A stretch of DNA of 64,000 bases from Novosphingobium sp. MW5. GTDB lineage: Bacteria; Pseudomonadota; Alphaproteobacteria; Sphingomonadales; Sphingomonadaceae. Position numbers and translations under genes: made by a program. Shown in pieces: positions 1 through 64,000 of this stretch. The stretch is from positions 1,178,001 to 1,242,000 of the forward strand of contig JAPCWB010000001.1 of the NCBI GenBank assembly GCA_025938935.1, read 5' to 3'. The notes under the pieces are model-generated. The model made no database searches. It was not told where the DNA came from and saw only the letters and a program-made list of their open reading frames with translations. The first letter of the stretch is position 1, and each line of letters begins with the position of its first letter.

Positions 1-197
1 CCCGCCATGACCTCGGCCACCGACCAGCCGAAGCTTGAGATCAGATGCGGGGCGAAGACGCCCATGGTGTAGAAGGGCAGCGGCGAAAGCCCGCAGCCGA
101 TGCCGATCAGGGCAGCGGTAACGACCTTCCAGCCGCGCCGGAATTCGCCTGGTTCCGCCCGGGCTATTTCTATCGAATCCGCCGATGTCGTCGCCAT
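1..197 (-). CDS. MFS transporter, N-terminal fragment (runs off the window)
   Basis: Read on the minus strand from an ATG at 197, the frame stays open to the window edge (65 codons). It starts MATTSADSIEIARAEPGEF, then has a basic FRRGWKVV stretch and a hydrophobic segment with GIGCGLSPLPFYTMGVF, followed by APHLISSFGWSVAEV. A short polar N-terminus, a first membrane helix and then a loop of the form 'P..i..fGWs.a.v' are typical of major facilitator transporters of the oxalate/formate or monocarboxylate antiporter type. Only the first helix and the start of the second are visible, so the substrate cannot be assigned. It is divergent from the esterase operon that starts near 365; the 167 bases between them must hold both promoters, but I recognise no specific site there. 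Confidence 0.7.
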   Translation of the reverse strand, partial: MATTSADSIEIARAEPGEFRRGWKVVTAALIGIGCGLSPLPFYTMGVFAPHLISSFGWSVAEVMA

Positions 198-364
198 GGC
201 CAATCTTCCCTTTGCCTCGCGTCCAGCAAGGGGGTGCGCAGCCCTGCGCCTCAATCGCTGCGGGAGGGGCATCCGCACAGCGGATAAACCTTTGGCCAGC
301 AGCCTGCAGTTGCCGGCATCGCGCGCAAGTTGCGTGGTCTGTCCGCGTCGCAGGAGGTTACTTG

Positions 365-1591
365 GTGTCCATGTCGCATCCCTGCAGCCTGCGTTCAGTA
401 TCGTTGACGGCTCTGCGCTGGGTCGTGGCTTTGGCCGCCATGACTGCCAGTCCCGCTGTTCTCGCTCAAACGGGTGCCCCATCGGCGGGTTGTGCCGTTC
501 CCCCGGCCTTCGGTGCGCCGCCTTATAATTCTGCGGAATTGCAGAGTGATTCGCGGATCACCTTTCGGCTCTGCGCTCCGGATTCGCGCGAAGTCATTCT
601 GGTCAGCCAGGATATGGCCGGAGTCGTTCCGACAGGCTACCCGGCCGGACAACCGTCCGGACTGGCCATGGTGCGTGCAGCCAATGGCTTGTGGAGCGTC
701 ACGACGCCCAGCGCCCTCCCGGCGGGGGTTTACCGTTATGCTTTCCGCATAGATGGCGTGCGCACATCCGATCCGCTCGCCACGCGCCATGCAGAAGACC
801 GGCGTGGCGTGTCATCGCTAATCGAGGTTCCGGGACAACCTGCCGCCTTGCACGAATGGCAGTCTGGCATTCCTCATGGCACCGTGAGCAAGGTCAATTA
901 CTGGTCGAAAGCCACGGAGGACCTGCGCCGCGCCCATGTCTACACGCCGCCCGGATATATGCGGGGCAAGGGCCGTTACCCGGTGCTTTACCTGCTCCAC
1001 GGTGCGGGGGGCAGCGACGATAGCTGGATCAGTTCGGGACGGGTGGACTTCATCCTCGACAACCTGATCGCTGCCGGAAAGGTCCGGCCGATGATTGTCG
1101 TCATGCCGCAGGGCCATACGCCGTACCGCCCAGGCGTGAGCGTGTTCAGCAACCGGGAGTTTTCCGACGACCTGCTGGGCAATCTTGTCCCATGGGTCGA
1201 TGCCAATTTTCGCACCATTCCCGGCGCGCGCAACCGGGCGATGGCGGGTGAATCGATGGGAGGGCAGCACACGCTGCATGTCGGGCTGATCCATCCGGAA
1301 GTGTTTGGCTCGATCGGCGTGTTCTCGATCGGCCTTGGCACCGGGGGCGCTGCCGAGGCCAAGGCTTTTGGCGACACCCATTCTGCCGCCTTGGCCCGGT
1401 CGGCGAAAGAACTGCGATTGATGTATATGGCCGTGGGACGCGATGACGTCGTCTATGACACCGTGGCCCCAGCGCGCGCGATGCTTGATCGGTTCGGCAT
1501 CCGGCACGTCTACCGCGAGACGGACGGTGGGCACACCTGGATCAACTGGCGCAATTACCTTGCCGACTTTACGCCAAGGCTTTTCAAGTGA
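365..1591 (+). CDS. Secreted esterase, CE1/enterochelin-esterase-like, with N-terminal E-set domain
   Basis: Alpha/beta hydrolase, about 408 residues. An export signal (hydrophobic stretch ending SPAVLAQ) is followed by an immunoglobulin-like E-set/CBM48-type region (ITFRLCAPDSREVILVSQD to about residue 150). The esterase fold then shows PVLYLLHGAGGSDDSW (oxyanion region), the nucleophile elbow GESMGG with Ser near residue 297, and a C-terminal DGGHTWINW histidine. Two-domain proteins of this type are common in xylan and plant-polysaccharide loci as acetyl or feruloyl esterases. AGGAGG at 352-357 lies seven bases before a GTG at 365; an ATG at 371 in the same frame is the alternative, while longer frames back to 185 overlap the divergent gene. 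The stop overlaps the next start (TGATG). Ester substrate unknown; periplasmic or secreted location is inferred. Confidence 0.85.
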   Translation: MSMSHPCSLRSVSLTALRWVVALAAMTASPAVLAQTGAPSAGCAVPPAFGAPPYNSAELQSDSRITFRLCAPDSREVILVSQDMAGVVPTGYPAGQPSGLAMVRAANGLWSVTTPSALPAGVYRYAFRIDGVRTSDPLATRHAEDRRGVSSLIEVPGQPAALHEWQSGIPHGTVSKVNYWSKATEDLRRAHVYTPPGYMRGKGRYPVLYLLHGAGGSDDSWISSGRVDFILDNLIAAGKVRPMIVVMPQGHTPYRPGVSVFSNREFSDDLLGNLVPWVDANFRTIPGARNRAMAGESMGGQHTLHVGLIHPEVFGSIGVFSIGLGTGGAAEAKAFGDTHSAALARSAKELRLMYMAVGRDDVVYDTVAPARAMLDRFGIRHVYRETDGGHTWINWRNYLADFTPRLFK

Positions 1592-2934
1592 TGCAGGACA
1601 ATACCTCGCAAGCATGGCGCATCCGGATCGGCTCACTGCTGGTGCCGCTCGCCCATGCGGCGGGGATGAACGTCGTCACCATGCTGGGACTGCGCTTCCT
1701 GACCGACAGCTTGGCCATTTCAGCCGGGGCGGCGGGGACGATCTTTGCGCTGGTCAAGGTCTATGACGGCCTGCTCGATCCCGCAGTAGGGGCATGGAGC
1801 GACCGGTTCCGCAGCAACTGGGGCCGGCGGCTGCCATTCCTCTTTGCCGGTGGTCTGGCCATGCCGCTGGGCCTCGCTCTGCTGTTCGGCGCGCCCTCGT
1901 TCTCCTCGCTTTTGCTGGCAGAGCTGTTTGTGGCTCTGGCGCTGGCGGTTCACGCCACCGGTTTCACCCTGCTGACCATTCCCGGCTTTGCCATGGTGGT
2001 CGAAGCCTCTGCCGACCATCATGAGCGAACCCGGCTGATGGCCTGGCGCGTCTATGGCAATTCGGCCGGGACCATGCTGGGCACAACGCTGCCCGGCTGG
2101 CTACTGGCGGGGCTGGGCCCGACGCGCGGCGGCCATTTTATCATGGCGCTGGTTGTGGGCGCTATTGTCTTCTGTGCCGCGCTGATCGCCGTCTGGCTGC
2201 TGCGCGATGCGCCGCGTACCGAGGCCGGGACTGAGACGCGCGAGCGCTACAGCCTGAAGCGGCAGGCGCGGCTGGCATGGGACAACCGCCCGTTCCGCCT
2301 GCTGGCCATCGCCCATGTCTTCCTGCTGTTCGGCACGGCGATCGGTTCGGCGGGCATGGCCTATTTCAGCCGCTATGTCCTGAAGGCGGGCGACGGCTGG
2401 CTGGGCTCCTATTTCTTTGTTGCCACAATAGCGAACCTCGTCGCTACGCCGCTCTGGGTGCGGCTTTCGCGCGTCATCGGCAAGAAGGCGGGCTACATCG
2501 CTGCCATGGCGCTTTACGGCGGCATGCACCTGCTTTGGCTGACCGCCGCCGAGGGTGAGGCGCAGTGGCTGCTTATCTTGCGCGCCGCACTGATCGGCAC
2601 CGGTGCGGCGGGCATGATCCTCTGCGCCTACTCCATGCTGTCCGACGCGGTGCGCCACGATTTTGTAAAGAGCGGTGAGCGGCGAGAGGGGGCGTTCGCC
2701 GGCTTTACCACGCTGTTCGACAAGCTTTCCGCCGCCTTTGCCCTGGCCGCAATGGGCTGGTTCCTTGCCGCCATGGGCTATGTTTCGTCGGGCGCGGGCA
2801 CTGCCGCCGCGCAGTCTGACAGCGCCGTTCTCGCCGTGCGCCTTTGCGTTTCGATCATCCCCGCTGCCGCGCTGCTTTGCGCGATACTGGCCGTCTCCCG
2901 TTACGACCTGGACCCCGAAGAGGTTGCTGCATGA
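1591..2934 (+). CDS. GPH-family sugar:cation symporter (MFS)
   Basis: Inner-membrane transporter of about 447 residues with some twelve hydrophobic segments. The N-terminal half has LVKVYDGLLDPAVGAWSDR followed by NWGRRLPFLFAGG, the conserved loop of glycoside-pentoside-hexuronide symporters (XynB/MelB type). The middle loop has the family's charged stretch (RDAPRTEAGTETRERYSLK). The ATG at 1591 overlaps the esterase stop (TGATG) and its own stop overlaps the next start (ATGA), so it is co-transcribed with two esterases and a molybdenum hydroxylase. Import of an (acylated) glycoside or glycone is the obvious role, but the substrate is not shown by the sequence. A GTG at 1588 is an alternative start one codon upstream. 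Confidence 0.85.
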   Translation: MQDNTSQAWRIRIGSLLVPLAHAAGMNVVTMLGLRFLTDSLAISAGAAGTIFALVKVYDGLLDPAVGAWSDRFRSNWGRRLPFLFAGGLAMPLGLALLFGAPSFSSLLLAELFVALALAVHATGFTLLTIPGFAMVVEASADHHERTRLMAWRVYGNSAGTMLGTTLPGWLLAGLGPTRGGHFIMALVVGAIVFCAALIAVWLLRDAPRTEAGTETRERYSLKRQARLAWDNRPFRLLAIAHVFLLFGTAIGSAGMAYFSRYVLKAGDGWLGSYFFVATIANLVATPLWVRLSRVIGKKAGYIAAMALYGGMHLLWLTAAEGEAQWLLILRAALIGTGAAGMILCAYSMLSDAVRHDFVKSGERREGAFAGFTTLFDKLSAAFALAAMGWFLAAMGYVSSGAGTAAAQSDSAVLAVRLCVSIIPAAALLCAILAVSRYDLDPEEVAA

Positions 2935-4748
2935 AAATCCGCCTTATCCCGCTTGCCCTGGCCCTGATCGCCGCTCCCGCGCTGGCAAAGTCGCAGGTCT
3001 TGCCGGTCGAGCCTGTCTGGCCGCAAGGGGTGCCCGGTGGGGCAGAGCAAGTGCGCGAGGAAGAGGATGCGGAGAAGGTGTGGAACGTCACCACGCCCAC
3101 CTATCAGGCCTTCCTGCCGCCCAAGGGCAAGGGCAACGGCGCGGCGGTGGTTGTCGCTCCCGGCGGGGGCTTTCGCCAACTTTCGATCCACAAGGAGGGT
3201 ACCGACGTCGCCCGCTGGCTCAATGATAGGGGTATCGCCGCTTTCGTCCTGAAATACCGGCTTGTCACGCGCTTGCCCGGCGAAACGCCCGAAGCACAGC
3301 GAGACCGGCTGAATGCCACCATGCGCAACGAGGATCGAGGCACCCGCGCGGCCGAGGATGGAATTCAGGCGCTTCGCCTGATCCGTGCTCGGGCGGACCG
3401 CTACGGTATCGATCCGCAGCGCATTGGCGTAGTCGGATTTTCGGCGGGTGGCCATGTCGCCGGGATGATGGCTCTGGCGCCCGAGCCCGAACGGCCTGCA
3501 TTCGCCGGGCTCATCTATGGCATGCCTTTCATCACCCCGCCGCCGCCGCTGCCTGCCGCCAATCTTCCATGGCCCGAAGGCACGCCCAAGGAGCCATGGC
3601 TGCGCCCGGTGCCGACTCCGGCACCCGGTTCCCTTCCACCCCACTTCATGGTGATCGCGCAGGATGACGAGATCGCCGGGCAGGGCTTCCGCCAGTACTA
3701 CGCCGCGATGCTGGACGCGGGCTACAAGCCCGAGGTCCACCTGTACGACAAGGGCAACCACGGCTTTGGCATGGCCAAGCGCGGGCTGACTACCGACTAC
3801 TGGATTGATGAGTTTTACTGGTGGATCCAGGCGCGCGGCTTCCTGAAGGCGCCGCCCGCTCCCCGTGTGTTCAGCGACTGCAGGGAGGACTGCCCGCAGA
3901 TGGTCGTCGTTCCCGCCGGAAAGTTCCGCATGGGCGCGGATGGGGGCGAGGAAGGCCGGCCCGAAGGCGCGCCGCACGACGTGACGATCGCCAAGCCCTT
4001 TGCCCTTGGCCGCATGGAAGTTACCAACGCGCAGTATGCGCGTTTCATCGCCGAAACCGGCCGCAAGCCGACCGGTGGATGCCGCTCATGGGATCGGGCG
4101 AGTGGAAGCGTTGTCGAACGTGCCGATGCCGATTTCCGCAAGCCCGGACTTGGTGCTGGCGACGGTGCACCCGACATTCCGGTGGTCTGCGTTTCGTGGC
4201 GCGACGCCAAGGCTTACGTTGCGTGGCTCGCGAACAAGACCGGCAAGCCCTATCGCCTGCCCAGCGAGGCGGAATGGGAATATGCCGCCCGCGCGGGTTC
4301 GCAAGAGGACTATCCCTGGGGCAAGGACCCCGCCGGGGGTTGCGGAGTGGCCAACGTGCTCGACAAGCGGGCCATCGCTTCAGGCATGCTTCCCGCTTTT
4401 CAGGAAAAGCCCGGCGCGCCGGCCCATGCGGCCTGCGACGATGCCCATGCCGGGGCCGCGCCGGTGGGCAGCTACCGGGCGAATGCCTTCGGGCTGCACG
4501 ACATGACCGGCAACGTCTGGGAATGGACCGAGGACTGCTATGTCGCGCCCTATGCCGCTGACGTGCCAACCGACGGAAGCGCCTATCAGGTGAAGGGCGA
4601 ATGCGGCCGCCGGGCCGTGCGAGGCGGCAGCTGGATGACCGTGCCCTTCCGCAACCGCCCGGCATGGCGTGGCCGGGATCCGGAAGACCAGGTCAGCTGG
4701 ATCTTCGGCATGCGGGTTGCCCGCGATCTCGATGCCAAGGGGCGCTGA
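2931..4748 (+). CDS. Fusion of BD-FAE-like alpha/beta esterase with an FGE/SUMF1-like domain
   Basis: About 605 residues in two modules. Residues 1-19 are a signal peptide (ends APALA). Residues ~45-305 are an alpha/beta hydrolase: VVVAPGGGFRQLS (HGGG-like oxyanion segment), nucleophile elbow GFSAGG (Ser171), Asp245/246 in VIAQDDE and GNHGFG (His277), as in acetyl-xylan-esterase-like BD-FAE enzymes. Residues ~320-600 are an FGE-sulfatase fold: VVVPAGKFRMG, GRMEVTNAQYARF, RLPSEAEWEYAARAG, GLHDMTGNVWEWTEDC and RAVRGGSWM. The paired cysteines of active formylglycine-generating enzymes after GGS are replaced (GGSWMTVPFRNRPAW), so this module probably binds or modifies something else rather than making formylglycine. 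The ATG at 2931 overlaps the transporter stop; longer starts would lie inside that gene. Confidence 0.85.
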   Translation: MKIRLIPLALALIAAPALAKSQVLPVEPVWPQGVPGGAEQVREEEDAEKVWNVTTPTYQAFLPPKGKGNGAAVVVAPGGGFRQLSIHKEGTDVARWLNDRGIAAFVLKYRLVTRLPGETPEAQRDRLNATMRNEDRGTRAAEDGIQALRLIRARADRYGIDPQRIGVVGFSAGGHVAGMMALAPEPERPAFAGLIYGMPFITPPPPLPAANLPWPEGTPKEPWLRPVPTPAPGSLPPHFMVIAQDDEIAGQGFRQYYAAMLDAGYKPEVHLYDKGNHGFGMAKRGLTTDYWIDEFYWWIQARGFLKAPPAPRVFSDCREDCPQMVVVPAGKFRMGADGGEEGRPEGAPHDVTIAKPFALGRMEVTNAQYARFIAETGRKPTGGCRSWDRASGSVVERADADFRKPGLGAGDGAPDIPVVCVSWRDAKAYVAWLANKTGKPYRLPSEAEWEYAARAGSQEDYPWGKDPAGGCGVANVLDKRAIASGMLPAFQEKPGAPAHAACDDAHAGAAPVGSYRANAFGLHDMTGNVWEWTEDCYVAPYAADVPTDGSAYQVKGECGRRAVRGGSWMTVPFRNRPAWRGRDPEDQVSWIFGMRVARDLDAKGR

Positions 4749-4752
4749 GGCC

Positions 4753-6939
4753 ATGGAAACTCTTGCGAAAGTTGACCGCCGCAGCCTGCTGAAGGCCCTG
4801 GGGCTTGGCGCGGGCGCCCTGGTGATCGGCGCGGGTCCGGCCGGCGCGCAGGGCGGCAGCGGAGCGCAGTTCGGCGCCATGCTGGGCATCGGCGCGGATG
4901 GCGCGGTCACGATTGTCTGCCCTTCTTCCGAGATGGGGCAGGGGACACAGGAAGCGCTGGCTCGGATCATTGCCGAAGAACTCGATTGCGATTGGGCGCA
5001 CGTAATCATCCGGCAGCCGTGGGCGGACAAGGCCTTCATCAATCCCGTGGCGAAGCGGCAACTCACCGCCAATTCGATGACCGTGACTGGCTATTACCCC
5101 GCGCTCCGGCGGCTGGGTGCTGCCGCTCGGGCAGTGCTGATCGATGCGGCGGCGGCAAAGCTGGCCGTACCCGCCAGTGAACTCTCCGCCAGCAAAGGAC
5201 AGGTGCGCCACGTATCCAGCAACCGCGTGCTTGGCTACGGCGAACTGGCGGCGGCCGCATCTGCCCTGCCGCTGCCTGCCGAACCCAAGCTCAAGATGGC
5301 CGCAGACTTTGCCCTGATCGGCAAGCGCAGTCCGCGCAAGGATCTGGCCGCCAAGGTCACGGGCCGGGCCGAATTCGGCATCGACGTGCATGAAGACGGC
5401 ATGCTGGTTGCCGCCCTCTCGCTCGGTCCGCACCGCCATGCCAAAGCCAGCGCGACCGGCATTGACGAGGCCAAGGCCATGCCGGGAGTCAAGGCAGTCG
5501 TGCCGGTGAACGGCGGCTATGCCGTGATCGCCGACCGTTTCTGGCGTGCGCGCAAGGCAGCGGAAAAGCTGCTGGTAACGGTAAGCGAATCTCCCATTGC
5601 GGGACTGGACGACGCGAAGGTGGCAGCTGCTATTTCCTCCGCCTTCGACACTGTGCCAGCCGAACCATTCCCCGATGTCGACATCGTTTCGATCCCGCAG
5701 CGCTTCACGCCCGGTAACCCCGAGGCCGTGGCCAAGGCGCTCGCCGCCGCGCCGCGCAAGCTGGAGGCCGAATATTCGGTTCCCTATCTCGCCCATGCCA
5801 CGCTTGAGCCGCTGGTCTGTTCGGCACGGCTGAAGGACGGCGAACTGCTGGTGCGCGGGCCGTTGCAGGCGCCCGAGGCATCGCGCGACATCGCCGCCAA
5901 GGTGGCCGGGCTGCCGCTCGAAAAGGTCCGGGTAGAGGTGACCTACATCGGCGGCGGGTTCGGCCGAAAGTGGTCGATCGATTTCGTCGAGGTCGCCGTG
6001 CAGGCCGCACTCGGTGCTCCCGGCCACATGGTCAAAACGATCTGGACGCGTGAGCAGGACTTCGCCCAGGACGAATTCCGCCCCGCCTTCACCGCCCGCT
6101 ACACCGCAGGCATGGCCGAGGACGGCAAGCTGCTTGCCATGGATTCGCGCATCGCAGGCCAGTCGATCAACCGCTTCCACAAGCGGAAGGGTCCGCCGGG
6201 GCAGGGCGATCCCTCTGCCGCTGCCATGCTGGTCTACGGCGTCTATGACTTCCCGGACAAGCTGATCCGCTATCACCCGGCGGATCTGTCGATCCCGGTC
6301 GGCTTCTGGCGCAGCGTCACGCTGTCGCAGAACGCCTTTTTCGCCGAATCGATGATCGACGAGGTAGCTCGCGCCGCCAAGGCCGATCCGCTCGCCTATC
6401 GCCGCGCCATGCTGGCAAAGCATCCGCGAGGGGTTGCGGTGCTGGACAAGGTGGCGGCGATGATCGGCTGGAACGCAAAACGCGCCAAGGGCCGCGGGCG
6501 CGGCGTGGCGCTCTCCTATGCGGACAATGCCTGGTGTGCGCAGGCGGTCGAAGTCTCGCTCAAGGGCAAGGCGCTGACCATCGAGCGCATTGCCTGCGCC
6601 TTCGATTGCGGCCTCGCCATCGATCCGGCGAGCGTAGAGGCACAGATGTCGGGCGGGATTATCTTCGGCCTGCAGGCGGCGCTGTGGGGTGAGGTTCACT
6701 TCGCCGATGGCGCGGTCACCAGTGCCAACTTCTCGGACTACCGCATGGCGACGCTCGCTGATGTTCCGAGGGTGGAGGTCGCCTTGCTGCACGGCTCTGA
6801 CCGGCCCGGATCGGTCGGGGAATCGGGCGTGCCCGGGATTGCCCCAGCGCTGGCCAACGCGATCGCCGACGCTGGCGGCCCGCGCATCAGGAAGCTGCCG
6901 ATCGCCAACAGTCTCGATATTCAGGAGGCCCGGGCATGA
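4753..6939 (+). CDS. Xanthine-dehydrogenase-family molybdopterin-binding large subunit (IorB-like), Tat-exported
   Basis: About 728 residues of the isoquinoline-1-oxidoreductase beta / COG1529 type. A twin-arginine signal ([17 protein letters not shown]) sits at residues 8-25, so the folded, cofactor-loaded protein should be exported to the periplasm. MoCo-pocket landmarks include [32 protein letters not shown] and, near the C-terminus, [12 protein letters not shown] with the conserved catalytic Glu (about residue 690). Members hydroxylate aldehydes or N-heterocycles using water. It starts four bases after the esterase/FGE fusion and its stop overlaps the small subunit (ATGA). No FAD subunit and no cytochrome domain are present, so electrons probably leave through the 2Fe-2S subunit to an unlinked acceptor. 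The substrate is unknown. Confidence 0.88.
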
Positions 6940-7394
6940 CCGAGCTCACCGTCAATGGCCAGGCGCGCAATGTCGATGCCGATGCCGATACGCCCCTGCT
7001 GTGGGTTTTGCGCGAGGACCTGAACCTGCCGGGCACCAAGTTCGGCTGCGGCGCGGGGCTGTGCGGGGCCTGCACTGTCCATCTCGATGGCGAGGCCGTG
7101 CGATCATGCCAGGTGCCGCTCAGCGAGGTCGGCGCGCGGAAGGTGGCGACGATCGAGTCCCTCGGCTCGGAGGAGGGCGGGCTCAGCCCGGTTCAGGCCG
7201 CATGGATTGCCGAACAGGTTCCGCAATGCGGCTATTGCCAGTCCGGCATGATCATGGCGACATCCGCCCTGCTCAAGGCCAATCCCCATCCGACCAAAGC
7301 GGAAATCCGCGCGGCGATCACCAATATCTGCCGCTGTGGCACCTATCCGCGCATTGTGGCGGCCATTGCCAGCCTGACCGGCGGCAGGGGCTGA
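6936..7394 (+). CDS. (2Fe-2S)-binding small subunit of the molybdenum hydroxylase
   Basis: 152 residues, the usual size of CoxS/IorA-type subunits. The N-terminal plant-type ferredoxin cluster reads [15 protein letters not shown], with a further Cys in AVRSCQVPL. The C-terminal second cluster has [11 protein letters not shown] and [12 protein letters not shown]. It carries no signal peptide and is presumably exported as a passenger of the Tat-tagged large subunit, with which it overlaps (ATGA at 6936-6939). It ends the five-gene operon that began at 365; the next gene is convergent on the opposite strand only six bases away. Confidence 0.93.
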
Positions 7395-7400
7395 CACGCC

Positions 7401-7871
7401 TTAGCCGGAGTGGTCCTTGATCGTCTCCATCGCGACGAAGGTGGAGGTGCTGGCCACGTGAGGAAGGCTGGTAATCCGTTCTCCCAGCACGATGCGATAG
7501 CGGCGGATGTCAGCCGTGCGCACCTTGAGCAGGTAGTCGAAGCTGCTGGCGATCATGTGGCATTCCTCGATCTCGGGAATGCGGCGCACGCCGGCGTTGA
7601 ACGCCTCGAGCGCCTGTTCGCGGGTGTCGGACAGCTTGATTTCGGTAAAGGCGACATGGTCGAGGCCCAGCTTGGCGGGATCGACCACGGCGCGAAAGCC
7701 AAGGATCACGCCGCTGTCGATCAGCTTGCGCAAGCGGACCTGGCACGGCGTCTTTGACAGGCCAACTCGCTGGGCGAGGTCGGTTACCGTGATGCGGCCG
7801 TCCTCCATAAGCACGGCGATGATCTTGCGGTCGAAGTCATCCAGATCGACCGATTTTGCGCTGCTGGGCAT
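7401..7871 (-). CDS. Lrp/AsnC-family transcriptional regulator (probable regulator of putA)
   Basis: 156 residues. The N-terminal winged helix is LDDFDRKIIAVLMEDGRIT then DLAQRVGLSKTPCQVRLRKL, the classical AsnC helix-turn-helix. The C-terminal RAM/ligand domain covers about residues 70-150 (VAFTEIKLSD, ECHMIASSFDYLLKVRT). It is divergent from putA, with 98 bases between the starts. Lrp-type activators encoded next to putA and responding to proline are well known in alphaproteobacteria (PutR), and the PutA here lacks its own DNA-binding domain, so this protein is the likely controller. A 21-base palindrome at 7892-7912 in the shared intergenic region is a candidate binding site. Confidence 0.92.
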   Translation of the reverse strand: MPSSAKSVDLDDFDRKIIAVLMEDGRITVTDLAQRVGLSKTPCQVRLRKLIDSGVILGFRAVVDPAKLGLDHVAFTEIKLSDTREQALEAFNAGVRRIPEIEECHMIASSFDYLLKVRTADIRRYRIVLGERITSLPHVASTSTFVAMETIKDHSG

Positions 7872-7891
7872 CCAGATCGCCTGTTATTGAG

Positions 7892-7912
7892 ATGAAATCA
7901 GGTCGATTTCAT
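7892..7912. promoter_or_regulatory. Palindrome in the lrp-putA intergenic region, candidate Lrp operator
   Basis: Perfect 8-base arms ATGAAATC and GATTTCAT separated by AGGTC, centred in the only non-coding stretch between the two divergent genes. Odd-spaced AT-rich dyads of about 15-21 bases are typical of Lrp/AsnC dimer sites. It lies 21 bases from the regulator start and 57 bases from the putA start, so it could serve autoregulation and putA activation at once. Assignment rests on position and symmetry only. Confidence 0.45.
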
Positions 7913-7969
7913 TTACGAAGGCACCATATTTGGTCAGGCTGACAAAGGCAAATGGGATAGGATGCTGTC

Positions 7970-10900
7970 ATGATCCAGCGCGCCCCCTTCGTCCAGTTCG
8001 CCCCCGCCATCCAACCAGCCACGCCGCTGCGCGCCGCAATCACTGGTGCCTATCGCCGCGATGAGGCCGCTTGCCTGGACCCGCTGATCGAGGCGGCGAC
8101 GCTCGATCCCGCCACGCAGGCAAAGGTCCGCGAAACAGCGCGGCTGCTGGTGACGACCCTGCGCGCCAATCACAAGGGTAGCGGCGTCGAAGGGCTGGTC
8201 CACGAATATTCGCTGTCGAGCGAGGAAGGCGTCGCGCTGATGTGCCTTGCCGAGGCCTTGCTGCGGATTCCCGACCACGCCACGCGTGATGCGCTGATCC
8301 GGGACAAGATCGTCGGCGGCGACTGGGGCTCACACCTTGGCGGGGGCAAATCGCTGTTCGTCAATGCTGCCACATGGGGACTGGTCGTGACCGGCAAGCT
8401 GGTCGACAGCGTCGATGATCGCGGTCTGGGCGCGGCGCTCCAGCGACTGGTCGCGCGCGCCGGAGAGCCGGTGATCCGCCGCGGGGTCGATCTCGCCATG
8501 CGGATGATGGGCGAACAGTTCGTCACCGGCGAGACCATAGGCGAAGCGCTCAGGCGCGCGAGGGCACTGGAGGCCAAGGGGTTCCAGCACAGCTACGACA
8601 TGCTGGGCGAAGCGGCGGCGACCATGCAGGACGCGGAGCGGTACTACCGCGATTACGAGGCCGCGATCCACGCCATCGGCAAGGCATCGAACGGGCGCGG
8701 AATCTACGGCGGGCCTGGTATTTCGATCAAGCTGTCCGCGCTCCACCCGCGCTATTCGCGGGCGCAGGCGGACCGGGTGATGGGTGAACTGCTGCCGCGC
8801 GTGAGGGCGCTGGCGGTCCTCGCCAAGGGTTACAACATCGGCTTCAACATCGATGCCGAGGAGGCAGACCGGCTTGAACTGTCTCTCGACCTGCTCGAAA
8901 GCCTTGCCCGCGATGCCGATCTCTCAGGCTGGGACGGGCTGGGCTTCGTCGTCCAGGCCTACGGCAAGCGGTGTCCCTTCGTCATCGACTGGATCGTCGA
9001 TCTGGCCCGCAGCGCCGGGCGGCGGATCATGGTGCGACTGGTCAAGGGCGCTTACTGGGATGCCGAGATCAAGCGCGCGCAGGTGGACGGGCTGGCGGAC
9101 TTTCCCGTCTACACCCGCAAGGTCCACACCGATGTCGCTTACATCGCCTGTGCAACCAAGCTGCTTGCGGCACGCGATGCCGTATTCCCCCAGTTCGCCA
9201 CGCACAACGCGCAGACGCTGGCGACGGTCTATCATCTTGCCGGACCCGACTTCAAAATCGGCGATTATGAGTTCCAGTGCCTCCACGGCATGGGCGAGCC
9301 GCTTTATGAACAGGTGGTCGGCGCAGGGAACCTCGATCGCCCCTGCCGGATCTATGCGCCGGTCGGCACGCATGAGACGCTGCTGGCCTATCTCGTCCGG
9401 CGGCTGCTGGAGAACGGGGCCAATTCCTCCTTCGTCAACCGCATCGCCGATCCGGCGGTGCCGGTCGAGGACATGATCGCCGATCCGACGGAGGTAGTGA
9501 AGGCCATGCCGAATCCGGGTGCGCGGCATGATGCGATTGCCCTGCCGGGAGACCTTTATCCGGACCGGCGCAATTCGCGGGGGATCGACCTTAGCGACGA
9601 GACAGCCCTTGCCGCGCTGGCAGGCAGCCTGCGGCAAAGCGCGGAGAATGCGTGGGAGGCCGCTCCGGCTGACGGCGCAGGACAGGCGCGGGCCGTGCTC
9701 AATCCCGCCGACCGCCGCGACCGGGTGGGCACGGTGATTGAGGCTTCGGAAGCGGCGGCGACAGAAGCGGTGGCCCGGGCGGCGGCCTCGACCTGGAGCG
9801 ATGTCCCGGTGGAGACCCGCGCCGCCATGCTGGAGCGCGCCGCCGATGCCATGCAGGAGCGGATGCCCATCCTCATCGGGCTCGCCGTTCGCGAAGCGGG
9901 CAAATCGGTGCCCAATGCCATTGCCGAAGTGCGAGAAGCCATTGATTTCCTGCGTTATTACGCGCAGCAGGCCCGCGCCAGCTTCGGACCCGAACAACAG
10001 CCGCTCGGCCCGCTGGTCTGCATCAGCCCGTGGAACTTCCCACTGGCGATCTTCACCGGACAGGTCGCCGCGGCGCTGGTCGCTGGCAACCCTGTCCTCG
10101 CCAAGCCGGCCGAGGAAACGCCGCTCATCGCCGCCGAAGCGGTGCGCCTTCTGCACGCAGCGGGAGTGCCAGCCGATGCGCTGCAACTGGTTCCGGGAGA
10201 CGGCACCATCGGCGCGGCGCTGGTCGGCGCCGCGGAGACAGCGGGGGTTCTGTTCACCGGATCGACCGAGGTCGCCCGCCTGATCCAGCGCCAGCTTTCC
10301 GCCCGCCTCTCGCCTGCCGGCAAGCCCATACCGCTCATCGCCGAAACCGGCGGTCAGAACGCGATGATCGTCGATAGCTCGGCGCTGACCGAGCAGGTCG
10401 TCGCCGATGTCATCGCCTCGGCCTTTGACAGTGCGGGCCAGCGCTGTTCGGCCCTGCGCGTGCTGTGCCTGCAGGAGGAAGTGGCCGACCGCACGCTCGC
10501 CATGCTGAAAGGCGCGCTGTCGGAAATGCGCGTGGGGCGCACCGATGCGCTAAAGGTCGATATCGGTCCGGTCATCTCTGCCGAGGCGAAGGAGACCATC
10601 GAGCAGCACTTGTCCGCCATGCGCGCAAAGGGGCGCGAGGTGGAGCAGGTCAGGCTGCCGGATGAGACTGCTCACGGTACCTTTGTCGCCCCCGCCATCA
10701 TCGAGCTGGCGTCCATCGCCGAGCTCACCCGCGAGGTTTTTGGGCCGGTACTCCATGTCGTGCGCTACGCCCGCGAGGAGCTGGGCGAACTGATCGATGT
10801 GATCAACGCCACCGGCTATGGCCTGACCTTCGGTATTCATACCCGGCTGGACGAGACGATTGCCTATGTCACCGCGCGGGTCCGGGCGGGCAACCTCTAC

Positions 10901-11578
10901 GTCAACCGCAACGTCATCGGTGCCATCGTCGGCGTGCAGCCGTTCGGCGGCCGGGGCCTTTCGGGCACGGGGCCGAAGGCGGGCGGGCCGCTTTATCTGG
11001 GGCGGCTTGTTTCAGTGCCCCCGGCACTCGGCATGACGGGCGGGCATTCACTAGCGGCCCTCAACGACTTCATCGGGTGGCTCGAGGCTAGCGGCGAGGT
11101 CGAAGCCGCCGCAACCGCGCGCCGCTATGGCGAAGCCTCACCACTTGGCGCGGAGATGGAACTGGCCGGACCGGTGGGCGAGCGCAACATCTACCAGCTC
11201 CATCCGCGCGGCCGCCTGCTGCTGCGCCCGGCGACCCGCGAGGGATTGTTCGAACAGATCGCCGCCGTGCTTGCCACCGGAAATTGCGCCACCTTGGAGG
11301 GCATGGTCCTGCCCGAAGGACTGCCCGACAGTGTGGCCCGGGTATTGCGCAGCGAGCACGCCCAGCCTTACGCTGCTGCGCTGGTCGAAGGCGGCGCTGC
11401 CCGCGTGGCCGCCATGGTCGAAACCGCGGCAGCCATGCCGGGGCCGATCTTTTCGGTCCACGCGGCGCGCGAAGGGCAGGCGCTCGCCTATCCGATGGAA
11501 TGGCTGGTGGAGGAGGTCTCGATCTCGATCAACACGGCCGCGGCGGGCGGCAATGCCAGCCTGATGATGATCGGATAG
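7970..11578 (+). CDS. putA: Bifunctional proline dehydrogenase / L-glutamate-gamma-semialdehyde dehydrogenase
   Basis: 1202 residues. It oxidises proline to glutamate in two steps with FAD (passing electrons to quinone) and NAD+. The PRODH barrel shows GGPGISIKLSALHPRYS, FVVQAYGKRCPFVIDW and MVRLVKGAYWDAEIKRAQ. The P5C dehydrogenase shows ISPWNFPLAIFTGQ, AETGGQNAMIVD, the catalytic Cys in SAGQRCSALRVL and EVFGPVLHVVRY, followed by GGRGLSGTGPKAGGP. The last ~170 residues are the ALDH-like C-terminal domain of long PutA proteins. The ribbon-helix-helix repressor domain of enteric PutA (about 1320 residues) is absent: the protein starts directly with the PRODH arm. The divergent Lrp gene probably supplies regulation. 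AGGA lies nine bases before the ATG. Confidence 0.96.
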   Translation: MIQRAPFVQFAPAIQPATPLRAAITGAYRRDEAACLDPLIEAATLDPATQAKVRETARLLVTTLRANHKGSGVEGLVHEYSLSSEEGVALMCLAEALLRIPDHATRDALIRDKIVGGDWGSHLGGGKSLFVNAATWGLVVTGKLVDSVDDRGLGAALQRLVARAGEPVIRRGVDLAMRMMGEQFVTGETIGEALRRARALEAKGFQHSYDMLGEAAATMQDAERYYRDYEAAIHAIGKASNGRGIYGGPGISIKLSALHPRYSRAQADRVMGELLPRVRALAVLAKGYNIGFNIDAEEADRLELSLDLLESLARDADLSGWDGLGFVVQAYGKRCPFVIDWIVDLARSAGRRIMVRLVKGAYWDAEIKRAQVDGLADFPVYTRKVHTDVAYIACATKLLAARDAVFPQFATHNAQTLATVYHLAGPDFKIGDYEFQCLHGMGEPLYEQVVGAGNLDRPCRIYAPVGTHETLLAYLVRRLLENGANSSFVNRIADPAVPVEDMIADPTEVVKAMPNPGARHDAIALPGDLYPDRRNSRGIDLSDETALAALAGSLRQSAENAWEAAPADGAGQARAVLNPADRRDRVGTVIEASEAAATEAVARAAASTWSDVPVETRAAMLERAADAMQERMPILIGLAVREAGKSVPNAIAEVREAIDFLRYYAQQARASFGPEQQPLGPLVCISPWNFPLAIFTGQVAAALVAGNPVLAKPAEETPLIAAEAVRLLHAAGVPADALQLVPGDGTIGAALVGAAETAGVLFTGSTEVARLIQRQLSARLSPAGKPIPLIAETGGQNAMIVDSSALTEQVVADVIASAFDSAGQRCSALRVLCLQEEVADRTLAMLKGALSEMRVGRTDALKVDIGPVISAEAKETIEQHLSAMRAKGREVEQVRLPDETAHGTFVAPAIIELASIAELTREVFGPVLHVVRYAREELGELIDVINATGYGLTFGIHTRLDETIAYVTARVRAGNLYVNRNVIGAIVGVQPFGGRGLSGTGPKAGGPLYLGRLVSVPPALGMTGGHSLAALNDFIGWLEASGEVEAAATARRYGEASPLGAEMELAGPVGERNIYQLHPRGRLLLRPATREGLFEQIAAVLATGNCATLEGMVLPEGLPDSVARVLRSEHAQPYAAALVEGGAARVAAMVETAAAMPGPIFSVHAAREGQALAYPMEWLVEEVSISINTAAAGGNASLMMIG

Positions 11579-11602
11579 CAGACCCCGCGCCAGCAGCCCC
11601 GA

Positions 11603-12376
11603 TCAACAACCGAGAGTCTTTTCCGACAGGGCCAGTGACTGGTCCATCGACAGGGTCGGAAAATATTCGAGGCCGATCTGGCCGGCGTAGCCCAGGTCCC
11701 GCAGGGTCTGCATGATCGCCGCCCAGTCTAGGCTTCCCGTGCCGGGCTCATTGCGATCTTCCATGTCGGCCACTTGCACGTGGGCGACGAGGTGCATGCG
11801 GCCTGCGAGCACCTCGGCCATGTTCTCACCCATGACCGCGCTGTGCCAGACGTCGTAGAGCAGCCGCAGGTTGGGGCTGCCCACCGCCTCGACCAGATCC
11901 AGGCCAAGGCGGGTGCTGACAAGGTACATGGCCGCAAAAAGCCGGGTGTTGAGCGGTTCGAGAAGCAGCATGACGCCCGCTTCCTCTGCCGCATCGGCCG
12001 CGGCGCGCAGGGCCGCAACGGCATTGGCGAAGTGTTCTTCCTCGCTCATGCCCTCGACGCGGAAGCCCGATGCGACGATCAGCGCGGGCTTGCCCAGCAC
12101 TTCGGTCGCCGCGATGGTTTCGCGCACCGCCGTTACCATCTCTTCGCGCTCGGCCGGATCGACGATCGAGCGGCGCGGATCGACGCAGACGCCAGTCAGC
12201 TTCATGCCGGTGTCGGCCAGCGCCTTGGCAAGCGCATCGACCGGCTTGTCGCGCCAGAGGTGGAATTCGGCGAATTCCAGCCCGACGGCCTTGGCGGCAC
12301 GCAGGCGCGCATCAAGCTCGCCGGCTTCGGCAAATTGCCATTCAATGCAAGAGGACAACTGGTAGCTCGCAGACAT
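11603..12376 (-). CDS. Sugar phosphate isomerase/epimerase, hydroxypyruvate-isomerase-like TIM barrel
   Basis: 257 residues of the xylose-isomerase-like barrel family (AP endonuclease 2 fold). Landmarks are the second metal Glu in LLLEPLNTR, LLYDVWHSAVMGENM, HVQVADMEDRNEPGTGSLDW and GLEYFP. The 'EPLNTR' and 'R-EPGTG--DW' signatures are closest to hydroxypyruvate isomerase (Hyi) proteins, but the branch includes many enzymes of unknown sugar substrate. AAGGGA precedes the ATG with good spacing. It is convergent with putA and lies downstream of, on the same strand as, a GH79-like lipoprotein gene; a functional link with that gene is only suggested by position. Confidence 0.85.
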   Translation of the reverse strand: MSASYQLSSCIEWQFAEAGELDARLRAAKAVGLEFAEFHLWRDKPVDALAKALADTGMKLTGVCVDPRRSIVDPAEREEMVTAVRETIAATEVLGKPALIVASGFRVEGMSEEEHFANAVAALRAAADAAEEAGVMLLLEPLNTRLFAAMYLVSTRLGLDLVEAVGSPNLRLLYDVWHSAVMGENMAEVLAGRMHLVAHVQVADMEDRNEPGTGSLDWAAIMQTLRDLGYAGQIGLEYFPTLSMDQSLALSEKTLGC

Positions 12377-12528
12377 AGGATCCCTTACCTATTCTACGGC
12401 CCCGCGGCGCGAATAAGCGCCCGTTTGCCTGGCGGGCCTGTCCCGCTATTTTGTCGCGCCTCCCTTTGCCGCAATCGCGGCGCGGGTCAAGGCGCAACAC
12501 GGCGACGGAAACAAGGGCAACCTGCCGA

Positions 12529-14051
12529 TTAGCGGCAGGCCGCGTTCCCTGCCTTGGCAATGGAAACAAAGGTGATCGACTTTGCGGGCAGCGCCAGCGC
12601 TCCCTTGACTGCAACGCCATCCAGGCCGCGCGGGCGGCCATCGGCGGCCATTTCCGGCACGGCACCGTTGACCTTGACGCCCACCATTTCGGCATCGGCA
12701 CCGGTCATCACCCATGCCTGCGCCGGACCTGCAAGCGGCATTTGCGCGGCATCGCCGGTGTTGATCGCCATCAGGCCGACACCGCCATTGCGGGTCGGCA
12801 GGCAGTGCGCGAACAGGCGCACCCTGTCAGGTGCCGCCGGGGCAGCCAGCACAGTGCGGCCCATGGTGCGCTTCCACAGCACCGCCGCCCAGAAGTTGGG
12901 GCGGGGCTTCAGCGTGTCCTGGTCGATGAGGCCATAGTCGGACGCAGCCAGCGTATTGTGCGCGACCACTGCCACGTTCCGCCGCGCCAGCACGCCGAGC
13001 TGGTTGAGGTAGCGGAAGCTGTCGAGGAAGGTCGCCGCCCGGGCGCGCCGCCACAGGCGGCCTGCGCGGTCTCGTTGAGCCACAGCGGCTTGCCGGGTTC
13101 GTACCTGTCGCGCAGGGCGCCATAGAACTCTGCATCGAGCAGGGTGCGATCAAGCCATGCGTCGGTCAGCGCCTGATCCCTGAAGCTCGGCGGTGACCCG
13201 CAGCGCTGCGAGACATTTCCGTAGAAGTGGTAGGTCACGATATCGAGGCTGCCGGGATTGGCCTTGAGCAGGTCTTCCGATTGCAGGTTGCCCATCGCTT
13301 CGCTTTGCGCCGAATGCTTCAGCATCGATCCTTCTGCCGTGCCGCCAGTCCCGGCGAGCTTCATCTGCGGCGCGGCCTTGGCGGCCCATTCCTTGAAAAT
13401 GCGGAAATCGCGGCCGAAGTCGGCGGCCTTGTAGCCCTTGGGGAAGGCACCGTGCTGCGGGATGGTGGGTTCGTTGAACAGCTCGGCGCTGTGGATCTGG
13501 CCGCCCGCCTTGCGGGTCAGGTTGATCAGGCGCTGCGCCTGTTCGGGGTTCCAGCTGCCATCGGCATTGCGCGCGCCGGTACTGGCGGGAAAGCTGGTCG
13601 TGATCTTCGCATCGACCGCGCGGGCGAAATTCACCACGCCCTTCCACTGGTCGCGCTGGAGGACCTGGTTGAAGCCGGCAGGCGGGGCGGTGACGACCTC
13701 TCCCTCCAGCGGCAGGTACGTGCTGTTGGCCCAGGTCCCCGAAACGCGGATGTAGGCCGGGCCAAGCAGCTTCGCCATGGCGATCAGGCGCGGGTCTGAC
13801 AGGTTCGTCGGCGGGCGCATGCGGTACATTTCGCCCGGCTTTCCGCCATAGGGCGCCCAGAACCGCCCCCCGGTGATCTCTACCATTTCGACGTTGTAGG
13901 ACTGGTAGCGTTCATCGACCTGTGCAACCACGGGGAGCGAAGCGATAGAATTGGCGGGCCGTTCCGAAGCTGTCGCGCATCCGCCCAGCGCGGCAAGGGA
14001 AACGGCGGAGGCGAGCAGCGCCACGCGATGCGGCGAAGGCAGGCGAATCAT
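12529..14051 (-). CDS. GH79-like (heparanase/beta-glucuronidase family) lipoprotein, frame broken near 13040
   Basis: The reading frame from 14051 stops making family sense near 13040, and the rest of the protein continues in another frame down to 12529. Adding one base at CCC/GGG (13038-13043) joins them as NETAQAACGGAP-x-AATFLDSFRYLNQLG (~507 residues). N-terminal lipobox AALGGC predicts an outer-membrane or periplasmic lipoprotein. Clan A retaining-glycosidase residues are visible: acid/base Glu in LFNEPTIPQHG and nucleophile Glu in LWLNETAQA, plus TYHFYGN. The early part (EITGGRFWAPYGGKPG, YIRVSGTWANSTY) resembles GH79 N-terminal regions. The C-terminal ~100 residues form a beta domain. 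SD GGAGAGGAAG precedes the ATG. Either a homopolymer sequencing error or a recent mutation; both halves are intact. Confidence 0.75.
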
Positions 14052-14258
14052 TTTGCTTCCTCTCCAGAATTGGTCAGGCCGATTATCCTGCGCCCTCTAA
14101 CAGACAAAGGCTCCACTTGGAAAGGGCATTTGCAGTGCGCCGGGCCTATCCACGTGGTTGGCGTGCCGGCCCGGGTTGGAGGCGGCTGACTTGCCGGTTG
14201 AACCTGGTGAACCGCAGGTTATGACGACGCAGGATCAAAGCAGGTAATCGAAGCGCCC

Positions 14259-14678
14259 ATGACCGCTGCACAGCAAGCCGCACTATCGTTGATCGAAAGC
14301 TATTATGCCGCCTTCAACCGGGGCGATTGGGAAGGCATGCTCGCCTGCCTTGCGGATGACATCGCGCATGACGTTAACCAGGGCGAGCGGCAGGTGGGCA
14401 AGGACCGCTTCGGCACATTTCTTCGCCACATGGAACGCTGTTACCGTGAGCGGCTGGAGGACCTGGTCCTGATGGTCGATGCCAGCGGCACCCGCTGCGC
14501 CGCAGAGTTCACCGTGCACGGCGAATACCTCGTCACCGATGTGGGCCTGCCAGAAGCGGTCGGTCAAACCTATGTCCTGCCCGCGGGCGCCTTCATCGCC
14601 ATTCATGATGGGCTGATCCACCGCCTGACGATGTACTACAATCTTGAGGACTGGACCCGGCAGGTGGCCGGGGCATGA
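14259..14678 (+). CDS. NTF2-like / ketosteroid-isomerase-related protein
   Basis: 139 residues of the SnoaL/NTF2-like cone fold: IESYYAAFNRGDWEGMLACL, DIAHDVNQGERQVGKDRF, AAEFTVHGEYLVT and a terminal IHRLTMYYNLEDW. No signal peptide, so cytoplasmic. Such proteins are ligand-binding or isomerase-like; the active residue pattern here does not identify a substrate. It is the first of three genes: its stop overlaps the GNAT start (ATGA), which overlaps the nitrilase. The 207 bases upstream hold nothing I can identify. Confidence 0.8.
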   Translation: MTAAQQAALSLIESYYAAFNRGDWEGMLACLADDIAHDVNQGERQVGKDRFGTFLRHMERCYRERLEDLVLMVDASGTRCAAEFTVHGEYLVTDVGLPEAVGQTYVLPAGAFIAIHDGLIHRLTMYYNLEDWTRQVAGA

Positions 14679-15262
14679 CGCTTGTCGTGCGCAGGCTGAC
14701 CGGTGCGGAGATTGCCGAGTGGATCGAAGACCTCGCCCGCCTGCGGATCGCGGTCTTCGCTGCCTGGCCTTACCTTTATGATGGGGATCTCAGTTACGAG
14801 GCCGGCTACCTGCGGGAATATGCCGCGGCAGAGGGCTCGGTCCTCGTCGTCGCGCTTGACGGCGATCAGGTGGTCGGTGCTGCCACTGCCGCGCCGATGA
14901 TGGAGCAAAAGGCGGAATTCCGTGCTCCTTTCGAGGCGCGCGGCATTGATAGTTCGCGGCTGTTCTACTTTGGCGAGAGCGTGCTGCTGCCCGAATACCG
15001 CGGGCAGGGGGTGGGCCACGCGTTCTTTGACCATCGCGAAGATCATGCGCGGGATTTCGGCGCGACTGCCGCCTGCTTCGCCGCCGTGATCCGCCCCGAG
15101 GACCATCCGGCCCGGCCCGAGGGCTATGTCCCGCTCGACCGGTTTTGGCAGCGGCGCGGCTATGCACCGATTGGGGGCCTGACGACCGACCTCGCCTGGA
15201 AGGACATCGGCGAAGAGGGCGAGAGCGCCAAGCCGATGCAGTACTGGCTCCGCCAATGGTAG
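14675..15262 (+). CDS. GNAT-family N-acetyltransferase
   Basis: 195 residues. The acetyl-CoA binding core is visible as VLLPEYRGQGVGHAFFDHRE (motif A, Q/R-x-x-G-x-G/A) with preceding strands VLVVALDGDQVVGAATA and FYFGESV. The C-terminal FWQRRGYAPIGG is the usual GNAT motif B end. Acetyl acceptor unknown. It overlaps both neighbours (ATGA before; seven bases with the nitrilase after), which indicates translational coupling and a shared pathway, probably modification and then hydrolysis or formation of an amide. Confidence 0.88.
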   Translation: MTLVVRRLTGAEIAEWIEDLARLRIAVFAAWPYLYDGDLSYEAGYLREYAAAEGSVLVVALDGDQVVGAATAAPMMEQKAEFRAPFEARGIDSSRLFYFGESVLLPEYRGQGVGHAFFDHREDHARDFGATAACFAAVIRPEDHPARPEGYVPLDRFWQRRGYAPIGGLTTDLAWKDIGEEGESAKPMQYWLRQW

Positions 15263-16119
15263 CCTGGCGCGTCGCGGCGGGGCAGTACCCGATCGACCGG
15301 CTCGCCGACTGGCAGGCCTACGAGGAAAAACTTTCGCGCTGGGTGGCCGAAGCAAAGGCTGGCGGGGCGGAGCTTGCCGTTTTCCCCGAATATGGCGCGA
15401 TGGAGCTCGCCTCGCTCGACACCGGGACGATGGGCAGCCTTGCCGGTTCGCTCAAGTCGGTCTCCGCATTGCTGCCCCGCGTCGACGCGCTCCACGCCGA
15501 ACTGGCGGCGCGCCATGCGATGCACATCCTTGCTGCCAGCGCCCCGCGCGAGGAAGCGGAAGGTTGCTATCGAAACACTGCCCGGCTCTTCGGCCCGCAC
15601 GGCCTGATCGGCGCGCAGGACAAGCTGATCATGACCCGTTTCGAGCGAGAGGAATGGGACATTGCCGGCGGGCAGGGCGTGCAGGTGTTCGATACGTCTC
15701 TCGGGCGGCTGGCGATCCTGATCTGTTATGACAGCGAGTTTCCCCTCCTTGCACGTGCGGCGGTGGAGCGGGGAGCGCAGGTCCTGCTCGTGCCCAGCTG
15801 CACCGACAGCCTGCACGGCTACTGGCGGGTACGGATCGGAGCGCAAGCCCGCGCGCTCGAAGGGCAATGCTATGCAGTCCATTCCCCCACGGTGGGCGAG
15901 GCAGCATGGTCCCCCGCCGTCGATATCAACCGCGGCGCCGCCGGCATCTATGGGCCGCCGGACCACGGAATGCCCGAGGACGGCGTCATCGCCCTGGGGC
16001 GCGAGGGCGAACCCGGCTGGGTCTTCGCCGATATCGACACCGCCCACGTCGACCGCCTGCGTGCCGATGGCGGCGTGCTCAACGTGCGCCACTGGGATGA
16101 GCAGGTGCGAGGAGGCTAG
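15256..16119 (+). CDS. Carbon-nitrogen hydrolase (nitrilase superfamily)
   Basis: 287 residues. The Glu-Lys-Cys triad is complete: Glu45 in AVFPEYGAME, Lys123 in AQDKLIMTRFE and Cys157 in ILICYDSEFP. No signal peptide, so cytoplasmic. The family hydrolyses amides, carbamoyl groups or nitriles, or runs in reverse as an amidotransferase; the branch is unassigned. The ATG at 15256 lies inside the end of the GNAT gene, which fits translational coupling; longer frames would overlap that gene further. Its TAG stop and the stop of the opposing desaturase share the four bases CTAG at 16116-16119. Confidence 0.9.
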   Translation: MVAWRVAAGQYPIDRLADWQAYEEKLSRWVAEAKAGGAELAVFPEYGAMELASLDTGTMGSLAGSLKSVSALLPRVDALHAELAARHAMHILAASAPREEAEGCYRNTARLFGPHGLIGAQDKLIMTRFEREEWDIAGGQGVQVFDTSLGRLAILICYDSEFPLLARAAVERGAQVLLVPSCTDSLHGYWRVRIGAQARALEGQCYAVHSPTVGEAAWSPAVDINRGAAGIYGPPDHGMPEDGVIALGREGEPGWVFADIDTAHVDRLRADGGVLNVRHWDEQVRGG

Positions 16120-17099
16120 CCTGCGTCCGAAACCCCTCGCGACACCGAGGTCTGAATCAAGCGCTCAGGCACCCGCACCACCCCGCTGACCAACCCCACT
16201 TTCTCCAGCAGTTCAATCAATCGGCCGGCAATGTCGATGTGGCCCCGAAGCAGGCCATGCCGCGCGGACCGCGGGAACATGTGGTGCGTGTTGTGCCAGC
16301 CGTCGCCAAAGGTCAGCAGCACCACGAACCAGTTGTTGCGGCTGGCGTCGCCCGTCGCGAAGTCCTGCCTGCCAATGCAGTGCGCGATCGATGTGGCCGA
16401 AAGGACGCCGTGCATCAGCAGGAAAGCCGGTACGCAGGCCCCCCACAACATGGCCGACAAAGCCGCCCGGTCCGACCCGCCGAGAACTTTGCCCCAGGTC
16501 CAGGCCAGCATCAGCACCAAGGCGATCCATAAGTAATGCGTGTTAGAAACAAGGCGGAGCACGCGATTGCCCCAGATGGCCTGTCCATAGACCGCCTTGT
16601 CGGTCACCACGCCGTTGAACATCCAGCCCCAATGCGCGTGATAGAGCCCGCGCCATTTGCTCATCGGCCTGCCGAAGGGGTCGACAATCGGGGAATGGGG
16701 GTCGCCGGTTCGGTCGGAGCAGGCATGATGCCTCTGGTGATCGGTTGCCCAGCGTGCCGGCGATCCCTGCATGGCCATGCTGGCCAACACCGCGAGCAAG
16801 GCGTGCAGCCACGGCTGCGGACGAAAGCTCTGATGTGAGAAGAGGCGGTGCAGGCCCAGCGAGACGCCCATGCCGACAATGGCATAGAAAACGGCGAGGG
16901 CGCTTACATCCACCCACGAAATCCCGTCGCGCCAGGCCAGCCAGAAGGCGGCGAGAGTGCCGAGGTGGACGATGGCCTGCTGCACCGCATTGGACACCGT
17001 TCGCAAGGCTCCCAGCGAACCGCCCTGCAACATTCCGGGCACGGACGTGGGCTTGCCGTGCGCCCAGCCATCGGTGAGGAAATAGGCGGGGCGGGTCAC
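16116..17099 (-). CDS. Membrane fatty-acid/acyl-CoA desaturase
   Basis: About 327 residues with the three histidine boxes of the stearoyl-CoA-desaturase family: HRLFSH (in GLHRLFSHQSF), HQRHH and HNTHH (in FGDGWHNTHHMFPRS). Hydrophobic pairs flank the boxes (LHALLAVLASMAMQG, LWIALVLMLAWTWG), placing the di-iron site on the cytoplasmic face of the inner membrane. The GTG at 17099 overlaps the methyltransferase stop (GTGA), the usual junction in this operon; an upstream start at 17150 would overlap it by 54 bases. It is the last of five genes with an ABC exporter, so lipid tailoring before export is a reasonable inference. Confidence 0.9.
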   Translation of the reverse strand: MTRPAYFLTDGWAHGKPTSVPGMLQGGSLGALRTVSNAVQQAIVHLGTLAAFWLAWRDGISWVDVSALAVFYAIVGMGVSLGLHRLFSHQSFRPQPWLHALLAVLASMAMQGSPARWATDHQRHHACSDRTGDPHSPIVDPFGRPMSKWRGLYHAHWGWMFNGVVTDKAVYGQAIWGNRVLRLVSNTHYLWIALVLMLAWTWGKVLGGSDRAALSAMLWGACVPAFLLMHGVLSATSIAHCIGRQDFATGDASRNNWFVVLLTFGDGWHNTHHMFPRSARHGLLRGHIDIAGRLIELLEKVGLVSGVVRVPERLIQTSVSRGVSDAG

Positions 17100-17986
17100 C
17101 AGGGCGACTCCATCTCGCACCAGGCTATGGCGCCGGTCCGGTCGATCCATGTCTTGGGCGAAAATCCTGCGGCATCGGCAAAACGGGCCAGTTCGGCGGG
17201 TTCGCGGTAAATCAGCTGCCAGTCCATCACCGCGTCCATCCAGCCGATGGCAAGGTGGTTGGGCATGAAATTGGCCAGGATGAAGCGGCCCTCCGGGGCC
17301 AGTACACTTTTGACCATCCGGTGCAGCAGCGACATCGCGCGGTCATCGAGATAGTCGGTGAGGCCCAGTGTATAGACCAGATCGAACTGCTCGCCCCTGC
17401 TTACCGCCCCGCGCAGGTAGCTGAAGACGTTGGCTTCGTGGCACCGCACGGCCTCGCCATGGCGGCTGCGGACCTTTGCCAGCGACAGCGGATCCTGGTC
17501 GACCAGGTCGATGCGCTCAAGGTTCTTGCCGATCAGCGGATCGCCTTCGCGGAAGTGGCCGCAGGCAAGGCAGAGGATACGCTTGCCATCCTGGAAGGCC
17601 TGGCCAACGAATTTCTCCGCATAGTCACGGCGCTGCCGCACGCCCTCGCTGGCCTGGAATTCGATGCCGTGGCTGAAGATCCGCCGCCCGCGTTCGCTGG
17701 CCGTTTCCGGCGGCGTCCGGTCATAGATGAGGTCGATCAGCTCCGCATCGCCCGCATAACCGCGCGGCTTGGTGACGCAGCGCGCGATATAGGGATCTTC
17801 CATCATGACGGCCCGCAAGGGATGCTTGCGGTAGGTGTCACGGGTCTTGAACCAGCCTTCGCGGTGGCCAAAAGCGCCATACAATTTACCGACCAGCATG
17901 GGCATGGCGAAGTCGAGCATGCCGCCTTCGATCATCTCCAGCGTTTTGTCGAAAAAGCGATCATCGTGCATCGTCTGGGTCTCCAT
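17096..17986 (-). CDS. Class I SAM-dependent methyltransferase
   Basis: About 296 residues. An N-terminal helical region (about 1-110) contains VTKPRGYAGDAELIDLIYDR, a signature of a distinct methyltransferase group. The Rossmann core begins at RILCLACGHFREGD (motif I), then IDLVDQDPLSLAKV (motif II) and FDLVYTLGLTDYL (motif IV). The ATG at 17986 overlaps the ATPase stop (TGATG); a second ATG five codons in is possible. The acceptor is unknown. Its position between an exporter ATPase and a desaturase suggests a lipid or fatty-acyl substrate, which is inference only. Confidence 0.85.
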   Translation of the reverse strand: METQTMHDDRFFDKTLEMIEGGMLDFAMPMLVGKLYGAFGHREGWFKTRDTYRKHPLRAVMMEDPYIARCVTKPRGYAGDAELIDLIYDRTPPETASERGRRIFSHGIEFQASEGVRQRRDYAEKFVGQAFQDGKRILCLACGHFREGDPLIGKNLERIDLVDQDPLSLAKVRSRHGEAVRCHEANVFSYLRGAVSRGEQFDLVYTLGLTDYLDDRAMSLLHRMVKSVLAPEGRFILANFMPNHLAIGWMDAVMDWQLIYREPAELARFADAAGFSPKTWIDRTGAIAWCEMESPW

Positions 17987-18642
17987 CACGGTCTTGCTAG
18001 GGTCAGCAGGTCGTCGGCCGCGTCGATCACGGTGGCGTCGTGGCTGACGCAAATGACGCAGGCGGAATTCGATCTGGCGTAGGCTTTCAGTGTTTCGGCA
18101 ACGAAGGCCGCATTGGCGGAATCGAGGCTGGCCGTCGGTTCGTCCGCAAGCAGTAGCGGGGGCCGGCAGGCGAGCGCCTGGACAATCGCAACGCGCTGCT
18201 TCTCACCGCCCGAAAGCTGCGATGGCAGTTGGTCCATACGTCCGGCGAGACCGAAGCCAGCAAGAAGTCGGTGCGCCTCGTCCTCGATCCGCAAACCCCG
18301 GATCCTGCCGCCAAAGCAGGCGTTCTCGACCGCCGTCATCACGCTGACGAGGCGGCTGGTCTGGAAGATCAGGCCGAGATTTGCCTTCCGCCAAGTCGCG
18401 GCATCCGGATGTGAAAGCTGGGTCAGATTGAGCTTTCCCCAGTGGATCAGCCCCCGGCTTGGCCGCACGGACAGGGCGAGCAAGGAAAGCAGCGTTGTCT
18501 TGCCGGAGCCGGAAGGCCCGCTCACGACATGCAACTTGCCGGGAAGGAAGCTTCGAGAGAGCGGCGCGAGGGTCCGTTTCTCCTGACCGGAATCGAGCAC
18601 CGAATGGCTCAATCCCTCGACGATCACGGGCAACGCGCTCAT
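17986..18642 (-). CDS. ABC transporter ATP-binding protein (LolD/MacB/DevA type)
   Basis: 218 residues, a single nucleotide-binding domain: Walker A GPSGSGKTTLL, Q-loop in GLIFQTSRLV, signature LSGGEKQRV, Walker B LLLADEPTASLD and the H-loop in VSHDATVI. The 'LSGGEKQRVAIVQAL' and 'ADEPTASLD' segments are those of the LolD/MacB/DevA group that partners with FtsX-like permeases. It overlaps the HlyD gene upstream (ATGA) and the methyltransferase downstream (TGATG). With the permease and adaptor it would form a tripartite exporter. A longer open frame extends upstream into the adaptor gene and is rejected. Confidence 0.92.
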   Translation of the reverse strand: MSALPVIVEGLSHSVLDSGQEKRTLAPLSRSFLPGKLHVVSGPSGSGKTTLLSLLALSVRPSRGLIHWGKLNLTQLSHPDAATWRKANLGLIFQTSRLVSVMTAVENACFGGRIRGLRIEDEAHRLLAGFGLAGRMDQLPSQLSGGEKQRVAIVQALACRPPLLLADEPTASLDSANAAFVAETLKAYARSNSACVICVSHDATVIDAADDLLTLARP

Positions 18643-19632
18643 TTGAGAAATCCCGCCGTGACACGCAGGCCGACAACTGCCGGCAGGTCGTTGCCCTCGA
18701 TCGAAATTATGACCTCGCGGATGTCGCGGTCGAAGCGGTCGGTGGGGTCGAGCGAGCGGGCGCTGCGTCGTCCCATGAGCGAGGCGACTTCGGAGACCGA
18801 GCCCTTCCAGCGCCTCTGCGAACCGTCGATCCACACTTCGGCCCTGTCACCGATGGCGATCCGTGCGGCATCGCGCTCGCCCACCTCGGCACGGACAATG
18901 CGGCGGCCCAGCTCGCCCACGACGATAAGGGGCACGCCTTGGCTGGCGCCGGAAAATTCACCCTCACGCCGCAGGATCTGCAAGACTTCGCCGTCAATCG
19001 GGCTGGTGACCTTGCACTGCGCATATTGGGCCTGCGCCGCCGCTGCCTCGTTCTGGCGAGCCGCTGCCGTCGCGGCGCTGGCGACAACTTCCAGCCGGCG
19101 GGATCCATTGCTCAACTGCGCCGCCCGTGCCCGCGCCGCGTCCACCTCGCCCGCTGCTGCGTTGCGCTGTGCGGTTCTGGATTCAAGTTCCCGGCGCGAG
19201 ACAAAGCCTTTCTCCGCCAGCGCAGCCGAGCGGTTCAGCATCTGCTGGGCATCGATCAGGTTTGCCTCGGAGGTGCGCAAGGCAGCCTGCGCCGCCTCGA
19301 TCTCCTCCCGGCGTGGTCCTGCGCTGACGAGACCCGCCTCGGGCAGCGCTTTGCCGGGCCACTGCCTTGGCCGCCTGCGCAGCAGCGGCCAAAGGTTGGC
19401 AGCCGACTTCGAGCAGGACCTGTCCGGCGCGCACGCGCTCGCCGCGGCGGACCAGCACTCCGACAATGACGCCATCGACCTGCGCGACCAGCTCGCGCGC
19501 CTCGCCCGCGCTGTCGATCCTGCCGACCGAGGTGGCGCGGTAGGGCGATGCGGCGGCAGGCGGCGAGGACCCCTGCGATGATCCGCAGGACGGCAGGGCC
19601 AGCAGGCAGAGCAGCAGGGCGGGACGCTTCAT
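18639..19632 (-). CDS. HlyD-family periplasmic adaptor of the ABC exporter, frame broken near 19350
   Basis: Two frames carry one protein. The N-terminal frame from 19632 reads a lipoprotein signal (LALPSCGSS), then the biotinyl-lipoyl half VDGVIVGVLVRRGERVRAGQ and AAAAQAAKAVARQ. The rest continues in another frame as ALPEAGLVSAGPRREEIEAA, a coiled-coil hairpin (SEANLIDAQQMLNRSAALAE, ARAAQLSNGSRRLEVV), then CKVTSPIDGEVLQIL and the beta-barrel. Removing one base from TTT at 19350-19352 (plus strand) joins them (~330 residues). The fold is that of DevB/MacA-type adaptors bridging an inner-membrane ABC pump to an outer-membrane channel; no TolC-like channel is in the window. ATGA overlaps on both sides. 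The frame break looks like a homopolymer error. Confidence 0.82.
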
Positions 19633-20849
19633 GTGCGGAACACCGCTTCGGGGCCAAATTGCCTGACTGCCTTGCCTGCGCTGCCAATCGCGATGGCGAG
19701 CGCGATGACGACGGCGGCTGAAGGCACCAGTGCATCGGCGGCGACGAACTCAACCCAGGGAAACAATGGGCGGGCGACTGCAATCATCAGCGGCGTCAGC
19801 AGCATCGTCGCCAGCAGGGTGACGGCGGCGACCACGATGGCGATCCCGCCTGTGACAAGCCAGATGTCCCGCTGGCCCGCCCCGTGCCCCAGCATGGAAA
19901 GCAGGTCCTGCGAATAGCGCTGCAGGAACCGTGACACGCCATTGGCCAGCAGGATCATCATCAAAAGGCTGGCGAGGACCGCGGCGAGCAGGATCGCGCT
20001 GCCGGCGCCGGTCTTGCGCTGCCAGTAGTTGGATGAGCTCGCGGCGAAGTCGGTTGAACTCAATATGGCCAGTTCCGGGAACCGTGCGCTGGCCTCTGCA
20101 AGTAGGCCGGGCGTTTCGGCTCGATCGGGTTCGGGGCCGCCGGTCACGATGAAATTGGTCGTGCTCGGATCCATCCGCAGGATCGAACGGGCCCGCTCAA
20201 ACGTAGTGACTACGTAGGGAGCGCCAAGGAAGCTGGCCAGCCGGTCGGTCGTACCGGAGAGCACCATTGTCTCGTTTCCGAGGGTCGCCACTTGTCCCGG
20301 CTCGCCCGAAAGGTCGAGCCTCGCCAGATCCGAGACATCGGCGACAAAGCCGCCGTCGGGAACCCTTCCGGTGTCATCGGCGGCGGCCCCATCGATACCG
20401 ATGACGGCAACATTGCCCCTCCGGCCTGTGGGCGAGGTCCATCCGGCAAAGCCGAAGGCGATGCGCCGGCTGCTGCCCTGCGGCAGGAAGCGCGCCAGCT
20501 GGCCGGAATAGTCTTCGCCGATGACGCCGGGGAAGTCGAAGCACTCAATCGAGCTCGCAGTTACCCAGACTGCGCCGCCGACATAACGCGGCGCGACGGC
20601 TCCCGCCCGGACAAAGGACGTATAGACCTGATACTGAAATGCAGTGACCACCGCAGCGACCGAACAAGTGATCAAGGTAATCATCAGCGAGTGCCAATCA
20701 CGGCGGATCACGGCGCTCAGGAATGCCAGTGCCGCTGCGAAATTGGCTTGCCGCAGGCTCCGCCGGACGTGATCGGGCAGGCCGCCGAGATGGGGCTTCA
20801 CCTTCATCAACAAGCCCGGTCCGCGGCCCCCCCGCACTGCTGGCTGCAT
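19629..20849 (-). CDS. FtsX/DevC-like ABC transporter permease
   Basis: About 406 residues with four hydrophobic segments: one after the N-terminal amphipathic part (SLMITLITCSVAAVVTAFQY), a large periplasmic domain of about 200 residues, and three more at the C-terminus (SAILLAAVLASLLMMILLA, GGIAIVVAAVTLLATMLLT, AAVVIALAIAIGSAG). It ends GKAVRQFGPEAVFRT, the 'P...v.R' tail of DevC/FtsX permeases. This topology belongs to mechanotransmission-type exporters (DevC, MacB, LolCE). I chose the ATG at 20849 because GGAG lies six bases upstream; a GTG at 20861 is also possible. First gene of the five-gene exporter operon and divergent from the regulator at 21103. Confidence 0.87.
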   Translation of the reverse strand: MQPAVRGGRGPGLLMKVKPHLGGLPDHVRRSLRQANFAAALAFLSAVIRRDWHSLMITLITCSVAAVVTAFQYQVYTSFVRAGAVAPRYVGGAVWVTASSIECFDFPGVIGEDYSGQLARFLPQGSSRRIAFGFAGWTSPTGRRGNVAVIGIDGAAADDTGRVPDGGFVADVSDLARLDLSGEPGQVATLGNETMVLSGTTDRLASFLGAPYVVTTFERARSILRMDPSTTNFIVTGGPEPDRAETPGLLAEASARFPELAILSSTDFAASSSNYWQRKTGAGSAILLAAVLASLLMMILLANGVSRFLQRYSQDLLSMLGHGAGQRDIWLVTGGIAIVVAAVTLLATMLLTPLMIAVARPLFPWVEFVAADALVPSAAVVIALAIAIGSAGKAVRQFGPEAVFRT

Positions 20850-21102
20850 CGATTGCTCCACGGTCTCTGCCTACCCCCGCTTGAAGTCAGGTCACCGCCC
20901 AGCCCGGAAGTCCCCGAAGGAACTTCAAAGCCATGTCGGCGAGGGCAACGGGTCGCGGAAAAATCGCGGGCGCGCGTCCCACAAACGGTAATGAAAGTGC
21001 GATTTTGTGGCGATGATGCGATAAAATCGGGCTTTTCTGGCCTATCCCGGCTTCTCGCACATCGTTCTGGCCTGACTGCGGTAATCTCCGTAAGATGGAG
21101 CG

Positions 21103-22988
21103 ATGGGGGGCGAATTCAGTCATCAGTCGCGTTCGGGGACCCGTGATCTCGCGAGGATCGCGCCGTTCCAGCTCGGCCCGCTCGCGATCGATCCGCCGGC
21201 GCGCCGGATCAGCTGCGGTGAGCGCAGCGAAATGCTTGAACCGCGCGTGATGCGGGTCCTTGTGGCTCTGTGCGAAACGCCGGGAAGGGTGCTATCGCGT
21301 GACGACCTGATCGCTTCGTGCTGGGACGGCCAGATCGTAGGCGACAAGGCCATCACCCGCGCAATCTCGCTCTTGCGGCAGGCGATTGACCAGATCGGCG
21401 TTGAGGCGGTGCGGATCGAAACGATCGCCAAGGTGGGTTTCCGCATCCTGCGCCCGGGCGAGCCGGCGGCCGCAGTGGCTTCGGTTCCGCCAATCCCCGC
21501 CGCACCGCTGCCAGACAAGGGGCGGCGAAAGCTTCTGCTGGCCGGGGCAGGGGGCTTGCGGCGTTCGGTTGCGGGTTGGCTGCCCGGAAGGCGGGCCTGT
21601 TTACACCGCCCCAATCCGGACCGCGCACCGTTGCCGTACTGCCTTTCCGCAACCTTTCCGGCGACAAGAGCCATGACTATTTCGCCGAGGGCCTTTCGGA
21701 GCAGATCCGCACCGTACTGTCACGCAATCCGAAGCTGCAGGTCATGGCTCCCACATCTGTGGCTGCGGCGATGGAGGCAAGCGCCGAAGTTCTTGCCATC
21801 GCGAAGAAGCTTGATGCCGCCTACCTGCTCGACGGGAGCGTGCGCCACCGGGGGGATCAGGTTCGCATCACCGCGCGCCTGACCGAAGCAGCGGGCGGGA
21901 CCGTCGCCTGGACAGACCAGCTGGACCGCAGCGTCTCTGATATTTTCGCCGCGCAGGATGACATTGCCGGCCTGGTCGAACGCGCATTGAAAGCGCAGAC
22001 GGCTGACGGCGCCGCCCCTCATCTGGACATGGGCGGAACACGCAGCGCCAAGGCCTTCGATGCCTATCTGCTGGGCAACGGCTATGCCAAGCTTGTCGAT
22101 GGTGAAGGTGGCGGGCGCGCGGCCCTGGCCCAGTACGATGCCGCCATCGTGGCCGACCCGAAATATGCCGAGGCATACGCGGGCCGGGCGCGGATGATTG
22201 TCTACCTCGCGACGTCCTTCGGCAAGGCGAGCGAGCTCGAGGGCGCTTATGATGAGGCGATCGCATCGGTGCGCCGGGCGGCGGAACTGGCTCCGCAGCT
22301 TCCGTTTGTCCAGGCGGCACTGGGCAATGTCCTGATCCACGCAAGGCTCGATTTCAAAGGCGCTTCAGCGCCCTTTGCGCGGGCGCGTGAGCTGGGATCG
22401 GGCGACGCAAAGGTAATGGGCTATGTCGCCAATTATTACGCCTACATGGGGCAGCACGCCGAAGCTGCATCCGCTGCTAAGCGGGCGACCGAACTGGATC
22501 CGCTGAACCCTGGTGCCTTCAGCATGGCCGCCTTCGCAGCCTATTGCGCGCGTGATTACGCGCGAGGCATCGACTTTGCGCGAAAGGCACTTGCGCTCGA
22601 TTCCCGCCTCGAGCTTGGCCATTTCATGATCGGCGACTGCCTGCTTCAGCTCGGCCGCGCCAATGAAGGGCGCAGCTCCTATCTTGCTGAGCCCAGCGAA
22701 CTTGCCCGGCTGACGGGCCTGGCAGTGGCGGAATGGAAGCTTGGCAACAGGCCGGCCGCCCAGCAGGCCTATGACACTTTGGCCGCCGAGCTTGGCGATC
22801 TGGCAACCTACCAATTCGCCACGATCCTGGCCCAATGGGGCCGGCTGGACGATGCCATGGCAAAACTGGCCCTCGCTCAGAAGATGACAGATACCGGCCT
22901 TGCCATGCTCAAGGTCGATCCCAAGCTGGACCCGCTGCGCGGGCGGCCCGATTTTTCGGCCTTGCTACGAAGCTTCGGTTTCGCCTAG
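21103..22988 (+). CDS. CadC/ToxR-like regulator: winged helix plus TolB-like and TPR domains, frame broken near 21552
   Basis: The N-terminal frame encodes an OmpR-type winged helix (FQLGPLAIDPPARRISCGE, MRVLVALCETPGRVLSRDDL, ITRAISLLRQAI, IETIAKVGFRIL). The downstream frame encodes VAVLPFRNLSGDKSHDYFAE (TolB-like/adenylate-cyclase-associated domain), then about four tetratricopeptide repeats to residue ~620. One G missing from the G5 run at 21550-21554 restores a 628-residue protein. The hydrophobic piece at the joint (KLLLAGAGGLAAFGCGL) is a likely single membrane anchor, as in CadC-like regulators. It diverges from the exporter operon; an inverted repeat CGATTTT/AAAATCG at 21000-21029 lies between them. 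Control of the exporter is inferred from position. Confidence 0.82.
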
Positions 22989-23020
22989 CCTTTGCCCCTC
23001 GAAACGAGAAGGGGGACTTC

Positions 23021-23239
23021 ATGCGTAAACTGACTTTGATTCCGGCGATGATCCTGATTGCGGGCCTGTCGGGTTGCAACTCGTCAACTCCGCCAGCGGC
23101 AAGTGAAAGCGAAGCAGCTGCTTCTGCCGAACCTTCCGCAGCCGCCGAGCCGTCATCGGCCCCTGAAACGACGACCCCATCCGAAGAACCTTCCACAAAG
23201 CCGACAACGGGCTGCACCACGCCTGGCTGTATCAAGTAA
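23021..23239 (+). CDS. Small Ser/Ala/Pro-rich lipoprotein
   Basis: 72 residues. The signal peptide ends in lipobox GLSGC at Cys19; then comes a low-complexity Ser/Ala/Glu/Pro stretch (about 21-62) and a terminal GCTTPGCIK with two cysteines six apart that could form a small loop. GAAGGGGG precedes the ATG with good spacing. I recognise no family; similar Thr/Pro/Glu-rich short lipoproteins occur widely in sphingomonads. It follows the regulator by 32 bases, and a strong hairpin lies just downstream. Confidence 0.7.
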   Translation: MRKLTLIPAMILIAGLSGCNSSTPPAASESEAAASAEPSAAAEPSSAPETTTPSEEPSTKPTTGCTTPGCIK

Positions 23240-23273
23240 CAGTCTGCAAACCGGCAACCCATGGTTTGCCGAC

Positions 23274-23308
23274 AAGAAAAGTGCCGGTTGCTTGACCGCA
23301 ACCGGCAC
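23274..23308 (-). terminator. Rho-independent terminator (mainly for the minus-strand FGE gene)
   Basis: Perfect 11-base stem: GTGCCGGTTGC at 23281-23291 pairs with GCAACCGGCAC at 23298-23308 around a six-base loop. On the minus strand the stem is followed directly by TTTT (AAAA at 23277-23280 on plus), so it terminates the FGE gene that ends at 23368. The stem could also serve the lipoprotein gene ending at 23239 on the plus strand, though without a T-run. Confidence 0.8.
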
Positions 23309-23367
23309 ATGCTCGCTGGGATGCGGGCTGGCGGGGGGTTTGTCTGGCTAACCCCCATCCGACTGCG

Positions 23368-24327
23368 CTACTTGCGTGACCGTACGACGCACCTGAAGCC
23401 GATGTGGCTGGTCGAGGTATCGATCATCTCGGGGTGACGCGCGGCGGGCCGGAAGCGTTGGCAGTGATTGAGCGCGCAAAGGTGCGAGCCGCCCTTGATC
23501 ACCTTGCGGCCGATGCGGACCTGCGGCTGGCTGGGGTCGAAGCTGTCCTTCAGCTTGCCCCCGCGCGGGTTCTTGGCCGCACAGCAGGACTGCCCCGGCT
23601 TCTTATCCTTCATGCCCTTTGCCGGGTTCTCCGCCCACCAGTCGGCGGTCCATTCCCAAATGTTGCCGACCATGTCGTATAGTCCATAACCGTTGGGCGG
23701 ATAGGTCCGCACCGGCGAGGTCCGCTCCCATCCGTCCTCGCGGGTGTTGGAAAAGGGAAACAAGCCCTGCCAGTAATTGGCCATCATCTTCCCGCCGGGC
23801 GCAAGTTCGTCGCCCCAGGCGAATTCCTTGCCTTCAAGCCCGCCGCGCGCGGCAAATTCGTGCTCGGCTTCGGTGGGCAGTTCCTTGCCTGCCCACTTTG
23901 CAAAGGCGGCGGCATCGCCCCATGCGACATGGACCACCGGGTGGTCCCAAAGGTCAAGCGCAGCAAGGTCACTGTCCGGCCCATAGGGGTGCCGCCAATC
24001 GGCGCCGAAGGTGAAGCTCCACCACTGGTGGTAATCGGTCAGCGGCACGGGACCCGCGGTCTTGGTGAAGACCAGCGAGCCCGGCTGCGCCAGCTCGGGG
24101 TCCATGCCGGGATAGTCCTTCGGATCGGGAGCCATCTCCGCAACAGTCTTGTGGCCTGTAGCCTCGACAAATCGGGCGAAGTCACGGTTGGTCACCGGCG
24201 TCTCGTCAATCCAGAAGCCGTCGACGGCAACCAGCCGTAGCGGGCGTTCCTCGGGATAGAAGGCTTCCGAACCCATGGTGAAGGTCCCGCCTTCGATGAA
24301 TCGCATTCCTGCGTGCAAACCGGCCAT
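23368..24327 (-). CDS. Formylglycine-generating enzyme family protein with intact active-site cysteines
   Basis: 319 residues of the SUMF1/FGE-sulfatase fold: MRFIEGGTFTMGSEAFYPEE, IDETPVTNRDFARFVEATG, HPVVHVAWGDAAAFAKWAG, LPTEAEHEFAARGG, GYGLYDMVGNIWEWTADWW and KVIKGGSHLCALNHCQRFRP. Cys284 and Cys289 in the last segment match the copper-binding pair of active FGE, which converts a sulfatase Cys to formylglycine. No signal peptide, as expected for cytoplasmic bacterial FGE. No sulfatase gene is in the window, so its client lies elsewhere. It is a single-gene unit with its own terminator. The contrast with the cysteine-less FGE-like module at 2931-4748 is clear. Confidence 0.92.
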   Translation of the reverse strand: MAGLHAGMRFIEGGTFTMGSEAFYPEERPLRLVAVDGFWIDETPVTNRDFARFVEATGHKTVAEMAPDPKDYPGMDPELAQPGSLVFTKTAGPVPLTDYHQWWSFTFGADWRHPYGPDSDLAALDLWDHPVVHVAWGDAAAFAKWAGKELPTEAEHEFAARGGLEGKEFAWGDELAPGGKMMANYWQGLFPFSNTREDGWERTSPVRTYPPNGYGLYDMVGNIWEWTADWWAENPAKGMKDKKPGQSCCAAKNPRGGKLKDSFDPSQPQVRIGRKVIKGGSHLCALNHCQRFRPAARHPEMIDTSTSHIGFRCVVRSRK

Positions 24328-24378
24328 GTCTTGATCCTAGCCGACTATTGTTTCGGCTGCGACGCTCTTCGTCCCGAA

Positions 24379-24407
24379 CCGCGCGCCCTTTGGAACCGCT
24401 CAAGCGG
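24379..24407 (-). repeat. Short dispersed repeat, copy 1 (matches 51273-51301)
   Basis: A 29-base stretch identical at 25 positions to 51273-51301 and in the same orientation. On the minus strand both encode PLERFQRAR. Here it lies in the non-coding gap between the FGE gene and the transporter; the other copy is inside the start of a secreted-protein gene. It could be a small dispersed element or shared ancestry; no family is recognised. Confidence 0.5.
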
Positions 24408-24463
24408 GGTCAGCAAAGTCAACGGGACAGGGCCGCTCGGAAAGGTGTTCGGATTAGCCTTTG

Positions 24464-24473
24464 CAATCGATTG
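24464..24473. promoter_or_regulatory. LacI-type operator CAATCGATTG
   Basis: Perfect 10-base palindrome with flanks TTG and TTG, 68 bases before the transporter start at 24542. It is identical to the sites at 33784, 33806 and 41955. LacI-family dimers bind even palindromes with a central CG, and the regulator at 32586-33608 is the obvious candidate. It would control the operon from the transporter to GH32. Confidence 0.82.
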
Positions 24474-24541
24474 TTGTCTTGCGGTCCAACCTGTGAGAAA
24501 AGGCACCATCGATGCCGCCAGACGCATCGCGGGAGAATGCC

Positions 24542-25909
24542 ATGTCAGCTCATCGTCCGCAGCTTTCGCTGCCGCGCATCCTCGAGATGAACTTGGGTTT
24601 CCTTGGCCTGCAATTCTCCTTCGGGCTGCAGCAGGGCAACATGGGGCCGATCTATTCCTATCTTGGCGCGGACGAATCGCAGCTGCCGATGTTGCAGCTC
24701 GCAGGGCCGATCACCGGCCTGCTGATCCAGCCGCTGATCGGCGCGATGAGTGACAAGACCGGCGGCAAGTGGGGGCGGCGCACGCCCTATTTCCTGTTCG
24801 GTGCCCTGCTGTGCTGCATCGGCCTGTTCGCGATGCCGCTGTCGGCATCGTTGCTGATGGCGGTCTCGCTGCTGTGGATTCTCGACGCCGGCAACAATAT
24901 CACCATGGAGCCCTACCGGGCCTATGTATCTGACCGGCTGAACCCCAATCAGCGGCAGGCGGGCTTCCTCACCCAGAGCGCATTCACCGGCCTTGCCCAG
25001 TGCCTCGCCTTTGCCACGCCGTCGCTGCTGGTCGGTCTCGGCATGAATCAGGACTGGGTGGACAGCCACAACATTCCCTACACCGTGCGGATCGTGTTCT
25101 GGGTGGGCGCCGTGCTTTCGCTGGTCACGATCGTCTGGTCGGTGATGCGGGTGCCGGAACTCCCGCTTACCCCGGCGGAACGCGCGCATATCGATGCGCA
25201 GCCGAAAGGCATCGGCGCCACCATTGCCGAGATCGGCAGCGCCATCCGCGAAATGCCGGTCGCCATGCGCAAGCTGGGGGTGATGAGCCTGTTCCAGTGG
25301 TTCGGCATGTCGGGTTACTGGACCTATGCCGTCTATTCGATTGGCCGCACCGTTTATCAGACAGCGGAGCCCAATTCGTCCGCATTCCATTCGGCCGTTC
25401 TCACCAATGGACTGGTTGCGGCCTTCTACAATTTCATCGCTTTCGCTTCTGCCTTCGTGATGGTGCCGCTGGTGCGGCGCGCCGGGCCGGGGCCGCTTCA
25501 TGCCGCCTGCCTGGCCGCCGGGGGTATCGGCATGGCGGTCATGCCGCACGTAACCAGCGTTGGCATGCTGTTCGTTCCGGCCTTCGGAGTGGGGCTGGCC
25601 TGGGGCAGCATCATGGGCAATCCCTATGCGATCCTGACCAATTCGATCCCGCCTGCGCGAACGGGGGTCTACATGGGCATCTTCAACATGATGATCGTGA
25701 TCCCGATGCTGGTCTTCGCGATCGTGATGAGCCAGCTCGATCTCGGAATCGTGAAGCTTGGCCTTGGGGCCTATGCGGGCCTGCTCGGCAATGATCCGCG
25801 CAACATGCTGACGGTTTGCGGCGCCTGCCTGATCCTTGCCGCCGTCTCGGTGCTGTGGGTGCGCGAAGGCCGCGCTTCGGCAACCGCGCCAGAGCTTGCC
25901 GCCGCCTGA
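24542..25909 (+). CDS. MFS sugar transporter (SLC45/GPH-like), sucrose/alpha-galactoside type
   Basis: 455 residues with about twelve hydrophobic segments. The first loop reads GAMSDKTGGKWGRRTPYFLF, the signature of the sucrose/maltose-type proton symporters (GPH, plant SUT/SLC45 group); further marks are LLWILDAGNNITMEPYRAYV and GNPYAILTNSIPPARTGVYM. GGGAGA lies seven bases before the ATG at 24542; an ATG at 24512 is possible but less well placed. A CAATCGATTG operator lies upstream. It is the first gene of a six-gene operon; its TGA overlaps the GH36 start (TGATG). Import of raffinose-family sugars or sucrose is inferred from its neighbours. Confidence 0.88.
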   Translation: MSAHRPQLSLPRILEMNLGFLGLQFSFGLQQGNMGPIYSYLGADESQLPMLQLAGPITGLLIQPLIGAMSDKTGGKWGRRTPYFLFGALLCCIGLFAMPLSASLLMAVSLLWILDAGNNITMEPYRAYVSDRLNPNQRQAGFLTQSAFTGLAQCLAFATPSLLVGLGMNQDWVDSHNIPYTVRIVFWVGAVLSLVTIVWSVMRVPELPLTPAERAHIDAQPKGIGATIAEIGSAIREMPVAMRKLGVMSLFQWFGMSGYWTYAVYSIGRTVYQTAEPNSSAFHSAVLTNGLVAAFYNFIAFASAFVMVPLVRRAGPGPLHAACLAAGGIGMAVMPHVTSVGMLFVPAFGVGLAWGSIMGNPYAILTNSIPPARTGVYMGIFNMMIVIPMLVFAIVMSQLDLGIVKLGLGAYAGLLGNDPRNMLTVCGACLILAAVSVLWVREGRASATAPELAAA

Positions 25910-28001
25910 TGATCGCGGCGCTCGCCTGCCTGCACAGCGACGAGGCCAGCCTCGTCCTCGAATGCACCGCCAGTGGCACGCCCGTGTGGCGGCACCTTGG
26001 CGCGCGCGTCGATGCCGATGGGCTGGCGGCGCTGGCGGTAACGCGGACCGGGGCATCGTTCTCGCTCGATAGCGACGTGCCCTTCTCTCCCCTGCCGCCT
26101 GCCGGACTTGGCTGGTTCGGGCAGCCCGCCCTGTCGGCAAGGCAGAATGGTGCGGCGCTGGTGCCGGTGTTTGGTGCGGTTTCGATCGTCACGGACGCCA
26201 AGGCGATCCGCATCACCGCAAGGGACGATGCAAGCGGGCTGGAAGTCGTCCAGCAGATCACCCTCGCCCCCGGCGGCGCCTTCCTGTTCGGCAGCAGCCT
26301 GTCCAATCGCGGCGCGGATCCGGTGACGATCGACTGGCTGGCGAGCGTTCTGCTGCCGCTGCCCGCCAGCGCCGCGCGCCTCGTTTCGTGGCGCGGGCGG
26401 CACAATGCCGAACTGACCGAATGCTGCGAGCCGATGCCGCAGCACGCCCGGCTACGCGAAGGTCGGCGCGGCATTCCCGGCCACGGCGGCCCGGCGGGCG
26501 TGGTCGTGCTGGACGAAGCGGCGGGTAACGACACCGGGCTCGTGCTGTCGCTCCAACTGGCATGGTCAGGTGACAGCCGCATCGCCGTGGAGCGCGATGA
26601 CGAGGGGTTCTGGGTGCTGGGCGCCGGGGCGGTTCCCGCAGCGGGCGAGATCGTACTTCAGCCGGGTGAGAGCTGGTCCGCACCGCAGGCGATCCTCGCG
26701 GTTTCAGCGCGCGGGACCAATGGCGCGATGGCGCAGCAGCACGCGGCGGTGCGCGCGCGGATCGCCTGGCCCGGGGTGCGATGGCACCGCGTCCGGTTCA
26801 TGCCAATTCGTGGGAAGCCTGCTATTTCGATCACGACGAGGAGCGGATCGTCGCCCTCGCCCAAGCCTGCGCCGATGCCGGCGTGGAGCGTTTCGTGCTC
26901 GACGATGGCTGGTTTCGGGGCCGCAATGATGACCACGCCGGACTGGGTGACTGGACCGCCGATCCGGCCAAGTATCCCCACGGCCTGAAACCGCTCGCGG
27001 ACCGCATTGTTGGCATGGGAATGGCGTTCGGGCTTTGGGTCGAACCCGAAATGATCAACCCCGACAGCGACCTCTACCGCGCCCATCCCGACTGGGCGCT
27101 GGCCCTGCCGGAGCGCGACCGGCCGACCGCGCGCAATCAACTGGTGCTCGACATGCGCCGCGCGGAAGTGCGGGACTATCTGTTCGCGGCGCTTGATGCC
27201 CTGCTGCGCGAGCTTCCCGTGTCCTACCTCAAGTGGGACCACAACCGCGATCTTGCCCCGGCGGGCGGCGCGGCGCAGGTGCAGGGCACCTATGACCTGT
27301 TGGCTCGCCTTCGCGCGGCGCATCCGTCGGTCGAAATCGAAAGCTGCGCGGGCGGCGGCGGGCGCAGCGATGCGGGGATCATGGCCTATACCCACCGTTT
27401 CTGGGCCAGCGACAACCTCGACGCCGTAAGCCGCACGGCGATCCAGCGCGGGTTCCTGACCTTCCTCCCGCCTGAGGTGATGGGATCGCACATCGGCGCG
27501 AGCCCTGCCCACGCAACAGGGCGCAGCCAGAGCCTTGCCTTCCGAGCGGCGGTGGCCATGCCGGGACATTTCGGCATCGAACTCGATCCGCGCCGTCTGA
27601 ACGCCGAAGAGCGCGCCGAACTGGCTGACTGGATCGGCTTTCACAAGCAATGGCGCGCCCTGTTGCATCAGGGGCAGGTCTGGCTGGGCGAAGGGGCCGA
27701 TGGCCTCGTCTGGCAGGCGCAGGGCCGCGGTGACGAATTCCTGCTCTTCGCCGTTCGCACCACCCCGGCGCTGGACCGCCGGCCGCAGCCGCTCAAGCTG
27801 CCGTTTCTGGCCGGCGCGGGCCGCTGTGATCTTGACCTGCTGCGGATCGCCAGCGGCAGTCAGCAGCATGCCATTCCCTTGCCAGAGCTGTGGCAGCAGA
27901 CCGCTTCCTTCTCAGGCTCGTGGCTCGCCCATGCCGGCCTGCCAATGCCGCCGCTGGGGGCCGAAACGGCAGCGATCTTTCACGTGAAGGTGACCCCATG
28001 A
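25909..28001 (+). CDS. GH36 alpha-galactosidase, frame broken near 26774
   Basis: Two frames form one protein of about 697 residues, the usual GH36 length. The N-terminal beta-supersandwich frame (from MIAALACLHSDEASL) ends sensibly at IAWPG. The barrel resumes in another frame as AMAPRPVHANSWEACYFDHD. One G missing from GGGG at 26773-26776 joins them. Catalytic signatures are the nucleophile Asp in YLKWDHNRD and acid/base Asp in FWASDNLDA, with VLDDGWFRGRNDD and IESCAGGGGRSDAGI. It removes terminal alpha-galactose from raffinose, stachyose or melibiose. No signal peptide, so it acts in the cytoplasm on imported sugar. TGATG overlap with the transporter, ATGA overlap with galT. Confidence 0.9.
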
Positions 28002-29017
28002 CCTTGGCGGACTTTCCCCATCGCAGGCAGAACCTGCTGACCGGCGAATGGCTGCTGGTCTCCCCCCACCGGGCCAAGCGGCCGTGGCAGGGCGATGCCT
28101 CGCCGCCCGATGCCCAGCGCGCAGCGGCGCACGATCCGGCCTGCCACCTCTGCCCCGGCAACACCCGCGCCACGGGAGAGGCCAACCCGGATTACGACGG
28201 CACATTCGTCTTCACTAACGACTTCGCGGCCCTGCTGGATAAAGGCGGGGAGGCCGGCGCTGAGCATCCGGTTTTCCGCACCGAACCGGCGACGGGCGAG
28301 GCGCGGGTGATCTGCTTCGCCCCCGATCACGGCGCAACGCTGGCCCGCCTGCCGGTCGATGGCATCGCCCGAGTGGTCGATTGCTGGTGCGATCAGTCGG
28401 CCGAACTTGGCGCGAAGTGGGCGCATGTCCAGCTGTTCGAGAACAAGGGCGCGATGATGGGCGCGTCCAGCCCGCATCCGCATGGCCAGGTTTGGGCGAG
28501 CGACTTCGTTCCCGAACTGCCCGCGAAGGAAGATCTCCGCCAGCGCGACTGGCTGGCGCGGCACGGTACTTGCCTGCTCGATGCCGTAGCCGATGCAGAG
28601 ATCGTGGCCGCCGAACGCGTGGTCGAGGTCAATGAGGACTGGCTGGCTTTCGTGCCTTTCTGGGCGGCCTGGCCGTTCGAAACCATGGTCCTACCGCTTG
28701 CTCCCGCCGCCCGGCTGGAAGAGCTCGAGCCGCATCGCCGCCAGTCGCTGGCGCAGCTCCTCGCGCGCCTGCTGGGCCGTTATGACGCGCTGTTTTCCTG
28801 CGACTTTCCCTATTCGATGGGCTGGCACGGCGCTCCGCATGCGCTGGGCGATGATACGGCGCACTGGCGGCTCCACGCCCACTTCAACCCGCCCCTGTTG
28901 CGCTCGGCCAGCGTGCGCAAGCACATGGTCGGCTTCGAACTGCTCGCCGAGACCCAGCGCGATATCACGCCCGAAAGCGCAGCCCAGCGCCTGCGCGAAG
29001 CGGGGAATTTCGCATGA
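27998..29017 (+). CDS. galT: Galactose-1-phosphate uridylyltransferase
   Basis: 339 residues. Transfers UMP between glucose-1-P and galactose-1-P in the Leloir pathway. The active-site motif is SSPHPHGQVWAS with the nucleophilic His of HPH; the N-terminal zinc-site cysteines are in CHLCPGN, and the substrate loop is VQLFENKGAMMGAS. The C-terminal half has HWRLHAHFNPPLLRS with further histidines. The ATG at 27998 overlaps the GH36 stop (ATGA) and its own TGA overlaps galK. It processes the galactose freed by the alpha-galactosidase. No galE or mutarotase gene is present in the window, so UDP-galactose recycling must be encoded elsewhere. Confidence 0.95.
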   Translation: MTLADFPHRRQNLLTGEWLLVSPHRAKRPWQGDASPPDAQRAAAHDPACHLCPGNTRATGEANPDYDGTFVFTNDFAALLDKGGEAGAEHPVFRTEPATGEARVICFAPDHGATLARLPVDGIARVVDCWCDQSAELGAKWAHVQLFENKGAMMGASSPHPHGQVWASDFVPELPAKEDLRQRDWLARHGTCLLDAVADAEIVAAERVVEVNEDWLAFVPFWAAWPFETMVLPLAPAARLEELEPHRRQSLAQLLARLLGRYDALFSCDFPYSMGWHGAPHALGDDTAHWRLHAHFNPPLLRSASVRKHMVGFELLAETQRDITPESAAQRLREAGNFA

Positions 29018-30159
29018 CCCTGCTTCGGCGTGTCCGCGATGGCTATCTCCGCACTTACGGCGAAATGCCGGAGGGCGTGGCCTTCGTGCCCGGCCGGGTC
29101 AACCTGATCGGCGAGCACGTCGATTACAACGATGGCCTTGTCCTGCCGATGCCGATTTCGGCGGGGACGGCAGTCGCCTGGGGTCGCGGGGACGCACCGG
29201 GGGTAGAGGCGGTGGCGCTCGATCTCGATGAAGAGCGCGACAGCTTTGGTCCCGGCGATGCGACGCCGCACCAGCCTGTCGACTGGCGCTCCTATTTGCG
29301 CGGGACGGCTGCGGCCATGGCCGGGCAAGGCTTGCATGCTTCCGGCGCCCGGCTGGCGATAGCGGGTTCGATCCCGCGCGGATCGGGCCTGTCCTCGTCG
29401 GCCTCGGTCTGCGTCGCAATTGCGCGGGCGCTGGCGGAGGCGGGGGGCGTTCAGGCAAGCGCGGAAACGCTGGCACTTGCGGCCCAGTCGGCTGAACACA
29501 ACTGGGCCGGCGTGCGCTGCGGGATCATGGACCAGATGGCTGTCGCGGCGGGCGAACCGGGCTGTGCGCTGCTGCTGGATTGCGCCGATATGTCGCACCG
29601 GAACCTGCCGTTGCCCGATGACTGGGCGGTGATGATCGTCCAGTCCGGCGTGCGGCGCGGGCTGGTGGACGGGCACTACAACCGCCGCCGCGAGGACTGC
29701 GAGGCCGCTGCAAAGGCACTGGGACTGTCATCGCTGCGCCATGCCGATGCCGAAGCCATTGCACGCGCGAATCTCGACCCGGTTGTCACTCGGCGCGCTG
29801 CCCACGTCGTTGAGGAAATTTCCCGCGTGGCACAGGCGGCAAGCGCCATCGAGCAGCGGGACCTGACCCGGCTGGGCGACCTGATGCGCGCGAGCCATGC
29901 TTCCTTGCGCGATCAATTCGAGGTCAGCGAGGCCCATGTCGATCGGCTTGTCGACCTGCTCGGCCATGCCATCGGCAGCGAGGGCGGCGCGCGGATGACC
30001 GGCGGCGGCTTTGGCGGCGCGGTAGTTGCCGTGATGCCTTCGTCCCAGACCAACCGGGTTCGCGCCCGGATCGAAGAAGACTACGCGCCGCCCAGCGGTG
30101 CGCCCCTTGAAATCATGATTGAACAGACTGGCCGCGTGCTGGCCGGAGAGTGTGAATGA
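29014..30159 (+). CDS. galK: Galactokinase
   Basis: 381 residues, GHMP kinase family. Motif 1 (galactokinase signature) is PGRVNLIGEHVDYNDG; motif 2 (ATP loop) is GSIPRGSGLSSSAS; motif 3 is TGGGFGGAVVAV near the C-terminus. GVRCGIMDQMAVAAG contains the catalytic Asp region. It phosphorylates galactose at O1 to feed GalT. ATGA junctions with galT (29014-29017) and with the next gene (30156-30159) place it in the middle of the operon. Confidence 0.96.
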   Translation: MTLLRRVRDGYLRTYGEMPEGVAFVPGRVNLIGEHVDYNDGLVLPMPISAGTAVAWGRGDAPGVEAVALDLDEERDSFGPGDATPHQPVDWRSYLRGTAAAMAGQGLHASGARLAIAGSIPRGSGLSSSASVCVAIARALAEAGGVQASAETLALAAQSAEHNWAGVRCGIMDQMAVAAGEPGCALLLDCADMSHRNLPLPDDWAVMIVQSGVRRGLVDGHYNRRREDCEAAAKALGLSSLRHADAEAIARANLDPVVTRRAAHVVEEISRVAQAASAIEQRDLTRLGDLMRASHASLRDQFEVSEAHVDRLVDLLGHAIGSEGGARMTGGGFGGAVVAVMPSSQTNRVRARIEEDYAPPSGAPLEIMIEQTGRVLAGECE

Positions 30160-31286
30160 CTATGCCCGAACTGAACCTATCCGCAGAAGCTTCCAGAGTT
30201 TCAGTCTGGCGGCCACAGACCTATGCCGCGCCCGAATTGCCGCTGGTTACGACTGCCGATGCCGCGCCGATCCTGCCGGGCATCGACCTGTGGGACAACT
30301 GGCCGCTCACCCATGAGGACGGCAGCACCGTGGTGCACGATGGCCGCCAGTACTGGTTCATGCTCAGCGCGCCGTGCTTTCCCGATCCCGGCCAGCGCCA
30401 CGATGCCGCGCGCATCCGGTTGGTGTCCAAGGGTGCCGATGGCTGGCGTGATCATGGCAACGCCCTGCCCGACAATGCCGGTCCCGGATCGCGCGAATGG
30501 GCCGGTTCGGCGGTGCTGCACGATGATGGCCGCAGCGTTACCCTGTTCTTCACCGCTGCGGGCCGGCTGGGCGAGGCACACTCGTTCGAGCAGCGCCTGT
30601 TCGCCGTGAACGGAGAGCTCGGCCCGGATGGTCCGGGGGGCTGGGGCACGCCGGTCGAGATCGTCCAGGCTGATGGGAGGCGCTATGTCATTGCCCGCGA
30701 GGCAGAGGGCAAGCCGGGCCTGATCAAGGCGTTTCGCGATCCGGCATGGTTTCGCGATCCCGCCACCGGCAAAAGCCACCTGCTGTTCACCGGCAGCGCC
30801 GCCTGGTCGGACGACGATTTCAACGGCCTGATCGGCATCGCGACCCCGGCTGCCGATGGCAGCTGGGTGCTGGGCGATCCTCTGATCGAGGCAGTCGGCG
30901 TCAACAACGAGCTTGAGCGGCCGCATGTCATCGTGCGTGACGGCCTGTACTACCTGTTCTGGTCCACCCAGCGCCGCACCTTCGCGCCCGGCTGGCCGGC
31001 TGGGCCCAACGGGCTTTACGGCGCGGTGGCAAATCGGATCGAAGGACCGTGGACGCCGGTCAACGGCTCGGGCCTTGTTGCCGCCAATCCGGCGCAGGAA
31101 CCCACCCAGTGCTACAGCTGGTGGACCACTGGCGAAGGCGAGGTGTGGAGCTTCATCGATCACTGGGGCATGCAGGGTCGCAGCTTCGACGATCATCCCG
31201 AGCTCCTGCGCGGCCAGTTCGGCGGCACGCCTTCGCCCACCTTCCGCCTGCATTTCGCCGGCGATCAGGTTTCGATCGCCGGCTGA
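30156..31286 (+). CDS. GH68 family protein (levansucrase/invertase-type sucrase)
   Basis: 376 residues, five-bladed beta-propeller of GH68. Motifs: the nucleophile Asp in IDLWDNWPL, REWAGSAVL, the transition-state Asp in AFRDPAWF and the acid/base Glu in NNELERPHVIV followed by RDGLYYLFWSTQRR. GH68 enzymes split sucrose and often polymerise fructose into levan. No signal peptide is visible, unlike many secreted levansucrases; Zymomonas-type enzymes also lack one. Inside an operon with a cytoplasmic GH36 and GH32, an intracellular sucrase or transfructosidase role is plausible. ATGA overlap with galK. Confidence 0.9.
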   Translation: MTMPELNLSAEASRVSVWRPQTYAAPELPLVTTADAAPILPGIDLWDNWPLTHEDGSTVVHDGRQYWFMLSAPCFPDPGQRHDAARIRLVSKGADGWRDHGNALPDNAGPGSREWAGSAVLHDDGRSVTLFFTAAGRLGEAHSFEQRLFAVNGELGPDGPGGWGTPVEIVQADGRRYVIAREAEGKPGLIKAFRDPAWFRDPATGKSHLLFTGSAAWSDDDFNGLIGIATPAADGSWVLGDPLIEAVGVNNELERPHVIVRDGLYYLFWSTQRRTFAPGWPAGPNGLYGAVANRIEGPWTPVNGSGLVAANPAQEPTQCYSWWTTGEGEVWSFIDHWGMQGRSFDDHPELLRGQFGGTPSPTFRLHFAGDQVSIAG

Positions 31287-31295
31287 GACGGATCC

Positions 31296-32576
31296 ATGCG
31301 CCCCCGCTATCACTATGCGCCGGCCAGCAACTGGCTGAGCGATCCCAACGGCCTCGTCCATCACAATGGCGAATGGCACCTGTTCTACCAGTACAATCCC
31401 GAAGGCGAGGACTGGGGCCACATGAGCTGGGGCCACGCGGTCAGCCGCGACCTTGCCCATTGGGAGGAACTCCCCGTCGCCCTGCGCGACGATGCGCAGC
31501 ACATGATCTTTTCGGGCAGCGCGGTGATCGACGCGGCAAACAGCGCCGGCTTTGGCGCCGATGCGATGGTGGCGCTCTATACCGGCGCGATGATTGGCGA
31601 ACCGCCGCGGCAGGTGCAGTGCATCGCCGCCAGCACGGATGGCGGGCGCACCTTCGCTGCCCATCCCGGCAATCCGGTGCTCGATCTGGGCCTTGCCGAT
31701 TTCCGCGATCCCAACGTGTTCTGGCACGAAGCCAGCCAGCGCTGGATCATGGTCGTCGCACTTTCGGCGGCTAACAGCGCGCTGGTCTATGGTTCGACGA
31801 ACCTCAAGGACTGGCACAGGCTGTCCGAGATTTCAGGCGCAGCCGCACCGGGCGAGGTCTGGGAATGCCCGCTGCTGATCGAACTGCCGGTCGAAGGCGG
31901 CGGCTCGCGCTGGTTGTTCAAGGTCGATGTGTTGCGCGGCGGCCCCGGATCGGGCGCGATCTATCTGACAGGGACGTTCGATGGCGACCAGTTCCTGCCC
32001 GACGGCGACGGCTGGAAGGTGGCGGACTGGGGCGCGGATTTCTATGCCGCCATCGCTTGGCACGAACCGCGCGACGCGCAGGGACGCCCGCTGTGGATCG
32101 GCTGGATGGGCAATCATGCCTATCAGGGCCACCTGCCCGCCAAGGGCTGGCGCGGGGCGATGAGCCTGCCGCGCCGCATCGCGCTGCGCCCGACCGGAGC
32201 GGGACTTCTGCTGTGTCAGGAGGTTCCCCAACAGGCCGCAAGTGATCTTCCCGAGCTGCGCAGCGCGTGTTCGATTGCGTCACGCACCCGCATGGAGGGC
32301 AGGGACTGGCGCGTGGTGCTGGACGATGGCGACGGGCGATCGATCGAACTGGAACGCGATGGCAGCGTTCTGCGCGCGGTGCGCAAGGATGCGGCCAGTC
32401 CGTTCCTTGATGCCAGCCGCGAAATGGCGCTCGCCAGCGACGCTCCGGTCGACCTGTGGCTCGATGCCGGATCGCTGGAAGTGCTGGCCGATGGCGGCGC
32501 GGCGGCGCTCACCTTGCAGCATTGCCTTGCCAGCGAAACGCTGGAATGCCGGATCGAGGAAGCGGCGACCGTCTGA
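31296..32576 (+). CDS. GH32 beta-fructofuranosidase (levanase/invertase/inulinase family)
   Basis: 426 residues. Family motifs in order: NWLSDPNGLVHHNGEWHLFY with the nucleophile Asp, HMIFSGSAV, the RDP motif in LADFRDPNVFW and acid/base Glu in GEVWECPLL. The C-terminal beta-sandwich follows from about residue 290. No signal peptide, so it acts in the cytoplasm on sucrose, raffinose or short fructans. It starts nine bases after the GH68 stop with no clear Shine-Dalgarno, and it ends the operon; LacI converges on it nine bases downstream. Confidence 0.93.
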   Translation: MRPRYHYAPASNWLSDPNGLVHHNGEWHLFYQYNPEGEDWGHMSWGHAVSRDLAHWEELPVALRDDAQHMIFSGSAVIDAANSAGFGADAMVALYTGAMIGEPPRQVQCIAASTDGGRTFAAHPGNPVLDLGLADFRDPNVFWHEASQRWIMVVALSAANSALVYGSTNLKDWHRLSEISGAAAPGEVWECPLLIELPVEGGGSRWLFKVDVLRGGPGSGAIYLTGTFDGDQFLPDGDGWKVADWGADFYAAIAWHEPRDAQGRPLWIGWMGNHAYQGHLPAKGWRGAMSLPRRIALRPTGAGLLLCQEVPQQAASDLPELRSACSIASRTRMEGRDWRVVLDDGDGRSIELERDGSVLRAVRKDAASPFLDASREMALASDAPVDLWLDAGSLEVLADGGAAALTLQHCLASETLECRIEEAATV

Positions 32577-32585
32577 ACGGCCGGA

Positions 32586-33608
32586 TCAGGCCGTATCGCG
32601 CAAGACCAGCAGCGGCGGCATCTCGATCGAGGCGGTGTCATTGCCGGCGATGCGTTCGAACAGCAGGCGGACCATTTCCTTGGCCCCTTCGGCAATGTTC
32701 TGGCTGATCGTGGTGAGGCGCGGCACGGTCTGTTCGGCCAGTGGCAAGTCATCAAAGCCGGTCACCGAAATGTCGCCCGGCACCGAAATGGAGAGATCGG
32801 CCAGCGCCCGCACGGTATACATGGCGATCAGATCGGACCCGCAGGCGATCCCGTCAATTCCGGCGCGGATGCGATCGACATGGCCGGCGATTTCCTCGGC
32901 CATTGTGTCCGAGGCGAGGTGGACGTGGAATTGTTCCGGCTCCGGCAGACCCGCAGCCTTCGCGGCCTCGCACAGTCCCTGATAGCGATCGAGCAATTCG
33001 GGCACGTCGGTCTCGCCCAGAAAGGCGAGCCGTTTGCGGCCTGAGCGGATCAGGCACTCGCCCGCCAGCCTGCCGCCCGCGCGGTTATCGACGCCCACCG
33101 TGCAATGGCGCTGGCCTTCCTTGCGGCTGCCCCAGACAACCATCGGCTTGTAATATTCGGCAACCCGCTCCAGTGCCTCGATCTGGTTGGACTGGCCGAT
33201 CACCAGCACGCCATCGAGCATGCCCGATTCGACGATCCGCTCCAGCCAGTCATCGGCATTGGGAATGACGCGGCTGAGCATGATGTCATAGCCGCTTTCG
33301 GTCAGGGCGTCGGCCAAGTGACCAAGGATCGCCATGAAGAAGGGATCGGACAAGTGCTGCCGCTGTTCGTGGCCCAGCGGCACGACCACGCCGATGACCT
33401 TCGTTTCCTGCACCCGCAGACGGCGGGCCATCTGGTTGGGACGGAAGCCGTGTTCGCGGGCGATCGCCTGGATCTTTTCTCGCGTGGCCTTGTTGACCAG
33501 GCTTTTGTTTGCCAGCGCGCGCGAGACCGTGCCGGCCGAAACCCCGGCAATTCGGGCTAATTCGGCAATGTTGCGGATGCGGACAGGAGGATCAGACGAG
33601 TCGGTCAT
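32586..33608 (-). CDS. LacI-family transcriptional regulator of the locus
   Basis: 340 residues. N-terminal helix-turn-helix and hinge: RNIAELARIAGVSAGTVSRA, NKATREKIQAIAREHGFRPN and QMARRLRVQETKVIGVVVP. The C-terminal periplasmic-binding-protein-like sensor domain follows (DPFFMAILGHLADAL, GVDNRAGGRLAGECL, ISVTGFDDLPLAEQTVPRLT). The hinge 'NQMARRLR' lacks the usual Ala-Leu pair, a mild divergence. The ATG at 33608 places the HTH 12 residues in; the frame could extend to 33671. It sits between the GH32 operon and the TonB receptor, and four CAATCGATTG palindromes in the locus are its likely sites. Repression relieved by sucrose, raffinose or a breakdown product is inferred. Confidence 0.92.
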   Translation of the reverse strand: MTDSSDPPVRIRNIAELARIAGVSAGTVSRALANKSLVNKATREKIQAIAREHGFRPNQMARRLRVQETKVIGVVVPLGHEQRQHLSDPFFMAILGHLADALTESGYDIMLSRVIPNADDWLERIVESGMLDGVLVIGQSNQIEALERVAEYYKPMVVWGSRKEGQRHCTVGVDNRAGGRLAGECLIRSGRKRLAFLGETDVPELLDRYQGLCEAAKAAGLPEPEQFHVHLASDTMAEEIAGHVDRIRAGIDGIACGSDLIAMYTVRALADLSISVPGDISVTGFDDLPLAEQTVPRLTTISQNIAEGAKEMVRLLFERIAGNDTASIEMPPLLVLRDTA

Positions 33609-33783
33609 GTCCTCTGGTGGCTCCGGACTGAGTGAAAACGATTGAAGGCTGATGCCTTCCGACTGGTCCACCTGTCAACGTCGCAGCCTCTTTCGTCCGG
33701 GAAACCGCGCGCTTTTGGACTTCGCAACTCCAAATTGTCGCTCCCAAACCGGCGCGATCCCGTCTTTTCTGAACATTCGATAA

Positions 33784-33793
33784 CAATCGATTG
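33784..33793. promoter_or_regulatory. LacI-type operator CAATCGATTG (TonB receptor, distal site)
   Basis: Perfect palindrome about 90 bases before the receptor start and 175 bases from the LacI start. With the copy at 33806 the centre-to-centre spacing is 22 bases, about two helical turns, allowing two dimers on one face. It may control both the receptor and the divergent regulator. Confidence 0.82.
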
Positions 33794-33805
33794 CGAAATG
33801 TATTG

Positions 33806-33815
33806 CAATCGATTG
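33806..33815. promoter_or_regulatory. LacI-type operator CAATCGATTG (TonB receptor, proximal site)
   Basis: Second perfect copy, with extended flanks TTG and TTG like the site at 24464. It lies 67 bases before the ATG at 33883, where a repressor would be expected to overlap or follow the promoter. Confidence 0.82.
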
Positions 33816-33882
33816 TTGTATGTGCGATTCCAACGCTCGACTTGCTGCACGCAAGCGATTCTCGTTTTGGAGGGGAGAGGAA

Positions 33883-36415
33883 ATGAAGAAATCCGTGCTG
33901 AAGACCTGTGCGTCAGTGGCAGTGCTTGCCGCCGCATCGGTCATCGCGATGCCTGCCTTCGCGCAGGATGCGGCTGGGGAAGAAGCCGTCAACGATGCCG
34001 ACATGATCGTTGTTACCGCATCGGGCGGCAACAAGTCGCAGCTGAACACCTCGGTTTCGGTCACCAGCATCAGCGCCGAAGCGATCGAATCGCTGCGCCC
34101 CAGCTCGGAAGCAGAAGTCTTCCGCATGATCCCCGGCATCCGAGGTTCCCGGCACGTCCGGCCCGGGCGGCAACTCGAACATCGCTGTGCGCGGCCTTCC
34201 CGTGGCCACCGGCGGTTCGCCCTTCGTCCAACTGCAGGAAGATGGCCTGCCCACCGTGCTGTTCGGTGACATCCAGTTCGGCAACAACGACTACTGGACC
34301 CACTACGACGCCAGCGTGGAGCGCGTGGAATCGGTCCGCGGCGGCGGTTCAACCACCTATGCCTCGCAGGCACCGGGCGCGGTCATCAACTACATCAGCC
34401 ACACCGGCAAGGAAGCCGGCGGCTATGTCGAGGCGACCACCGGCATCAACTTCAACGAGCAGCGCTTCAACTTCCGCTATGGCGCTCCACTGGGCGAAAC
34501 CACCCGCTTCCACATCGGCGGCTATGCCAAGATCGGCAAGGGCCCGCTCCACGCCGATTACCGCGTTTCGGAAAGCTTCCAGCTGAAGGGCAACCTGACC
34601 CAGGACTTCGCCGAGGGTGACGGTTACGTTCGCCTGCTGTTCAAGGTGGCCGACACGCAGGAGCCGAACTACACCGGTGCCCCCGCGCTCGCCAGCCTGA
34701 GCGGCGGCCAGTTCAGCAACGTCCAGCCGTTCCCCGGTTTCGACGGGCGCAACAGCTCGAACTACTCGATCTACAACAAGGACTTCCTGATCTATAACCG
34801 TTCGGGCCAGCTCGAACGCGTCGGCATGACCGGGATCACCACCAAGGCAGTCTCGCTGGGTGGCCAGTTCCACTACGAAACCAGCAGCAACATCACGATC
34901 GACAACAACCTGCGCTGGACCGACATGAGCGGTGCCTTCACCTCGCCGTTCCAGAACACGGCGCGGGCGAACGGCATCGTTGGATCGGCCATGCAGCTGA
35001 ACGGCACGACCTATGCGACGGTCGGTTCGATCCGCTATGCCAATGGCCCCAAGGCCGGCCAGGTGTTCAACGGCACCTATGTCGACAACAACGTCAACGT
35101 CCGCACCAAGATCCGCGACATCGGCAGCCTGGCCAACGACTTTGCCCTCGCCGCAAAGTTCGATACTGCCTTTGCCAAGATCACCGCGCGCGCCGGCTTC
35201 TTCTACATGGACCAGGACATCTCCATGGAGTGGAACGTCAACAAGTCGCTGCGTGAAGTCAGCGGTGACAATCCGGCCCAGCTTGACCTCTACAGCACCA
35301 CCGGTGCCAAGCTGACGCAGGAAGGAATTGCCGGCTACAACAACAACTGGGGCAACTGCTGCGCCCGTGACTATGACCTGTCCTACACCAACACCGCACC
35401 TTACGCGGCGCTGGAAATCGACGGCGAACACTTCGCCATCGACGGTTCGGTCCGCTTCGAGCGCGTCAAGGCGAGCGGCGGCGGCCGAGTGGGCGGCACC
35501 GAATTCTTCGTGAATTCGGGCGGGGTGAACATCCCGGCGATCACCGCCAACGGTGCCCGCGAAGTGCTCGACTACAGCCGCTCCTACACCTCGTGGACGG
35601 CGGGCGCCCTGTGGAAGGCGAGCAGCAGCACCAGCCTGTTCGTCCGTGCATCGCGCGGCGGCCGCTTCAACGGCGATCGCCAGACCTTCGGCGGCAAGAT
35701 CTCGTCAACCGGCGCGCTTTGCACCGGCGCGATGGCCAAGGCCGGCACCGGCGGTTGTACGGCGGACGGCGTCACGCCTTCGGTCGACTTCGTCAACCAG
35801 TACGAACTGGGCCTCAAGACCCGCGGCGAACTGGGTGCGGATGGCCGCTTCGCTGTCGACCTCACCGTGTTCAAGGGCAACTTCAAGCAGAGCACCTTCG
35901 AACTCTCGGCCACCCGTTGCCCCGGCGGCGCTGGTGGCTGCGTGATCGATGCCCGCTACAAGTCCTACGGCGTCGAATTCTTCGGCACGGCCAATGTCGG
36001 CAACTTCAACATGACCGCCAACGCCACCTGGTCGAAGCCGACCCGTTCGGGCACCGACGCCTCGGGCAACCCGACGCCCTTCGTCCGCGCCCAGTACATG
36101 CCTGAACTGATGTACACGCTGCAGGCCGGTTATGACTTCGGCGATATCGCCTCGCTCGGCTTCAACGTCATCGGCCAGTCGGGCATTCTCGACGATGGCG
36201 GCCGTTCCTATCCGGGCGGGGCGGTCATCGGTGTCGACCTCAAGGTTCGTCCGATCAAGAACCTCGAGCTTGGCGTGCAGGGCTACAATGTGTTCAACCG
36301 CTATGATCTGCGCGGCAGTGGCGGTCCGGCCGACCTTTCGGTCAGCCCCGCCGTCATCGGCACGGGTCCGGCCCTCGGTCGCACCTGGACCGCATCGGTC
36401 CGCTACAACTTCTAA
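33883..36415 (+). CDS. TonB-dependent outer-membrane receptor, frame broken near 34149
   Basis: About 843 residues when joined. Signal peptide ends VIAMPAFAQ; the TonB box/plug start is ADMIVVTASGGNKSQ, then SVTSISAEAIESLRPSSEAE and RMIPGIR. The frame changes at CCC (34148-34150, one C extra), giving GIRGSGTSGPGGNSNIAVRG. The plug continues (VERVESVRGGGSTTYASQAP, GAVINYISHTG) and a 22-strand-type barrel runs to a terminal aromatic (TWTASVRYNF). GGAGAGGAA lies just before the ATG. Two LacI-type operators upstream and neighbouring sugar genes indicate uptake of an oligosaccharide (raffinose, sucrose or fructan). The rest of the plug is well preserved, so the break is probably a sequencing indel. 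Confidence 0.88.
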
Positions 36416-36459
36416 GCGAAACTCCTCCCTGTCCTACCTCCCTGGAGGCAGGGTACTGC

Positions 36460-36492
36460 GGGCCGGAAGGAAACTTCCGGCCCGTTCTTTTT
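36460..36492 (+). terminator. Rho-independent terminator after the TonB receptor
   Basis: Ten-base perfect stem GGGCCGGAAG (36460-36469) and CTTCCGGCCC (36474-36483) around a GAAA tetraloop, followed by GTTCTTTTTC. It lies between the receptor stop (36415) and the halogenase start (36512). Partial read-through would set the receptor high and the two following genes low. Confidence 0.88.
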
Positions 36493-36511
36493 CAGGCTAG
36501 GGGACAAGCAA

Positions 36512-38022
36512 ATGACGGGAGTGGGTATGGAAGATCGCAGCATCCGCGAAGTGCTGATCGTGGGTGGTGGCAGCGCCGGGTGGATGACCGCCGCCGCGCT
36601 CGCCCGAGGCCCTGCGTGGCACCTGCCGCATCACTGTGATCGAGAGCGAGGAGATCGGCACCGTCGGCGTGGGTGAGGCGACCATTCCGCCGATCCGCAC
36701 CTTCAACGAAACGCTGGGCATTGCCGAGGCTGACTTCGTTCGCGAAACCAAGGCCTCGTTCAAGCTGGGCATCGAATTTGTCGACTGGGGCAAGCAGGGC
36801 CACCGCTATTTCCACCCCTTTGGCGGACATGGCCGCAATTTCGATTACGTGCCACTGCACCAGTACTGGCTGAAGGCCCGCGCCGAGGGTGAGGAAGCCC
36901 CGATCGACGATTGGTCGATGGCACTGGCAGATCGCCCGACTGAACCGCTTCGCTCCGCCCAGCCAGGACCCGCGCTCGGTCCTTTCAACCTATGACTATG
37001 CCTATCACTTCGATGCCGGGCTCTATGCCCAGTACCTGCGGCGCTATGCCGAGGCCAAGGGCGTGGTGCGGATCGAAGGCAAGATCGGCGATGTGACGCT
37101 GAACGCCGAAACCGGCTTCGTCGAAAGCGTGACACTGGAAGACGGACGGTCGTTCGGCGCAGAGCTGTTCGTCGACTGCTCGGGCTTTCGCGGCCTGCTG
37201 ATCGAAGGCGCGCTGAAGTCCGGGTATGAGGACTGGACGCACTGGCTGCCCTGCGACCGCGCCGTGGCCATGCCCTGTGAGAACGCCGGCGAGCCGACTC
37301 CCTACACCCGCTCCACCGCGCGCGAGGCCGGCTGGCAGTGGCGCATTCCGCTGCAGCACCGCACTGGCAACGGCTATGTCTATTGCAGCCAGTTCCTTGA
37401 TGACGACAAGGCCGCCGACCTGCTGGCCAGCCGGCTTGATGGCAAGGCGCTGGGCGATCCGCGTTCGCTGCGCTTCACCACCGGGCGGCGCAAGCAGCAC
37501 TGGAACAAGAACGTGGTCGCGGTCGGCCTGTCGAGCGGCTTCCTCGAACCGCTGGAATCGACCTCGATCCACCTGATCCAGGCGAACATCTCAAAGCTGA
37601 TCGCGCTGTTCCCCGACAAGGATTTCGATCCCGCGACAATCGCCGAATTCAACCGCATTTCGACGATCGAGACCGAGCGGATCCGCGATTTCATCATCCT
37701 CCACTACAAGCTGATGCAGCGCGACGATGCCGAACTGTGGCGCTATTGCGCGGCGATGGAAGTGCCGGAAACACTGCAGCTCAAGATCGACCACTTCCGC
37801 CGCTATGGCCGCCTGGTAGCGCGCGAGATGGACCTGTTTGCCCCGGCCAGCTGGCTGGCGGTACACATCGGCCAGCTCAACTATCCCGAACGGCTCGAAC
37901 CCCTCATGGCTCATCGCGGCGTCGATGCGCGCGACTGGCTGGATAAGCTGCGCGGCGCGATGGAGCGCGAGGCGCAGACCATGCCCGGGCACGCGCAGTT
38001 TATCCAGCGCCTGATCGGCTGA
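36512..38022 (+). CDS. Flavin-dependent tryptophan-halogenase family protein, two frame breaks (near 36608 and 36926)
   Basis: About 502 residues after removing one G at 36608-36609 and one at 36926-36927. The FAD GxGxxG is in [19 protein letters not shown]; then [19 protein letters not shown], the halogenase Lys in [12 protein letters not shown] (equivalent to PrnA Lys79), [13 protein letters not shown], the family-defining W-x-W-x-I-P in [10 protein letters not shown], and [11 protein letters not shown] with the active-site Glu. Residues for HOCl-type halogenation therefore appear complete. Family members next to TonB receptors in Caulobacter, Xanthomonas and sphingomonad sugar loci are common and mostly of unknown natural substrate; no flavin reductase is in the window. 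Both breaks are extra bases in GG runs and look like sequencing errors. Confidence 0.85.
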
Positions 38023-38030
38023 GCAGCGCG

Positions 38031-39410
38031 GTGGCGCAGCTGCCAGAAGCGCTCCGCGGCCTGCTGATGCAGGTCCAGACGCTCCGCCGGGCGCAGCGTT
38101 ACCTGGAGGCTGACGCGCTGCTGGCGGAGGCGCGCGAAGGCTATCCGGCAGATCCGGTGCTGGCCTTCCTGCAGGCGCAGACCCGTTATGAACTTGGCCA
38201 TCCGGCGGCGGACCTGTTTGGCGAGGCGGCACGGCTCGATCCGGCAAACCGCGACGCCCTGCGCAACCGGGCGCTGGCGCTGGTTTCGGAAGGCGCGGCC
38301 GATCAGGCGCGGGCCATGCTGGAGAAAGAGCTCGCCGAGCGGCCCGACTGGCTTGATGGGCACAAGGTGCTCGCCACGCTGAAATGGACGCACGGCGCGC
38401 GCGGGCATTTCGCCGATCACTATGCCCCCGCCTGCCGCGCCCTGCCCGATCGGCTGGACCTGTGGACGGCGTGGTTCCGCATGGCCGCGCAGGCGCGGGA
38501 CTGGCCGGCGGCCTCGGCCGTGCTGGACGAGGCCGAGCGGCACCACGCCGGTTCGCCAGCCATGCTTGCCTGCCGGCTGTTTGTCGCGGTGGAATCGCAT
38601 GACGATGCGGCGGTGCCCGGACTGCTTGCCAAGACTGCGCATATTCGCGGCGACGTAACCAGCCTGTGCCGTGTGCGCCATGCCCTGCGCAGCGGCGATT
38701 TCCGCGCTGCCGAGACGGAGGCACTGGCGCAAGTCGGCGGACCTTCCGCGCCGCTCTATTGGCCCTACCTCTCGCTGGCATGGCGGCTGCTGGACGACGA
38801 GCGCTGGCTCTGGCTCGACCGGCCGGATGACCTGATTCAGGCGATCGAAAGCGACATGCCAGCGGACGAGCTTGAGGAACTGGCGGACCTCCTCCGCTCG
38901 CTCCACACCGCGCAGGCGCCCTATATCGAACAGTCGGTGCGCGGCGGCACCCAGACCGATCGTTCGGTCCTGCTCCGCCACGAAGCGCCGCTGCAACGGC
39001 TGCGGGCACGAATGCTGGACATGGTCGCCAGCCATGTTGCCCATTTGCCTGCTGCCGATCCGGCGCACCCGCTGCTGGCGGCACCGCGCCATGGGCCGCA
39101 CCTGATCGAAGGCAGCTGGTCGGTGCGGCTGGAACGGCAAGGCTTCAACGTGCCGCATACCCACGCGATGGGCTGGCTGAGCTCGGCCTTTTACATCTCA
39201 CTGCCCGAGCGGATGGGGCCGGAGCCTGCGGGCTACATCGAATTCGGCGCGGCGCCGCCAGAATTGGGCCTGCCGCTGGCGGCGTACCGGACGATCCGGC
39301 CCGAGCCGGGGCGGCTGGCGTTGTTCCCTTCAACCACCTGGCACGGCACCGTGCCGTTCGACGATGGCGAGCGGCTGGTGGTCGCCTTCGATGTGCGCCG
39401 CCCGCTCTAG
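38031..39410 (+). CDS. TPR protein with C-terminal putative 2OG-Fe(II) oxygenase domain
   Basis: 459 residues. The N-terminal ~270 residues are helical TPR-like repeats (RRAQRYLEADALLAEAREG, DPANRDALRNRALALVSEGA, RPDWLDGHKVLATL). The C-terminal ~200 residues match the 2OG-FeII_Oxy_5 group: VPHTHAMGWLSSAFYISLP gives the HxH iron ligands, GYIEFG the strand, LFPSTTWHGTVPF the distal His, and DDGERLVVAFDV the 2OG-binding Arg region. It starts at a GTG eight bases after the halogenase stop. Such proteins recur behind TonB receptor/halogenase pairs; the substrate is unknown. Its TAG shares CTAG (39407-39410) with the stop of the opposing fructokinase. Confidence 0.78.
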   Translation: MAQLPEALRGLLMQVQTLRRAQRYLEADALLAEAREGYPADPVLAFLQAQTRYELGHPAADLFGEAARLDPANRDALRNRALALVSEGAADQARAMLEKELAERPDWLDGHKVLATLKWTHGARGHFADHYAPACRALPDRLDLWTAWFRMAAQARDWPAASAVLDEAERHHAGSPAMLACRLFVAVESHDDAAVPGLLAKTAHIRGDVTSLCRVRHALRSGDFRAAETEALAQVGGPSAPLYWPYLSLAWRLLDDERWLWLDRPDDLIQAIESDMPADELEELADLLRSLHTAQAPYIEQSVRGGTQTDRSVLLRHEAPLQRLRARMLDMVASHVAHLPAADPAHPLLAAPRHGPHLIEGSWSVRLERQGFNVPHTHAMGWLSSAFYISLPERMGPEPAGYIEFGAAPPELGLPLAAYRTIRPEPGRLALFPSTTWHGTVPFDDGERLVVAFDVRRPL

Positions 39411-40300
39411 AGCGCGGACTTGCCCAGCAGGATAGCCCCGGTGATTCCCGCCTCGTCGCCAAGTCCGGGCAGGACGATATAGCGTTCCAGCCCCGGATCG
39501 AGCTGAGCTGCCCGGACATAGCCGCCCAGCAGCCGTTCAGTTGCCAATCGAAGCGCCTCGATCAACCCCGGCGTCTTCATCACCCCGCCGCCGAAGACCA
39601 GCCGGTCGGGCATGTGCAGCAGCACAAGGTTCGCGGCGAGTTGGCCAAGGTATCCGGCAATCAGCTCCACCTTCTCGGCCGGGCTTGCCAGTTTGGATAG
39701 GCTGGTTCCCCAGCGGTCCTCGATCGCCGGACCGCTGGCCAAACCCTCAAGGCAATCGCCGTGAAAGGGGCAGCGGCCGGGGAAGGGGTCAATCGCGGGA
39801 TCGCGGACCACGGCAATATGTCCGGCCTCGAAGTGTGAAAATCCGGCGAGCGAGCGGCCACTCTGCACGACGCCTGTGCCGATGCCGGTGCCGATGGTGG
39901 TATAGGCCAGCGTCCGGCAACCTTGCCCCGCGCCCATTGCCCATTCGCCCAGAGCCGCACCGTTGACGTCGGTATCGACCACGATCGGCGCGCCGAATTC
40001 GCCCAGACAATCGTGGAACCGCGCGCCGGCCCAGCCGGGCTTTGGCGTGGTGGTGAAGCGGCCATAGTCTGCCGAGGCGGGATCGATGTCGATGGGGCCG
40101 AAGCTGGCGACGCCGAAGCTGGCGATCGGACCGTGCTCGGCCACCGCCCGGCGGAAGAAATCCGCCACCTCGGGAAAGCATTCTTCGGGCCTGCGCGTGG
40201 CGACGCGCGTTTCGGCGAGCACCTGTCCGTCCTCCCGCGCGAGCGCGAGGACAAATTTGGTTCCGCCCGCCTCAATCGCCCCGATCAGTCGCTCAGCCAT
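39407..40300 (-). CDS. ROK-family fructokinase
   Basis: 297 residues. N-terminal phosphate loop GAIEAGGTKFVLALA; sugar-site TDVNGAALGEWAMGAG; second glycine loop TTIGTGIGTGVV; zinc/ROK signature GRCPFHGDCLEGLASGPA; C-terminal VFGGGVMKTPGL. The H-x-C-x-F-H-x-x-C arrangement is typical of ROK fructokinases. AAGGA precedes the ATG at 40300 by six bases. It lies 14 bases after the GH13 stop on the same strand, so the two form one unit likely driven from the operator at 41955. It phosphorylates fructose freed by GH32/GH68/GH13. Confidence 0.9.
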   Translation of the reverse strand: MAERLIGAIEAGGTKFVLALAREDGQVLAETRVATRRPEECFPEVADFFRRAVAEHGPIASFGVASFGPIDIDPASADYGRFTTTPKPGWAGARFHDCLGEFGAPIVVDTDVNGAALGEWAMGAGQGCRTLAYTTIGTGIGTGVVQSGRSLAGFSHFEAGHIAVVRDPAIDPFPGRCPFHGDCLEGLASGPAIEDRWGTSLSKLASPAEKVELIAGYLGQLAANLVLLHMPDRLVFGGGVMKTPGLIEALRLATERLLGGYVRAAQLDPGLERYIVLPGLGDEAGITGAILLGKSAL

Positions 40301-40314
40301 CGCCGTTCCTTGGT

Positions 40315-41894
40315 TCAAACCCGGCCGACATAGGCCGAAAGCACGGGCAGCTCATCCCCGTCCGGCGCGCCAAGTGCAATCAGGGATTCGACCGGTCTGT
40401 CGAAAGCGAATTGTCCGTCGGCATGTCCGAGATTGAAAACGCAAAGCAACGTCTCGCTCCCCGTGCTGCGTGTGAAGGCGAGCACATTGTCGTCAGCCTG
40501 CAGGAGGGTGTAAGTGCCCAGCCGCAGGGCAGGCGAGCCCTTGCGCAAGGCGATCACTGCGCGGGCAAAGTGCAGCACCGAACCCGCATCCGCCTCTTGC
40601 GCGGCGACCGAATGCGCCAGGTGGCGCGGATCGACCGGCAGCCACGGATCGTCACTGCCAAAGCCCGCATCCGGCGCATCGTCCCACACCATCGGCGTGC
40701 GCGCCCCGTCGCGGCAATTGGTCTGCGGCCAGTTGCGAATGGCCTCGGGATCAAGCAACCGTTCGAAGGGGATGTCGGCGTGGACCAGCCCCAGCTCCTC
40801 ACCGTAATAGACGAAGGGATTGCCGCGCAGGCACATCAGGAGCAGCAGCATCAGCTTGGCATAGCCGTCCGCGTCGCGCCCCTGCCCGCAGCGGCTGACG
40901 ATCCGCACGGCATCATGGTTGGAAAAGGCGAGGCTGGGCCAGGTCCCTTCCGGCCAGCGCCCCATGACTTCTGCCACATAGGCCGGGGTCACCTGCGGCC
41001 CGGCGAGGAAGTCGAAATTGTAGGCGGTGTTGAGCCGCTTGTTCCCTGCCGTCGCCAGCTGCATTTCGCGGGTGGCATCGGCGCCGCCGATCTCGGCCAC
41101 GGTGAAGCGCGCGTCATAGAGGTCCATCAACGCGCGCAGCCGCTCGACGAAAGGCACCAGTTCTGGCTGCGACATGTTGTTGATCTGAAGCTGAAAATCG
41201 TGCGGCCGGGTCGGATGCTTCATGCCGCTCGGCGGATTGTCGGCCAGCGAGGTGTTGTAGAACGCGCATTGCAGGGCATCGAGGCGGAAACCGTCAACGC
41301 CGAGGTCGAGCCAGAACTTCGCGACGCCAAGCAGCGCCTGCTGCACCGCCTCGTTATGCAGGTTGAGCTGCGGCTGTTCGGGCAGGAAATTGTGCATGTA
41401 ATACTGCCCGCGCCGCGCGTCCAGGTCCACGCCGGGCCATAGAACACTGACTGCCAGTTGCTGGGCGGCGATCCATCCGGTTTGGCATCGGCCCAGACGA
41501 ACCAGTCAGCGCGGGGGTTGTCGCGGCTGGCACGGCTTTCGGTGAACCAGGGATGCTCATCGGAGCAATGGGCATAGACCTGATCGATGATGACCTTAAG
41601 GCCGAGGTCGTGCGCGCGGGAGAGTAGCGCCTTGAAATCATCGAGCGTGCCGAAGACCGGATCGACGTCGCAGTAATCCGACACGTCATAGCCGTAATCG
41701 GCCATCGGCGAGGTGAAGAAGGGCGAGAGCCAGATCCCGTCCACCCCCAGCGAGGCGACGTGATCGAGGTGCCGGGTGATCCCGTTCAGGTCCCCCACGC
41801 CATCGCCGTTGCTGTCAGCGAAAGAGCGCGGATAGATCTGGTAAATCGTCGCCCCGCGCCACCATTGCGCGCCGGCGTCCAGCTGCTGTTCCAT
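40315..41894 (-). CDS. GH13 alpha-glucosidase (GH13_23-like, sucrose-active candidate), frame broken near 41421
   Basis: About 526 residues after adding one G at 41421 (minus-strand TGG/AC): NWQSVFYGPAWTW joins DARRGQYYMHNFL. The GH13 regions are present: GDLNGITRHLDHVASLGVDG, VIIDQVYAHCSDEHPWF (region I), DGFRLDALQ with nucleophile Asp (II), FTVAEIGGADA with acid/base Glu (III) and LAFSNHDAVRI with the third Asp (IV), then TPMVWDD. The 'FSNHD-VR' form is that of GH13_23/amylosucrase-neighbouring alpha-glucosidases, which split sucrose, turanose or maltose. No signal peptide. It shares the 116-base divergent gap, with its CAATCGATTG operator, with the transporter at 42011. Confidence 0.88.
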
Positions 41895-41954
41895 GATCTT
41901 CTCCCGATCGGCCTGTCCGGCAGAGGCATTTCATAGCGCGATATTTGCTTTATG

Positions 41955-41964
41955 CAATCGATTG
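41955..41964. promoter_or_regulatory. LacI-type operator CAATCGATTG (GH13/transporter divergent promoter)
   Basis: Fourth perfect copy, with flanks ATG and TAA. It lies 61 bases from the GH13 start (minus) and 47 bases from the transporter start (plus), so one site could control both divergent units. Confidence 0.82.
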
Positions 41965-42010
41965 TAATAAACCCTGCACAACAGGCCGTGAAGCCGATTG
42001 GAGGGGAATG

Positions 42011-43474
42011 ATGGAAAAGCCGCGCAAGTCGCTTGGCGGGCTCGTCAACATGCAGATCATGGGTCTTGGCGTTGCCAGTTCCTTTGCCCTGCAGGAATCA
42101 AACACCGCCCGGATTTTCCAGACCATGGGGGTGGAGCTTGCCACCCTGCCGATCCTCATGCTCGCCGGGCCGGTGACCGGGCTCATCATGCAGCCGATCA
42201 TCGGCCACTATTCCGATCGCACATGGTGCCGGCTGGGACGGCGGCGGCCCTATTTTCTGGGTGGCGCGATTGTTGCCACGCTCGCCATGCTGGTCCTGCC
42301 CAATGCCGGTTCGCTGTGGCTGGCCGTGGCCATGTTGTGGATCCTCGACTTCGCGCTCAACGCCGTCATGGAGCCGGGCCGCGCCTTTACCAGCGAGATG
42401 ACGCCGACCAGCCAGCGCACCTTTGCCTTTGGCCTCGGCATGCTGATTGGCGGCGGTGGGCAGGTGGTTGGCCACATGGCGCCTTGGGTGCTGGAGCAGA
42501 TCAACGTATCGAACGTCGCCCCGGCTGGAGTAATCCCCGATACGGTGCGCCTGTCCTATTACATCGGCGCGCTGTTCACTATCCTTGGAGTCGGGTGGAC
42601 GGTCTTTGCCGTGCGCGAATACAGCCCGGCGGAACTCGCCGCGTTCGGCGATCAGGAAGAGGCGGAGGCGCGTCCGCACGAAGCGCTGGTTCGCCCGCGC
42701 GGCGGAGAGCGGGTGGTGATCGCCGGACTGGTCCTGACGGCACTGATCCCGGCATTCGCCCGCACCCAGTATTCGCTCTATGTGCTCAGCCTTGGCGCTG
42801 TGCTGGTCGGGCTGGCGCAGATGGCCAATGCGCGGGGGGCGCGGGACGGCTTCGTCGCCCATGTCTTCAGCGATCTGGCGCAGATGCCGCCGGTGATGAA
42901 ACAGCTCGCGGTTGTCCACTTCTTCACCTGGATCGCGCTGTTCATCCGCTGGCCGTTCACCACTCCGGTGATCACGCAATATGTCTTCCACTCGACCGAC
43001 CCGACCTCCGCCGCTTACAACGAAGGCGCCAATTGGGTGGACCTGCTCAATACGACTTACAGCGTGGTTTCGGCGCTGGCCGCGGTGCTGCTCTTTCCCT
43101 GGCTGGCCCGCCGCTTCGGCAATGTCCGGACGCACACCGCATTCCTGTGGCTGGCGGTTGCCTGCTACGTGTCGATCCTGTTCATCCGCGACAAGTACCT
43201 GCTGTTCGTGCCCTATGTCGGCTTCGGGCTGGTCTGGACATCGCTGAACCTGCTGCCCTTCGTGATCCTCACCAAGGTGCTGCCGGCGAACAAGCTGGGC
43301 ATCTACCTCGGCATCTTCAATTTCTTCATCGTCATCCCGCAGATCCTCGTTTCAACGACGATGGGCCCGATCCTGACGGCCTTCTTCCCCGGCGATCCCG
43401 TCTGGACCTTCCTGATCGGCGCGGTCGCCACAGCCTTCGCGGCACTTGCGATGATGAGGGTGGCTGCCGATTGA
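42011..43474 (+). CDS. MFS sucrose/oligosaccharide:proton symporter (SLC45/GPH-like)
   Basis: 487 residues, about twelve membrane segments. The N-terminal loop reads IGHYSDRTWCRLGRRRPYFL, the conserved RxGRRxPY motif of sucrose/maltose symporters (plant SUT and Caulobacter-type). MLWILDFALNAVMEPGRAF parallels the transporter at 24542, its paralogue. Tandem ATGs lie at 42008 and 42011; GGAGG at 42000-42004 has better spacing to 42011. The divergent GH13 gene and shared operator tie it to sucrose or glucosyl-fructoside uptake. The gene stands alone on its strand; a convergent pilus operon follows after 118 bases. Confidence 0.88.
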   Translation: MEKPRKSLGGLVNMQIMGLGVASSFALQESNTARIFQTMGVELATLPILMLAGPVTGLIMQPIIGHYSDRTWCRLGRRRPYFLGGAIVATLAMLVLPNAGSLWLAVAMLWILDFALNAVMEPGRAFTSEMTPTSQRTFAFGLGMLIGGGGQVVGHMAPWVLEQINVSNVAPAGVIPDTVRLSYYIGALFTILGVGWTVFAVREYSPAELAAFGDQEEAEARPHEALVRPRGGERVVIAGLVLTALIPAFARTQYSLYVLSLGAVLVGLAQMANARGARDGFVAHVFSDLAQMPPVMKQLAVVHFFTWIALFIRWPFTTPVITQYVFHSTDPTSAAYNEGANWVDLLNTTYSVVSALAAVLLFPWLARRFGNVRTHTAFLWLAVACYVSILFIRDKYLLFVPYVGFGLVWTSLNLLPFVILTKVLPANKLGIYLGIFNFFIVIPQILVSTTMGPILTAFFPGDPVWTFLIGAVATAFAALAMMRVAAD

Positions 43475-43592
43475 TCCGGAAAGCTGATGAAGCTCTCCGA
43501 ACCAGGGCCTCGTCATGACATTCGGGCGGGATCGAGATGCCGCGATGCGAGAAAATCTCGCTTCGGACCGATGAACTCAAGTAAGGTGAGAG

Positions 43593-44495
43593 CTAGATCC
43601 CGGGCGTGAAAGTCAGCGTGATGACATCTGCATAGACGCCTGCGAGCTTGCCGGAGGGCACGCCGCCGGTGAGCGACATTACGAAGGGATAGGTGCTCCC
43701 CGCCACAGTGGCGCGCGCAACGTTGTTGGTGCCGCTGCTGCTGAGCGTCGAACCGTTGAACGTCATGGAATAGGGGATCGAATTGCTGGTGTTGTAGGGC
43801 GGCGTTGCCCCCGCCAGAACCATGGTCGAGCTGTTGAGCGTGGAGACCGCGACGTTGATCGAATTGGTGCTCTTCAGGCCAACCTGCAGGGTCTGGGTGG
43901 CGCTGGTGAAGTTGCCGAAATCGAGCGTCTGCGGGCTGGCCGTGACGACGCTGAGGACATTGGTGATGGTGGAATTGAGGCTGGTCAGCGAACCGGTGGC
44001 CGACGTTTGTACAACATTGTTTTTCAGGCACTGCAGCGAATAGCCGAGATTTTCGGTAAAGCTGTTGCCACCGACAAAATCCGTCGTCGTGTTGACCGGA
44101 AGCGAAACGGTAAATGTTGCCGAGGTCGTGACGTTACCAGTCCCGAGCGCAATCGCGGTGATGCCCGGTTGGCCCGCCGCGGTCGTGCCGCTCTGGAAGG
44201 ACACGGTCTGGTTGTTCGCATTCGTGATCGAATACTGCGGACCCGCGGCACCAATCCGCAGTGTTCCTGTTGCGGAATCGGTGAAGATCAGCCGGAAGGC
44301 ATCGTCGGAATTGGCGCCCTTGCTGATGGTGACCGTAAACGTCGTCGTCGTTGCGGCGACGGCCTTGATCGGATCGTAATTGAGCGTCGCCGGCGACGCA
44401 CTGATCGTTGCGGCACAGACCGCCATAGCCGGGCTGGCGGCAAGCAGGGCAACGGACATGGCCCCTGCCGCGGCGAACTTGCGCATGGTCCTCAT
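43593..44495 (-). CDS. Two-domain SCPU/CsuE-like pilus tip subunit
   Basis: 300 residues with a signal peptide ending ASPAMA. Two spore-coat-protein-U-like beta domains: the first begins VCAATISASPATLNYDPIKA, the second near VVTASPQTLDFGNFTSATQT. The C-terminus ends AGVYADVITLTFTPGI, the donor-strand-like 'G.y.d..t.t..p' ending of SCPU pilins. A two-domain SCPU protein at the end of a chaperone-usher operon is the arrangement of CsuE, the tip adhesin of archaic pili. ATGA overlap with the usher; an internal ATG three codons in has its own GAGG and may be the true start. Confidence 0.82.
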   Translation of the reverse strand: MRTMRKFAAAGAMSVALLAASPAMAVCAATISASPATLNYDPIKAVAATTTTFTVTISKGANSDDAFRLIFTDSATGTLRIGAAGPQYSITNANNQTVSFQSGTTAAGQPGITAIALGTGNVTTSATFTVSLPVNTTTDFVGGNSFTENLGYSLQCLKNNVVQTSATGSLTSLNSTITNVLSVVTASPQTLDFGNFTSATQTLQVGLKSTNSINVAVSTLNSSTMVLAGATPPYNTSNSIPYSMTFNGSTLSSSGTNNVARATVAGSTYPFVMSLTGGVPSGKLAGVYADVITLTFTPGI

Positions 44496-46951
44496 TTGCC
44501 TTGCCTCCCTTCGACGGGATGCAGCGCGCCCACGCGCACGGTGCCCGAGCTATCCTCAACCACGTTCATCTCGAAGAATGTCGGTGGTTCCGTGGCCAGT
44601 TCGATCCGCCACTTGCCCGGACGCATCGACTGGATACCGAAACGCCCCGTCCTTCCGGTGAAGAACGAGATGCCTCCACGCTGGGGTTCGGCAAGTTCTG
44701 TTGCAACGCCTGTAAGCAAGGGAATGGGTTCTCCATTGCGATCGACAAGGGTGCCGACCACGAGAAGGTGATAATCGGAGCCTACGGTTAAATTGTATCC
44801 TGCCCTATACTTAGGGTAAATATGTACATTCCCTTGGCCCAGGTCATACCCCGGCGGTGCATTGTTTACGTCGTAAATGAGCGTGCGGTTGGAATAGGCG
44901 CTGAGACTGCCCAGCATCGCCGGGCCAAGCGTGCCCGAACGCGCCATTTCGCTCTTGTCACGCGGGTCGATGCGCACCGGCTCACCCTTTAGCGAGGGGT
45001 GGCTGCGTGCGACGAGGAAGCCTTCGGATACCGGCCGACCGATCGCGAATGTTCCGTCGGCAAAGGCCAGCGCAGTCGAGAAGCGCAGCGAAGTGCGGGC
45101 GTTTGTCAGGCTGCTGCGGGCAGAGCTGTAGTCCGCCATCTGGTTGATCCCGCCTTCGAAGCGGTTGCCGACATAATAGAGGTTGGCATTCAGCGACGAG
45201 CCCAGGTTATCGCGGGCCAGATCGGCGTTCGTCGACCAGGCGCCGATACCGTCGCCGCCGCTCGACTGGAAACTCGCCCGTGCCGATCCGCGACTGTCGA
45301 CATCGACCTGAGCGCTTGACCGCATGCCGAAGCGGGCGCGCAGGCCCAACCTGACGACAAATCCGTCCCGCAGGGTGCCGTGGTCATATTGCGCGGAAAT
45401 GATCCCGCCGACCGTATTGCTCAACCGGAGGCCGAGCTCTGCGCGCGCGCTGATCCGGTTTTCGCGCGCAATGCGATCATGGCTGTAATTGGCATCGACG
45501 GAGAAATAGCGATCCCGGCCGAAATTGCGGGTATAGCCGGCGGTCAGGCGCCATTTGAGGGGCTCGATGCCGGCAAGCTGGCCCGGCACTGCAAAGCGCG
45601 CGCTGCGGTGTTCTGCTCCCAGGTGGAGCGACTGCGAGTTGTCGCCATTGCCGGTAATGATCTTCTCGAGGCTCGCCGAGGCGGCAAAACCCGTCTTGCC
45701 GCCGCGCGTGCGGCTTCCCGCAAGGTCGATGCCGAAGAGCCCCAGCGAGCTACCGACCAGGAACTCGCCGCCAATCTGTTGCGCTTGCCGGTCTGCACGG
45801 AAATTCGCGCCTGCCGAAACCTTCTGGCTGATGCCCTTGCGAACGAAGCCCGATGCGATCCAGTCACCGGAATAGGAAATGCCGCGCGCCGTGGGGTTGG
45901 CATAGACACCGGCGAATGCCGAGAATTCGGTGAGCCCGGGCGCCAGCAGCGAGCGGCTGTAATAGAGATCGAAATTGATCAGGCGCCGCTGCCCGGTGGG
46001 ATCCTCAACCCTCAATTGGACCTGGTTGGCACCATCGGCCAGCGGGAAGTCCTGCAGGCTGTAATTGCCCGGTTGCAGCTGCTTGCGTTCGACGATGCGG
46101 CCGTTGACCACCGTTTCGACCACGCTCGGCGCGAACAGGCTGAAGCTTTGTGTTCCGTTCGAGCGGATTTCTCGCTGCGGATCGAGCTGCGAGTAGAGGC
46201 GGGTAACCGAAAGGCCCGCGACATTCGGCGTCGACTGGAAGGAGCGCGAGACCATGCGAATGTCGCCCAGCGAAAGGCGCACGGTCCGCACGAGATTGTC
46301 ATAGACCAGACGTGTCCCGGTGCGGCGAAAGGTGGGTTCGTTGGAGCGAAACGAGCCATATCCTTCGGCTTCGACCACCACATCACCAAGACGGAAGGCG
46401 CCGTCGATCCCGACAAGTGGCGCCAGCACCGAGCTTCCCGCCCCCTTTTCCACGAAGTCCATCGCGCCGCGCAGGTTCAGGTACCCGCTGACGTTGGCAG
46501 GTTCGAGCGTCTCGCCGCCATTCGAGTAGACATCGCGCAGGCTGATGCGACTGACTTCGCGCATTTCCAGAGGAAGCGAAATCGCCAGGGTGAGGCGGGC
46601 ATCGTCATAGACCAGGCCGATGCCCATTTCCTTGAGCGTTGCGCCGGAAACTTCCGCGCCGCTGCCGATCCGGTCCTTGACCGTGGCATATGCCTTGGGC
46701 GTCAAAAGCTGCTGCAGCAATTGCAGGAAGCGGGGGGCGACAACCGATAGCGAATCGTCGGGTGCAACCGCCAATTCGACATCACCAAGGTAATTGGCAT
46801 TGTCGGCCAGCGGGACGATGAACCGGAGGGTGCGGTTTGTCGGGTTTATGCGGTGGCCAAATGCCGGTACCGGCAGGTCAGCAGACTTCGCCGCCGGCGC
46901 CTGTTGCGCCTGCGGTGCTGTCGGTGGCTGAACTGGCACATCGACCGGCAT
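44492..46951 (-). CDS. Archaic (CsuD-like) fimbrial outer-membrane usher
   Basis: 819 residues from the ATG at 46951. N-terminal usher domain (LRFIVPLADNANYLGDVELA), a 24-strand pore region (GYGSFRSNEPTFRRTGTRLV, QLDPQREIRSNGTQSFSLFA, YSLQDFPLADGANQVQLRVE, YSRSLLAPGLTEFSAFAGVY) and C-terminal CTD (YRAGYNLTVGSDYHLLVVGT, GRFGIQSMRPGKWRIEL). It secretes and assembles the SCPU subunits. This start gives no signal peptide, which an outer-membrane protein needs. The frame remains open for 25 codons up to the chaperone stop without an ATG or obvious signal, so either an alternative start or a further single-base indel in 46952-47026 is likely. Confidence 0.85.
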   Translation of the reverse strand: MPVDVPVQPPTAPQAQQAPAAKSADLPVPAFGHRINPTNRTLRFIVPLADNANYLGDVELAVAPDDSLSVVAPRFLQLLQQLLTPKAYATVKDRIGSGAEVSGATLKEMGIGLVYDDARLTLAISLPLEMREVSRISLRDVYSNGGETLEPANVSGYLNLRGAMDFVEKGAGSSVLAPLVGIDGAFRLGDVVVEAEGYGSFRSNEPTFRRTGTRLVYDNLVRTVRLSLGDIRMVSRSFQSTPNVAGLSVTRLYSQLDPQREIRSNGTQSFSLFAPSVVETVVNGRIVERKQLQPGNYSLQDFPLADGANQVQLRVEDPTGQRRLINFDLYYSRSLLAPGLTEFSAFAGVYANPTARGISYSGDWIASGFVRKGISQKVSAGANFRADRQAQQIGGEFLVGSSLGLFGIDLAGSRTRGGKTGFAASASLEKIITGNGDNSQSLHLGAEHRSARFAVPGQLAGIEPLKWRLTAGYTRNFGRDRYFSVDANYSHDRIARENRISARAELGLRLSNTVGGIISAQYDHGTLRDGFVVRLGLRARFGMRSSAQVDVDSRGSARASFQSSGGDGIGAWSTNADLARDNLGSSLNANLYYVGNRFEGGINQMADYSSARSSLTNARTSLRFSTALAFADGTFAIGRPVSEGFLVARSHPSLKGEPVRIDPRDKSEMARSGTLGPAMLGSLSAYSNRTLIYDVNNAPPGYDLGQGNVHIYPKYRAGYNLTVGSDYHLLVVGTLVDRNGEPIPLLTGVATELAEPQRGGISFFTGRTGRFGIQSMRPGKWRIELATEPPTFFEMNVVEDSSGTVRVGALHPVEGRQGK

Positions 46952-47026
46952 TGCGGAATTGCCCCAAGCAAGGTTCAGGAAATCAGGCGGGACAGCCGGA
47001 ACAGCAGTCCGCCCAGGCGGACGAAA

Positions 47027-47809
47027 CTATTGCGGTTGCGGATCGAGCAGTGCGGCACTGACTGCGCCGGTTTCCGAAGGCAGGGGCATCGGAATGAGGA
47101 CGGTCCGCGTCGAGTGGCTGGCGACCAGACCATAGCCGATCGCCTGCTGGAACTCCGATCCGTTCATGGTCTTCTCGAACACCTGCTGGCCATTGGCGTC
47201 GGTCTGCGTGATGCGGATGCGGTGCTGGCTGAGGTAATCATGCGCGGCGCCGCTGTTCTCGATCGTCACGCTGGCGGCTGGTTTCCCTTCGCTGGTCTTG
47301 GCCGGCATTGCTGATTTCACAACAAGGCTGGGCTTGCGCTGCGGAGACGAGACACTGGTCAGAACCTGGAAATTATAGACGACCTGTACGGCCGACTTGC
47401 CCTCGGGCAATTTCACCGGAACCTGATTGATGCCGACATAGTAATGGTTGCTTTCTGCGATGTCGGGATCGCCGATCCATTGCACGCGAAAGGTCTGCGT
47501 CTGGCCCGGCGCGATCAAGGCCATGGGCGGGACGACCAGAAGGTCTTCCGCATTGTCCTTGGTCTGCTCGAACCCCGTCGCATTGGCCTTGAGCTTGGTC
47601 ACCACGATTTCGACCGGCAGCGAATTGGCACCGGTATTGTTCACGCTGACATTCGCCACGACACGGCGTCCGCTGGATTGCAGGTCAACCATGACAGGTG
47701 AAACCGTGGTTGCCTGCGCGGCGATCGGCAGGGCAAGGGTCAAAATCGCCGATGCCATCAGAGAAGCACCCTTGAAGGCCCTTGCGATCCTGGTGCGAAA
47801 CATTTTCAT
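47027..47809 (-). CDS. Periplasmic pilus chaperone (CsuC-like)
   Basis: 260 residues. Signal peptide to about residue 34 (LPIAAQATTV), then two immunoglobulin-like domains. Family marks: VSPVMVDLQSSGRRVVANVS (G1/A1 edge), EIVVTKLKANATGFEQTKDN, LLVVPPMALIAPGQTQTFRV with the conserved P-x-x-G-x-x-Q-x-x-R, and ESNHYYVGINQVPVKLP. It holds folded SCPU subunits for the usher. It is seven bases downstream of the third pilin gene and 75 bases upstream of the annotated usher ATG. Confidence 0.9.
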   Translation of the reverse strand: MKMFRTRIARAFKGASLMASAILTLALPIAAQATTVSPVMVDLQSSGRRVVANVSVNNTGANSLPVEIVVTKLKANATGFEQTKDNAEDLLVVPPMALIAPGQTQTFRVQWIGDPDIAESNHYYVGINQVPVKLPEGKSAVQVVYNFQVLTSVSSPQRKPSLVVKSAMPAKTSEGKPAASVTIENSGAAHDYLSQHRIRITQTDANGQQVFEKTMNGSEFQQAIGYGLVASHSTRTVLIPMPLPSETGAVSAALLDPQPQ

Positions 47810-47816
47810 TGGACCC

Positions 47817-48428
47817 TCAATTCTTTGGCGTCAGCGAAATGGTGATTGTTGCTGCATAGTTGCCGCTGACGGGCTTGGCCGGCGCGCCATTCCCGTTGGG
47901 GGCCTTTTCCGTGACCACAGCAAAGTTCTGGACGTTGATGGTTATTCCGCCGGACCTGGCATTGTACTGGACCTGCGGCACGCCGGCATAGACTTCGAGC
48001 GAGCCGATCGGTGACGTATCGCGGGTGGTTACTGTCGCCGGATTGGCGGACCAGCCAGTTGCCTTCGCGATGAAATTTATCGTCTGGCTTTGGCCTGCGG
48101 GCAGGACAAGCTGAGGCCGGGTAAGTCGAAGCGACGTGGCGGAAATCACGATCTGGGATGGCGCCGTGCAGATCATCCCATCGATGCGGAATGACGTGTT
48201 GACCAGTGATGGATCAAGCTTGCCGTTCTTGTCGATGGTGGCTGTCAGCGTCATCGGGGGGATCTGGGTGGTGATCGAACACTGCGCCTCCACCCGGGCC
48301 CTTGTCTGGTAATCTGCCTGTCCGGGAGCAGCCTGCGCGTCGCTGGCGTACGCGCAGGCTGAAGCGACCAGAATGGCCGCGCCAAGGCGCGTCATTCCGG
48401 TCGGTGCTCCGGGAAGGGCAGGAAACAT
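47817..48428 (-). CDS. SCPU-domain minor pilin (CsuB-like)
   Basis: 203 residues. Signal peptide near residues 12-33 (AAILVASACAYASDAQA), then an SCPU domain with Cys in VEAQCSITTQIPP and GMICTAPSQIV that would form the fold's disulphide. The ending NYAATITISLTPKN is the pilin donor-strand type. It overlaps the upstream pilin (TGATG at 48428). A second ATG at codon 12 (MTRLGAA) gives a more compact signal peptide. By order (third of six) it corresponds to CsuB. Confidence 0.78.
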   Translation of the reverse strand: MFPALPGAPTGMTRLGAAILVASACAYASDAQAAPGQADYQTRARVEAQCSITTQIPPMTLTATIDKNGKLDPSLVNTSFRIDGMICTAPSQIVISATSLRLTRPQLVLPAGQSQTINFIAKATGWSANPATVTTRDTSPIGSLEVYAGVPQVQYNARSGGITINVQNFAVVTEKAPNGNGAPAKPVSGNYAATITISLTPKN

Positions 48429-48919
48429 CAGGCGGTAGGCGTAAGGGTTACGACAACCGTACCTGCATAGGACCCTGCGAGCAGAGCCTTGCTGCCTGAG
48501 GGGGCCAAGGTGCCGGCAGTGATCGAGAGAGTGCCGTAGAGCTCGCCTACCACATGCGGCGAACCGTCAACCGTCACCGGGCTGCCGGCAAGCGAAACGG
48601 TCGCGGTATAGTCGATGGTGTTGGTGAAGTTCGTCGTATCGGTCAGCGTTGCGCTGTTGGTCATGGCCGTCTTCGTGACCGTGATCGTGGTATTCGATCC
48701 GTTGCACATCACATTGGCCTGCGACGAGTTCTTGGAATAGCTGCCGGTCAGCTTGCCATCGGCGCCGACGGTCAGCGTACCGAAGTCGAGATCGCTGGTC
48801 GAACCGGTGAGCGCGGTGCAGGTGGCTGCAACATTCGCCTTCACGTCATAGGTTGCCGCCATGGCGGGCGTGGCGGAAACAGCCGCAACGGCCGCCGCTA
48901 TCATCAGGTACTTCTTCAT
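48428..48919 (-). CDS. SCPU-domain pilin, probable CsuA-like subunit
   Basis: 163 residues. Clear signal peptide MKKYLMIAAAVAAVSATPAMA, then ATYDVKANVAATCTALTGST, LDFGTLTVGADGKLTGSYSK, NVMCNGSNTTITVTKTAM and the ending GSYAGTVVVTLTPTA. The short mature length (~142) and the two Cys are typical of major Csu-type rod pilins. SD GGAAGGAAC precedes the ATG. A 113-base gap separates it from the first pilin gene, which could carry an internal promoter. Confidence 0.82.
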   Translation of the reverse strand: MKKYLMIAAAVAAVSATPAMAATYDVKANVAATCTALTGSTSDLDFGTLTVGADGKLTGSYSKNSSQANVMCNGSNTTITVTKTAMTNSATLTDTTNFTNTIDYTATVSLAGSPVTVDGSPHVVGELYGTLSITAGTLAPSGSKALLAGSYAGTVVVTLTPTA

Positions 48920-49032
48920 TTCTGTTCCTTCCTAGTTAATTGCATTTCCAGCAGTAAATCTGTGCGAACTGCACAGGTCAGCTTCCCGTCGATGCACGGC
49001 GGAAAGGCTGTCGGGGATGGATTGCGGGGCGT

Positions 49033-49635
49033 TCATGGCACCGCCGCAATCGAAACAGTCAGGGTATCGGCATAGGCTCCCGCCACCAGTCGCGGTGTCG
49101 TCGGAGTGGTCCACGAAGCGGTGAGCGATGCGGTCTTGTTCGTCGCCGTTCCCGTGGCACCGGAATAGAGCCCGGTCGAATTGCCGGGTGAGAGCGCGCA
49201 GCTGCTCTGGCCGGATACGAGCTGCGCGGATGTGCAGCTGGCTGTCACCGGGCCGCCGGTGTTGAGCGGCACACTCATCGCCAGAGTATAGACCAGCGAA
49301 TTGGTGAAACCGCTGACCGCCGCGGCGGAAGTGGTCAAGGCGCCGTTGCTCGAAGTCGCGTTGATCTTGAATGGGGTGCTGCAATTGACCACCGCCGATG
49401 CAGAAGAGCTGCCGCTTACCGAAAGGTCGGCGTTGGTGGGAAAGTTCGAACCGACCGATATCTGGCAGGAACCAAGGATCGTCCCGGTCGCATTGATGGT
49501 GAGGGTATCCGCCTGCGCATCAGGCGCAAATCCGCCCAGCGCAAACATGAGCGCATAGGCCAACGATCGGCGTACCGAAAGCGGAACGCGGTGAAACAAT
49601 GTACCCTGACCCCCCAGAGAACTAAGTGCTTTCAC
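49033..49635 (-). CDS. SCPU-domain pilin, first gene of the pilus operon (CsuA/B-like position)
   Basis: 200 residues from a GTG at 49635; a TTG 14 codons later (LFHRVPLSVRRSLAYALMFA) is an alternative and gives a more usual signal peptide ending APDAQA. The mature part begins DTLTINATGTILGSCQISVG and contains VNCSTPFKINATSS, TASCTSAQLV and QSSCAL, with the terminal AGAYADTLTVSIAAVP. Extra cysteines compared with the second pilin suggest a minor or base subunit rather than the rod. It starts the six-gene operon that runs to 43593. Confidence 0.75.
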   Translation of the reverse strand: MKALSSLGGQGTLFHRVPLSVRRSLAYALMFALGGFAPDAQADTLTINATGTILGSCQISVGSNFPTNADLSVSGSSSASAVVNCSTPFKINATSSNGALTTSAAAVSGFTNSLVYTLAMSVPLNTGGPVTASCTSAQLVSGQSSCALSPGNSTGLYSGATGTATNKTASLTASWTTPTTPRLVAGAYADTLTVSIAAVP

Positions 49636-49711
49636 CTAATGGAATAATGGTTCGCCTTCCAGCGCAAAGTTTTCCGGCAGGGCGATCATCAGTTTCGGTC
49701 CGGTCAGGCGG

Positions 49712-50257
49712 ATGTTGGAGTGGACCTTTTGGGCGGGGCAGCAGTCATTGATGTGCCGCGAGATCCTGTCCGCTTTCATGAAGCACCTTGATGACCTGGC
49801 GGGACATGTCGAGGAACTCGATGATTGGCTCTCGCTACGCGTTCCGGCAATTGCGGGGGAGGATTCGCTTATCCCGATCGGACGGGAAAAGTTCCATTAC
49901 CGCCAGCCAGGCGATGTTCTCCACCCGGAACGTGAGCCGCTGGTGATTCTGGAGCAGATGCGCCGCGCTCTGGGCAGCGCAACGGCTTTGATGCAGCAGC
50001 TTCGCTATGAACCGAACGGGATTGTCTATCCGACACCCTTTGTGCTCAAGGATGACAAGCTCACCCACCTCCATGCGCAGTCGGCCTGGATCGAGGCAGG
50101 GCACATCTGGCTGCCGGAGCGGGCACCTTGGCTTGAGGATCTGCGCATCGAGATTGTAAGCGTTCCGCAAGGTCGCAATGACGATCAGATCGATAGCATC
50201 AGTCAGTTCCTCTCATGGCACTATTCCAAACGAGGCATGGGAAACGGGTCAATCTGA
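49712..50257 (+). pseudogene. Remnant of a phage terminase large subunit
   Basis: 181 codons with two recognisable terminase pieces. The first, HLDDLAGHVEELDDWLSLRV followed by PAIAGEDSLIPIGRE, corresponds to the '-H-DDLAGR- ... LPA-AEEDD' part; LVILEQMRRALGSA is the following helix. The second, KLTHLHAQSAWIEAGHIWLP then ERAPWLEDLRIE and NDDQIDSISQFLSWH, corresponds to the C-terminal end ('HDDQVDSLSQFL'). The ATPase motifs at the front and most of the nuclease between the pieces are missing, so a large N-terminal loss and an internal deletion have occurred. No other phage gene is nearby. It sits between the pilus operon and a secreted-protein gene. Confidence 0.72.
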
Positions 50258-50311
50258 GCGGCATTTGACGGGGGCGAGTTGAACAAACGAAAGAAATTCA
50301 GGATATCTCAG

Positions 50312-51376
50312 TCAACTCGGCCCCACACATCCGCACGGCACATACCCTGGTGTAAAGTTTACCGAAATGCCGCCGGTCGACGTGGAAAAGTTGCCGCCTC
50401 CCATATATTTCTCAGTAAACTCATGGATGTGGCTTGTGCAGTACTTCGCCCCACGCGCGACAATGCGCACCTGGGTCGAACGCTCGATCGGGATGCCGGT
50501 AATCTCGTTGCGTTCGACCTTCCAGTCGTTTCCGCTGGCGACTGCCTTGACCAACGTGAGATCGGGCCAGTCCCAGAACTGGCGGGCCTGGGCAAAGGCA
50601 CGCGCCTCTATCGCGGCGCTGCCTGCTGCGCCGCGAGGGGCGCCGCAGATGTGCGGGTTTCCGCTTTGGAAGACACCGGCCGGAACAGTTAGGTTGAAGG
50701 TGCCGGCGGCCACCGGGCCTGCCTTGAGCTTGCCGTTCTTTTCGGTGTTCGTCTGCGGGATCACTTCCATCTTCACCTCGTGCCTGCCGGGCTTGAGGAG
50801 GCCTGCGGCAGTGGCGCGCGAAAGCATCTCGAGGAAGGCTTCCGAGCCGGGGGTGCGTTGGGCGTTGATCGAATTGACGAATTGCCCGCGCCACGTCGTC
50901 CAGGTTTCATGATCGCGGCGGCTGCCCCAGGGGAAAATGTCCGTATCAAACGCCTGCCCGGCGATGGTGAAGCGCGCGATGTAGTGGACGCCATCGGCAA
51001 AGACCTGTGATGCGGGCAGGCTGTTTGCCGCGGCGATGGCGTTGACCGCAGACCGCTCGGTAAAGACCCGGAAGAACATAGGCTGGCCTAGCGTAAAGTC
51101 GCTCGCAATCGCCGCTTCGCTGATCGCCCCGATGCCGAGATCGGTGCGCGTGAAGACAATCTGGCCCTGATGTGCAGCATGAACCTCGTTGTGAACGCCC
51201 TGATCGGCGATCATGCCGCCCTTCGCCTGCGGCCCGGACTGCGCAGTGCTTGGCGGTGCGGCTGGCAACGAGCCGCGCGCCCTCTGGAACCTTTCGAGCG
51301 GATTGGCGCTCACCCAGGTGCTCATGCCGATACCGGCGGCTACAGCTGCAAGCGGAAAGATCAGGTTCTTGCGCAT
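50312..51376 (-). CDS. Exported protein of unknown function
   Basis: 354 residues from the ATG at 51376 (GGGGAG six bases upstream). A hydrophobic signal (LIFPLAAVAAGIGMSTWVSA) is followed by NPLERFQRARGS, a Pro/Ala/Gln stretch, and a globular part: HAAHQGQIVFTRTDLGIGAI, FTLGQPMFFRVFTERSAVNA, DTDIFPWGSRRDHETWTTW, LLKPGRHEVKMEVIPQTNTE. Cysteines at NPHICGAPRG, AKYCTSHIHEF and the terminal YVPCGCVGPS suggest disulphides. Residues ~100-245 read like a jelly-roll or immunoglobulin-like domain. I recognise no family. The segment PLERFQRAR is a near-copy of the non-coding repeat at 24379-24407. Confidence 0.65.
   Translation of the reverse strand: MRKNLIFPLAAVAAGIGMSTWVSANPLERFQRARGSLPAAPPSTAQSGPQAKGGMIADQGVHNEVHAAHQGQIVFTRTDLGIGAISEAAIASDFTLGQPMFFRVFTERSAVNAIAAANSLPASQVFADGVHYIARFTIAGQAFDTDIFPWGSRRDHETWTTWRGQFVNSINAQRTPGSEAFLEMLSRATAAGLLKPGRHEVKMEVIPQTNTEKNGKLKAGPVAAGTFNLTVPAGVFQSGNPHICGAPRGAAGSAAIEARAFAQARQFWDWPDLTLVKAVASGNDWKVERNEITGIPIERSTQVRIVARGAKYCTSHIHEFTEKYMGGGNFSTSTGGISVNFTPGYVPCGCVGPS
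51273..51301 (-). repeat. Short dispersed repeat, copy 2 (matches 24379-24407)
   Basis: 29 bases, 25 identical to 24379-24407, encoding PLERFQRAR just after the signal peptide of the unknown exported protein. The reading frame and orientation are conserved between the copies although copy 1 is non-coding in context. Confidence 0.5.
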
Positions 51377-51458
51377 GTCGGGCTCCCCATTGGCCAATTT
51401 ATTGCAGACTGCGCGCTGGGCTCGGTGCCGCCCATCCCCTCATCTGACGGGAATGATT

Positions 51459-51490
51459 TGCCGGATAAGGCGTGGTCCGTTCATCCGGCA
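51459..51490. repeat. Inverted repeat in a divergent promoter region
   Basis: Arms TGCCGGAT (51459-51466) and ATCCGGCA (51483-51490) separated by 16 bases, in the 252-base gap between the exported-protein gene (minus) and the response regulator (plus). It could be a regulator site or a transcript hairpin; no T-run follows. Nothing else recognisable lies in this gap. Confidence 0.35.
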
Positions 51491-51628
51491 GACAGGAAAA
51501 GGGGGCGGGCATGGGCCGGTTCGGCGGGGTATTTGGCGCATTCTTGCCTGAAGTGGCTGTAGCCTTAGCGGCGAGGGTCCGCGTTGGCTGATTTCTGGCG
51601 GCGGCTGGTGCTCAAAGCGGGGTGGAAG

Positions 51629-52360
51629 ATGTTGGATGTGGCGGGTAATGCAGAAGTGATGAGCGAACAGGACCCCAGCCTCGAGCAGGTCGAGCCGTGT
51701 CTGCCGGCTCGTGCGATAGTGGTCGAGGATGACGACCGCCTGCGCCGTTATGCCGCCGACGTCTTCGCCGCCGCGTCCGATATCGAGGTGGTGGGCGATG
51801 CCGCCACCTTGGCCGCCGCCTTGCCGCTTGTCGATCTTAAGCCCGACATTGCATTGCTCGACCTAGGCTTGCCCGATGGCAGCGGGGCGAGCCTGATCGA
51901 GGCAATCCGGGCGAAGGTTCCCGCTTGCCGTGTACTGGTGTTTACCGTGTTCGAGGACAAGGCGAGTGTGCTCGGAACTCTCAAGGCCGGGGCTGATGGC
52001 TATATCCTCAAGGACACCACGGCCGAAATGCTGCTGGCCTATGTCCGTGCGACTCTGGCGGGCGAGACCCCGATCAGCGCCCGGGCAGCGGGTCACCTCC
52101 TCACGCTGGTCCGCGACGAGCCAGTGGCGCAGGAGGCGGCGAACCCGGACGCTCCACACCTTTCTCCGCGAGAGCGTGAACTGCTCGAATATCTGGCGCG
52201 CGGGATCAGCCGGAAGGAAGCGGCGCGGTTGATGAGCCTTTCTCCCTATACAGTCGCGGAATACGTGCAGAGCATCTATCGCAAGCTGCAGGTTCGGTCG
52301 CGCGGCGAGGCCGTGTTCGAAGCGATCCAGGCCAAGCTGATCCGCATCGATCCAGAGTAG
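51629..52360 (+). CDS. NarL/FixJ-type response regulator (receiver plus LuxR HTH)
   Basis: 243 residues. Receiver domain about residues 25-145: acidic pocket IVVEDDDRLRRYAAD, phospho-acceptor Asp in IALLDLGLPDGSG, VFTVFEDKASVLGTLKAGAD and the Lys in GYILKDTT. The C-terminal LuxR-type HTH is LSPRERELLEYLARGISRKE, LMSLSPYTVAEYVQSIYRKL. Start options are 51629 (GGGGTGGAAG before it), 51659 (MSEQ) or a TTG at 51584. No kinase is adjacent, but a HisKA_3-type kinase that suits NarL regulators lies at 60993. The autotransporter begins 149 bases downstream on the same strand and is a natural target. Confidence 0.9.
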   Translation: MLDVAGNAEVMSEQDPSLEQVEPCLPARAIVVEDDDRLRRYAADVFAAASDIEVVGDAATLAAALPLVDLKPDIALLDLGLPDGSGASLIEAIRAKVPACRVLVFTVFEDKASVLGTLKAGADGYILKDTTAEMLLAYVRATLAGETPISARAAGHLLTLVRDEPVAQEAANPDAPHLSPRERELLEYLARGISRKEAARLMSLSPYTVAEYVQSIYRKLQVRSRGEAVFEAIQAKLIRIDPE

Positions 52361-52508
52361 GTCAAGCAGCGACACGAGCCGCCTGCACGAGCAGCATGGG
52401 CGTGCTTTTCCATGCCTGACAGGCCCTTACCCCCTTCTCTGGGGGGATAGTGGCAGGTGATGCACAATGAGAGGGAGGCCGGGATTTTTCCTAACAGAGG
52501 GGATACCC

Positions 52509-55500
52509 ATGCCTGCCGCCCGCCTTCGTACCCATACCAGACTGATCCGTGGCCTCGGCCTGATGGCCTCGGCCTCGCTGATGTCGTTGACTCTCGCGGG
52601 AGAGGCTCAGGCGGCCTGCAGCGCCACGCCTGCTCAGCCGCTGAACAATATCACGACCAACAATTCGCAGGTCGATTGCTCGGGCGTGACCAGCGGCGCG
52701 GCGATTGCGGCGACTGCGAACAACGTGCTGGTTTCGGTGCGACTGTTCGGCACCCAGCTCAACAACAGCACGGTATCGGTAAACGGCACCAACAACACGA
52801 TCGAGGTGCGCCAGTCGGCCAGCACCAGCAACACTTCGTTTTCAGCGACGGGGCCACAGGCGCAAGTCAGCTTTGTCGATACGGTCAATTCCTTTGTGAC
52901 CGTCAATGTCAGCGGCGCGGATTCCGCTTTCCGCATCAATGCCGGCGCAATCACATCGGCCAACCAGGGCAGCATCAACCTGTCCGGCCCCGCGGGCACC
53001 ACCAGCACCTTCGGCCTTGCAGGGCAGCTTTACGGTTCCACCATTGCGGGATCGTCCTATTTGGTCACCGGCGGCACCGGCAACCAGAGCTTCGAGCTGT
53101 TCAGCGGCAGCACCTTCAGCGTGCAGGCCGATGGCCGCGCCATCGATGGCGGCGCCGGGGATGACACTTTCCTGATTGAGGACGGCGCCTTCATCGGTGG
53201 CGGCACATCGAACAACATCGTGTTCAACGGCGGGGCCGATAATGACACGATGGCGATCCTTGGTTCGGGCACGTCCAATTACAATTCGATCAACATCGAA
53301 ATGTTGAACCTCGATCCTGGCGCAGGTGGTTACCGCGTGCTCACCGGGTCGCATGGCGGCGTGAACCAGTTCAACGTGGCGAGTGGCACGGTCAATGTCA
53401 CCAACTTCGCGGCGCTTGGTCAGGCGGGCGGCAATGTCAGCGTCGCCTCGGGCGCGTCGCTGGAATTGAACCAGAACACCACCACCACGCTGAGCCAGAA
53501 CCTTTCGGGTGCAGGGGTTATCCGCCAGCTGGCTGGTGCCATCACCCTTAACGGCAACGGCGCGGGTTTTTCAGGAACCTATGTCGTCGATGGCAACCGG
53601 ACGATCCTGGGCAGCAGCAATGCGCTCGGCACAGCCGATATCATCAACAACAGCCTTTTGCAGTTCGGCGACGTGACCGTTGCCAATGACATCAGCGGCA
53701 CCGGGTTGGTTGCCCATGGCGGGCCGGGGGTTGGCACTCTGAGTGGCAACAATACCTTCACCGGCGACCTTGGCATCCTGAGCGGCAGCATCCGCCTGAC
53801 CAGTGTCAATTCTGGGGGCGTGGGCAACACCATTCGCGCCATCAATCCAGGCACTTTCGGGCTGGAACTGGACATTGCCGCAGATGGCACGCTGGCGAAC
53901 AACATCGGCTCGGGGATTGCCCTGAGCAAGTCCGGCGCAGGAACGGTGACCTTGACCGGCACCAACACCTACGCCGGCGGCACAACGATCAATGCCGGGG
54001 CTATCAGGGTCGATGACTTTACCCGGCTGGGCACCGGGGCGGTGGTGGCCAATGCGGGCGGCAGCCTGATCCTCGATTACAATGGCGCCGGCCAGCTGCT
54101 CCAGACCACGCCGTTCATGTCTGGCGCGGGGTCCTTCATCAAGGAGGGCACCGGCGAGGTCGTGATGAACCAGTCGAGCACTTACACCGGCGGCACCATG
54201 ATCCGCGCGGGGCGCATCGGCCTTAACAACGGCGCCGCGCTGGGCAGCGGCAATGTACAAGTCGATGCCGGGGCCACGCTGGGAATTGGCGGCATTACGC
54301 TGGCCAATTCGGTTTCGGGCAGCGGTTCGATCGTCAAGACGGCGAACAACCAGGCGACGCTTTCCGGCAACAACAGCGCCTTCACCGGCCTGTTCGATGT
54401 TCAGGATGGCGGGGTAGAGCTGACCGACGGCCGGGCTGCCGGATCGGGCGATCTCGCGATTGCCGGCGGCAGCTTCGTATTCGTCAATTCCGCTGTCGGC
54501 GATACGACCATTGCCGCCGATATTTCGGGCGCGGGCGATCTTGAAAACTTCAGCAACGCCCGCCTGACGCTGACCGGCAACAACACGCTTTCCGGCGTAG
54601 TCTTCGTCTCCAACGGCACCTTGCAGGTCGAGGGCAGCCAGAACATCGGCACGGCCAACGTCAATGTGGTCAGCAGCGCCGCGCGGCCTGAGCTGAATAC
54701 GGCGGGCAGCACGGTGCTATCCAACAATGTCGCGGGGAATGGCGGTGTGGTGAAGACGGGGACCGGCACGGTCCTCCTCACAGGGACCAATTCCTACTCA
54801 GGCGGTACCGATATCCAGCAGGGCGCGCTGCGGGTGACTGATGTCAGCTTCCTCGGCACGGGGGCCATTACCGTCCAGCAGGGCGCGGCGCTGGACCTTT
54901 CCATTGCCGGACAGCAATCGCTGAATCAGGCTGTTTCCGGCGCGGGCATTCTGCGCAAGTCGGACCAAGGCGACCTCACGCTGCTGTCCAATGGACTGAC
55001 CGGCGGAGTTGACGTGGTTGGCGGGCGTGTGATCGTGAACACGGCCGGCGCGATCGGTGGCGGGCCGGTCAGCCTTGCCGCCGATACCCAGCTGGTTTTC
55101 GACAATGCCGCGACCGAAATCAGCAACGCGCCAATCAGCGGGGCGGGCGCCCTGACCAAGAACGGCGCGGGTGTGCTCGTCGTCAACAATGCAAACACCT
55201 TTAGCGGCGGCACGATCATCAATTCGGGCCGTCTTGGCCTGAACAACGGACAGGGCTTGGGCACTGGCACTGCGATTGTCATGCAGGGTGCCCAGCTCAG
55301 TTTTGGCGGTGTGACCGTTGGCAACACAATCACCGGTGCGGGCAGCGTCGTGAAGACCGCGAACAACACCGGGTCGCTCACCGGCAACAACACCTTTTCG
55401 GGCGGTCTCGACATCCAGCAGGGTTCGGTCGTGGTCAATTCTCCGGCGGCGCTCGGCACGGGCGGCGTTAACCTGAGCGGCTCCGGCACCTTCCTGATCC

Positions 55501-57622
55501 TCGACTACAACGGCAGCAGCAATGCCGTGCTCAATAATTCGCTCAGCGGGCAAGGCACGCTGGTCAAGGATGGCACCGGCACCGTGGTGATCAACGCCGG
55601 GGGCAACAGCTATACCGGTGGCACGGCGATCAACGCCGGGCGACTCGGGCTCAACTTTGGCGACGGGCTTGGCACCGGCGGGGTGACGATCAATTCGGGG
55701 GCAGAGCTGGCCATTGGCAACATTGCCCTCGCCAATACACTGACCGGCAGCGGGCGCGTGGTGAAGACGGCTTCGGGCACGGGGTCCCTTTCGGGTGCCA
55801 ACACCTTTTCGGGCGGCATCGACATCCAGGGCGGCACCCTGACCGTAGCCAACGTCGCGGCCCTGGGAACCGGTACGATTTCAACTGCGGCGGGAACAGC
55901 CCTGTCGATCGGCAATTCCACCAACCAGACGCTGGCCAACAACCTGACGGGTGCCGGCAGTCTGGTGAAATCGGTTGCCGGCGATCTGACAATTACCAGC
56001 AACAATCTCACAGGCGGGATGACGATCCTAGGCGGCCGCGTTCTGGTCAACTCCAGTTCTTCAGGGCTTGGAAGTGGCTCGGTGGCCATCGCGGGCAATG
56101 CGGAACTGGTCTATTCGGCGTCCAGCAATGCCACCTTCACCAACGGCCTATCCGGGGCGGGGGCGTTCGGTTCAGGCACCTTCCGCAAACTGGGCACCGG
56201 GCAATTGCTGTTCGGCAATCCCTTCACCATCGGCACTCTGGCTGTCGATGCCGGATCTGTGCGGCTTAATACCACGCTCACCGGCAATGCCAGTGTGGCC
56301 TCGGGCGCGCGGATGGACGGCACGGGCAGGGTGATCGGCAGCCTCACCAACAACGGCACCGTGGCCCCAGGCAATTCGATCGGCACGCTCAACGTCCAGG
56401 GCAACTATGTCCATAACGCGGGTTCGGTGCTGGAAATTGAATTCGATGGCGCAGGCGGAATCGACCTTCTGGCGGTCACCGGCACGGCAACGCTGAACGG
56501 CGGCACGCTGCGCTTCATCTCGACTACCGGGGCAGAAGGCAGCGGCGGCACTTCCTCACCGCGGGCGGCGGTGTCAGCGGCACCTTTGCCACGGTCGAGA
56601 CCGTGGGCGCGGCGCTGCCATTGGCCGTGATCTACCAGCCGAACAGCGCGATCATGGCCCCATCGGTGCTGACCGCGCGGCCATCGACCTTCAACGCGCA
56701 GTCCTTCGCCGCGGCGGACAGCGCGCTGGGCTTCATCGATTCGATCGGCGTGGCAGACCTGCGCCACGGCCAAGGCAACCGCGTGTGGATGACCGGCTTC
56801 GGCGCATGGGGCAACCGCACGGCATCGGGCACTACGCTGGCTTATGACCACAATTCGCGCGGGCTGGGCGGCGGGGTAAACTTCGCCGCGGGCGATGCGC
56901 TGACGCTGGGTGCCGCCTTCGGCTGGGCGAAGGGCGATATAACGCTGGGATCGAACGGCGGAGGCGGTGACCAGTCCAGCGTGTTCGGTTCGCTCCACGC
57001 CCGCTATTCTGGCACAGGCTTTACGCTGGGCGCGGGCGTGCTGCTGGGTAAGGTCAATCAGGAGACCCTGCGCAACGTCAGCTTCAATGGCTTCTCGGCA
57101 AGTGTCAGTGGCGAGACCGATTCCAAGGTCTTCGGCGTCTATGGCGAGATTGGCCTGCCGCTTGGATCGGCTGGCGGCTGGGCGTTCAGCGCCAATGCGC
57201 GCGGCAGCTATGTCCACCAGACGCAGGACGCCTATACCGAAAGCGGCAACAGCCCGCTGCGCCTTGCCGTGGGTGAGCTGAAGACCGGCACGATTGAAGG
57301 TCAGGCACGGCTCACCGCCAAGACCCGGCTGTGGGATGCCAACAGTGGCGGCGAGGAACTGCCCGGCGGGCTCGATCTGCGTATCGATCTCGGTGGCCGT
57401 TACCTCGGCGCGCTGGGCGACCGACTGATCCCGGTCACTTTCGCCGCCAGCAATGCCGGTGTCGTGCTGCAGGGCGATACCCGCAATGCGCTGCAGGGAA
57501 CCGGCGGCGTCTCGCTCGACTATACCACCCGCGGCGGGGCGACGTTCAGCCTCGGCTACCTTGGCGAATTCGGCACGACGGACCGGCACTCCGTCCGCGC
57601 CGGTGTCAGCTTCGCGTTCTGA
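52509..57622 (+). CDS. Giant autotransporter adhesin with PATR repeats, frame broken near 56552
   Basis: About 1704 residues when one T is added to TT at 56552-56553 (GAEGSGG-TFLTAGGGVSGTFATV). A long signal peptide ends LAGEAQA. The passenger is a predicted beta-helix, first Asn/Thr/Ser-rich (FNGGADNDTMAILGSG), then from about residue 400 a run of passenger-associated transport repeats of the form 'KTG-GTV-LTGTNTYSGGT-I--G-L-V'. The last ~280 residues are the translocator barrel (VWMTGFGAWGNRTASGTT, SRGLGGGVNFAAGDALTLGA), ending RAGVSFAF with the terminal Phe. Surface adhesion or aggregation is expected. AGAGGGG precedes the ATG. The break separates passenger from barrel; the surrounding sequence is intact, so a sequencing indel is likely. 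Confidence 0.88.
53730..55870 (+). repeat. PATR-encoding repeat array inside the autotransporter passenger
   Basis: Roughly ten degenerate repeats, each with the core T(L/Y)(T/S)GG(T/I)xIxxGxL. Three longer blocks (about 54130-54420, 55140-55450, 55560-55870) are close copies of each other: 'GxGxVVxNxxxxYTGGTxIxxGRLGLNxGxxLGxG' followed by 'GGxTxxNxxxGxGSxVKTAxxxxSLxGxN'. This points to internal duplication of a unit of about 100 residues. Confidence 0.7.
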
Positions 57623-57682
57623 CGGAGCGCCTTTGCATTGCTGGTGGTGCCAACCAACCCCAAGGTTTCCCGCCAGCCGCGA

Positions 57683-58629
57683 ATGCGGGCGGCAGTGCAT
57701 CTGCTGCCGTTCGCATTCGCACTTGCGATTGGGGGCGGATCGGCGACGGCCAAGTCTCTGCACCGGGACCATTTGTTGAAGCGCGGCCATGTGCAGACTT
57801 ATGGCGATTGGCTGGCCGGCTGTGACAATCTTGCCAGCTGCACGCTGCTGGGTTTCCCTGAGCCGTTGGCCGCCATCGACGGAGACTTCGCCGTGCAGGG
57901 CTGGGCGCTGCGTTTCACCTTCGCGGTGGATGATAAGACGTTAGGCGAATGGGTGCCGCTTTCCGGCGGTGTGCCGTCCATGCTGCCAGCGGAAGAGACG
58001 GCGCGGCTCTTGCTCCTGCTCGGCGCGGGCCATTCCGCTGGGGACCCAGTTCGCAAGGCGGGAATTCCGTCTGGAGAGTTTTCCCGCGCTCTCAAGGCGC
58101 TTCGGCAGCGGAAGGCGGAACTCCGGTCCAGGCGCGCCGCCCCCGTCCGCTGATCCGCAAGGCCGCTGTACCTGAGATGGTATCGGGCATTGATCCCCTG
58201 CTGACCGAAAACCGCTGCGGTCCCAGCGCAATCCGCGACCTGCGCCGCTTCCGGCTGGCCGGAGGGCAACTGCTGTGGAGCTATAAATGTGGTCTCGAGG
58301 GCGCCGGCCAGCGCAGCTACTGGGCGATGGGCGCGGATGCTGCGTCAAACCCCGTGCCGCTCATCCTGCCCAATCCCGGCATGCCCGGCATCAAGGCCGG
58401 AGAGGAGGGACTGCCAGATGCCACCTTTGATTTCGATTTCGGCACGCTGCGGAGCTTTGATCACCCGGGAGGCCGTGAAGACTGCGGCACCTTGCGAGTC
58501 TGGGGCTTCACCGCCCACGGTTGGCAACTCGTCCATAGCAGTGAAATGCCGCTCTGTCGGGGGCTGGGACCGCCGGACTGGATCCGCACCTACATTACGC
58601 CGTCCCATCCCGAGGGCCATGATGAGTGA
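57683..58629 (+). CDS. DUF1176 exported protein (first of a pair), frame broken near 58122
   Basis: About 315 residues when one C is added at 58122-58124. Signal peptide MRAAVHLLPFAFALAIGGG to SATA; then TYGDWLAGCDNLASCTLLGF, the DUF1176 opening 'gDW-v-CDN---C-a-G'. After the break come TPVQARRPRPLIRKAAV, LTENRCGPSAIRDLRRFRLA, LLWSYKCGLEGAGQRSYWA and the ending REDCGTLRVWGFTAHGWQLV then SSEMPLCRG, all in the family order with its paired cysteines. Function of DUF1176 is unknown; location periplasmic. Another frame start at 57638 would lengthen the N-terminus without improving the signal. It overlaps the next DUF1176 gene. Confidence 0.75.
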
Positions 58630-59716
58630 ACTGCCGCAGCTTCTGGCCGCAACCCTTGCCCTCGCGCCCGTCACCGCCCATGCGCGGACCCATCCGGGCC
58701 TGCCCGATTACCTTGATGCGCTAGACCGGGCGTACGATGCCGGGGACTGGACTCTGCAATGCAACTCCACGCGTCTCTGCCAGATCATCGGCGTGACGCA
58801 GCCATCGGGCAGGCCGGGAGAGGTCCGTGCCGTGGTGCTGATCAATCGCGGTATTCGCAAGGATGTCAGCCCCTCGGTCCGGATCGGTTTCATTGATGGG
58901 CAGGGAGCTATCATACCCCTGACCCCCGACGAGGAATGGCAGCTCCATGCAAGCGGGCTGTCAGAGCGCCCGCCCTCGGTGAAACTGGATATTGCAGCGA
59001 CGGCGCCGGACGGGGCTTTCCGCATGAGCTCGGAAAGTGCGGACAAGGTTGTGCGCGCTTTCCGATCCTGGCCTGCCACCACCATCCGCAGCCGCGCGGG
59101 CCTGAACGCCCGGATGCCGCGCGGCAACCTATCGCGCCTGCTGGCGAAGATGGATCGGCTGCAGCACCCGCGCGCACCGCGCATGACACCGGCAGAGGAT
59201 GCGGCCTGGCTCAAGGAATATCACTACGTTGTCGAGCGCCCATCGCCCGCCGACCATCCCGCGCCATCGGGAGTGATCCGGTCGTGTCCGGGCGGCGCGG
59301 CGGCCAATAAAGCTGAAGGGCTGCGTTTCGGTGACGGCACCCATCTGTGGCTCGCGCAGTGCGCAGCATCGTCCGTCATCCTTTCCGAAACTGGGCTGGG
59401 CAGCCTGAAACGGATCGATCCGCGCGATACGGCCGGACAGCTCTATCCCCAATTCCGCGCGCGGTTTGTCGAGGGCGCAAAGCTGCAAGTGGACCTGCCG
59501 CCTGCCGACCGGGACATGTGCGGGCAGCAGATGACATTCGGCCATGCCGCCAGGGAGTTCTACATGCTGGACCACCGGCGCTACGACCGCTGCCGCAATG
59601 TGCCGCCGCAGTTCTGGCCGCGGCTGTGGTATCCGACGAGCTGGAAATTCGGTGAAGCGCCCCCCTCAAATGAAGGGAATGCGCCCCCTTCGATCGAGGG
59701 GGTAAGAACGCCCTGA
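58619..59716 (+). CDS. DUF1176-like exported protein (second of a pair)
   Basis: 365 residues from the ATG at 58619 (an adjacent ATG at 58622 is equivalent). A weak signal (LLAATLALAPVTAHA) is followed by YDAGDWTLQCNSTRLCQIIG, the DUF1176 opening, and later VIRSCPGGAAANKAEGLRFG, LWLAQCAASSVIL, RDMCGQQMTFGHAAREFYML and RRYDRCRNVPPQFWPRLWYP. It is a diverged paralogue of the preceding gene and overlaps it by 11 bases. The end carries an imperfect tandem repeat (APPSNEG, APPSIEG). Function unknown; the tandem arrangement suggests the two act together. Confidence 0.75.
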   Translation: MMSELPQLLAATLALAPVTAHARTHPGLPDYLDALDRAYDAGDWTLQCNSTRLCQIIGVTQPSGRPGEVRAVVLINRGIRKDVSPSVRIGFIDGQGAIIPLTPDEEWQLHASGLSERPPSVKLDIAATAPDGAFRMSSESADKVVRAFRSWPATTIRSRAGLNARMPRGNLSRLLAKMDRLQHPRAPRMTPAEDAAWLKEYHYVVERPSPADHPAPSGVIRSCPGGAAANKAEGLRFGDGTHLWLAQCAASSVILSETGLGSLKRIDPRDTAGQLYPQFRARFVEGAKLQVDLPPADRDMCGQQMTFGHAAREFYMLDHRRYDRCRNVPPQFWPRLWYPTSWKFGEAPPSNEGNAPPSIEGVRTP

Positions 59717-59743
59717 ACTGGTTTCAAACCTTGGGGGTTTTCG

Positions 59744-60373
59744 ATGAATTCTGCTGCCCGTCCGTGGATCGGCCTTGTGTTCAAGTGCCTGTCGATCCTT
59801 TCGCTGATCTTTGCCTTCGTCTTCTTCATGCGGATGATGGATGACCAGTCCGCCAACGACAAGATGCGCCTTAACGGCGTCGTTTCGCGGGCGCTGGTGA
59901 CGGACAAGAAGCAGGATCAGACGACCACGCAGCATTCAGGCATCGGGCGGCGCAGCTCCGGCTACACGACACAGAACGACATCTGGGTGCTGACCGTGCG
60001 CCACGTGCCCAAGTCGACCGTCAAATATGCCGACTTCCCGGCCAAGGTGAAGGAGGCGGACTTGCCGGTCGCGCCGCCGCTGACCGGCGATCCGATGAAG
60101 GATTCGGCCAATCTCGGCATCATGTGGGTGTCCGGGGACGTTTATGATCGCACCAAGGTGGGCGACCTCCTGACTGTGGCAAATACCCCGTGGGACGCGG
60201 ATTCACCGGTCCTCGTGGCAGAGGTGGAGGCCTTCGATCCCTCGCCCGCCTATCCCAAAACCGCCATCGCGCTCGTCCTGATGCTGGCCTTCTGGATGAT
60301 CGGCCGCCGCATCAGCAAGGCATCGGCGCTGCGCGGCATGGTGGAAGCGGCGCGCATTCCGGGCACAGTGTAA
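59744..60373 (+). CDS. DUF3592-like membrane protein (first of a pair)
   Basis: 209 residues. Membrane segment at 9-29 (IGLVFKCLSILSLIFAFVFF), a soluble loop of about 140 residues (RLNGVVSRALVTDKKQDQTT, NDIWVLTVRHVPKSTVKYAD, DVYDRTKVGDLLTV) and a second membrane segment near 175-190 (TAIALVLMLAFWMIG). 'G-v--a-v---------------y-v-v-y--------D----vGd-v-v' is the pattern of DUF3592 proteins. Its stop TAA overlaps the next ATG (TAATG), which is a similar protein. Function unknown. Confidence 0.7.
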   Translation: MNSAARPWIGLVFKCLSILSLIFAFVFFMRMMDDQSANDKMRLNGVVSRALVTDKKQDQTTTQHSGIGRRSSGYTTQNDIWVLTVRHVPKSTVKYADFPAKVKEADLPVAPPLTGDPMKDSANLGIMWVSGDVYDRTKVGDLLTVANTPWDADSPVLVAEVEAFDPSPAYPKTAIALVLMLAFWMIGRRISKASALRGMVEAARIPGTV

Positions 60374-60953
60374 TGGCCGGATATCAGGCCGCCGCCACCC
60401 AGCTGCGCGCCCGCAGGCGGGGAAACCTGGGGAACTGGCCCTGGTGACGGGAGCGGTCCTTCTCGCCGCCGCGGTCTTTGCCTTTTTCGCAATGCAGCAG
60501 GAGGGTCGCAGGCTTTCCGAAATCAAGGCCAAGGGCGTCGTGGCAGAGGTAGTCATTGCGGACAAGGCGGCCAACAGCGAGAGCTATACCGATCGCAAGG
60601 GACGGACCAAGACCCGGACCATCTACCGGATGACGCTGTCACACGACGTTAATGCCGAGCTATCCTATGCCGACTGGAAGGCGGGGCGGACCTTTCCGAA
60701 GCCAATCTATCCCGCGGTCACCACTACTCAGATCGAAACCGGCCAATCTTGGCACGAAGCCTTTGCAAAGGGCGACCGGACAACCGTGATCCGCGAACCG
60801 ACGGACTACAAGAGCATGATGCTGACCGACGAACTAGAATACGAAACCTCGGGTTGGTTCGTCTGGCTGTCCCGTGCCGCCGCTGCGGTTGGCGGGCTGG
60901 CCGGCCTCGCGCTGATCGGCATGGGCTGGCGTAAGCGGCAGCTATCTGCTTGA
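60373..60953 (+). CDS. DUF3592-like membrane protein (second of a pair), probable frame break near 60443
   Basis: The ATG at 60373 overlaps the previous stop (TAATG) and reads MAGYQAAATQLRARRRGNLG then NWPW before an in-frame TGA. One extra G at 60443-60444 would continue it as VTGAVLLAAAVFAFFAMQQE, the first membrane helix, giving about 193 residues. The rest has KGVVAEVVIADKAANSESYT, RTIYRMTLSHDVNAELSYAD, FAKGDRTTVIREPTDYKSMM and a second helix (AAAVGGLAGLALIGMGW). Without the correction the protein would start at a GTG at 60444 inside the helix (169 residues). The overlap and basic N-terminus make the joined form more likely. Confidence 0.65.
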
Positions 60954-60992
60954 AGGCATTGACCTTGCGGGCCTTGCAGCGCGGAGAGATCG

Positions 60993-62894
60993 ATGGGGTG
61001 GTGGGGCAAAGCATCGAAGGCCGGACTGGCGCTCGTCTTCATATTCGCCGTCTTCGCAGCGGCGGTCTATTTCGGCGAACGCAGTGTCCGACCGGCTGGG
61101 CTGAAGGCGCAGGAATTTGTCGAATATGCGCCGGTTGACGCCGCAGGACGTATTGTCCCCACGGCAAAGCGGCAGGCGGCGCGGTATGAGGCCGATCCCA
61201 TCTATCGCGCCGTGGTGGGCGAAACGGGGCCGCGGGTCGCTTTCATCGTGCCCTTTGATCTGCCACGCCCGCAGGCAGACCTTGCCTTTTTCCTGGCCGC
61301 CACTCCGGGCCTGCAGGAGATCAGGCTGAACCATCAGGTGATCCAGCCCAACGTGCCGCTCGATACGCTGCGCGGTGCGGCGGATGGCACGGCGGTCTAT
61401 TACATGCTGCCTGAAACGGCACTGAAAGCCGGTCGTAACGAGATCGAGGTGCTGGTCGAAACGCAAAGCTCGATCCTCGCGCTCGCTCCGTTTCATATCG
61501 GCCCCGCCGTGGAGGCGGCGAAGGCAGCGGCCATGGTGGACCTGATCTCCACCACCCTCCCGCTGGTGGCGATTTCCTTCCTGACCTTCGCGGTCCTGCT
61601 CTGCCTTGTCACCAACTGGCCGCCGGCAGACCGGCCGCGCATTCGCAGCCTGGTTGTGCTGATGGGGATCTGGGCACTGCGCACCTATTTCATCACCTTC
61701 CAGACGCCGTTCGAAGTGCCGTTCCTCATCACCAGCTTCCTCTATTACTTGCTTGAAGGTTCGGTGATCATCGCCTTTGCCCGACATCTGCTCGCGGGCG
61801 AGGCAAGCTCGGCGCATTGGCTGAAGCGGCTGGCATGGCTCTGGGTTGCCCTGATCGTCTATCTCGCCAGCATCACCGCTGCAGGTTTCGTGGTCGGCCC
61901 AGCCGTGCGTAACTGGTTCAAGGCGCTGGCCTTCATCGAATCCGGCCTGCTGGCGGTGCTGGCCATTTTTGGCCTTCTCGCATTGAGCTGGGGCCTGGCA
62001 ACGCGGCGTGACGGGCGCTGGCTGGAGCGTCTGTCGCTGATGTTCTGCCTGCTGGCGCTCAGCGTCGATGCAGCGGATTCGGCCTTCGACCTGTCGTTCC
62101 CGTTCGTGCGCGATCTGCCGCTGACCTTCTATTCGGCCGGTCCGGCCGGCCTGTTCCTTGGCTTGGGCATCGTCGCCTCGATCGCCCGCGAGGCCAGCGA
62201 GGCGCGGCGGACTGTCATGCAGTCGAACCAGATCCTTGCGGCAAGGCTTGAAGAGCAGGATGCCGAACTGGCGCGCAGCTATGACGCGCAGAAGCAGATG
62301 CTCCAGCGCCAGGTCGTGCTGGAAGAGCGCCAGCGCATCGTCCGCGACATGCATGATGGGATCGGCGGACAATTGCTCGGCCTGATGATGCAGGTGCGCG
62401 GCGGGGCGACCGAGGCGAAGGTTATCGAGCAAGGCCTGCAATCCAGCATTGCGGACCTGCGCCTGATCGTCGATTCGATGGACACGGCGGAAGAGGGACT
62501 GGCGGAAACGCTGCGTTCGTTCGAGCACCGCGTGCGCGCGCAGGTGGAAGCCGCCGGTATTACTTTCACTGTCCGCCACGGGCTGGAGGAAGACCAGCCG
62601 GGGCCGGGGCCGCGGCCCACGTTGCAGATCCTGCGCGTCCTGCAGGAAGCGGTTACCAACGCAATGCGGCATTCCGGCGCGCGTGAAATTTCGCTTACCA
62701 GCCGCAGCCTGCCTGACCGGGCCATCGAGATCGAGGTCGCCGATGACGGGCGCGGACTCCCGGCGGAGATCAAGGGCGGACGCGGCCTCACCAGCATGCG
62801 CAGCCGCGCCGAAGCCATCGGCGGCGCGCTCCACGTCCATAGCGGCGAGCGCGGCACCTCGGTCCGCCTAAGCCTGAGCCTCCAGGCAGACTGA
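60993..62894 (+). CDS. Membrane sensor histidine kinase (HisKA_3, NarL-partner type)
   Basis: 633 residues. An N-terminal membrane anchor (LALVFIFAVFAAAVYFG), a periplasmic sensing domain to about residue 180 (ADLAFFLAATPGLQEIRLNH), then seven hydrophobic segments (about 185-410) as in 7TMR-DISM sensors. A coiled coil (QILAARLEEQDAELARSYDA) leads to EERQRIVRDMHDGIGGQLLG, the HisKA_3 phospho-acceptor His in DMHDGIG. HATPase motifs: LQEAVTNAMRHSGA (N box), VADDGRGLP (G1) and GGRGLTSMRSRAEAIGG (G2). GGAGAG precedes the ATG. The nearest NarL-type regulator is at 51629; the pair is separated by the autotransporter and DUF genes. Confidence 0.92.
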   Translation: MGWWGKASKAGLALVFIFAVFAAAVYFGERSVRPAGLKAQEFVEYAPVDAAGRIVPTAKRQAARYEADPIYRAVVGETGPRVAFIVPFDLPRPQADLAFFLAATPGLQEIRLNHQVIQPNVPLDTLRGAADGTAVYYMLPETALKAGRNEIEVLVETQSSILALAPFHIGPAVEAAKAAAMVDLISTTLPLVAISFLTFAVLLCLVTNWPPADRPRIRSLVVLMGIWALRTYFITFQTPFEVPFLITSFLYYLLEGSVIIAFARHLLAGEASSAHWLKRLAWLWVALIVYLASITAAGFVVGPAVRNWFKALAFIESGLLAVLAIFGLLALSWGLATRRDGRWLERLSLMFCLLALSVDAADSAFDLSFPFVRDLPLTFYSAGPAGLFLGLGIVASIAREASEARRTVMQSNQILAARLEEQDAELARSYDAQKQMLQRQVVLEERQRIVRDMHDGIGGQLLGLMMQVRGGATEAKVIEQGLQSSIADLRLIVDSMDTAEEGLAETLRSFEHRVRAQVEAAGITFTVRHGLEEDQPGPGPRPTLQILRVLQEAVTNAMRHSGAREISLTSRSLPDRAIEIEVADDGRGLPAEIKGGRGLTSMRSRAEAIGGALHVHSGERGTSVRLSLSLQAD

Positions 62895-62988
62895 TTTTCC
62901 ATGCTGCCATCCCTGCATTTGCGGGGAGTGCCGTGCGCCGCGCTGCGGCGCACATTCCGGTCATAGTGAAGGCGGGAGAGTGGTTGCG

Positions 62989-63917
62989 ATGCGGCAGGCG
63001 ACATGGGTGAGTGTTGCGCTGGTCATGGCCCTTGTTCAAATGACGGCCAGCGCACAGGAGCGCAGAGGCGGGGAGGCTCCCCCTCGGCATCGGCGCAGCG
63101 CCCCCTCCCACCCGAGCCGGTCAAGCGGACCTGGGATTTCACCAGGCGCTTTGGCATCATCAACCTTGGTGGTCGCGGCGGCTGCGGGGCGGATGCGGAG
63201 CAGGCCAAGGCCGCGCTCGACGCGTCGAACCGGCTCCTAGAAGAATTCCTGAGTGGACCTGCCGATGCCAAAAAGCTTGGGCTGGAACGCAAGAACTATC
63301 TGGCGCAAGTGCTGGGCGCCGGCCCCTCCATCGATACTTATCTCACCGCTTTTAACAACGTCGGAAAACGCGGCCCGGACGGCTATGTCCCCTCGGCCGA
63401 GCAGGATCTGTGCAACGCCAGGGGACAACACCTCAGCGTGCTTGCTGTGCGTGACGGGCTTGCCGGCATTGCACGGCTCTATCCCGACATGAACGAAGCG
63501 CAAGTTGCGCTCGCCCAGGCTAACGCAGCGCTGACAAAGATGGGCGGCGAGGAATCGGCGACGCAGATGGTGAGCCGCAACCGCTCTGGCTCGCTGGCAT
63601 CGGTACGCCTGAAACCCGCCTTGTCGAACAACCCGCAATGGATTGCAGGCTTCCGCAGCGCCTTTCCCCGTCTTGTGCCAGGGCAGACGGTCATGAAGAT
63701 CCACCCCTACAGCGCCAATTGGTACGTGCATAAGAACGAGACCACATCCTATCCGGAATATCGCCAGATTGGCGCATGGGTGGCGGCGAAAAAGGCCGAT
63801 GGCACCTGCTGGATCCATTCGGTGGATCTTTGGCAAAACTTCACTGGTTCGGGATTTGATAGCGGCGAGTACAAACTTGGCGGGCCGCCACAACAGATAC
63901 GTTGCGAGAATTTGTGA
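62989..63917 (+). CDS. Exported protein of unknown function, frame broken near 63081
   Basis: The ATG at 62989 (GGGAGAG upstream) gives a good signal peptide, RQATWVSVALVMALVQMTAS to AQERRGGEAPP, but then loses sense. Adding one C to the C5 run at 63079-63083 continues as SASAQRPLPPEPVKRTWDFT (~309 residues). The mature protein has GIINLGGRGGCGADAEQAKA, LGAGPSIDTYLTAFNNVGKR, SAEQDLCNARGQHLSVLAVR, a central helical part, and a beta-rich end (HPYSANWYVHKNETTSYPEY, CWIHSVDLWQNFTGSGFDSG). No family recognised. It follows the kinase by 94 bases. Without the correction an in-frame start at 63003 would lack a signal peptide. Confidence 0.65.
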
Positions 63918-64000
63918 CAGGCAGAAATGCGACGGCTAACGGGAAAAACTGGGCCCCATGTCTAACTCGTATTCCCTCTGAGCAGTCTGGACGCGGCATT

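Follow-up and report, generated by a model that had tools for sequence, protein, structure and literature searches.

Positions 365-7394 of the window (the whole 64 000-nucleotide stretch of Novosphingobium sp. MW5 DNA analysed here) are filled by five adjacent, co-directional genes, called as open reading frames (ORFs) on the + strand. The first, for a CE1-type esterase resembling ferulic acid esterases (371..1591, with a start at either GTG 365 or ATG 371), is followed by genes for a GPH/MFS_2-type symporter (1588..2934, GTG start at 1588), a fusion of a BD-FAE/CE-type esterase with a PvdO/FGE-type domain in a single frame of 605 amino acids (2931..4748), a molybdenum (Mo)-binding large subunit of the IorB/xanthine-oxidase family (4753..6939) and an IorA-type [2Fe-2S] small subunit (6936..7394). 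Overlaps of 4 nt occur at the CE1/GPH, GPH/esterase and Mo/FeS junctions, while the stop codon of the fusion (4746-4748) and the ATG of the Mo subunit (4753) are 4 nt apart; the initial annotation, which described five tightly overlapping genes, is therefore right about the genes and about three of the four junctions. A sigma-70-type consensus scan of positions 1-8100, with 1.1 hits expected, found no promoter-like site. On the - strand lies the 5' end of an MFS transporter gene (1..197), the remainder of which lies beyond the window; with this gene begins the upstream part of the island described below, oriented divergently from the operon.

The assignments of the first two proteins were borne out. 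The CE1 protein, putatively exported by virtue of its N terminus, matched the Pfam family Esterase (PF00756, 4e-25), and its residues 37-408, extending to its end, align with the ferulic acid esterase of PDB 6rzn (4e-72). The GESMG and DGGHTW motifs correspond to the nucleophile elbow and His motif of the CE1 feruloyl esterase class. Near full-length alignment and catalytic motifs are thus shared with the ferulic acid esterases 6rzn and 8bbp, whereas the gene here sits within a presumed catabolic island, in which no xylanase was noticed. We take 6rzn to carry a CBM48 domain; Pfam at 1e-3 reported no CBM48 match in the protein studied here, which aligns with 6rzn from residue 37. The symporter scored 259 bits against PF13347 (MFS_2; 27 needed, 8e-77) and fell below the cut-off of TIGR00792 (191 versus 231 bits).

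An IorAB/xanthine-dehydrogenase-type enzyme had also been proposed, and the domain content agrees. The large subunit matched MoCoBD_1 (1e-36) and MoCoBD_2 (1e-31) and has GGGFG and GESG motifs, the Glu of the latter presumably being catalytic, and the small subunit matched Fer2 (2e-10) and Fer2_2 (5e-29), with eight cysteines and, by eye, no signal peptide. The large subunit begins with a Tat-like RR start, consistent with the Tat export suggested earlier (all signal peptides are our own reading of the sequences). Two subunits in an operon with no FAD-subunit gene, the RR start, the MoCoBD domains and the [2Fe-2S] subunit are all as in IorAB-type Mo hydroxylases, as is a cytochrome c gene adjoining the pair in three of eight relatives.

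The third gene had been read as a BD-FAE-like esterase. Pfam confirmed an alpha/beta hydrolase in the first part of the protein (Abhydrolase_3, 1e-12; BD-FAE, 8e-12; approximately 2994..3830, +, with GFSAGG, AQDDE and NHGF motifs), but a second domain had been overlooked. Because residues 321-598 form an FGE/PvdO-type domain (PF03781, 6e-62; approximately 3876..4730, +, with a WRGRDP signature), the protein is a two-domain fusion, putatively exported. A structural model of this domain, from a 36-sequence alignment that took 35 of the 80 loci L051-L130, had a mean pLDDT of 90.2; a model of the whole fusion from four sequences was unusable (mean pLDDT 36.3). The domain is nearest to Pseudomonas PvdO in sequence (5hha, 7.5e-44) and, in its predicted fold, again to PvdO (Z 34.5, 42% identity). 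The predicted fold also falls within the FGE-sulfatase fold, with Z 30.8-32.5 against FGE chains. A DCxDCPEM start and other cysteines are common to the domain and PvdO in the alignment, and eight cysteines are invariant in all nine close members. Differences from PvdO are the esterase to which the domain is joined, its Mo-enzyme partner and a score of 204 bits against the PvdO equivalog NF051459 (NCBIfam), for which the cut-off is 500; no pyoverdine genes were noticed in this DNA.

Although the fold is shared with FGE (SUMF1/FGE), the catalytic cysteines are not. We take the Cu-binding catalytic Cys pair of FGE to lie after RGGSx, a region in which the FGE row 6muj shows CHDSYC. No Cys follows RGGSW in any of the nine close members (eight of them Mo-linked), so the reading as a true formylglycine-generating enzyme maturing sulfatases is rejected. 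Another FGE-like ORF, with CALNHC, lies at 23368-24327 of the same window.

The best-conserved link at this locus is that of the PvdO-like domain with the Mo enzyme, not that of the esterases with the Mo enzyme. Among nine outside records with a close relative of the domain (at least 49% identical), of which three are plasmid records (two of these from one species) and two are N. humi strains, the PvdO-like gene and the Mo enzyme are co-located in eight; the exception (L052) is a 10-kb contig. None of the 123 FGE-fold loci that are more distantly related showed the Mo link, with flanks that were often short (approx. 1.5 kb for the 46 loci L132-L177, and below 15 kb for 29 of the 77 loci L054-L130). 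Genes in relatives were called with our own unpublished codon-usage ORF caller, and the genome scan for relatives took the best 80 of 570; in candidate scoring across genomes, three of the four high scorers were already in the query alignment and few candidates were scored in most genomes. The linked Mo subunits form one tree group, with support of 88/96, below the tool's star, and long end branches. On this tree the linkage needs one change, as it does in 91% of 200 bootstrap trees, and none of 500 shuffles was as low. Gene order varies, the PvdO-like gene lying before, after or between the Mo subunit genes or being fused to the esterase, and the link is kept throughout. Of the eight loci with the pair, four have an amine oxidase and three a small cytochrome c inside the cluster; in one (L051) the FeS-subunit gene was not found within its 20 kb. 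Two features set this enzyme apart from other IorAB-type hydroxylases, namely its own tree group and its linked PvdO-like gene: no FGE-fold gene was found near the other family Mo loci examined (20 of 20). A search of open-licence papers found no account of the island or of the PvdO-like/Mo pair.

PvdO acts in pyoverdine maturation, completing the oxidation of dihydropyoverdine, according to PMC6206403, where the purified protein is described as inactive and without detectable cofactor, and its electron transport as not clarified; the term 'oxidase' is therefore unproved even for the reference PvdO. The lack of cofactor, the restriction of the linkage to a single Mo-subunit group and the invariant cysteines would suit a protein that helps the Mo enzyme to mature or assemble, perhaps by inserting a cofactor or forming disulphides, rather than one acting in the pathway. 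We consider this improbable: with its RR start the Mo subunit is expected to fold before export, the other family Mo loci examined do without an FGE-fold gene nearby, no close PvdO-like gene is seen in 120 of the 124 family genomes that have a Mo subunit of this kind, and in this operon the domain forms one protein with an esterase.

The expected co-occurrence of esterases and Mo enzyme was found in the closest relatives, on the N. humi plasmid and on the KACC 22771 plasmid, which has the same operon gene set, but is not consistent beyond them. Among eight PvdO-like/Mo loci, the window included, five (L041, L043, L044, L051 and L053) had no match to either esterase at 1e-6 within approximately 20 kb. 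CE1 was absent at 1e-15 from six of the nine genomes or records tested, and no Mo gene lies within 20 kb of one close relative of the esterase domain (52% identical, in genome G089). By the refuting condition set with the initial annotation, the esterases are thus separable from the Mo pair. The sequences here do support a putative module of exported esterases and Mo hydroxylase. Locus L044 carries other alpha/beta hydrolase genes.

The operon forms one end of a stretch that spans 80 kb or more, a lower bound since the left side was read back to C1:1105001. Of 80 ORFs in this stretch, 60 have reciprocal best hits in a single island of a Novosphingobium humi plasmid; the 80 include duplicates at stretch overlaps, namely the third operon gene (cut and whole, both in the 60) and C1:1144690, present twice. 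Genome G000 is 97.3% complete and 6.5% contaminated. Identities to the N. humi partners are 50% for CE1 (called short in this comparison), 64% for GPH, 59% for the esterase, 66% for the PvdO-like protein, 59% for the Mo subunit and 67% for the FeS subunit. The N. humi island has these functions scattered over about 53 kb, not gathered into one operon, and CE1 occupies a different slot there, as might be expected had island genes gathered by chance at the island end with no common substrate. That account seems to us quite unlikely, as all the operon proteins find their reciprocal best hits in that one island, the genes are packed as one operon here, and the esterase and PvdO-like genes, separate and 2 kb apart in N. 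humi, are fused here.

Elsewhere the island encodes PuuE allantoinase-like enzymes, an isochorismatase-type enzyme nearest to 4l07 and N-carbamoylsarcosine amidase, hydantoinase A and B, an Amdase-family protein that we take as a maleate isomerase, LeuC/LeuD, HMG-CoA-lyase-like and PrpB-like proteins, luciferase-type (NtaA/DmoA) and flavin enzymes and TonB receptors, together with a carbon-nitrogen hydrolase in N. humi. Several methyltransferases are also present. Creatinine, uracil (Rut) and caffeine-type routes were considered, since single enzyme types would match them.

This content bears on the logic first offered for the operon, in which de-esterification of a plant glycoside frees feruloyl or other aromatic groups, the aldehyde is a substrate of the Mo enzyme, and the sugar enters through the GPH transporter. 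The CE1 protein is closest to solved ferulic acid esterases, a GPH-type transporter is in the operon, and the best PDB match of the Mo subunit is 8gy3, the 'large subunit of aldehyde dehydrogenase' (1e-56). However, ester cleavage yields acids, not aldehydes, the operon has no glycoside hydrolase (Pfam), the Mo/PvdO-like pair lacks a nearby esterase match in most of its loci, and the island is rich in enzymes of C-N rings and amides. We found no specific support for this scheme, the surroundings indicating C-N ring chemistry, and give it little credence; utilisation of xylan side chains was also considered and seems less likely, the island genes indicating C-N chemistry.

The reading we favour, at about even probability, is that the island degrades an N-heterocyclic natural product and that the operon is its periplasmic front end. 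Gene content, the fusion, the conserved PvdO-like/Mo linkage and the island synteny are observations; the reactions, their order, the substrate class and the compartments (except for the Mo subunit, with its RR start) are as we infer them. A TonB-dependent receptor would carry an esterified N-ring compound into the periplasm, where the CE1-type and BD-FAE-type esterases, both putatively exported, would strip acyl groups. The IorAB-type enzyme would hydroxylate or oxidise the ring or a carbonyl group, passing electrons to cytochrome c, and the PvdO-like domain might perform or aid a linked oxidation of that substrate, much as PvdO completes that of dihydropyoverdine. The product would be taken up by the GPH-type symporter. 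In the cytoplasm, ring opening and the route to central metabolism could fall to PuuE-like cyclic-amide hydrolases, isochorismatase-type amidases, hydantoinase A/B, the Amdase-family protein, LeuCD hydratases, PrpB-like and HMG-CoA-lyase-like lyases and luciferase-type and FAD oxygenases. Against the N-heterocycle reading, side chains of polysaccharides or glycosides are a better match for the GPH and CE1 features than an alkaloid-like compound, a cytochrome c gene is missing from the operon itself, and the scheme leaves the methyltransferases unexplained.

A more speculative version, which we hold to be rather doubtful, makes the PvdO-like protein the obligate partner of one Tat-exported Mo hydroxylase clade, together forming a new periplasmic two-step N-heterocycle oxidation system at the head of the island. 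The PuuE-like, maleamate-amidase-like, hydantoinase-like, LeuCD and PrpB-like enzymes would suit pyrrole or imide substrates converted to alkyl-maleamates, and in its boldest form these would be tetrapyrrole breakdown products. How PvdO acts in pyoverdine synthesis is poorly understood (PMC6206403), and a relative tied to a Mo enzyme of a well-studied family, joined in this operon to an esterase, would offer a second system in which to study the oxidation by this fold and its electron acceptor. The island, which occurs in sphingomonads on a chromosome as well as on megaplasmids, would represent a whole natural-product degradation route, testable by growth and induction.

Core-island stretches examined in five other family genomes and three other plasmids have no PvdO-like/Mo pair nearby; the module may therefore act on a variant substrate or belong to another pathway. 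Since the core island occurs on plasmid pTomTYG65b, steroidal glycoalkaloid degradation was considered but gave no link: in a term search, the paper on the gene set of that strain (PMC10653915) contained none of the terms molybd, amine oxidase, methyltransferase or TonB. The nicotine VPP (ndp) cluster of Sphingomonas melonis TY comprises a two-subunit nicotine hydroxylase, 6-hydroxynicotine oxidase, deformylase, maleamate amidase and maleate isomerase (PMC5343071); HSP monooxygenase and 2,5-DHP dioxygenase also belong to the pathway. Judged by gene names, that set resembles the one studied here, which has PuuE-like, LeuCD, hydantoinase and luciferase-type genes in addition. The main text of that paper does not mention amine oxidase, cytochrome c, TonB or methyltransferase. 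A further likeness is that an amine oxidase of the linked cluster at L044 matches 6-hydroxy-L-nicotine oxidase (2e-15).

The five genes at window positions 365–7394 of Novosphingobium sp. MW5 (genome G000, 4.0 Mb; contig C1:1178001-1242000) all lie on the + strand and are almost gapless. They encode a CE1-type esterase (nearest 6rzn, 4e-72), a GPH-type transporter (by Pfam), a 605-residue protein joining an esterase domain to an FGE-fold domain, a molybdenum (Mo)-binding subunit with an RR start and a [2Fe-2S] (FeS) subunit. The initial annotation listed these genes correctly and missed only the FGE-fold domain. On named records the nearest relatives are Novosphingobium, joined by Sphingobium and Sphingomonas for the core of the island described below. 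Immediately downstream of the operon, window positions 7401–11578 hold an ordinary divergent pair, an Lrp-type regulator and a PutA-type proline catabolic protein, which we take to lie outside the catabolic island that ends with the operon.

By sequence, the closest solved relative of the FGE-fold domain is PvdO (5hha; 7.5e-44), which reportedly carries out the final oxidation of dihydropyoverdine by an electron transport described as not clarified (PMC6206403). Structure comparisons used a predicted model (mean pLDDT 90.2), for which PvdO was also the top Foldseek relative (6e-26). Structural alignment with PvdO gave Z 34.5 and rmsd 2.1 over 253 residues at 42% identity, and FGE chains ranked next (Z 30.8–32.5). 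An FGE identity was ruled out because all nine close members lack the Cys pair after the RGGSW motif, whereas an FGE-like ORF at window 23368–24327 (− strand) has one (CALNHC, by manual inspection of the ORF list). This ORF lies near genes resembling galactose metabolism. The domain is PvdO-like, but its score of 204 falls below the PvdO equivalog cut-off of 500. Eight Cys residues are invariant in the nine close members (eight Mo-linked, plus L052) and occur, per position, in 6–19 of 32 distant members; Gly276, in the RGRDP signature, is present in 9/9 and 0/32, respectively.

The searches yielded close relatives of the domain (at least 49% identical) in three family genomes (G021, G030 and G178), on three named contigs (L051, L052 and L053, among the best 80 of 570 relatives) and on three Novosphingobium plasmid records, two of them from N. 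humi, and in 8 of these 9 records the Mo subunit shares a cluster with the PvdO-like gene. The exception is L052, a 10-kb contig; L051 has the Mo subunit, with no FeS-subunit match found within its 20 kb. Gene order varies. The domain stands directly before Mo in the window, N. humi and the KACC 22771 plasmid; GPH intervenes in L041; the PvdO-like gene follows Mo in L043 and L051, lies between Mo and FeS in L044, and in L053 is followed by an amine oxidase and cytochrome c, then Mo. None of 123 more distant FGE-fold loci, 46 of them with only about 1.5 kb of flank, had a Mo-subunit match at 1e-10. The N. humi island has a second FGE-fold gene, 38% identical, about 65 kb from its Mo gene (L220 2921–3814; plasmid ~92.9–93.8 kb). 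The operon grouping proposed initially gains comparative backing from two plasmids, but its most conserved pair is the PvdO-like protein and the Mo enzyme. The esterases had been tied to the Mo enzyme, yet neither was found near the PvdO-like/Mo pair in five of the eight loci (window included), and the suggested mechanism, aldehyde release and oxidation with sugar import, found no specific support.

A tree of 29 Mo subunits, of which 8 are linked to a PvdO-like gene and 21 are not, placed the linked sequences in one group, with one change and support of 88/96 (not starred). This group was recovered in 91% of 200 bootstrap trees, and 0/500 shuffles were as low. Mo-subunit relatives are widespread (124/199 family genomes at 1e-60), and no FGE-fold gene was found near 20 unlinked Mo loci. 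The PvdO-like subfamily is rare, exceeding 459 bits in 4 of 397 family genomes (next score 290), three of which were already in the query alignment, the fourth being the window's own; in the family of L053, only L053's own genome reached 1e-60 (1/189). Four of the eight Mo-linked loci (L041, L043, L044 and L053) have an amine-oxidase gene in the cluster, for which the ORFs called in L044 and L053 show an RR start. A small cytochrome c is present in three of the eight (L041, L044 and L053). Island amine oxidases lie ~37 kb and ~52 kb from the PvdO-like domain in the window's genome, and ~56 kb from the PvdO-like gene in N. humi. The gene at ~37 kb is split into two adjacent ORFs (L186 18210–19693; C1:1143210-1144693), which may reflect a frameshift, either genuine or introduced by assembly.

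The ~73 kb upstream of the operon (C1:1105001-1178197), read on both strands, carries catabolic genes, and the left end of the island may extend further. Reciprocal best hits in N. humi plasmid NZ_CP117418 were obtained for 60 of the 80 ORFs in this stretch and the operon; the plasmid was compared over 90–200 kb (99 ORFs), and the matches fall at 90–173.5 kb. Identities to the operon partners are 50% (CE1), 64% (GPH), 59% (esterase), 66% (PvdO-like), 59% (Mo) and 67% (FeS). In N. humi, two genes lie between those for the esterase and the PvdO-like protein, so the fusion (2931..4748) is probably local. CE1 was found at 1e-15 in only three of nine genomes or records (the window's genome, N. humi and KACC 22771). 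A methyltransferase marking the island core occurs in 37/199 family genomes at 1e-40. The PvdO-like/Mo pair is absent from all eight core stretches covered (G056, G021, G101, G160, G156 and plasmids pJE1, pTomTYG65b and pSA1), G021 having it on another contig, and is therefore an accessory of the core. The pSA1 locus of Novosphingobium resinovorum SA1 (L222) combines the core island with an amine oxidase (64%), a cytochrome c, a TonB-like receptor and a second methyltransferase/small-protein pair (78% and 68%). A second Mo/FeS pair in G030:C11 (L207), without a PvdO-like gene, lies near relatives of both PuuE-like proteins of the island (59% and 77%), which again connects Mo hydroxylases with this island type.

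Among the island proteins, an isochorismatase-type protein is nearest to 4l07, a maleamate amidase, and N-carbamoylsarcosine amidase. For a deacetylase-fold protein the closest match is PuuE allantoinase. LeuC, LeuD, HMG-CoA-lyase-like and NtaA/DmoA-type proteins scored above NCBIfam subfamily cut-offs, and a PrpB-like protein below its equivalog cut-off. Pfam identified hydantoinase A and B, two FAD_binding_3 proteins, an M24-type protein, a TonB receptor, a luciferase-like monooxygenase and an Amdase-family protein, from a family that includes maleate isomerases, as well as a carbon-nitrogen hydrolase in the N. humi island. Such enzymes would be suited to opening an N-containing ring and degrading a dicarboxylic acid that is amidated and perhaps branched, and from this set we infer that the putative substrate is an N-heterocyclic natural product. 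The operon may then supply a periplasmic first stage, de-esterification and oxidation of that compound. This scheme does not cover the several methyltransferases that are paired with small proteins (~110–125 aa); neither of the two small proteins examined had a Pfam match. Three such pairs stand in the window genome's own island (L185 and L039; C1 ~1105262-1106853, 1110416-1111974 and 1166219-1167630), and some family genomes have the methyltransferase in up to six copies.
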